A DNA stretch of 35,385 bases from Rhodospirillales bacterium. Its GTDB lineage: Bacteria; Pseudomonadota; Alphaproteobacteria; Rhodospirillales; Casp-alpha2. The position numbers were made by a program, and so were the translations under genes. Below the pieces are notes generated by a model. It did not search any database, was not told the origin of the DNA, and saw nothing but the letters and a program-made list of their open reading frames with translations. Location of the stretch: positions 1-35,385 of the forward strand of contig JAJFID010000384.1 in NCBI GenBank assembly GCA_021775325.1, read 5' to 3'. Position 1 is the first letter of the stretch, and each line of letters begins with the position of its first letter. Below, piece by piece: positions 1-35,385 of this stretch.

Positions 1-18
1 CTGACAGCTTTATGTCAG
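1..18. promoter_or_regulatory. Perfect inverted repeat CTGACA-N6-TGTCAG upstream of the WYL regulator; putative operator
   Basis: Read directly: CTGACA GCTTTA TGTCAG at 1-18, 40 bp before the ATG at 58. Confidence 0.45.
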
Positions 19-57
19 CAGTGATGGTGTGATAGCCTCTCTGCGAGGAGGTTTTCC

Positions 58-732
58 ATGCGCCGGGCTGACAGACTGTTTGAATTAATCCAGGAACTGC
101 GCGCGGCAAGCGGCCCTGTCACGGCGGCCCAACTGGCAGCACGGCTGGAAGTTACGCCGCGTACAATCTATCGGGACGTGGCGTCATTGCAGGGCATGCG
201 GGTCCCCATCGATGGCGAAGCGGGTGTCGGGTACATCATGCGTCGTGGTTATGACCTGCCGCCGCTCATGTTCACGACGGACGAGGTGGAAGCTATCACG
301 GTGGGTCTGAACCTGCTGGTACGAACCGGTGATACGGGCCTGCAAAGCGCGGCACGATCCGTCGCGGCGAAAATCGCCACGGTCCTGCCGCTGGAGCAGA
401 CAGCATTGAGCGACAAAGCGCTTCAGGTTTCCGACCACGGTATACCCGTGCCGGATCTGGACATGGGTATGATCAGAACGAGCGTCCGCGAAGAAGAGGC
501 GCTGCTGATTCACTATATCAATCAGGCCGGAGAAAACAGCAAACGAACGATCCTGCCACTGGCTGTTACCTATCATGCTGAGGTCATTGTCATCGCCGCG
601 TGGTGTGAGTGGCGACAGGACTTCCGGCACTTCCGCGCCGACCGGGTCAGTCAATGCACAAACACCGGCCAGTCTTTCAAAGACAGAGGGCACGAGTTAA
701 GACAGACGTGGTACAGGGAATATGGTCGGTAG
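58..732 (+). CDS. YafY-like transcriptional regulator (HTH_11 plus WYL-type domain)
   Basis: N-terminal HTH 'RLFELIQELRAASGPVTAAQLAARLEVTPRTIYRDVASL' and downstream WYL-like region; SD GGAGG upstream. Confidence 0.9.
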   Translation: MRRADRLFELIQELRAASGPVTAAQLAARLEVTPRTIYRDVASLQGMRVPIDGEAGVGYIMRRGYDLPPLMFTTDEVEAITVGLNLLVRTGDTGLQSAARSVAAKIATVLPLEQTALSDKALQVSDHGIPVPDLDMGMIRTSVREEEALLIHYINQAGENSKRTILPLAVTYHAEVIVIAAWCEWRQDFRHFRADRVSQCTNTGQSFKDRGHELRQTWYREYGR

Positions 733-749
733 AAATCAGGCTTGAAAGC

Positions 750-2876
750 CTATAGCTCGTTTTCACCTGAGGGACGCGTCGACTTGCCGGTTTCCGGTTT
801 GACGGGCGTGATACGACTGACCAGATCGTCCAGCATGTGCTGCAGGTATTCGGACTGGGACAACAATTTGTTGGTCGCCTCAAGCGCTTCGTTGGATGCC
901 GTAGAGGCAATTTCATGCGCAACTGTTGTGACCGTGTCGAGGGACTTCCTGACACTGACCACGAGACGCTCGGCCCGGCTGACGGCGTCCCGGATTGTGC
1001 TAAATCGCGGACTGTCTGTTCCGCCCGAGCCTTGAGCCGCATCCCGGTCAGATGACAGATAGACAAGATTGTCGTCGCCCTTGCCACCGTCCTGCTGGTT
1101 GCTCGATCTGAACACAATCAGATTCGCTTCGTCACGGATTGTGGACACGCACAGTTCCAGATCAACAAGCTGGCGGGCGGTATCAGCCAGGGTCTGGATC
1201 AGGGCTTCAGTTCGCTCGACGTCCACTGTGGCGGCAGTTACGTATTCGCTGATTTGCGTCAGGTGCTTGGAAGCCGCGCCAATGGAACTGGAAGGCTGGT
1301 CGCCCATACCATGTTTCGATTCGCCGGTCAGTTCGGACAATCCGCCAATGCCGGAACCGAGCGGTCCGAAAGTCTTTGGACCCGTTGATCCAGCAGCGGA
1401 CGCCGCAGCGGGCTGTGACGGCGCTTCCGGTTCAATCCGGTCTGTATCACCTGACCGTTGTGGCGTCTCGGTGTGACTCGCCGCCAGTTGCTCCAGGGCT
1501 TCTTCCGGTGTTGGTTCCGGCGGCAATGCGCTGCCCATACCCGGACTTAAGGCGGGTTCAACCCGGTCAATTTCACTAGCGGCTGGCGTCAGGTCTTCTT
1601 CGTTTGCGCCTTCGGCGGCCTTGGCATCATCTTTGGGTTCAGCATCACGTTCGGCCTGACGCATCGCCGCGTCCATGGACAGGCGCATGCGTGCATCATC
1701 CAGTTCTGCACGCATGTGATCCAGTTCAGCCAGATGGTCGAGCCAGTTATCCAGCGCCCGGGCCATACGGCCAATAGCGTCAATATTTCCCCGTAACGGT
1801 ACGGTCATGAACCTGTCACCGCGGGCCAGTTGTTCCGTGGCGTCGGACAGTCGCCGCAACGGGCTGGTGATGCTGCGCATGATAACTACGCCGCTGAGGA
1901 TCAGAAACAGAATGGTACCGGCGCTGGCAAGGGCTGTCACCTGACGGGCCAGCAGGTGTTCACGCTCGAATGCATCCGGCGCGGCGCGGGCAAACTGGCC
2001 GGAAAACTCTGCGATGTTACGCAGGGCCGGACCCACGTAATCGAGTATTTCCTCGAACGCCTGCGGCGCGGATTCAAGCCGCGCACGGGTATCGTTCATG
2101 GCCAGCATAACAGACGCATGGGTACGCAATACACGCTGCAGATCCGTCTTCACGGATTCCGTGACATCAGACCTGGCGATAAGGCCATTCAGCTTTTCGT
2201 ATTCACCCGCAATGCGGGCCCGGTCTGCCGCGCTGTTGGGTGCGGGTTCCGTTTCTGCTTCCCGGTCGAGGGCGTCAAAGTCGGCCAGCAACGCCCGCAG
2301 GCCATTACTTTCAAGCGCCTCACGCACATCCCGTGCGGCGTCATGGCGCTGGGCGCGAATACCTGTCGTCTCCGTCATACCCAGCACGGCCGCATTTTCG
2401 ATAGCAGCGGAGAACTCACTGCCGTAATCGGCAAATGCGTCGCGAATGGTAATGGTGGAATCACGTATGGGCGCGGTCTGCTCCATGCCCTGAACGGTGC
2501 CAAGCGCCACGGCGACCCGATCCACGGCACGGCGATGGGCCTGCACCACGGCGGGATCACGATCAGCCCGGGCACGACGGTCCTGAACCCGGACATCCTC
2601 AATAGCAGTATTCAGTTCACTGATGGCGCTGGAAATGCGCTGGGCATCTTTCCAGGTGCTCAGCGACCGGGCCAGTCGGTCATCCACATAGACGTACACC
2701 GTCGCCAGTGCCGCCATGGCGATAACGCCAATAAAGAAATACAATGCTGTACGTGTGGACAGGGGCGTGCCGCCCAGGAACGACTTGTCCGCATACTCCT
2801 GCGCACGCAAATCCAGGTACGGTTCGTTGAGTTGTGATTCCCGACTCATGCCTGCTCTGTCTAACCCGCTTCCCAA
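750..2876 (-). CDS. Membrane protein with periplasmic sensor-like region, two TM segments, HAMP domain and degenerate MCP-like cytoplasmic coiled coil
   Basis: TM 'ALYFFIGVIAMAALATVYVYV', TM2 'ALASAGTILFLILSGVVIM', HAMP 'RSITSPLRRLSDATEQLARGD'; long Ala/Glu/Pro-rich linker and C-terminal coiled coil. Confidence 0.75.
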   Translation of the reverse strand: MGSGLDRAGMSRESQLNEPYLDLRAQEYADKSFLGGTPLSTRTALYFFIGVIAMAALATVYVYVDDRLARSLSTWKDAQRISSAISELNTAIEDVRVQDRRARADRDPAVVQAHRRAVDRVAVALGTVQGMEQTAPIRDSTITIRDAFADYGSEFSAAIENAAVLGMTETTGIRAQRHDAARDVREALESNGLRALLADFDALDREAETEPAPNSAADRARIAGEYEKLNGLIARSDVTESVKTDLQRVLRTHASVMLAMNDTRARLESAPQAFEEILDYVGPALRNIAEFSGQFARAAPDAFEREHLLARQVTALASAGTILFLILSGVVIMRSITSPLRRLSDATEQLARGDRFMTVPLRGNIDAIGRMARALDNWLDHLAELDHMRAELDDARMRLSMDAAMRQAERDAEPKDDAKAAEGANEEDLTPAASEIDRVEPALSPGMGSALPPEPTPEEALEQLAASHTETPQRSGDTDRIEPEAPSQPAAASAAGSTGPKTFGPLGSGIGGLSELTGESKHGMGDQPSSSIGAASKHLTQISEYVTAATVDVERTEALIQTLADTARQLVDLELCVSTIRDEANLIVFRSSNQQDGGKGDDNLVYLSSDRDAAQGSGGTDSPRFSTIRDAVSRAERLVVSVRKSLDTVTTVAHEIASTASNEALEATNKLLSQSEYLQHMLDDLVSRITPVKPETGKSTRPSGENEL

Positions 2877-3117
2877 CCGCTTTTATTGCCCCATGTATAA
2901 CAGGGTTGTGAATTCTATGCCAAATCGACCGGAATACATAGTGTCACACGACATTATTTTTCACGGATCAAGTACCCCGTGCAAAAGCCGGAATACAGCC
3001 CTTTTATCGTATTTCCGCCCCTGTACTTGAAAAATCCGGCGTTTTAGGTTAGATTCTAGCCTGTAACGTAAAAAGGTGCGCGGATATGCGTGCCTGTTTG
3101 TGTGACTGGAGTTTGAT

Positions 3118-3300
3118 GTGATTGATCCTGCTATGACACCGGGTGCGATAAAAACCGGCATGCTGGCCCTTAAAATGGCAGTACAGCAGGAACGTGACGT
3201 GGCGGCTGTCGCCCTGCGTCAGGCCAACGAACAACCCGCGTTCGAAGGCAAGGGTTCTGCAAATCCCCATCTGGGCCAAGTTCTGGACGTCAGCGTCTAG
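3118..3300 (+). CDS. Small (60 aa) hypothetical protein, possibly YjfB-like putative motility protein
   Basis: GTG start, compact ORF followed by terminator-like hairpin; weak resemblance to YjfB family. Confidence 0.5.
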   Translation: MIDPAMTPGAIKTGMLALKMAVQQERDVAAVALRQANEQPAFEGKGSANPHLGQVLDVSV

Positions 3301-3334
3301 TACGGACACATTGAAGCCACTCCTATTCTTGCAC

Positions 3335-3360
3335 TGGGCCCCTTCCGGGCCCATTGTTGT
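3335..3360 (+). terminator. Hairpin TGGGCCC-CTTCC-GGGCCCA followed by TTGTTGT
   Basis: Perfect 7-bp GC-rich stem between the 60-aa gene and the NUDIX gene. Confidence 0.55.
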
Positions 3361-3363
3361 AAC

Positions 3364-3897
3364 ATGAGTGATGACACACGCGATATCCAGACTGGCTCCG
3401 GGCCCAGCGTGGAGGAAATCCCCCACGGTGACAATCGGGCACGACTGGTATGCCCTGATTGTGGTTATGTCGAGTACAGCAACCCGAAGGTCGTCACGGG
3501 TGCTCTGTGTTTCTGGCAGGACCAGGTCCTGTTATGTCGCCGGGCCATCAATCCGCGCAAGGGATTCTGGACTTTTCCCGGCGGTTATCTGGAACTGAAT
3601 GAAACCACAGCCGATGGCGCCATGCGCGAAGCCAGAGAGGAAGCCAACGTGCAAATCCATATTGATGGCCTGATCGGTGTCTATGAGTTACCGCACATCA
3701 GCCATATCTATGTCATTCATCACGCGAGGTTAGCTTCACCGGACTACTCGCCGGGCGCAGAAAGCGAGGACGTGCAATTGTTCCACTGGGATGACATCCC
3801 CTGGGATGAACTGGCGTTCAGCAGTGTCAAATGGGCGCTGGACCGTCACCGGGCCGCCGCGCCTGCCGATATTCACACGGCTGCGCCCGGGTTTTAA
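3364..3897 (+). CDS. NUDIX hydrolase with N-terminal zinc-ribbon
   Basis: 'CPDCGYVEYSNPKVVTG' and Nudix box 'GGYLELNETTADGAMREAREEANV'. Confidence 0.9.
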   Translation: MSDDTRDIQTGSGPSVEEIPHGDNRARLVCPDCGYVEYSNPKVVTGALCFWQDQVLLCRRAINPRKGFWTFPGGYLELNETTADGAMREAREEANVQIHIDGLIGVYELPHISHIYVIHHARLASPDYSPGAESEDVQLFHWDDIPWDELAFSSVKWALDRHRAAAPADIHTAAPGF

Positions 3898-3934
3898 CAC
3901 AAAATTCAGACGTTTTTTGTGGCCGGGTGGAATC

Positions 3935-3950
3935 TTTACATTCTGTTAAC
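3935..3950. promoter_or_regulatory. CtrA-like box TTTA-N7-TTAAC
   Basis: TTTACATTCTGTTAAC; one mismatch to the published TTAA-N7-TTAA(C) consensus. Confidence 0.3.
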
Positions 3951-3973
3951 CATTACTGCCTAGGGTGACGTTC

Positions 3974-4201
3974 ATGAACGACGTTTCCCAAATAGTTCGC
4001 GCGCCCGTCCCCGGTCAAATTGCCCCCAAACCCAAGGGTTATCAGGCGACCATCGAGGTCAAGAACCGCGCCAACGTGAGCACAGCAGGCCAGACGCCGG
4101 AAGAAATTCTGGCCGTCCGCAAACTGGGCCGCGAACTGTCCGCATCCGAAGCACCCCGAGACGACGTCCCGCGCGGGTTCTATCTGGATATTCTGGTATA
4201 G
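3974..4201 (+). CDS. Small hypothetical protein (75 aa)
   Basis: ORF MNDVSQIVRAPVPGQIAPKPKGYQ...; no recognised domain. Confidence 0.55.
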   Translation: MNDVSQIVRAPVPGQIAPKPKGYQATIEVKNRANVSTAGQTPEEILAVRKLGRELSASEAPRDDVPRGFYLDILV

Positions 4202-4213
4202 ATCGAACCAAGT

Positions 4214-4798
4214 CTAGAACGACGAATTGGGTAGCTTCAAAAATTCCACTTCTTCAGGTGTGCTGGTACGGCCAAGAAAATCGTTGCGGTGGGGAAAACG
4301 TCCGAACTGCTCGATCACATCCCGGTGGCGTATGGCATAATCCGTGGTGGACGGGTCGCCCAGCGCGGTAATCAGGTCCACTGCGTAGTTCTGATGGGCC
4401 AAATCTTCGCTATGCTCAAAAGGCAGATAGGCAAACATACGCTGGATGTTCAGCAACTGGCTATCGAGACCGGTGTCAATGTACTGCTGCGCCATGATCA
4501 CAGCTTTTGCATCGGTGGCGAAGGCCCGTGCCGTAGCGCGAAACATATTCCGCGGCACCTGATCGAGCAAAATGATGAGGGCAAGCCCTCCATTTACATC
4601 GCTGATCCAGTGGTCCAGATCACCATTCGCCGCCGCGTCGTGATGGGGCAGCAGGGTTTCGCGAATCGCCGTATCGAAGTCTTCAAACGAGCCCCACCAC
4701 TGTTCACGGTTCTTGCCAAATGTCTCCGAATCCGGCGCCCCAAACCACACGGTGAGCATGGCGTCGATGTCGCTGCGTTCCTGTTTTGAAATTTCCAT
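4214..4798 (-). CDS. DUF924 family protein
   Basis: 'VWFGAPDSETFGKNREQWWGSFEDFDTAIRE', 'LIILLDQVPRNMFRATARAFATDAKA', 'FAYLPFEHSEDLAHQ' are typical of DUF924; start chosen at ATG 4798. Confidence 0.88.
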   Translation of the reverse strand: MEISKQERSDIDAMLTVWFGAPDSETFGKNREQWWGSFEDFDTAIRETLLPHHDAAANGDLDHWISDVNGGLALIILLDQVPRNMFRATARAFATDAKAVIMAQQYIDTGLDSQLLNIQRMFAYLPFEHSEDLAHQNYAVDLITALGDPSTTDYAIRHRDVIEQFGRFPHRNDFLGRTSTPEEVEFLKLPNSSF

Positions 4799-4857
4799 TG
4801 TGCCTCGCCTGTCAGTTTTGCCTATGGTACGCTCAAGGCCAATCCAAAGGAAGACAC

Positions 4858-5067
4858 ATGAGCGATTCACGCATACAAACAATCACCGACTGGGCCGTTC
4901 AGGGACAGAAGTTGCCCGCCGACGCGCTTGATCTGAACGAACCTGCCGCTAGCGTCCTGAAAGCCATGGATCTGGCCCGGGAAACAGCGCGATCCCTTGA
5001 TCTTCCCTTCGAGACGGAGCCCGCCAGTTTTGTCAAACTGCTGCATGATCTGGCCCCAACCAGATGA
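4858..5067 (+). CDS. AtzG-like (DUF4089) small subunit, GatC-like partner of the amidase
   Basis: 69-aa protein with good SD (AAAGGAAG), overlapping the next amidase ORF by 4 nt (ATGA); sequence and position match AtzG-like partners of AtzE-type amidases. Confidence 0.7.
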   Translation: MSDSRIQTITDWAVQGQKLPADALDLNEPAASVLKAMDLARETARSLDLPFETEPASFVKLLHDLAPTR

Positions 5068-6491
5068 CGGATACCACGCTGCATGAAATGACGCTGGCCG
5101 GTGCCGCCCGCGCCCTGCAGACGGGCGATGTATCGTCAGAAGACCTCACCCGCCACACCATCAATCGACTGGAAACTCACGGTCCTGTCCTGAACTGTAT
5201 TGCGGCTGTTTATGCGGATGAAGCCATCGGTTCAGCAAAAGCATCAGATGCCGCCCGTGTACGGGGTGAAACAACCGGCACCCTGCACGGTGTTCCGATG
5301 GCACATAAGGATATGTACTATCGCGCCGGCTGGACCAGCGAGAACGGGTCGAAAATTCGTCAGGGCCACGTACCGGATTATTCGTCCACGGCCATACTGC
5401 GACTCGATCAGGCCGGTGCCATCGATGTGGGCCGCCTGAACATGGTGGAATTCGCCCTCGGCATTACCGGTCATAACGAAATCACAGGCCATGTGCGCAA
5501 TCCGTGGCATACGGATTACATTACCGGCGGCTCGTCCAGTGGTTCCGGTTCGGCTGTGGCGGCGCGGCTGGTTTACGGCTCGCTCGGCTCGGATACAGGT
5601 GGATCGATCCGGTTTCCGGCGGCCTGCTGCGGGATTACCGGAATCAAGCCGACCTGGTCCCGCGTCAGCCGTTATGGTGCCATGCCGCTGGCACCCTCGC
5701 TGGACTGCGTGGGGCCGCTGGCGCGAACGGCTGAAGACTGCGCCATCCTGCTAAACGCCATTGCCGGTTATGATGAGAACGATCCCCGGTCCAGCCGCCA
5801 CCCGGTTGACGATTATGTGGATGGCCTGGAAAACAGCATCCGGGGCTTGCGCATCGCCGTTCCGGCCAACCTGTTTTATGACCCGGTCACGGACGAGATT
5901 CGTAACCACGTGGAACAAAGTCTGGACGTATTGCGACAGGCAGGGGCCGAGATTGTTACGGTCACGGTCCCGGACAGCACCGCCACCGCCAACATGCTCA
6001 ACAATCTGATCGGTGCCACGGAGGGTGCCTCGTTCCATAGCCGCTGGTTGCGCGAACGACCGGAAGATTACGGCTCACCCACCCTGATCCGGTTCATGGT
6101 CGGTGCCATGTGCCCGGCAGACAGGTATCAGGAAGCGCTGGCGCTCAGAACCGTCGTCCTCAAAGAATTCTCCGATGCTGTATTCGAGAAGGCCGATCTG
6201 TTCCACCTGCCGCTCATGCCCGCTGCGGTGCCGACAGTTGAGGAAACAGATTTCGCCAAAAAGACGGATGGATTTGCCGAGTTTGTTGCCAGTACCGGTC
6301 ACTGTGTGCGCCCGTTCAACTACATGGGTCTGCCCACGGCCAGTATCCCGTGTGGGTTTACAGGGAACGGTTTGCCAGTTTCCTACCAGCTTGTGGGCCG
6401 CCCGTTTGACGAAAAAACCATCCTGAATGCCGCGCATGTGTACCAGAAAGAAACCGACTGGTTGGCGCAGACGCCGCCAATGTTTGCCTGA
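5064..6491 (+). CDS. Amidase (amidase signature family, AtzE-like)
   Basis: Amidase signature 'GGSSSGSGSAVAARLVYGSLGSDTGGSIRFPAACCGITGIKPTW'. Confidence 0.92.
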   Translation: MTDTTLHEMTLAGAARALQTGDVSSEDLTRHTINRLETHGPVLNCIAAVYADEAIGSAKASDAARVRGETTGTLHGVPMAHKDMYYRAGWTSENGSKIRQGHVPDYSSTAILRLDQAGAIDVGRLNMVEFALGITGHNEITGHVRNPWHTDYITGGSSSGSGSAVAARLVYGSLGSDTGGSIRFPAACCGITGIKPTWSRVSRYGAMPLAPSLDCVGPLARTAEDCAILLNAIAGYDENDPRSSRHPVDDYVDGLENSIRGLRIAVPANLFYDPVTDEIRNHVEQSLDVLRQAGAEIVTVTVPDSTATANMLNNLIGATEGASFHSRWLRERPEDYGSPTLIRFMVGAMCPADRYQEALALRTVVLKEFSDAVFEKADLFHLPLMPAAVPTVEETDFAKKTDGFAEFVASTGHCVRPFNYMGLPTASIPCGFTGNGLPVSYQLVGRPFDEKTILNAAHVYQKETDWLAQTPPMFA

Positions 6492-6513
6492 TCGCATCTC
6501 AAGGAAACGAATT

Positions 6514-7161
6514 TTGGAATCAGTTTATCATTACGCCGTTATCGAGAAGCCGGAAATGGCGGGGGCATCCGAAAACCGCCCGGACATTGATATGGAAAAC
6601 GCGGACTACAAACGCCAGCCGGACGTCCCGGCGATGCATCGGCATGTGGAAGGCTGGAATGGATTTGTTTGTGGTATTTTCCGGGGCGGCATGTTTGGTC
6701 TCAGGACTAATCAGATATCAATTCTCTCGGCATGGCAGCGCCCCGAGGACGCAGCAAACTGTTACCGCCCCCTATCCGAATTGAACGGTTATGTGGTCGC
6801 GGATCATGACTGTTTCACCGCAACGGTCAGACCACCGGAACCGTCCAGGCTTGATCGCGAGGGCTTCTACGTCATTCGCTGGATCAGAATGAACGACAGC
6901 GATGTCGACGAGTATACGCAACTGTGTCTTGAAACCTGGCCCGCATTCGAGGCCGCCGGCAACGCTCGCTGTTATGGCGTATTCGAGCGACCGGAGGAAA
7001 AGGGCATTTCCCGGCTGTTGATGCTGACCTGGTATGCATCCATGGATGCTTGGGAGACCTCGCGAAACCTTGATCCTGCCGACAGCGCCAAATGGTCGCG
7101 GCGCTCGGAAATGGAGCTGTCACATTGGGCCGACGGTGCCCGGCTGGCCAGTCTGTCCTAG
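6514..7161 (+). CDS. Hypothetical protein with two NIPSNAP/ABM-like (dimeric alpha/beta barrel-like) halves
   Basis: TTG start 6514 with SD AAGGA at 6501; 'FYVIRWIRMNDSDVDEYTQLCLETWPAFEA...' resembles NIPSNAP-type repeats. Confidence 0.55.
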   Translation: MESVYHYAVIEKPEMAGASENRPDIDMENADYKRQPDVPAMHRHVEGWNGFVCGIFRGGMFGLRTNQISILSAWQRPEDAANCYRPLSELNGYVVADHDCFTATVRPPEPSRLDREGFYVIRWIRMNDSDVDEYTQLCLETWPAFEAAGNARCYGVFERPEEKGISRLLMLTWYASMDAWETSRNLDPADSAKWSRRSEMELSHWADGARLASLS

Positions 7162-8594
7162 TTGTCGATACTGTTGTCCGAGCCCATATTCGGTTCTTCG
7201 GGCATCACGAAGGGCCGTGCAGACTCAAATGCCGCTGCGGCCCTGAGAACCAGCCGGTCATCATGCATGGGTCCTACAATGTGCAGACCCACGGGCAGGC
7301 CGTCGTCCGAGAAACCGCAGGGCACGGAACAGGCCGGCTGCTGGGTCAGGTTGAAAGGAATGCTGAATGGTGTCCATTCCATCCAGCGTTTTTTGTCCAG
7401 GCCAGCACGGATTTCCTCACCTGCGGAAAATGCGCTGGTGGCGAGGGTCGGGGTAATCAGCAAATCCCACTGTTCGTGGAACTGACGCATGTGCTGGCCC
7501 AACTGGCCGCGCTTGTTCACCGCAGCCATATAGTCCATGAGACTGTACGCCAATCCGGCTTCGGCAATTTCACGCAGGCCCGGATCGATCAGCGCCAGCT
7601 GTTCCTCGGTGTAATCACGCAGCAGATTGGCCGCACCTGTATACCAGTGCGCTTCAAAAATCTCATAGGGGTCTTCGAAACCGGGATCAACGGTCTCCAC
7701 ATGGGCACCGAGATCAGAAAATACACTAACCGCATCATCCACGGTGCGGGCAACATCCGCATCAACAGTCGCATACCCCAGCGTCGGGCTGTACGCGATC
7801 CTGAGGCCCTTGATACTATCCTCAAGACCATCGCCATAATCTGCTCCGTCATAGGGCAGGCTGAACCAGTCGCGGGCGTCAGGCTCGGCCAAAACGCTGA
7901 GCATCAGAGCTGAGTCAGCCACAGTCCGGGTCATAGGCCCAATATGTGACACGGTCCCGAAGGGGCTGAGTGGTGCTGCGGGTACCCGGCCAAAACTGGG
8001 TTTATGACCGAAGATGCCGGTAAACGATGCCGGTATGCGGATAGAGCCGCCACCGTCCGTGCCAATGTGCAATGCGCCCATACCCAGTGCGGCAGCCGCG
8101 GCGGCACCGCCTGACGAGCCGCCCGGTGTCCTGTCCGTATTCCACGGATTGCGGGTGATTCCAGTGAGCGGATTATCAGTGACACCTTTCCAGCCAAATT
8201 CCGGCGTGGTGGTTTTACCCAGCAGTACCGAGCCGTGTTCTTTCAACCGGGCCACTGCAGGCGCATCTTCGTTCCACGGCCCGCTGACATCCGTGGTTTT
8301 GGAGCCGCGTAAGGTCGGCCATCCCTCGGTCAGCAACAGGTCTTTTATGGTGGTGGGTACACCGTCCACCCGGCCACAGGGCTCCCCCCTAAACCAACGG
8401 GCTTCAGACTCATGGGCACATTTCAAGGCTAACGCGTCGTCCACCAGACAGAACGCATTGACCGCGTGATCGTGGGCGGAAATCCGGTCGAGGCACGCCA
8501 TGGTCACGTCAACGGGCGATACTTCTTTTGAGGCATATAGCTTTACCAGCTCTGTGGCCGCTATCATAGCGAGGTCAGTGGTTGTTCCGGGCAT
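7158..8594 (-). CDS. Amidase (amidase signature family)
   Basis: 'GGSSGGAAAAAALGMGALHIGTDGGGSIRIPASFTGIFGHKPS'; ATG start at 8594. Confidence 0.92.
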   Translation of the reverse strand: MPGTTTDLAMIAATELVKLYASKEVSPVDVTMACLDRISAHDHAVNAFCLVDDALALKCAHESEARWFRGEPCGRVDGVPTTIKDLLLTEGWPTLRGSKTTDVSGPWNEDAPAVARLKEHGSVLLGKTTTPEFGWKGVTDNPLTGITRNPWNTDRTPGGSSGGAAAAAALGMGALHIGTDGGGSIRIPASFTGIFGHKPSFGRVPAAPLSPFGTVSHIGPMTRTVADSALMLSVLAEPDARDWFSLPYDGADYGDGLEDSIKGLRIAYSPTLGYATVDADVARTVDDAVSVFSDLGAHVETVDPGFEDPYEIFEAHWYTGAANLLRDYTEEQLALIDPGLREIAEAGLAYSLMDYMAAVNKRGQLGQHMRQFHEQWDLLITPTLATSAFSAGEEIRAGLDKKRWMEWTPFSIPFNLTQQPACSVPCGFSDDGLPVGLHIVGPMHDDRLVLRAAAAFESARPFVMPEEPNMGSDNSIDN

Positions 8595-8626
8595 GGCGCA
8601 ATCCTGCACTGTTGGTTTGCCGAACG

Positions 8627-9478
8627 TTACCCCGCAACGTGCATGGTGACCACCCCGCTCACGATAGCAACGGCAGCAACCCAGCGAATAGCACCAAACC
8701 GCTCTTTCAAAGTCAGAGCACCCAAAATGACCGCAAACAGGACGGAAGTCTCACGCAAGGCAGATACGTACGCCATGGAACCGATGCTAAGGACATAGAG
8801 AACCAACGCATATGCGGCGAGCGAGAATATCCCGCCGACCATGGCCTTGCGACCGTCCTTGCGCAGATAAGTCCTGAAGGCATCGCCCTGAAAGATGATG
8901 GCCCAGGCCATGAGCGGAATGCCATCGAGAAAGGACAGCCACGCGATATAGCTGAACGACGTGGGCGAATGGCGTAGTCCCAGTCCGTCGACGACTGTGT
9001 AGGCAGCGATAAATCCGCCAACCATCAGCGCCATCATCAGTGGTTTCAGGAGATGGCGGGTGGGCAGACCTTTCTCAAACGCAAACAGACACATGCCACC
9101 ACTTGCCAGCGCCAACCCAAGCGCCGCACCCATGCTCAGGGATTGGGCCGCAAACAGATAGGCACCGAGCGCGATCAAAACAGGTGAACTGCCCCGGGCA
9201 ACAGGATAGACCGCGCTCAGATCACCAAAACGGTATGAAAAGATCAGAACGCCAAAATATCCCAGGTGAAGAACAGACGAGATGAGCAGGAAGGGCCATG
9301 CCTCGGCGCTGGGCCAGGGTACAAAAAACAGCGCGGGAAACAAGATGACGGTCCCGGTACCCATGAGCGTCGCCATGGTAAAAAACCGGTCACCACTGAC
9401 CTTGACCAGCGCATTCCATGTGGCATGCATCAGCGCCGCAAACAGGACGATCAGAACAAGGTGTGGCTCAAGCGCCAT
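8627..9478 (-). CDS. EamA/DMT-family transporter
   Basis: Multiple TM helices; 'YPVARGSSPVLIALGAYLF', 'LRETSVLFAVILGALTLKERFG' typical of EamA. Confidence 0.88.
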   Translation of the reverse strand: MALEPHLVLIVLFAALMHATWNALVKVSGDRFFTMATLMGTGTVILFPALFFVPWPSAEAWPFLLISSVLHLGYFGVLIFSYRFGDLSAVYPVARGSSPVLIALGAYLFAAQSLSMGAALGLALASGGMCLFAFEKGLPTRHLLKPLMMALMVGGFIAAYTVVDGLGLRHSPTSFSYIAWLSFLDGIPLMAWAIIFQGDAFRTYLRKDGRKAMVGGIFSLAAYALVLYVLSIGSMAYVSALRETSVLFAVILGALTLKERFGAIRWVAAVAIVSGVVTMHVAG

Positions 9479-9511
9479 AACAGAACCCCGGCATAATTCC
9501 GGGTAAGGTCA

Positions 9512-10426
9512 CTAGGACAGGCCCATCATACTGTCGGCAAAGGTGCGGGCATCAAACGGACGCAAGTCTTCGGCACTTTCGCCAACGCCAACGGCGTGGA
9601 CCGGTAAGCCGAATTTCTCCGCCAGACCAACCACCACGCCGCCTTTGGCCGTGCCATCCAGCTTGGTCATAACAAGGCCGCTCACATCAACCATGTCTCG
9701 GAACGTCTCGACCTGGGAGTGCGCATTCTGACCAACTGTGGAATCCAGCACCAGCAACACCGCATGAGGCGCTGTGTCATCCTGTTTGCGGATAACCCGG
9801 ATGATCTTTTTCAGCTCATCCATGAGATTGTTTTTGTTCTGCAGGCGTCCTGCCGTATCGATCATGAGGATATCGCAGTCCGCTTCCTTCGCCCGGGCCA
9901 TGGCGTCGAAGGCCAGCGAGGCCGCGTCCGATCCCTGCTCATGGGCAATCACGGGACAACCCGCCCGTTCGCCCCATATCTGAAGCTGTTCAATCGCGGC
10001 GGCGCGAAAGGTATCACCGGCAGCCAGCATGACAGCGTGCCCTTGTTCCTTGTACAGCTTCGCCATTTTACCCATGGTCGTCGTTTTGCCCGACCCATTG
10101 ACGCCACACATGAGAACCACGAAAGGCTTATGGATCGTATCGATTTCCAGCGGTTTGGCCACTGGCTCAAGAATCCCGGCAATTTCTGTCGCAAGACTGG
10201 CCCGAATTTCTTCTGCAGAAACTTCCTGATCAAACTTGGTTTTGGCGAGCACGCTGGTCAGCCGAGCCGCTGTGGCAACACCGAGATCTGAAGTGATCAG
10301 CAATTCTTCCAATTCATCCAGAGCCGCCTGATCAAGTCGCCTGCCCCGAAACAAGTCGGTGATGCCACTGCTCAGTTTTTCTGTGGTTCGCCCCAGTCCG
10401 GACTTCAGGCGATCAAGCCAGCTCAT
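9512..10426 (-). CDS. ftsY: Signal recognition particle receptor FtsY
   Basis: 'GVNGSGKTTTMGKMA', 'AAGDTFRAAAIEQLQ', 'DTAGRLQNKNNLMDELKKI', 'TKLDGTAKGGVVVGLAEKFGLPVHAVGVGE'. Confidence 0.97.
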   Translation of the reverse strand: MSWLDRLKSGLGRTTEKLSSGITDLFRGRRLDQAALDELEELLITSDLGVATAARLTSVLAKTKFDQEVSAEEIRASLATEIAGILEPVAKPLEIDTIHKPFVVLMCGVNGSGKTTTMGKMAKLYKEQGHAVMLAAGDTFRAAAIEQLQIWGERAGCPVIAHEQGSDAASLAFDAMARAKEADCDILMIDTAGRLQNKNNLMDELKKIIRVIRKQDDTAPHAVLLVLDSTVGQNAHSQVETFRDMVDVSGLVMTKLDGTAKGGVVVGLAEKFGLPVHAVGVGESAEDLRPFDARTFADSMMGLS

Positions 10427-10438
10427 GTCCTGATGCCC

Positions 10439-11686
10439 CTACGCGGCCAACGTCGCGTACAGCCGCGCGTCATCGGCCTGATCGATACGGGCACGGACAA
10501 TGCTGCCAGGGTGCGGGTTTTCGGCCACCAGAACAGGTGCGTAGTGTTCACTGAATCCCATGCCGTCTTTTTCCACCAGAATGTTGGCGTAGGATCCGGT
10601 AAGTGTTCCCAGATAGTTTGACAGCATTGCATCACCCGCCAACCGGAGGCGTGCCGCGCGTTCCTTGCGTACGGCCTTTGCAACAGTGGGCATGTTCGCC
10701 GCTGGTGTGCCGGGCCGTTCGGAATAAGGAAAGACATGAAAATAGGTAACGTCCAGCGCCGCCAGGTTTTCCAGCGTGTTCTCGAACATGGTATCGGATT
10801 CTGTCGGGAAACCGGCAATCAAATCAGCACCGAAGATCACATCAGGTCGGGCGTTGCGGGCGCGATGGGCAAATTCAAGGGCATCTGTAACAGAGTGACG
10901 ACGTTTCATACGCTTCAGGACCATATCGTCCATGGCCTGAAGGCTGAGATGCAGGTGTGGCATGAGGCGTTCTTCCTCGGCCAGCGCCTGAAACAGGGCT
11001 TCGTCCATGACCGCGGGATCGATGGAACTGAGGCGTAGGCGTTTGAGTTCCGGCACCGTCGCCAACAAACGACGCACCAGTTCACCCAGCGATGGACTGC
11101 CCGGCAGGTCTCCGCCGTAGGACGCAATATCAACACCCGTCAGAACCACTTCACCAAAACCGGCAGCAACAAGCTTTCTGATCTGCTCCGCAATGGCTCC
11201 AATGGGAACGCTGCGGTTGGGACCACGGGCAAACGGTATGATGCAGAAAGTACAGCGGTGATCGCAGCCCTGCTGAATCTGGATAAAGGCGCGGGCGCGC
11301 CCGTCAAACCCCTCAATCAGGTGGGGTGCGGTTTCGCGCACGGTCATGATATCGGCAACCTCGACCGGCGGATGATCGCCGGACATGTACGAAACCGGTT
11401 CCAATTTTTCCGCGTTGCCAATGACGCGGTCAACGCCGTCCATGGCGGCAAAACCATCCGGGTCCAGTTGCGCAGCGCACCCTGTGACGACAATTCTGGC
11501 CTCCGGGTTGTCGCGGACAGCACGCCTGACAGTCTGGCGCGACTGGCGTTCGGCTTCTGCGGTTACGGTGCAGGTGTTGATAATGACAGCATCACTCAGT
11601 CCGGCGTCCGATCCGTGCTGACGCATCAATTCTGACTCGAACGCATTCAGGCGGCAACCCAGCGTGATGACTTGGGGCGCGCTCAT
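10439..11686 (-). CDS. mtaB: tRNA (N6-threonylcarbamoyladenosine(37)-C2)-methylthiotransferase MtaB
   Basis: MTTase N-terminus 'VITLGCRLNAFESELM', radical SAM 'GCDHRCTFCIIPFARG'; start at ATG 11686 overlapping dapF stop. Confidence 0.92.
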   Translation of the reverse strand: MSAPQVITLGCRLNAFESELMRQHGSDAGLSDAVIINTCTVTAEAERQSRQTVRRAVRDNPEARIVVTGCAAQLDPDGFAAMDGVDRVIGNAEKLEPVSYMSGDHPPVEVADIMTVRETAPHLIEGFDGRARAFIQIQQGCDHRCTFCIIPFARGPNRSVPIGAIAEQIRKLVAAGFGEVVLTGVDIASYGGDLPGSPSLGELVRRLLATVPELKRLRLSSIDPAVMDEALFQALAEEERLMPHLHLSLQAMDDMVLKRMKRRHSVTDALEFAHRARNARPDVIFGADLIAGFPTESDTMFENTLENLAALDVTYFHVFPYSERPGTPAANMPTVAKAVRKERAARLRLAGDAMLSNYLGTLTGSYANILVEKDGMGFSEHYAPVLVAENPHPGSIVRARIDQADDARLYATLAA

Positions 11687-12525
11687 TCCAGTGTTTCCTC
11701 GACCAGCGCAGCCGGATTTACTCGGCCATGGTAGCTGACGGCATAGGGCCCGGTCTGGACCACATGATTGTCGTCTCGCCAGGTGATCGACAGTGTTCCG
11801 CCGTCTGCCAGCACGTCGGCATGGCGACCACACAAACCGCGTCGGTGAGCCGCCGCAAGTGCCGCACAGGCGCTGGATCCCGAAGCCAGGGTCCGACCTA
11901 CACCCCGTTCCCAGGTTTTCAACTGAATGCGATCGTATCCGAGAATTTCCGCCATCTGTACATTGGTGCGTTCCGGGAACAGTGGGTGGCGTTCGAGTTG
12001 ATAGCCAAGCTCATCGATGGGCGACACGCTGGCGTCATCTACAAAAAATACCATGTGCGGATTACCCACACTGACGGCAACCGGGTCACGCATACCGTTG
12101 ACTTCAATGGGCAGGTGCAAGGTATCGGTTTCCTGTGCCAGCGGAATATCCTGCCATTCCGTATACACTGGCCCCATATCCACGCTGACCCGGCCGCCCG
12201 AGGCACGTTCTGTTTTTAACAGTCCGGCAACGGTTTCAATGTCTGCTGCGGTGTTGCCTGACTCATCCATAAGCTGCGCGCCGATACACCGTGTTGCGTT
12301 ACCACAGGCACCCGACTCGCCACCATCTGCGTTATAGATACGCATGAACACATCCGCTGTTTCGGACGGTTCGAGCACAATAAGCTGGTCACATCCCACA
12401 CCCGTAAAACGGTTGGAAATGGCGCGCACGGCGGCAGTCGACAAAGCTGGGTTGTTTACCCGACCGTCAAAAACCACGAAGTCATTGCCGAGGCCATGCA
12501 TCTTAGTGAATTCAAGATTGCTCAT
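11683..12525 (-). CDS. dapF: Diaminopimelate epimerase
   Basis: 'MSNLEFTKMHGLGNDFVVFDGR', 'NADGGESGACGNATRCIG', 'ERGVGRTLASGSSACAALAAA'. Confidence 0.96.
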   Translation of the reverse strand: MSNLEFTKMHGLGNDFVVFDGRVNNPALSTAAVRAISNRFTGVGCDQLIVLEPSETADVFMRIYNADGGESGACGNATRCIGAQLMDESGNTAADIETVAGLLKTERASGGRVSVDMGPVYTEWQDIPLAQETDTLHLPIEVNGMRDPVAVSVGNPHMVFFVDDASVSPIDELGYQLERHPLFPERTNVQMAEILGYDRIQLKTWERGVGRTLASGSSACAALAAAHRRGLCGRHADVLADGGTLSITWRDDNHVVQTGPYAVSYHGRVNPAALVEETLE

Positions 12526-12568
12526 GGGCGGACAATATGTCCTGAACCCGGCCAAAGTCCACCCAAAC

Positions 12569-12582
12569 TGCACTGCAGTGCA
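12569..12582. promoter_or_regulatory. 14-bp perfect palindrome TGCACTGCAGTGCA between dapF and the Fe-S protein gene
   Basis: Read directly; 44 bp upstream of the dapF start codon. Confidence 0.35.
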
Positions 12583-12586
12583 ATAT

Positions 12587-13294
12587 TTAGGCCTTTGTCT
12601 TTCCGGCATGGTTATCGCGGAACACACCCATGTGGAACCGGGTCTGTGCTTCATCGTAGGCATAACCCTGACCAACCGGACAGGCCCGCCGGGCCAGACA
12701 ACCCCTCTCCAGACAGATATCACCTTCCGGGGTGGTCAGGTGATCGGCACACGATGTTGTGTCATAGCCGTCAAATGAAAACGCATTCACAGGGCACGTG
12801 TGCAGACACGGTTTGTCCCGACAGGCATCGCAGGGGCTCGGCATTTCCTGTCGTGCCGGCAAATCCAAAACATCCTGAAGCACCAATGCACCGCGATAAG
12901 CATGCCACAAGCCGAACTCGGGATGGATCAGCGGACCGATGGGCGACTGGTGCACACATTCCGCCCGCATGGCCCAGCGCTGAAACGGGTGATAGGGCAC
13001 CCCGCCAAACGGGTACAATGCGACAGCAGCACCGAATTGATTCGTGATTTCCGGAAGCAGTCCTTCCAGCGTTCTCCATGTCCAGTTATCGAGCGCGTTC
13101 GGCTCATCCATGCGTCCGCGCTCAAACGATGACCACATACTGCCTCCGATGTTTCCCACAAGTATCAACGTTCCCGGGGAATCGGAAAACCCGCAATCCG
13201 GCAGCCCGTCATCAGGCGTAGGGTGGAACGCGCCCCGGTAGCTGAGCCCCACATCCACAACAATAGAAATGATCGAATCAAGAACCGTTGTCAT
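12587..13294 (-). CDS. 4Fe-4S ferredoxin-type protein
   Basis: Cys clusters 'CDACRDKPCLHTCPVNAF' and 'CLERGCLARRACPVG'. Confidence 0.8.
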   Translation of the reverse strand: MTTVLDSIISIVVDVGLSYRGAFHPTPDDGLPDCGFSDSPGTLILVGNIGGSMWSSFERGRMDEPNALDNWTWRTLEGLLPEITNQFGAAVALYPFGGVPYHPFQRWAMRAECVHQSPIGPLIHPEFGLWHAYRGALVLQDVLDLPARQEMPSPCDACRDKPCLHTCPVNAFSFDGYDTTSCADHLTTPEGDICLERGCLARRACPVGQGYAYDEAQTRFHMGVFRDNHAGKTKA

Positions 13295-13374
13295 TCGGCA
13301 ATCTGTATGCGGATTTTGGCGCAGGTCAAGCGGGTTTAAGCCACCTGCACGATGACACCCAAGCGACGCGGAGG

Positions 13375-13566
13375 TTACTTGGACTCCGCCGCCGCCTGAG
13401 CTACCGCATTACGTATCTGTTCCCGGATGACCGGATCTTCAACAGCCATATAGGATTCCATGAACGCCCGTATTTCCCGGGCATCCGGTCGATTGCTCAT
13501 TTCATCAGGCAGAACAGGCAGCTCTGCCCGGAAATCATCATTGGCTGGCACTGATAAGCTTTTCAT
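13375..13566 (-). CDS. Small hypothetical protein
   Basis: ORF MKSLSVPANDDFRAELPVLPDEMSNRPDAREIRAFMESYMAVEDPVIREQIRNAVAQAAAESK; divergent from ffh. Confidence 0.6.
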   Translation of the reverse strand: MKSLSVPANDDFRAELPVLPDEMSNRPDAREIRAFMESYMAVEDPVIREQIRNAVAQAAAESK

Positions 13567-13711
13567 AACCATGAGTACGGTTCCCCTCACCTCAGCAGAG
13601 ATTATTACACGTTTAACGGGTTAAACTAAACATATTAGCAACCTTAACGCAACCTTACGATACCGAAACAACAATTCAGGAAATCGGGGCTATACTGCCG
13701 CGCCTAAAACC

Positions 13712-13740
13712 TTGACAGGATGCGGGCGGAGTCATATTGT
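13712..13740 (+). promoter_or_regulatory. Sigma70-like promoter for ffh operon: TTGACA-N17-TATTGT
   Basis: Perfect -35 TTGACA (13712-13717), 17-bp spacer, -10 TATTGT (13735-13740). Confidence 0.6.
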
Positions 13741-13786
13741 CCGCGCGCTCAACACATTGCTTGAAAGCTATGTCTTTAAGGGGCAA

Positions 13787-13815
13787 CGCCAGTCCGCGAG
13801 TTTCGCGCACTGGCG
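13787..13815 (+). promoter_or_regulatory. Leader hairpin upstream of ffh (CGCCAGTCCGCG-AGTTT-CGCGCACTGGCG)
   Basis: 11 complementary base pairs with one C/C mismatch, followed by T-rich CGTTTTGCGTTGTTTTATGTTTATT; 40 nt before ffh ATG. Confidence 0.5.
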
Positions 13816-13854
13816 CGTTTTGCGTTGTTTTATGTTTATTGAGGCCGGTAGCGA

Positions 13855-15279
13855 ATGTTCGACGGATTATCAGACCGCTTAGGTGGCATATTCGACAAGC
13901 TGAAAAAGCGTGGTTCCTTAAAGGAAGCCGACGTTGAAGAAGCCCTGCGTGAGATTCGCGTGGCTTTACTGGAAGCTGACGTCGCCCTGCCCGTGGTCAA
14001 GGATTTCATCGACGGTGTCCGCGAACGCGCCGTTGGCGAAGAAGTCATCCGCAGCGTAACACCAGGCCAGATGGTGGTATCCATCGTCCATGACCATCTG
14101 GTGGAAATGCTCAATGGCGGGCCGGTCGAAACCGATGCATCGGGCGTTCCTGCCCTGCCGGCAGGAAGCGGTCTCAATCTGACGGGTACACCGCCGGTTG
14201 CCATACTGATGGTTGGCTTACAGGGTTCCGGTAAAACAACAACAACCGGCAAGATTGCCGCCCGCCTGACCAACCGGGAAAAGAAGAAGGTCCTGATGGC
14301 GTCACTGGACGTTTATCGTCCTGCTGCCCAGCAGCAACTGGTGGTCCTCGGCCAACAGACAAATGTGCGGGTTCTGAATCCGGTCATGGGCGAACAGCCC
14401 ACCGCCATTGCCAAGCGTGCCATGCAAACGGGACGCCTGGAAGGCTTTGACGTTGTCCTGCTGGATACGGCTGGCCGTCTACACATCGATATGGAACTCA
14501 TGGGCGAAGTTACCGCCATCCGCGACATTGCAAAGCCGGTTGAAACGCTGCTTGTCACCGATGCCATGACGGGTCAGGACGCCGTCAATGTTGCCCGCGA
14601 ATTCAACGAGAAAGTCGGCATAACCGGCATCGTTCTAACCCGTGTCGATGGCGATGCCCGCGGTGGTGCGGCGTTGTCCATGCGTGCCGTGGCAGGATGC
14701 CCCATCAAACTGATGGGTACTGGTGAGCAGATCGATGCCCTGGACAATTTTGATGCGAACCGCGTAGCCGGGTCTATTCTGGGCATGGGTGATGTGGTCG
14801 GGCTGGTCGAGAAAGCCCGGGATGCCGTCGACGACGAAGAAGCCGAGCGCCTGGCCAAACGCCTCATGAAGGGGCAGTTCACCATGGATGACATGGCCGC
14901 CCAGCTTACACAGTTACGCGGCCTTGGCGATATGAACGCGCTCATGGGTATGATTCCCGGCATTGGCAAGGCCAAGAAGCAAATGGCGGAAGCCAATATC
15001 AACGACAAGACAATCGCCCATCAGGAAGCCATCATCCGGTCCATGACCAACAAGGAACGACGCAACCCCAAACTGATCAACGGATCGCGGCGCAAGCGAA
15101 TTGCCGCCGGTTCCGGGACATCGGTTCAGGAGGTGAATCGCCTGATGAAGCAATTCAAACAGATGAGCACCATGATGAAAAAAATGGGCAAGGGCGGCAT
15201 GAAGGGCCTGATGAGTGGACTGACCGGCGGCGGTATGCCTCCCGGTGGCCTGCCCCCGGGTATGATGCCGGGCCGTTAA
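13855..15279 (+). CDS. ffh: Signal recognition particle protein Ffh
   Basis: 'GLQGSGKTTTTGKIA', 'DVYRPAAQQQL', 'DTAGRLHID', M-domain 'GSRRKRIAAGSGTSVQEVNRLMKQFKQM'. Confidence 0.98.
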   Translation: MFDGLSDRLGGIFDKLKKRGSLKEADVEEALREIRVALLEADVALPVVKDFIDGVRERAVGEEVIRSVTPGQMVVSIVHDHLVEMLNGGPVETDASGVPALPAGSGLNLTGTPPVAILMVGLQGSGKTTTTGKIAARLTNREKKKVLMASLDVYRPAAQQQLVVLGQQTNVRVLNPVMGEQPTAIAKRAMQTGRLEGFDVVLLDTAGRLHIDMELMGEVTAIRDIAKPVETLLVTDAMTGQDAVNVAREFNEKVGITGIVLTRVDGDARGGAALSMRAVAGCPIKLMGTGEQIDALDNFDANRVAGSILGMGDVVGLVEKARDAVDDEEAERLAKRLMKGQFTMDDMAAQLTQLRGLGDMNALMGMIPGIGKAKKQMAEANINDKTIAHQEAIIRSMTNKERRNPKLINGSRRKRIAAGSGTSVQEVNRLMKQFKQMSTMMKKMGKGGMKGLMSGLTGGGMPPGGLPPGMMPGR

Positions 15280-15353
15280 AATTCGCCAACCAACAACACA
15301 GACAACCGAAACACGTATCAAGAAAATCAGAACTGAGAAGGATACCATAGAGA

Positions 15354-15917
15354 ATGGCACTAGCTATCAGACTAACCCGGGGTGGCGCGAAAAAACGTCC
15401 CTATTACCGCATTGTTGTGGCCGACTCCCGCAAATCACGCGACGGGCGTTTCATTGAACGACTGGGTACCTACAACCCCATGCTGGAGAAAGACAATCCA
15501 GAACGCGTTGTGTTGATCAAGGATCGCATCGAGTACTGGGTTGGCGTTGGCGCCAAGCCATCCGACCGTATTGCACGCTTCATGGCTGATGCGGGCATGG
15601 CGGACAAGCCCGTCATCAACGAACAGCCGAAGAAAAGTCAGCCCAAGGCAAAAGCATTGGAGCGTCTGGCTGAACAGGAAGCTGCAAAGCAGACTGCCGC
15701 CGAAGCCCCGGCAGAAGAAGCGGTTGTAGAAGACGTCGTTGCAGAAGAGGCCGCGCCTGAAGAAGCACCGGCTGAGGAAGCCGCTCCCGAAGAGGCGGCG
15801 CCCGAAGAGGTTGCGGCTGAAGAAGCTCCAGCGGAAGAAGCTCCAGCGGAAGAAGCTGTTGCTGAAGAAGCACCGGCTGAAGACGAAGCCGCAGACGACG
15901 TAAAGGCTGAGGGTTGA
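15354..15917 (+). CDS. rpsP: 30S ribosomal protein S16 with long Ala/Glu/Pro-rich C-terminal extension
   Basis: '[42 protein letters not shown]' plus roughly 80-aa low-complexity EEAPAEEA tail. Confidence 0.97.
15819..15848 (+). repeat. Exact tandem duplication of 15-bp GAAGAAGCTCCAGCG in the rpsP tail
   Basis: Two identical consecutive copies 15819-15833 and 15834-15848. Confidence 0.9.
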
Positions 15918-15949
15918 GGTCAGGCGTAAGCCTGCTTCACCCGGCATAA

Positions 15950-16495
15950 ATGGTGCCTGATCTGGTCTTCGTTGGTGTGGTCACAGGGGCTCGTGGTCTT
16001 AAAGGCGAACTCCGCGTCAAAACATTTACGGCGGAACCGGATACCCTGTTTGACTACGGCCCTCTCTACAACGAGGACGGCTCGCAAACATTCGGGGGAA
16101 AGATAACGGGCCATGCCAAGGGACAGTTACTGGCCCGTTTCGACGGGATTGGTGATCGAACCGGGGCGGACTCCCTGAAAGGGGTCAAGCTGTTTGTGCC
16201 ACGGGATGTGCTGCCGAAGCTGGATGAGGACGAGTTTTATTATGCGGACCTCATCGGACTGAAAGCAGAACTGATGGATGGAACGCCGTTTGGCACCATC
16301 CATTGGGTATTTGATGCAGGCGCAGGCGTCAGTCTGGAAGTCAACACGGCGGAGGGATCAGTTTTGGTCCCGTTTACAAAGTCCGCCGTTCCCGTCGTTG
16401 ACACGACGGAAGGCAAAGTAGTTATCGACCCGCCTGACGGGTTGCTGGAACCACCGGGTCCTGAAGCATCAGACGATGCGAACGGATCGACATAA
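15950..16495 (+). CDS. rimM: Ribosome maturation factor RimM
   Basis: '[22 protein letters not shown]', position between rpsP and trmD. Confidence 0.95.
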
Positions 16496-16545
16496 AAACG
16501 AGGTTGATCTTCTGTGAAGCCCGACCGACCAAGGAAGCGAACGTA

Positions 16546-17265
16546 ATGGCGACAGCCGAAACACCATGGCAGGCCGTAGCACTGAGCATCTTCCCGGATA
16601 TGTTTCCGGGGCCGCTCGGTATGAGTCTTGCCGGCACCGCGCTTAAGGATGGTGCCTGGTCGTTGCAGGTGGAGGACATTCGCGCCCACGCCCTGGACAA
16701 ACACCATTCGGTCGACGATGCGCCGTTTGGCGGTGGTCCGGGTCTGGTCATGCGTCCGGATGTGCTGGATACGGCGGTTCTTGCGGCAAAAACCAAAACA
16801 CAGGGTGAGTTGCCTTTCATCTATCTGACGCCGCGTGGACGCCCACTCAGCCAGAAACGTGTTCAGGAACTGGCCGAAGGACCGGGTGTCATGGTTCTGT
16901 GTGGCCGTTTCGAAGGTGTGGACGAACGCGTGCTTGATGAACACGAAGCCGAGGAGATCAGTCTGGGCGATTTCGTACTGTCTGGTGGTGAAACTGCGGC
17001 TCTTGCGTTGTTTGATGCCTGTGTCCGCCTGTTGCCCGGTGTCATGGGATCGCCTGAGTCTCTCAGTGACGAAAGTTTCGAACGGGGTTTACTGGAGTAT
17101 CCTCACTATACGCGTCCCCAGAGCTGGTCTGAACGGGACGTGCCCGAGGTCCTTTTATCCGGTCATCACGCCAATATCGAGGCGTGGCGTCTGGAGCAGG
17201 CCGAGGCCGTTACCCGCGAAAGACGACCCGATCTATGGGAATTGTACACAACAAACAAAAATTAG
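16546..17265 (+). CDS. trmD: tRNA (guanine(37)-N1)-methyltransferase TrmD
   Basis: '[18 protein letters not shown]', '[19 protein letters not shown]', '[11 protein letters not shown]', '[22 protein letters not shown]'. Confidence 0.97.
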
Positions 17266-17324
17266 AGTTTCAATAAGGCAGCACAGGGTATAAACCCTGC
17301 CTGTCAGGAGCGAAGGAAAAGACT

Positions 17325-17753
17325 ATGAACATTATAGAGAAGATCGAAAAAGAGCAGATCGAGCATCTGACCGCAGACAAGGAAGTGCCTGAATTTGCAC
17401 CGGGCGATACGCTCCGGGTCAATGTGAAGGTTGTTGAAGGCACGCGTGAACGCGTACAGGCATTTGAAGGTGTCTGCATCGGTCGCAAGAATGCCGGACT
17501 GAATTCGTCCTTCACCGTACGCAAGCTGTCCTATGGCGAAGGTGTGGAACGTGTATTCCCGCTGTACTCACCGTCCATTGCTGGCATTGATGTGGTTCGT
17601 CGCGGTGATGTTCGCCGCGCCAAACTGTATTACCTGCGCGGCCGTACCGGCAAGTCTGCACGTATTGCCGAAAAGAAAATGCCGCCCAGCGCGAAAGCCC
17701 AGGCCAAGATTGACGCCAAGGCTGCCAAAGCTGCTGCTGCCGCTGAAAAGTAA
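17325..17753 (+). CDS. rplS: 50S ribosomal protein L19
   Basis: '[35 protein letters not shown]', '[23 protein letters not shown]'. Confidence 0.97.
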
Positions 17754-17761
17754 GTCACAGC

Positions 17762-19180
17762 ATGAGCCAGCCGCGCACACTGTTCGACAAGATATGGGAC
17801 AACCATCTGGTTGATACCCAGGAAGACGGCACCTGTCTGGTCTACATCGACCGGCATCTGGTCCATGAGGTCACAAGTCCCCAGGCGTTTGAAGGCTTGC
17901 GGCTGGCAGGGCGCGATGTGCGCGTGCCATCGGCGACCCTTGCCGTCGCGGATCACAATGTGCCAACCACGGATCGTTCCCAGGGTATTGCGGACGAAAC
18001 AAGCCGTATACAGGTAGAAACGCTGGAGCAGAATTGCGCGGACTTCGGCATTTCCTACTTTTCCATGGACGATGTCCGTCATGGCATTGTTCATATCGTG
18101 GGCCCGGAACAGGGGTTGACCCTGCCCGGCATGACGATTGTGTGCGGCGACTCCCATACGGCAACGCATGGCGCTTTTGGCGCACTGGCGTTTGGCATCG
18201 GCACATCCGAAGTTGAGCATGTGCTGGCGACACAAACCCTGTTGCAGAAGCCTGCCAAGAACATGCGGGTTACCGTGGATGGTACATTGCCTGATGGTGT
18301 AACAGCCAAGGACATGGTGCTGGCCATCATTGGCGTGATTGGCACCGCTGGCGGTACAGGTCAGGTCATCGAGTATGCCGGTGAAGCTATCCGTGCATTA
18401 AGCATGGAAGGCCGCATGACGGTCTGCAACATGACCATCGAGGGCGGTGCCCGCGCCGGACTGATTGCACCGGATGAGACCACATTCGATTACGTCAAGG
18501 GTCGTCCCATGTCGCCCAAGGGTGCCGCCTGGGAACAGGCCATCGAATACTGGAAGACATTGCCGTCTGACGAAGGTGCTACCTACGACACCGAGTTGAC
18601 CCTGAGGGCCGAAGATATCATTCCGCAGGTTACCTGGGGCACCAGCCCGGAAGATGTTCTGCCCATTAGTGGCGTCGTGCCAAACCCGGCAGACGAAGCA
18701 GACGAAAACATCCGCAAGGCCAAAACCCGTGCGCTGGAGTACATGGACCTGAAACCGGGCACGCCGCTGGAAGATATCAGCGTCAACCGGGTGTTTATCG
18801 GATCCTGCACCAATGGCCGGATCGAAGATTTCCGCGCTGCCGCAGCTATCGCCAAAGGCCGCAAGGTTGCCGATGGTGTAGGTGCCATGGTGGTGCCGGG
18901 TTCCGGATTGGTAAAAGAACAGGCGGAAGCCGAAGGCCTGGATCAGATTTTTCTGGATGCCGGTTTTGAATGGCGTGAGGCCGGATGCTCCATGTGTCTT
19001 GCCATGAACGCGGACAAACTGGAACCGGGCGAACGGTGCGCCTCAACATCGAACCGCAACTTCGAAGGCCGTCAGGGCCGTGGTGGACGAACCCATCTGG
19101 TCAGCCCGGCCATGGCCGCTGCTGCTGCCGTCACGGGGCATTTGACCGACGTCAGAAAGCTGGAGACAGTTGATGGATAA
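17762..19180 (+). CDS. leuC: 3-isopropylmalate dehydratase large subunit
   Basis: '[13 protein letters not shown]', '[33 protein letters not shown]', '[17 protein letters not shown]'. Confidence 0.97.
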
Positions 19181-19784
19181 ATTCACAACGCTCAGTGGCG
19201 TAGGCGCGCCCCTGAACCTGATCAACATCGACACCGACATGATCATCCCCAAGCAGTTTCTGAAAACCATCAAACGCACCGGTTTGGGCAAGAGCCTGTT
19301 TTTCGAAATGCGCTTTGATGACGACGGCAACGAGATCGAAGATTTCGTGCTCAACAAACCTGCCTATCGCAATGCCAGCATACTGGTCACCGGCGATAAC
19401 TTTGGCTGTGGCTCGTCCCGGGAACATGCGCCGTGGGCATTAGCCGATTTCGGCATCAAATGTGTCATTGCCACCAGCTTTGCCGACATCTTCTATAACA
19501 ATTGTTTCAAGAACGGAATCCTGCCCGTCAAACTGCCACAGGAAGACGTGGACAAATTGATGGATGACGCGGAACGTGGATCAAACGCCACGATTACGGT
19601 CGATCTGGGAAACCAGACGATCACCGGCCCCGATGGTGGTTCAATCAGTTTTGAGGTGGAGTCATTCCGCAAGCACTGTCTCATGAACGGCCTCGACGAT
19701 ATTGGCCTGACCATGCAGAAAAAAGACCGCATCGACGAATTTGAAAGCGGTCGCCGGTTATCCCAACCGTGGCTGTTTGCCTGA
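19173..19784 (+). CDS. leuD: 3-isopropylmalate dehydratase small subunit
   Basis: '[16 protein letters not shown]', '[22 protein letters not shown]'; overlaps leuC. Confidence 0.97.
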
Positions 19785-19845
19785 TATTTTTGCCTGATTG
19801 GCTAATAGCGCCACTATTTGTGCGTATAAAATTGTTTGTGCTACA

Positions 19846-19871
19846 CTCGTTTGCAGAAAACTGAAAACGAG
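19846..19871 (+). promoter_or_regulatory. 5'-UTR hairpin CTCGTTT-G-CAG-AAAA-CTG-A-AAACGAG immediately upstream of the MORN/protease gene
   Basis: Perfect 7-bp plus 3-bp stems separated by a G/A mismatch, tetraloop AAAA; ends 8 nt before ATG 19880. Confidence 0.55.
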
Positions 19872-19879
19872 TACATCCC

Positions 19880-21592
19880 ATGAGTCGTATATTTGTGATT
19901 GCCGGTCTGATGCTTGTCTGGCTTGTGGCGACTGTGCCAGCCCACGCAAGCACGGATGAAGTTGTCGATGAAGCAACCCGGGCGGCGGCACTTGCACGAA
20001 ATGCTGCATCCAGCGCCCGGTTCTCTGCCGAGCAGGGTCGCCAGTCCGCAAATCGCGCTATATCTGCCATGAACGCTGCGAATGACGCGCCTGCAGCGAA
20101 CCTGACCGAATGGAACTGGGACGACGGCAGCTACTATATCGGCGAGTCCTCCGGCGACGTCATGCAAGGCGTCGGCATCTACATTTACGGCAACAGATCG
20201 GAGGTTCTCGAAGGTGATCGCTATGATGGCGACATGTGGGACAACAAGTTTATTGGCTATGGCGTGTATGTCTTTAACGGCGATTCCCACCAGAAAGGTG
20301 ACTGGTATGAAGGCGAGTTCCGGAATGACTGGATTGCGGGATCCGGCATTTATCATGACCCGGGTTCTGGGGATCTCGTCGGTACCCGCTATGAAGGCCT
20401 GATGGCCGATGGCGACTATGAAGGTAGCGGCACCATATACTGGGATGACGGCGTTCGATACGAGGGGGACGTCAAAAAGGGATCGATGACAGGTTATGGC
20501 GTCTATTATTTTGCCGGTGAATTTGCGGGGCACCGATATGAGGGCCAGGTCAAGGACGGTTACTTCCATGGATACGGCATTTACTATTACGCTGATGGCG
20601 GCAGGGAATTCGCCTACCGGGAACAAGATGACCCGGTTGGCGAAACACTCTACGTAGCCGCCGGCGAAACCGTGCCTGAAACAGACGTGTCCGCAATACC
20701 AACGGAAATTGCTGATATCGGGCGCATGTTTGAAGCCGTCAAAAATGCCAACGTCCGCTCTCGCCCCGATCAGGATAGCCGCCGGATCACGACGCTCCTT
20801 AAAGGTACACGTGTTATGGTCAGCGGTCAGGTTTTGAACACCGACTGGTATGCCGTGGAAAAGGATAACCGGCTTCTCGGATATGTGTGGATGAAACTTC
20901 TTGTACCTGTCACCAGCGGCAGTACCGAGCAAACCGTGATACAGGAAGAAAGACTGGAAATACTGGGTTCCGGCTCAGGTTTTTTTGTTTCCAGCAAGGG
21001 CCACATTGTCACCAGTTCCCACGTCATCGAAGGATGCACGAAACTTGAGGCCGGGTTTGACCCGAACCACCTGAGTCCGGCGGATTTGATCTCCAAGGAC
21101 ACAGTCAATGATCTGGCGCTGATTACAGCGCCCATAATTGCACAAGGTGTTGCCTTCCGTGATCGGAATGTGCGGCTCGGCGAAAGCATCATGGTTGCGG
21201 GTTTTCCCTACGGTGACGAGTTCAGCAGTTCCATCAAGGTCACCACGGGCATTGTCAGTTCCACGCTCGGTTACGCGGATGACGCCGCGAGTTTCCAGCT
21301 TGATGCCGCCGTGCAGCCAGGCAATAGCGGCGGTCCGATTTTTGACAAGAGCGGCAACGTCGTCGGCGTTGTGATAGCAACGCTGGACAAACTGGAATTG
21401 GCCAACACATCGGGTTCGATCCCCGAGAATTCCAATTTTGGCATCAAGGCGTCTACAGTTCGCACGTTCCTTGACGGCCTTGATATCCCGCCCAAGCTGG
21501 CGCGCGGCGGTGAAGCCATCGACACGGAACTCATTGCCGAGGAGTCAAAAGCGAAGACGGTTATGGTCACCTGTTGGGGCAAACCCGGGTAG
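19880..21592 (+). CDS. Secreted MORN-repeat, SH3b-like and trypsin-like (S1C) serine protease fusion
   Basis: Signal peptide MSRIFVIAGLMLVWLVATVPAHAS; several MORN repeats ('YEGEFRNDWIAGSGIYHD', 'YEGLMADGDYEGSGTIYWDDG', 'YEGDVKKGSMTGYGVYYF', 'YEGQVKDGYFHGYGIYYYADGG'); SH3-like 'ANVRSRPDQDSRRITTLLKGTRVMVSG'; catalytic H 'TSSHVIEG', D 'VNDLALI', S 'QPGNSGGPIFD'. Confidence 0.85.
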   Translation: MSRIFVIAGLMLVWLVATVPAHASTDEVVDEATRAAALARNAASSARFSAEQGRQSANRAISAMNAANDAPAANLTEWNWDDGSYYIGESSGDVMQGVGIYIYGNRSEVLEGDRYDGDMWDNKFIGYGVYVFNGDSHQKGDWYEGEFRNDWIAGSGIYHDPGSGDLVGTRYEGLMADGDYEGSGTIYWDDGVRYEGDVKKGSMTGYGVYYFAGEFAGHRYEGQVKDGYFHGYGIYYYADGGREFAYREQDDPVGETLYVAAGETVPETDVSAIPTEIADIGRMFEAVKNANVRSRPDQDSRRITTLLKGTRVMVSGQVLNTDWYAVEKDNRLLGYVWMKLLVPVTSGSTEQTVIQEERLEILGSGSGFFVSSKGHIVTSSHVIEGCTKLEAGFDPNHLSPADLISKDTVNDLALITAPIIAQGVAFRDRNVRLGESIMVAGFPYGDEFSSSIKVTTGIVSSTLGYADDAASFQLDAAVQPGNSGGPIFDKSGNVVGVVIATLDKLELANTSGSIPENSNFGIKASTVRTFLDGLDIPPKLARGGEAIDTELIAEESKAKTVMVTCWGKPG

Positions 21593-21636
21593 ATCATCCA
21601 GAGAAACAGTGATGTTGTTCAAGGGCAGTTAGATCG

Positions 21637-22416
21637 TTAAACAGCAGTAACTGAGAGTATCTCAAGTGCCTGTTCATGCACGCGTTGATCACCCGCCGCA
21701 ACAAACCGGTCACCTGATTGCAAATCGAGCGCGTTACCCTTCCAGTCTGTGATAACGCCACCGGCCCCCTGAATCACAGGAACCAGTGCCATATAATCAT
21801 AGACGTCAAACTGCACATCCATACCGACGTCGATACGTCCGGAGGCAAGCTGTGCATAGGCCATGCAACTACCACCGTAGACAGTCCAGTTAACGCGTTC
21901 CTGCATCTGTTCCAGTGCCGAAACATTTGTTGCGTCGTAGAAGTCCGGGTTGCTGGTGGACATCATGGCGTCAGACAAACTGGCACATGCCCGTGTGCGA
22001 ACAGGATCGCCATTTCGCACGGTCGGCATGCCTGCACAACCGATCCAGCGATCTCCGGTCATGGGCATATCAATGACACCCAGCACGGGTGTGTTGTTGT
22101 GCAATAGGGCAATGAGTGTACCAAACACGGGTATGCCCGCCAGAAATGGCAACGTCCCGTCAATGGGATCCAGCACCCACACGAACTCACTGTCCGGGGC
22201 CACATCATCGTGCTCTTCACCGATAATGCCATGATTGGGGTATGCAGCCGTGATAATCTCCCGAATGCGATCCTCGGTGGCCTGATCCACTGACGTAACG
22301 GGGCTGCCATCCCCTTTCTTTTCTACATGAAATGATTTCTGGCCGTCGGCGCGGATTAATTCACCACTGGCATCCGCCATTCGGTAGGCGGCATCGATAA
22401 ACTGGCTGTATTCCAT
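21637..22416 (-). CDS. Inositol monophosphatase family protein, probable histidinol-phosphatase
   Basis: 'GIIGEEHDDVAPDSEFVWVLDPIDGTLPFLAGIPVFGTLIAL', 'YDYMALVPVIQGAGGVITDW'. Confidence 0.88.
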   Translation of the reverse strand: MEYSQFIDAAYRMADASGELIRADGQKSFHVEKKGDGSPVTSVDQATEDRIREIITAAYPNHGIIGEEHDDVAPDSEFVWVLDPIDGTLPFLAGIPVFGTLIALLHNNTPVLGVIDMPMTGDRWIGCAGMPTVRNGDPVRTRACASLSDAMMSTSNPDFYDATNVSALEQMQERVNWTVYGGSCMAYAQLASGRIDVGMDVQFDVYDYMALVPVIQGAGGVITDWKGNALDLQSGDRFVAAGDQRVHEQALEILSVTAV

Positions 22417-22433
22417 ATGTTTGGGCGGTCCTG

Positions 22434-22542
22434 ACTAGAGCAAACCCCGAGCAAATTGAACCAATTTGTGACGGTGACTTTGCGTAACATCAACAAGTCA
22501 GAGCATTTTCTGTGAACCCACGTACACAGATATTGCTCTAGT
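22434..22542. repeat. Nested palindromic intergenic element bounded by perfect 10-bp inverted repeats ACTAGAGCAA/TTGCTCTAGT
   Basis: Outer IR 22434-22443 / 22533-22542; inner CAAATTG-AAC-CAATTTG (22452-22468) and AGAGCA-TTT-TCTGTG-N10-CACAGA-TAT-TGCTCT (22500-22539). Confidence 0.7.
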
Positions 22543-23290
22543 GCGTAAGTATCTGGCTGAGGAAAAGCTTTGTGCGCTCACTGCGTGGGTTATCGAAGAA
22601 CTCTTCCGGCGGGTTCATTTCCACAATCTCGCCTGCGTCCATGAAGACAACATTGTCCGCAACCGAACGTGCGAACCCCATTTCGTGGGTCACACAGATC
22701 ATGGTCATGCCTTCCTGTGCAAGATCTGTCATAACATCCAGCACTTCGCTGATCATTTCCGGATCAAGTGCAGACGTGGGCTCGTCAAACAGCATGACCT
22801 GCGGATTCATGCACAACGCACGGGCAATGGCGACACGCTGCTGCTGACCGCCTGACAACTGGCTGGGGTACTTGTCCGCCTGTTCGGGGATTTTCACCCG
22901 CTCAAGATATTTCATGGCGATGTCCCGGGCCTCGGCCTTAGAGGACTTTCGGACCAATCGGGGGGCCAACATTAGATTCTTGACGATCGTCAGGTGTGGA
23001 AACAGGTTAAAATTCTGAAATACCATGCCCACTTCACTGCGCACAGCGTCGATGTCCTTGACCGCACTGGTCAGTTCGTGCCCGTTCACAACGATCTTGC
23101 CGCTGTCATGTTCCTCCAGGCGGTTAATACACCGGATCATGGTCGATTTGCCCGACCCGGATGGCCCACACACCACAAACCGCTCGCCTTTTTTTACGGA
23201 CAGATTGATGTTCTTCAGAGCCTGAAAACTGCCGAAATACTTGTCGACGTTCTCCATATGGATGATGTTTTCCTGCGCTTGATCGCTCAT
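22538..23290 (-). CDS. Polar amino-acid ABC transporter ATP-binding protein (GlnQ-like)
   Basis: Walker A '[10 protein letters not shown]', signature '[15 protein letters not shown]', Walker B '[14 protein letters not shown]'. Confidence 0.95.
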
Positions 23291-23298
23291 ATCAATCC

Positions 23299-23988
23299 TC
23301 ACTGTCTAACATGCCGGCTCATGCGTTTTTCGAGCCAGCCAAAACTTCGCTGAATGATCCAGGTCAGGATCAGGTAAATTACCGCCAGCGAAATGAATAT
23401 CTCATAGGGTGCGTAGGTTTCAGCCACAATGGTTCGGGCAATGCCCATCATATCGAGTAACGTAATGGTGCTGGCCAGCGCCGTGCTCTTCATGAGGCTG
23501 ATAAAATCGTTGCTGTAGGCGGGCAAAGCCAGACGGATGGCGATGGGGCTGGTGATGTGGATAAACCTGTCCCGCGCGGATAATCCCAGTGCAGCGCCCG
23601 CCTCTTTCAGGCCACGGTCCACACCCAGTACCCCGCCCCGCAGAATCTCGGATACGTAAGCACCAGTGTTGAGACTCAGAGCCAGAACAGCGCAACCAAA
23701 TGGCTCCCTCAGGATCGGCCAGAAGATACTGTCACGGATGAACTCAAGCTGCGGCAATCCGTAATAGATGATAAAAATTTGCACCAGAATGGGTGTGCCA
23801 CGGAAAATATATATGTAGACCATGGTCGGCGCAGACAGATACCAGCGGCCACTGATGCGCATGAGCAGCAGGATGACTGCCAATGTGAGGCCCAGGGCCG
23901 CCGACAAAAACAGCAACTGAAAGGTCAGACCGATACCCATGAGCATTTTTGGAATGCTGTCCAGGATCAGGGCAAGATCGAAACTCAT
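23299..23988 (-). CDS. Polar amino-acid ABC transporter permease
   Basis: HisM-like '[26 protein letters not shown]', EAA-like '[35 protein letters not shown]'. Confidence 0.94.
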
Positions 23989-24680
23989 CGTCCCACCTCC
24001 AGATGCTGATTGGCATATTTTTCAAGCACCATGACCGACAGAGTGATGATAGTAGAGAATCCCAGATAGATCAGACCCACCACGATGTACATGGTGAAGG
24101 GTTTGCCCGTGTTACCAATGGCTTGTTCTGCCGCGAACAGAGTCTCGTTCAAGCCAATGATGGAAATCAGTGCTGTATCCTTGATCAGCGACAGCATGTG
24201 GTTGCCAAAGGGTGGCAGGGCCAGACGCCACATGGCAGGGATGCGGACATAAACAAAGGTCTTGAAGTTTGACAGACCAAGCGCTCGGGCGGCTTCTATC
24301 TGGCCCGGGTCAACACCCAGGAAAGCACCGCGAAAAGTTTCGGTCGCGTAGGAACCAACGATGAGAGAGATGGCGATTGAACCGGCCCAGAATGGCGGAA
24401 TATCGATGAACTTGATCTCTGGATCGAAAATCTGCGCGATGTTGGTCAGCGCAATAGCCGAACCGAAATAAAACAGCAGGAGAACAAGGATTTCCGGCGT
24501 ACCGCGGAAGACAATCGTATATCCGCTGGCAATGGATTTGGCGACCCGGTTTTTGGACAACTTGGCTGCGGCACCTATCAGGCCAAGCAACACCGTCAGG
24601 ATCAGAGCGGTTACAAAAACCTCGGCGACAACAACTGATCCCCAGAAGAAATCGTCCCACCAACCTGTCAATGCGTCCAT
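23985..24680 (-). CDS. Polar amino-acid ABC transporter permease
   Basis: HisQ-like 'GYTIVFRGTPEILVLLLFYFGSA', 'EAARALGLSNFKTFVYVRIPAMWRLALPPFGNHML'; ATGA overlap with the next permease. Confidence 0.94.
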   Translation of the reverse strand: MDALTGWWDDFFWGSVVVAEVFVTALILTVLLGLIGAAAKLSKNRVAKSIASGYTIVFRGTPEILVLLLFYFGSAIALTNIAQIFDPEIKFIDIPPFWAGSIAISLIVGSYATETFRGAFLGVDPGQIEAARALGLSNFKTFVYVRIPAMWRLALPPFGNHMLSLIKDTALISIIGLNETLFAAEQAIGNTGKPFTMYIVVGLIYLGFSTIITLSVMVLEKYANQHLEVGR

Positions 24681-24755
24681 GACCGCTCACTCCATCCCGG
24701 ATTCAAGTATGGTTCAAAACTGTGAGATTTGGAAAGTCTGTGTCGGTGAAAGAGC

Positions 24756-24786
24756 GCGGCAGGAGCCTCTTCGAGGCCCCCACCGC
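24756..24786 (-). promoter_or_regulatory. Intercistronic hairpin between the binding-protein and permease genes
   Basis: GCGG..GG.GCCTC-TTC-GAGGC.CC..CCGC stem, 11 pairs with three mismatches, in the 118-bp gap. Confidence 0.55.
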
Positions 24787-24798
24787 ACCAGGGAAAGT

Positions 24799-25614
24799 CT
24801 ATTCTACAGGAGTCCACTGTTCGTTATGAATAGCGAACGGGAAGTATTTGTGAGCGTATGTGCCCAATGATCCGTCGTCAGTCAACGTCTTCAACGCAAT
24901 ATTCAGACGGTCTTTCAGAGCATCATTACCCTTGCGAAGGCCAATACCCACACCAATACCGAAGTACTTGCGCTCATCAATTTGCGGGCTGACAAACTCG
25001 TAACCTGCGCCGTCGTCCTTGCTCAGAAACTTGAGGAAGGCTTTCATTGGATTGGTCATGATCACATCTGTCCGACCGTTAACCAGGTCGAGATACAGCG
25101 ATTCAGACGAATCGTAATAGATTACATCCGCATCCGGCAATTTGGCTTCAAACCAGCTCGCGTAGGTGGAGGCGCGTTCAAGCCCGACTTTGACGCCGTC
25201 GAAGTTTGCGGCGATGGGCGCGCCCATGTCGTCAAACAGGTTCATATCAGCACTTTTTTTGCCTACCAGGCGGCCCACGGAAATTCGGTAAGGTTGAGAA
25301 AAATCCATCTTCTCAAGACGACTGTCCGTGATGGACATGGATGCGATGATCAGATCAAACTTGTTAGCCAGCAACGCCGGTATCATGCCATCCCATTTCT
25401 GGCAGACGAACTCCAGTTCGGCACCGATAATAGAGGCAACGCCCTTGGCAACGTCCACATCATATCCATCAAGGTCGCCGGCTTCGTTGCGGAAGTTAAA
25501 CGGTGCATAGGTGCACTCCATGCCAACCCGTAACGTTTCGGCTTTAACCGGCTGTATGACGCCGGAGGCCAAAATGGCCACGGCAGCTACAAATAGTGTC
25601 AGTAGTTTTTTCAT
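24799..25614 (-). CDS. Periplasmic amino-acid-binding protein (SBP_bac_3)
   Basis: Signal peptide MKKLLTLFVAAVAILASGVIQPVKA; 'LRVGMECTYAPFNFRNEAGDLDGYDVDVAKGVA'. Confidence 0.95.
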   Translation of the reverse strand: MKKLLTLFVAAVAILASGVIQPVKAETLRVGMECTYAPFNFRNEAGDLDGYDVDVAKGVASIIGAELEFVCQKWDGMIPALLANKFDLIIASMSITDSRLEKMDFSQPYRISVGRLVGKKSADMNLFDDMGAPIAANFDGVKVGLERASTYASWFEAKLPDADVIYYDSSESLYLDLVNGRTDVIMTNPMKAFLKFLSKDDGAGYEFVSPQIDERKYFGIGVGIGLRKGNDALKDRLNIALKTLTDDGSLGTYAHKYFPFAIHNEQWTPVE

Positions 25615-25671
25615 GTGAGACTCTCCCTTTTTGATTTTGATAACAAATACTGCGCTACGTCGTGTGGTCTG

Positions 25672-25694
25672 TACATCCTCCCCGAGGAGGACAC
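25672..25694. promoter_or_regulatory. Dyad motif copy 1 (TACATCCTCCCCGAGGAGGACAC), putative regulator box upstream of the ABC-transporter operon
   Basis: 18 of 23 positions identical to the copy at 27047-27069; imperfect dyad ATCCTCCCC|GAGGAGGAC. Confidence 0.55.
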
Positions 25695-25700
25695 GGTTGA

Positions 25701-26969
25701 TCAGGCTGCCAAATGGGCCGCGATTGCGTCCAGCGTGCGGTCAATTTCTTCAGCGGTGTTGTAATGGGCGAGGCCGACACGGACGACACCGCCACCTTCC
25801 ATCAACCCAAGATGGTTGATCGGCTCCACGGCGTAGTTATGACCGTCCCATACATAAATGTGCTGATCACCGAGGGCCTGGGCGATATCGCGTGGTTTGT
25901 GACCTTCGGCGGTGAAGGAAATCGTCGGCACCCGCTTGCTGAGTGCGTTTGAATTGGTGATTCCATGAACCTTCACACCCGGCATGGTAACCAACCCGTC
26001 GATCAACTGGCGGGTCAGCGGGATTTCATAATCCGTCAGGTATTCCATGGCTGCGTGAACATGTTGTCGACGGCCGTCAAAACGGTCGTAGCGGGCACGA
26101 TAACTGTCATCGGCCAAATCCCGTCCGACCCAATCGAAATAGTCCACTGTCGCGATGACACCAGCCATGCTCTCGTGGCTCAGGGTTCCGGTTTCAAAAC
26201 AATCTGGCAGTGCATCGCTGGCCGGGCGAACCTTATAGGGCTCCAGCGTTTTCAGCACCTCTTCGCGTCCCCACAGCACACCCATATGCGGGCCAAAAAA
26301 CTTGTACGGCGAGCAGACCAGAAAATCACAACCGATGTCCTGAACGTCAATGGCACCATGGGGTGCGAACTGCACTGAGTCCACGTATACCAACGCGCCA
26401 ACAGCGTGTGCCTTTTGCGACACTGTTTTAGCATCATTGATGGTGCCGGTCATGTTACTGGCATGATTAAAACACACGAGTTTTGTGCGGTCTGTCAGCA
26501 GGTCGTCCAGCCGGTCCAGATCAAACTCGAATGATGAGGTGTCGAACGGCAGGTATTTGACCACCAGCCCGTGATCGCGGGCCATGAGCAACCAGGGCGA
26601 CACATTGGCATCGTGTTCCATGTTGGTGAGGATAATCTCATCACCTTCTGAAAACAGCCGTCCGATAGACCGTGAGATATGGAATGTCAGCGTAGTCATA
26701 TTCTGACCGAAGATGATTTCACGCTCAGATTTTGCATTGACGAAATCTGCCATGGCCACATGAGCCTGGGAGACAATATCGTCTGCCCGCCTTGAGGTAT
26801 GAAACGCACCACCAAGATTGGCATTGGCATTAATCAGACAATCGGTCATGGCATCGATGACCATCTGGGGCGTTTGTGTGCCACCGGGATTGTCCAGGAA
26901 AACAGCATCGGGTGATGAACCAAGCGCGGGAAACTGCGAGCGAATGAGATCGATATCGAGTACGGACAT
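25701..26969 (-). CDS. Class-V aminotransferase, cysteine desulfurase-like (VC1184-type subfamily)
   Basis: 'FLDNPGGTQTPQMVIDAM', 'EGDEIILTNMEHDANVSPWLLMA', PLP Lys region 'DFLVCSPYKFFGPHMGVLWG'. Confidence 0.88.
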   Translation of the reverse strand: MSVLDIDLIRSQFPALGSSPDAVFLDNPGGTQTPQMVIDAMTDCLINANANLGGAFHTSRRADDIVSQAHVAMADFVNAKSEREIIFGQNMTTLTFHISRSIGRLFSEGDEIILTNMEHDANVSPWLLMARDHGLVVKYLPFDTSSFEFDLDRLDDLLTDRTKLVCFNHASNMTGTINDAKTVSQKAHAVGALVYVDSVQFAPHGAIDVQDIGCDFLVCSPYKFFGPHMGVLWGREEVLKTLEPYKVRPASDALPDCFETGTLSHESMAGVIATVDYFDWVGRDLADDSYRARYDRFDGRRQHVHAAMEYLTDYEIPLTRQLIDGLVTMPGVKVHGITNSNALSKRVPTISFTAEGHKPRDIAQALGDQHIYVWDGHNYAVEPINHLGLMEGGGVVRVGLAHYNTAEEIDRTLDAIAAHLAA

Positions 26970-27046
26970 ACTTTTGGCCTATTCCATTTCTTGAAGTGTT
27001 TTTCGTGATTCGGTGGCAGAACACTACCCATAACCTGCCGCCTCGG

Positions 27047-27069
27047 TATATCCTCCCTTAGAAGGACAA
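27047..27069. promoter_or_regulatory. Dyad motif copy 2 (TATATCCTCCCTTAGAAGGACAA) in the divergent aminotransferase/LuxR promoter region
   Basis: Matches copy 1 at 18 of 23 positions; dyad ATCCTCCCT|TAGAAGGAC. Confidence 0.55.
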
Positions 27070-27102
27070 CGTTTTTCAGTAGACAATTGACGGAGACGCC
27101 AG

Positions 27103-27975
27103 ATTCTGAATTCCAGCGACCCATACGAGTGGCATGAGGAAATCGCAAAGATCATTGATTGCATTGACAGCGATAATTTTCCGCGCCAACTGATTGAAAG
27201 CATCGGGCAACTCGTACCATTTGAAATGGCAGCTATTTTTGTCAATCGCGGACGGTCGAGTCCGCTGTGTATCTTCGAGTCCTTTCCAACACAAAAAGCA
27301 AAGTCAGGCGTAAGAAACTATACCAGCAGCACCTACGTGCTGAACCCGTTCTATCAGGCCCATCTGGCCGGAATTGAGGCCGGCGTCTATCGTATCGGCG
27401 ATCTGGCACCCGACGATTTTTTCAACACCGACCTGCATCGAACCTTTCAGGTCACAACGTCAGACACTGAAGAAATCGGTTTCGTTACGGAAAACTGGCC
27501 TGAAGGTCTGGAGGAACTGGATATCGCCATTCCGCTTGGCGACTCGACGACAGCAGAAGTTGATATTTTCCAGCCTGCGAACAAAGGCGGATTTGACGAC
27601 ACTCATATTGCAGCGCTGGAACTGAACCTGCCCATATTCTGCGGTGCCATGCGAAAATTCTGGTCGCTGAAACGACACGATTCAGATGCCCAGCCTGTGG
27701 ACAGTCGTATTGACGAATTGTTTGAGAACTTCGGTAAACCAACCCTGTCCAACCGCGAGCAGGAAGTCATCCAGTACGTGCTGAAAGGACATTCCTCCGA
27801 GTCCATTGGATACAATCTCGAGATTTCTCTGACCACGGTCAAGACACATCGAAAACGTGCCTATGCCAAACTGGAAATATCGTCTCAATCCGAGTTGTTA
27901 TCCCTGTTCCTGCAATCTATCAATGCCAATCATCTGGAACCGGGTGCCGCGTCACAGGCCGCATTTGGAACCTAA
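27103..27975 (+). CDS. LuxR-type HTH transcriptional regulator (start uncertain; ATG at 27226 gives a shorter form)
   Basis: C-terminal HTH 'LSNREQEVIQYVLKGHSSESIGYNLEISLTTVKTHRKRAYAKLEISSQSELLSLFL'; in-frame plausible N-terminus upstream of 27226 with GGAG 7 nt before ATT 27103. Confidence 0.85.
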   Translation: MLNSSDPYEWHEEIAKIIDCIDSDNFPRQLIESIGQLVPFEMAAIFVNRGRSSPLCIFESFPTQKAKSGVRNYTSSTYVLNPFYQAHLAGIEAGVYRIGDLAPDDFFNTDLHRTFQVTTSDTEEIGFVTENWPEGLEELDIAIPLGDSTTAEVDIFQPANKGGFDDTHIAALELNLPIFCGAMRKFWSLKRHDSDAQPVDSRIDELFENFGKPTLSNREQEVIQYVLKGHSSESIGYNLEISLTTVKTHRKRAYAKLEISSQSELLSLFLQSINANHLEPGAASQAAFGT

Positions 27976-29219
27976 TAAATCAAGCCCACCACACCACCGG
28001 TCATACAGGTAGCGAGCGTGGCCGCAATCATGGCCCTGAAACCCAGTGACACGATTTCCGACCGTCGTTCCGGGATCATGGCCCCCATGCCACCGATGAG
28101 GATGCCTAAGCTGGGCAGACTGGCGAAACCACACAGACCATAGAGCATGATAATTCGAGCACGCTCCGACAGGCTTCCAGCATCCAGTTGCGCCATATCC
28201 AGATAGGCCACGAACTCCGTCAGCACGAGGCGCGTGCCCAGTAACTGACCACCGGTCAGGGCCTCACGCCATTCCAGACCCATCAGCCACGCCAATGGTG
28301 CAAAGAGGTAGCCCGTGATCAACTGAATCGTCAGCGGCTCGCCAGAAAATTCGGGCAACACACCCAATACCATATTGGCCAGATGGACCAATGCGACGAC
28401 AACAATCAACATGGCGATCACATTGAGGATCAGTGTAATACCAGCACCCGTGCTGACCACCAGGGCTTCCATGGCGCTGTGCGCCTCCTGCGGCGGGACC
28501 AGTTCATCAGCTTCTGTCGCTTCGCCGTCATCGGGAATCATCAACCGCGCGATCATGATGGCGGCAGGCGCACTGATCAACGACGCGGTCAGAATATGGC
28601 CCAGAACATTGTCCATAACCGGGCCCAGAATGGCCGCGTACAGTACCATAACCGTACCCGCCACAGTCGCCAGACCGCAACTCATGACCATAAACAATTC
28701 GCTGCGGTTCAGACTCCTGAGATAAGGCCGGATAAACAACGGTGCCTCGACCATGCCGACAAATATGTTGGCTGCTGCACTAACCCCTACCGCGCCACCA
28801 ATACCCATTGACCGGCGCAATACCCATGACACACCACGCACAACGGCTGGCAGGATATTCCAGTAAAACAACAGGGCGGATACGGCGCTCATAACCAGGA
28901 TCAGCGGCAGCCCCCGGAAAGCAAAAACCCACGCCGCCCCCGGGAAAGGTTCTTCAAACGGCAATGGACCGCCGCCGATATAACCAAACACCAGCGACGT
29001 GCCCTGCTCGGTCGCTTCCTGTACCGCCAGAACAACGGTGTTCAAGCCCAGAAAGACAGACTGAAACAACGGTACTTTCAGGAGCAACACGGCGACAGCG
29101 ATCTGAAGAGCCAACCCTGTGACAGGGACTTTCCACGATACGGCCCGTCGATTCTCACTCAGCACATATGCAATGGTACAGAACGCCGCCAAACCGGCTA
29201 TACCCTGAAATACTGTCAT
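27972..29219 (-). CDS. Concentrative nucleoside transporter (NupC/CNT family)
   Basis: 'GVSAAANIFVGMVEAPLFIRPYL', 'CGLATVAGTVMVLYA', 'ARIIMLYGLCGFASLPSLGILIGGMGAM'. Confidence 0.93.
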   Translation of the reverse strand: MTVFQGIAGLAAFCTIAYVLSENRRAVSWKVPVTGLALQIAVAVLLLKVPLFQSVFLGLNTVVLAVQEATEQGTSLVFGYIGGGPLPFEEPFPGAAWVFAFRGLPLILVMSAVSALLFYWNILPAVVRGVSWVLRRSMGIGGAVGVSAAANIFVGMVEAPLFIRPYLRSLNRSELFMVMSCGLATVAGTVMVLYAAILGPVMDNVLGHILTASLISAPAAIMIARLMIPDDGEATEADELVPPQEAHSAMEALVVSTGAGITLILNVIAMLIVVVALVHLANMVLGVLPEFSGEPLTIQLITGYLFAPLAWLMGLEWREALTGGQLLGTRLVLTEFVAYLDMAQLDAGSLSERARIIMLYGLCGFASLPSLGILIGGMGAMIPERRSEIVSLGFRAMIAATLATCMTGGVVGLIY

Positions 29220-29338
29220 GCCAAACCCTTTAGCCGGTATCGTGTTACACAGGTCGTGATTGTATAGGTGAGGCAGTAAAGATCAACGGGATGCCACCAT
29301 AAATGGTTCATGAATACAGGGCATCATGGTTTGACGAA

Positions 29339-29355
29339 TACTGGCCTTGCCAGTA
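29339..29355. promoter_or_regulatory. Perfect hairpin/palindrome TACTGGC-CTT-GCCAGTA in the CNT/leuB divergent intergenic region
   Basis: 7-bp perfect arms, 3-nt centre, 50 bp upstream of leuB ATG. Confidence 0.4.
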
Positions 29356-29404
29356 AGAAAAGCCCCATGAAACACCCCTACACGTAATGTACAGGAAACG
29401 AATT

Positions 29405-30514
29405 ATGGCCGCGAACAAGAAACTTCTCATCCTTCCAGGCGACGGTATCGGTGTCGAGGTCATGATTGAAGTACGCCGCCTGATCGACTGGATGGCGAAG
29501 AACCGCTCGGTCAGCTTCGATGTGGACGAAGGTCTTGTTGGTGGTGCCGCCTATGATGCGCACGGCGTCGCCCTGAGTGATGGTGATCTGGACAAGGCCA
29601 TGTCCGTGGACGCGGTTCTGCTGGGCGCGGTTGGCGGACCCAAATGGGACAATGTAGCCCGCGAACATCGGCCGGAAGCCGGTCTTTTGAAGTTGCGCAA
29701 GGAGATGGACCTCTATGCCAATCTACGCCCCGCAATTGTGTTTGATGCACTGGCAGAAGCATCGTCCCTGAAGACTGAACTGGTCCGCGGACTGGATATG
29801 TTAATCGTGCGAGAATTGACCGGTGGCGTTTATTTCGGCGAACCTAAAATTAACGAAACACTGGCCGATGGCACCAGACGAGCCATCGACACACAAATCT
29901 ACACCAGCCCGGAAATCGAACGCGTCACCCGAGTGGCCTTTGAACTGGCGCGCAAACGTGGCAACAAGGTGCACTCGGTCGAAAAAGCCAATGTCATGGA
30001 AACCGGCGTTTTGTGGCGCTCCGTTGTATCCGACCTGCACGCCGCCGAGTATTCGGACATCGAATTGCATCACATGTACGCGGACAATTGCGCCATGCAG
30101 CTCGTCCGCACACCCAAGCAGTTCGACGTCATGGTCACTGACAACCTGTTCGGTGATGTACTGTCTGATTGCGCGGCCATGCTGACTGGCTCGCTCGGCA
30201 TGCTGCCGTCTGCCTCGCTGGGCGGTGCCGACGAAAGCGGACGACGGAAAGCTCTGTACGAACCCGTCCATGGCTCTGCGCCGGACATTGCCGGTGATGG
30301 TATTGCCAATCCACTGGCCTGCATTCTGTCCTTTGCCATGTGCCTGCGATACTCGTTCGATATGGGTGATGACGCAGACATGATTGAAAAAGCCGTTCAG
30401 AATGTCCTGGGCGGCGGTATTCGCACCAGCGATATCATGCAGGACGGTATGGCCAGGGTATCCACCACCGGCATGGGTGAAGCCATCACCATGGAGCTGG
30501 ACAAGCTTACCTGA
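29405..30514 (+). CDS. leuB: 3-isopropylmalate dehydrogenase
   Basis: '[21 protein letters not shown]', 'VGGPKWD', 'LYANLRPA', '[14 protein letters not shown]', '[29 protein letters not shown]'. Confidence 0.96.
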
Positions 30515-30536
30515 GTGGCGTCATAACTGGGCGATC

Positions 30537-31421
30537 ATGATCGCAGAAAAGCAGCTTACACCCCATATTGGTGCCGAAATTCAGGGACTCGATCTCAACA
30601 CCATATCGCTGGAAGATATTGCACCAGCGCTGGTTGATGCGCTTGCCCGCCATCATGTCATATTTCTTCGTGATCAGTTTATTGATCTGGAACAGCAAAA
30701 ATCCCTGACCCAGGTCTTTGGACCGCTTTCCCGGCTGGATTATGTGGAACCGCTGGATGACGAACCATTTGTTATCCGCGTCCTCAAGGAAGCAGATGAA
30801 GGCGGTGGCACATTTGGCGGAAACTGGCACACTGATTTCAGTTTTGTGACCGAGCCACCAGCGGGCTCAGTGCTGTCCGCAATCGAGGTGCCACCTGTTG
30901 GCGGCGACACCCTGTGGATATCCCAGGCCGCTGCATGGGATGCTTTGCCAGATGACTTGAAGAAGATTCTGCAGGGACGCGACGCGATCCACGTGGGCAA
31001 ACCCTATGGTCAGAAATGGGCACCATCCAAAGAAACCCGTTCCGGCGACTCCATGAAAATGGTGCGCGGCGATCCGGTGGCCGACCAGGAGCAGCGCCAC
31101 CCCGCCGTCCTGAAACATCCGGTCACAGGCCGCCACATGCTGTTCCTGAACCCGACCTACGTTTCGCGCCTCGACGGTATGAGCGAGGAAGAAAGCACGC
31201 CCATTCTGGACCAGATACAGACTCACACCACACAGCCGACATTCTGCTGCCGGTTCCACTGGACCGCAGGCACGGTCGCCATATGGGATAACATGGCAAC
31301 CCAGCATTTTGCCGTGAACGATTACTTCGGCCACCGCAGACTCATGTACAGAACCACATTTGCCGGCCCGTCGCCACGTGAACTCGCGCCGCCGACAAAC
31401 CATCACGCAATTGATGTATAA
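30537..31421 (+). CDS. TauD/TfdA-family Fe(II)/2-oxoglutarate-dependent dioxygenase
   Basis: 'IGAEIQGLDLN', HxD 'NWHTDFSFVTEPPAGSVL', distal 'GTVAIWDNMATQHFAVNDY'. Confidence 0.92.
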   Translation: MIAEKQLTPHIGAEIQGLDLNTISLEDIAPALVDALARHHVIFLRDQFIDLEQQKSLTQVFGPLSRLDYVEPLDDEPFVIRVLKEADEGGGTFGGNWHTDFSFVTEPPAGSVLSAIEVPPVGGDTLWISQAAAWDALPDDLKKILQGRDAIHVGKPYGQKWAPSKETRSGDSMKMVRGDPVADQEQRHPAVLKHPVTGRHMLFLNPTYVSRLDGMSEEESTPILDQIQTHTTQPTFCCRFHWTAGTVAIWDNMATQHFAVNDYFGHRRLMYRTTFAGPSPRELAPPTNHHAIDV

Positions 31422-31467
31422 ACCTGTCAGACGTATGTATTTGCCTCTCATTTTACGGAGTCTTGAT

Positions 31468-32775
31468 ATGAGCACTCAGGAAACTGGTACCGCAACCCAT
31501 GATGGTTACTTCACCAAAACCCTCGGTGAAACAGACCCGGAAATCCACACAGCCCTCATGGCCGAAGAAGACCGGCAGCGTGATGGCATCGAGTTGATTG
31601 CGTCCGAGAATATCGTCAGCAGGGCAACTCTGGAAGCGGTTGGATCCGCCATCGTCAACAAGACAGTCGAAGGCTATCCCGGCAAACGTTACTATGGCGG
31701 TGCTGTTCATGCCGACGTGATCGAACAACTGGCCATTGACCGCGCCAAACAGTTGTTCGGTGCCGCCTATGCCAATGTACAGCCCCATTCAGGTAGCCAG
31801 GCCAATCTGGCCGTTTTTCTGGCTTTTCTGAAACCTGGAGACACCGTCCTCTCCATGGACCTGTCTGCCGGTGGGCATCTCAGTCATGGCTCGTCTGCCA
31901 ACCTGACGGGAAAGTGGTTCAACATTGTGCACTATGGTGTTAGTGAGGTTGACGGTCTGATTGATTACGACGACGTCTTGCGCCTCGCCCACGAACACCG
32001 TCCGAAACTCATCATTTGCGGTGGCTCCGCCTACCCCCGGGCCATCGACTTCGCCCGCTTCCGTGCCATCGCCGATGCAACAGATTCCATATTGCTGGCG
32101 GACATGGCGCACTTTGCCGGTCTTGTTGCAGGCGGCGCACACCCGAGCCCGGTTCCACACGCCCACGTATCCACGGCGACAACCTACAAGAACCTGCGCG
32201 GGGTCCGTGGTGGTATCATTCTCGCTCAGGACGTCAGTCTCGAACGAAAGCTGAACTCGGCTGTGTTTCCGGGCGTACAGGGTTCCGTTATTCTGAATGC
32301 CATCGCTGCCAAAGCCGTATGCCTGGGCGAAGCCCTTCGGCCCGAGTTCAAAACCTATGCGCACGCGGTGCTGAACAACGCCCGGATGCTGGCTGCAACA
32401 TTGGTAGAACGGGGTGTGGATATCGTGACAGGTGGTACGGATACACCATTGTTGCTGATTGACCTGCGCGGCAAAAACCTGACTGGTGCAGAGGCGGCAG
32501 AAAGCCTCGAACGCGCGGGCCTCACCAGCAACAAGAATGGAATTCCTGGTGATACACAGCCACCAACCATCACATCAGGCCTTCGGTTCGGCGTATCAGC
32601 GGGCACAACCCGTGGGTTCGGCCAGCAGGAGTTTGAGATCATCGGCAATCTGATTGCCAATGTGCTGGATGCAGCCCCTTCAGGCGGAACAGACCTCACA
32701 TCCATTGAACACACAACGCAAGCACAGGTTAAGCAACTCTGCGAGCGGTTCCCCATCTATCGTGCACCTGTATAG
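31468..32775 (+). CDS. Serine hydroxymethyltransferase-family PLP enzyme, possibly alpha-methylserine hydroxymethyltransferase-like
   Basis: 'GIELIASENIVSRATLEAVGSAIVNKTVEGYPGKRYYGG', 'ANVQPHSGSQANLAVFLA', 'TATTYKNLRGVRGGIIL'; SHMT-like with active-site substitutions (see findings). Confidence 0.88.
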   Translation: MSTQETGTATHDGYFTKTLGETDPEIHTALMAEEDRQRDGIELIASENIVSRATLEAVGSAIVNKTVEGYPGKRYYGGAVHADVIEQLAIDRAKQLFGAAYANVQPHSGSQANLAVFLAFLKPGDTVLSMDLSAGGHLSHGSSANLTGKWFNIVHYGVSEVDGLIDYDDVLRLAHEHRPKLIICGGSAYPRAIDFARFRAIADATDSILLADMAHFAGLVAGGAHPSPVPHAHVSTATTYKNLRGVRGGIILAQDVSLERKLNSAVFPGVQGSVILNAIAAKAVCLGEALRPEFKTYAHAVLNNARMLAATLVERGVDIVTGGTDTPLLLIDLRGKNLTGAEAAESLERAGLTSNKNGIPGDTQPPTITSGLRFGVSAGTTRGFGQQEFEIIGNLIANVLDAAPSGGTDLTSIEHTTQAQVKQLCERFPIYRAPV

Positions 32776-32790
32776 GAGTCTGTTGCCTGA

Positions 32791-32812
32791 ATGGCGAACC
32801 GTGGCTCGCCAT
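32791..32812 (+). terminator. Hairpin ATGGCGA-ACCGTGGC-TCGCCAT after the glyA homologue
   Basis: Perfect 7-bp arms 15 bp after the stop codon; weak following T content. Confidence 0.45.
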
Positions 32813-33096
32813 CTCAATTTCAGGCCGCCGCATCAACAGCTTAAAGAAGAAACTAGGGAACATAAGGTGCATCGGAACGCATGGGGTTGCATAACGTTTC
32901 CGCAAAGCACTATTGACGGAGAGTTATTCGATGTTGTTTCCAGCTATTCCTTCGAGTATTGAGGGGATGATTTAGCCTTTTGGCTCAGAACCCGAGAGAA
33001 TGTAATTGTCGAGCAGTCAAGATTGCCCGACGTCAACGTTTATGGAACAAACTGGCTTGACTACATGGGAGAGCTTCTCTTGCAAATATCTGATTT

Positions 33097-33843
33097 TTGC
33101 AGACTCTGAGTTTCCTGGATGATGATAAAGTGACGCCCTTAGAATCGGCCCTCTTGTATTCCCTATGTGCTGGCCTCTCCATTCTGGTTGGTGGCGCATT
33201 GGCAGCCATTGAAGGGGTGTTTCCGGATTGGCATCGCCAGGAATTTCGGCATGGAATTATGTCATTTGGCGGCGGCACCCTGCTGGCGGCAGTCGCTTTT
33301 GTCCTGGTACCGGAAGGAATTCACAACACACCAATTTGGTTAGTAGTTTTGAGCTTTGTATCTGGCTCTATCGTTTTTATGGTGCTGGACGTATGGATAC
33401 AAAGAACCGGGAATTCACTATCTCAACTGTTTGCCATGTTGTTGGATTTTATTCCGGAGGCTATTGCTCTTGGCGTTTTTTTTGCCCTCAATTACCCTCT
33501 GGCTGGTTTTTTGGCCCTGTTAATCGGTATCCAGAATCTGCCTGAGGGATTCAACGCCTACCGGGAAGTGCTCGCCTATCCCAAAGCAACCCGGGGCAAT
33601 ACTCTTCTCATTTTCTTTGCAATTTCGTTAATTGGCCCATTAGCAGCCTTCCTGGGTTTTCAGTTGGTCACCAGCCATTTGAACCTGCTCAAGATTGTCA
33701 TGTTGGGAAGTGCTGGCGGAATTCTTTATCTGGTGTTTCAGGACATTGCACCGCAGGCAAAGCTGGAAAACAGATGGTTGCCCGGTTTTGGGGCCGTTTG
33801 CGGGTTCTTGGTTGGGATGATCGGCTATTTGATAATGACATAA
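33097..33843 (+). CDS. ZIP-family divalent metal transporter
   Basis: Multi-TM; 'LLDFIPEAIALGVFF' and 'IGIQNLPEGFNAYR' match the paired ZIP metal-site helices; TTG start. Confidence 0.85.
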   Translation: MQTLSFLDDDKVTPLESALLYSLCAGLSILVGGALAAIEGVFPDWHRQEFRHGIMSFGGGTLLAAVAFVLVPEGIHNTPIWLVVLSFVSGSIVFMVLDVWIQRTGNSLSQLFAMLLDFIPEAIALGVFFALNYPLAGFLALLIGIQNLPEGFNAYREVLAYPKATRGNTLLIFFAISLIGPLAAFLGFQLVTSHLNLLKIVMLGSAGGILYLVFQDIAPQAKLENRWLPGFGAVCGFLVGMIGYLIMT

Positions 33844-33877
33844 CCACTATGATCGATTTGTGCATTTCTGTTTCGGA

Positions 33878-34721
33878 GGCATTGTCAGAGGAAAACGACG
33901 ATGGCTGTAGAAGGCAGTGTCAGAGGAATGTCACTCGGCAAGTAGAATTCCCTGGACAATCGATGTCAGGCCAAAAGTTGACGCCATTCACTCAAAGCAA
34001 TGGAGCGGTTTAACTTGAAGGTTTTACGATCTAAAAGATGACGTTCTAGATTGAAATGGTTTTGAATTGAAGAGTGAATGGAAGCGAATTTCTGAAGCGT
34101 GGCAAAGCTTTTGAATTTCGCCATCGCTCGTTCTCGTCGTCGAAACGGTTGATGAGAATTTTCACACCGATTGTTTAACCATCGGCCAGTTACTTGGCGC
34201 GAACCGTTTCCAATCACCTTCATTGCGGCTCGGTAGGAGCGCAGGCGATCCGTAACAACTTCTACCGGTGATCCGAATCGTTTCATCGCTTTCTTCAGAA
34301 ACTTGAGGGCCGCTTTGCGATCACGCTTTTTCGTCACGAAAGCTTCAAGAAACTCACCTTCGTGATCGACTGCCCGCCATAAGTAATGAGTTTCGCCGTT
34401 GACACGAACGAAAACCTCGTCCAAATGCCATTTCCATTGAGTACACTCCCGCCTCGATATAATCCGTTTCTTTCTGATCTCTGCGGCAAACATTGGACCA
34501 AACCGGTTCCACCACGCTCGGATGGTTTCATAACTAACATCTATTCCACGTTCATGGAGCAAGTCTTCGACTTGGCGCAACGACAACGGATATCGGACAT
34601 ACATTATCGCGGCCAAGCGAATGATGTCGGGTGAAGTTTTGAAGTACCGGAATGGATTTCTCATTCCTGGACGCTACGAAAGCCAATCTACAGACTCAAG
34701 CTCGTTTCCTCTGACAATGCC
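33878..34721 (-). mobile_element. IS6-family insertion sequence, 844 bp, 17-bp perfect terminal inverted repeats
   Basis: GGCATTGTCAGAGGAAA at 33878-33894 and TTTCCTCTGACAATGCC at 34705-34721 bracketing an IS6-type transposase; no matching 8-bp target duplication. Confidence 0.9.
33966..34664 (-). CDS. IS6-family DDE transposase
   Basis: 'RYPLSLRQVEDLLHERGIDVSYETIRAWWNRFGP', D 'WHLDEVFV', D 'VVTDRLRSYRAA', E 'NNRCENSHQPFRRRERAM'. Confidence 0.96.
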   Translation of the reverse strand: MRNPFRYFKTSPDIIRLAAIMYVRYPLSLRQVEDLLHERGIDVSYETIRAWWNRFGPMFAAEIRKKRIISRRECTQWKWHLDEVFVRVNGETHYLWRAVDHEGEFLEAFVTKKRDRKAALKFLKKAMKRFGSPVEVVTDRLRSYRAAMKVIGNGSRQVTGRWLNNRCENSHQPFRRRERAMAKFKSFATLQKFASIHSSIQNHFNLERHLLDRKTFKLNRSIALSEWRQLLA

Positions 34722-35385
34722 GTGTGGGCGGTTGGAGGAGTCAGAGTTTCTCTCCCGCCTCTACAACCTGGCTAACGTTCCGTCGGACGACGCCCGCTTT
34801 GGCGATGCGGCAGGTGACATCTGGCAGCACCGAGTGAACAATTTCGACTGGGACGATGATTGGGTTTTCTACGACCGCCGATTTGGTTTAATGAATGGCG
34901 ATGACGAGACCTTCCTCGCATTCCTGTGCGAAACTATTCATCCTGTAGTAAGATCAGACCCGAGCGAAGCCGAAAAGATTCGTCAGCTTTACAACCAATA
35001 CCTTCGCAACGACGGATTTCAGATAGTCGAAAAAAGTAGGCTGTCTGGAAAGCCGATCTTCGTTGGCCGTTATACAGGTGTGGGCGTTACACCAGCTATC
35101 GCTGCTGCGAAGGCGACTTTGGCTGGAGCAGATCCGGGATATCTGTTCCAACAGATCACTCGTATGGAGGCGGCTGTCGCGAACGACCCTGCTTTGGCCA
35201 TTGGGACAGCCAAGGAACTAGTGGAGACATGTTGCAAGACGATTCTGGAGGCGCGCGACGTTACATTCGACAAATCTGACGACATCCCTAGGCTAATTAA
35301 GCTGACTGCTAAGACACTAGAACTTACACCTGACGACATACCCGACAAAGCGAAGGCAGTCGATACGATCAAACGGCTACTAAGC
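34717..35385 (+). pseudogene. Probably 5'-truncated abortive infection family protein (AbiJ-NTD3-like plus Abi_C-like), open to window end
   Basis: Continuous 223-codon frame: MPCGRLEESEFLSRLYNLANVPSDDARFGDAAGDIWQHRVNNFDWDDDWVFYDRRFGLMNGDDETFLAFLCETIHPVVRSD...GTAKELVETCCKTILEARDVTFDKSDDIPRLIKLTAKTLELTPDDIPDKAKAVDTIKRLLS; ATG lies in the IS terminal repeat. Not in the ORF track, presumably because no stop lies within the window. Confidence 0.75.

Follow-up and report, generated by a model that had tools for sequence, protein, structure and literature searches.

The window analysed here, a stretch of 35,385 nucleotides, is the whole of contig C317 from an assembly of 427 contigs that is 89% complete, and its right end carries an IS6-family insertion sequence followed directly by the body of an abortive-infection type gene (here abi). 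This body occupies 34722..35385 on the + strand, from the last base of a Trp codon to the contig end, and the first ~23 codons are absent. An earlier, sequence-only reading of this DNA had reported a frame open from 34717 to 35385 (223 codons) up to the window end, and the frame check agrees and finds a real gene body there; the frame is actually open from 34534, so that 34717 is one among several possible starts (ATG at 34621, 34624 and 34717; TTG at 34639 and 34732). The same reading described the gene as missed by the list of open reading frames, which is correct in that it was unlisted, but solely because its frame is still open where the contig stops, and with open ends allowed the list gives abi as 34621-35385. 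A Pfam scan matches the translation to PF18860 (AbiJ_NTD3, E=7.3e-52, profile positions 22-167 of 167), as had been suspected from the letters, and within the window PF14355 (Abi_C) appears as a 33-position fragment, the first 33 positions of the profile (E=0.07, below the cut-off), fragmentary because the window and the contig end there.

Extending the assembly past 35385, as the sequence-only reading had proposed, leads to contig G000:C241, which carries the frame on with no early stop or frameshift. The last 69 bp of the window (35317..35385, +) overlap exactly with C241 positions 139-207, from where abi continues to a stop codon at C241:382-384; C317 and C241 are joined here on the strength of this overlap and not of reads, and an overlap of this kind is presumably what remains where a short-read graph branches. 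C241 thereby completes abi in frame with 58 further codons and a natural end at C241:384, for a total of 281 codons counted from the ATG in the IS end, uninterrupted by any stop or frameshift. In the joined protein Abi_C is complete (PF14355, E=5.7e-27, positions 2-82 of 83), which upholds the C-terminal assignment first made from the window, and the protein is likewise matched by the PADLOC model for AbiJ (E=9e-13). HEPN RNases carry the motif R-X4-6-H, with the R-X6-H form expected. At the C-terminal end of abi, on C241, stands RNHYGTGH (R-X6-H), kept in nearly all of 14 aligned relatives. AbiJ has been assigned to HEPN (Anantharaman et al., 2013, PMC3710099). Judged by these matches, the homology of 34717-35385 is far above chance level and abi is a member of an already known family, AbiJ_NTD3/Abi_C, with a HEPN-type Abi_C end. 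A search for solved structures by sequence with the Abi protein returned no match, and a fold search returned HEPN structures solely as weak matches with non-significant E-values.

The insertion sequence (809 bp, 33913..34721, - strand) has the left repeat GGCAGTGTCAGAGGAA and the right repeat TTTCCTCTGACAATGCC, these terminal repeats (33913-33928 and 34706-34721) matching at 94%, and it encodes an uninterrupted transposase of 232 aa (33966..34664, -; PF13610, E=1e-43) that points away from abi and is identified as IS6 by NF033587 (187 bits against a cut-off of 125). Its limits were set from relatives' copies, about 72% identical, to which similarity starts at ~33909 (L109) and ends at 34716-34727 (L109, L112). 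The claim that an IS6 end adjoins abi stands for the family and for the terminal repeat, which ends at 34721, but the element starts at 33913 and not at 33878; a boundary at 33878, in the outer repeat, was rejected because relatives' copies begin at the equivalent of ~33909-33918. Left of the intact element, 33878..33912 (35 bp) holds an extra IS6 terminal-repeat tip, GGCATTGTCAGAGGAAA (33878-33894, an inverted repeat at 17/17), and the 18 bases behind it, probably left over from an earlier IS6 end and possibly from an older one that was inverted. GTGTGG also occurs in the right flank of the IS6 copy in a sister species (L112); a reading of these letters as belonging to the IS was rejected, as homologues carry TGG TGT GG natively, and their occurrence in both places is taken as chance.

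The missing N-terminus

A scan of genome contigs gave 57 related loci, the best of them 79% identical across the whole gene, and of about 60 relatives nearly all have about 22-24 residues ahead of (C)GRLEE, where the closest relatives read MKISQITRRDIVDAIxxExVNW; the native N-terminus of abi is therefore missing in the window. The absent segment holds an invariant Arg (56/56 homologues with sequence there) and a near-invariant Trp (57/58 homologues covering the position). The match of the window to AbiJ_NTD3 starts at profile position 22, and the intact homologue L003 matches 1-167; in the predicted structure of L003, residues 5-17 form a helix in a confidently modelled N-terminal domain, with mean pLDDT of 75 and 86 for the first two ten-residue blocks. 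Homologues with Cys at this point (L005, L008) read TGG TGT GG, against ...AATGCC|G TGT GG in the window, and the IS6 end therefore falls inside the Trp codon.

From this comparison the first ~23 residues of abi are truly lost, the protein being that much shorter than all homologues with sequence there, and by their conservation these residues do not look dispensable. A native start at GRLEE was rejected, homologues reaching further N-terminal and not natively beginning at the break in the window; the proposal that abi is N-terminally truncated at the IS6 end proved right, with IS6 replacing the first ~23 codons. Most differences between abi and L003 fall at third codon positions (134, against 44 at first and 23 at second positions), and from this divergence together with the uninterrupted 281-codon frame it follows that abi either was truncated recently or remains in use. 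In many homologues that are about 45-52% identical (L018, L020, L031 and others) the frame is open at least 100 codons further upstream, which suggests a longer AbiJ_NTD3 form with an added N-terminal part.

Origin of the junction

The IS6 flanks, CTGTAGAA to the left and GTGTGGGC to the right, share no 8-bp target duplication, an absence to be expected if an adjacent deletion or recombination took place; an IS26-type adjacent deletion leaves one IS and splits the target duplication between two products (PMC9602291). To the left of IS6 lie leuB, a second glyA and a ZIP-like gene, and to the right, by way of C241, tRNA-Met and rpoD, and the distance from leuB to rpoD is about 1 Mb in the complete relatives G391 and G402 and about 62 kb in G403. 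Unmatched flanks would fit an IS6-mediated deletion or rearrangement, and the same picture at the junction would result from an inversion, from one IS copy recombining with another or from a misassembly. I consider it unlikely that the junction is an effect of assembly, with IS6 having split abi in the normal way, the contig misjoining the flanks of two IS copies and the N-terminal part lying elsewhere. The missing duplication, the origin of the two flanks in regions that are distant in relatives and the fragmented state of the assembly all lend this some weight, whereas a DNA search of the assembly turned up neither another copy of this IS6 nor a fragment of its ends, the window contains no N runs, and abi would still be broken by an IS even if it were true.

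Adjoining IS6 at 31467-33843 are the second glyA-like gene and the ZIP-like transporter gene, and since a search of 30 related genomes did not turn up the latter, the contig may end on its right side in accessory DNA.

A second broken version and the neighbours of abi

The tip of C241 (C241:1-138, L077) is not abi but the tip of an IS5-family element; it ends in AATGGGTCCTGACC, followed by CTAG where abi begins, and its reverse strand encodes the start of a transposase, VSNHFWLTQRQLDRIKPHFPLS, which is 59% identical to sites in plasmid records (tblastn), several of these matches being annotated as IS5-family transposase. Copies of the tip in relatives likewise end next to CTAG, and the 22-residue IS5 peptide, a very short query, had no match in a Pfam scan. 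The CTAG at 35317..35320, which is the IS5-family insertion site in the C241 version, is uninterrupted in the window version, and this break lies about 200 codons further into abi than the IS6 break. Two broken forms of abi thus exist in the assembly, one cut by IS6 and the other interrupted by an IS5-family element. The simplest reading would be a mixed population in which one locus occurs in two versions; two abi copies in a single genome, one cut by each element, are possible and seem to me quite improbable. In their favour, the sequence upstream of these 69 bp differs between the two contigs; against them, the overlap is exact and the assembly has a single downstream continuation (tRNA-Met, rpoD).

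After abi, C241 carries tRNA-Met, rpoD, dnaG, carA, carB, greA and trxB (the proteins named by eye from their sequences), and no further defence genes adjoin abi on this continuation or on the window side (leuB, glyA, ZIP-like). The sequence-only reading had expected a defence island to start past the window, an expectation rejected for the C241 continuation, where the neighbours are housekeeping genes. The closest homologue, L003, is also solitary, amid seemingly metabolic and signalling genes, and abi appears able to travel alone. HipA-like genes, again named by eye, lie near the L010 homologue. In a relative, about 20-30 bp separate an IS6 copy of the same group (L109, G398:C490, 2244-3078) from this tRNA-Met by rpoD, a spot that may be insertion-prone.

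A new start from the insertion sequence?

The candidate start ATG at 34717..34719 (+) does lie in the right IS6 repeat and in frame with abi, as originally claimed and as the sequence and frame check confirms. An in-frame ATG is expected by chance at one of three junctions with this repeat, and because the frame is open from 34534, the ATGs at 34621 and 34624 are equally possible starts. No ribosome-binding-like sequence is present upstream of ATG 34717 (AGCTCGTTTCCTCTGACA), and no promoter-like site was seen leading out of the IS6 end towards abi. I therefore find it hard to credit that a shortened protein, begun at a start provided by IS6 (ATG 34717, or 34621 in a longer fusion), is still a defence effector, perhaps under altered control: the ATG is in frame, the frame is open through the IS6 end, the coding sequence is undamaged and Abi_C is complete on C241, but neither of the sites that such a start would need was seen, the segment with the invariant residues is lost, and chance alone would often enough place an ATG in frame. 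With rival starts available besides, the functional IS-supplied start of the sequence-only reading is left unsupported, and nothing in the sequence supports expression of abi from the IS6 end, possible as it may be. Far-fetched is the bolder idea that the IS6 end serves as a mobile start codon, giving a shortened, differently controlled effector in one part of the population that is IS5-silenced in another part, in which case the locus would vary between cells by IS traffic.

Discussion

The probable explanation, in my opinion, is that the abi of the window is a remnant of a solitary, horizontally spread Abi-type gene by tRNA-Met/rpoD in an alphaproteobacterium that is being lost through IS elements. 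On this explanation, IS6, which is seen adjoining abi where the first ~23 codons and all upstream sequence would otherwise stand, would have come to lie there when an IS6-mediated deletion or another rearrangement joined two distant chromosomal sites. The second version of the locus is seen with an IS5-family element at CTAG ~200 codons further in. The intact protein may work as its relatives are thought to, with an N-terminal domain that would sense phage and would restrain or trigger the C-terminal HEPN RNase, so that the infected cell is stopped. Lacking the conserved N-terminal helix and its own promoter, the abi of the window most likely yields hardly any functional protein or none at all. 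Against decay count the 281 codons free of stops and frameshifts and the divergence biased to third positions, and a certain amount of protein could be made from the in-frame ATG or from the longer frame that begins at 34621.

What this locus offers is a small, clean example of IS elements eroding a phage-defence gene through two events in one assembly, a truncation with rearrangement and a simple insertion, both in abi. Knowledge of the Abi protein as such gains little from it; the many intact relatives, which have no sequence-matched solved structure, merit testing.

Comparison with known systems

Like the AbiJ-NTD3 HEPN proteins (PF18860 and PF14355), abi has the order NTD3 then Abi_C over its whole length and shares the R-X6-H (RNHYGTGH) at the C-terminal end, and the closest intact members, 66-79% identical to it, come from several bacterial lineages; unlike them, the abi of the window is without its first ~23 residues and its native upstream region. 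With the IS6 family (IS26-like) the window element shares a transposase above the curated cut-off and terminal repeats of 16-17 bp, and it differs from typical members in having no 8-bp duplication and an extra repeat tip 35 bp outside its left end; with IS6 adjacent deletions it shares the single IS copy left behind and the unmatched flanks. The tip of C241 resembles the IS5 family (CTAG target) in its conserved end and the adjoining CTAG, and unlike a full IS5 element, C241 carries only the last 138 bp, with one end seen.
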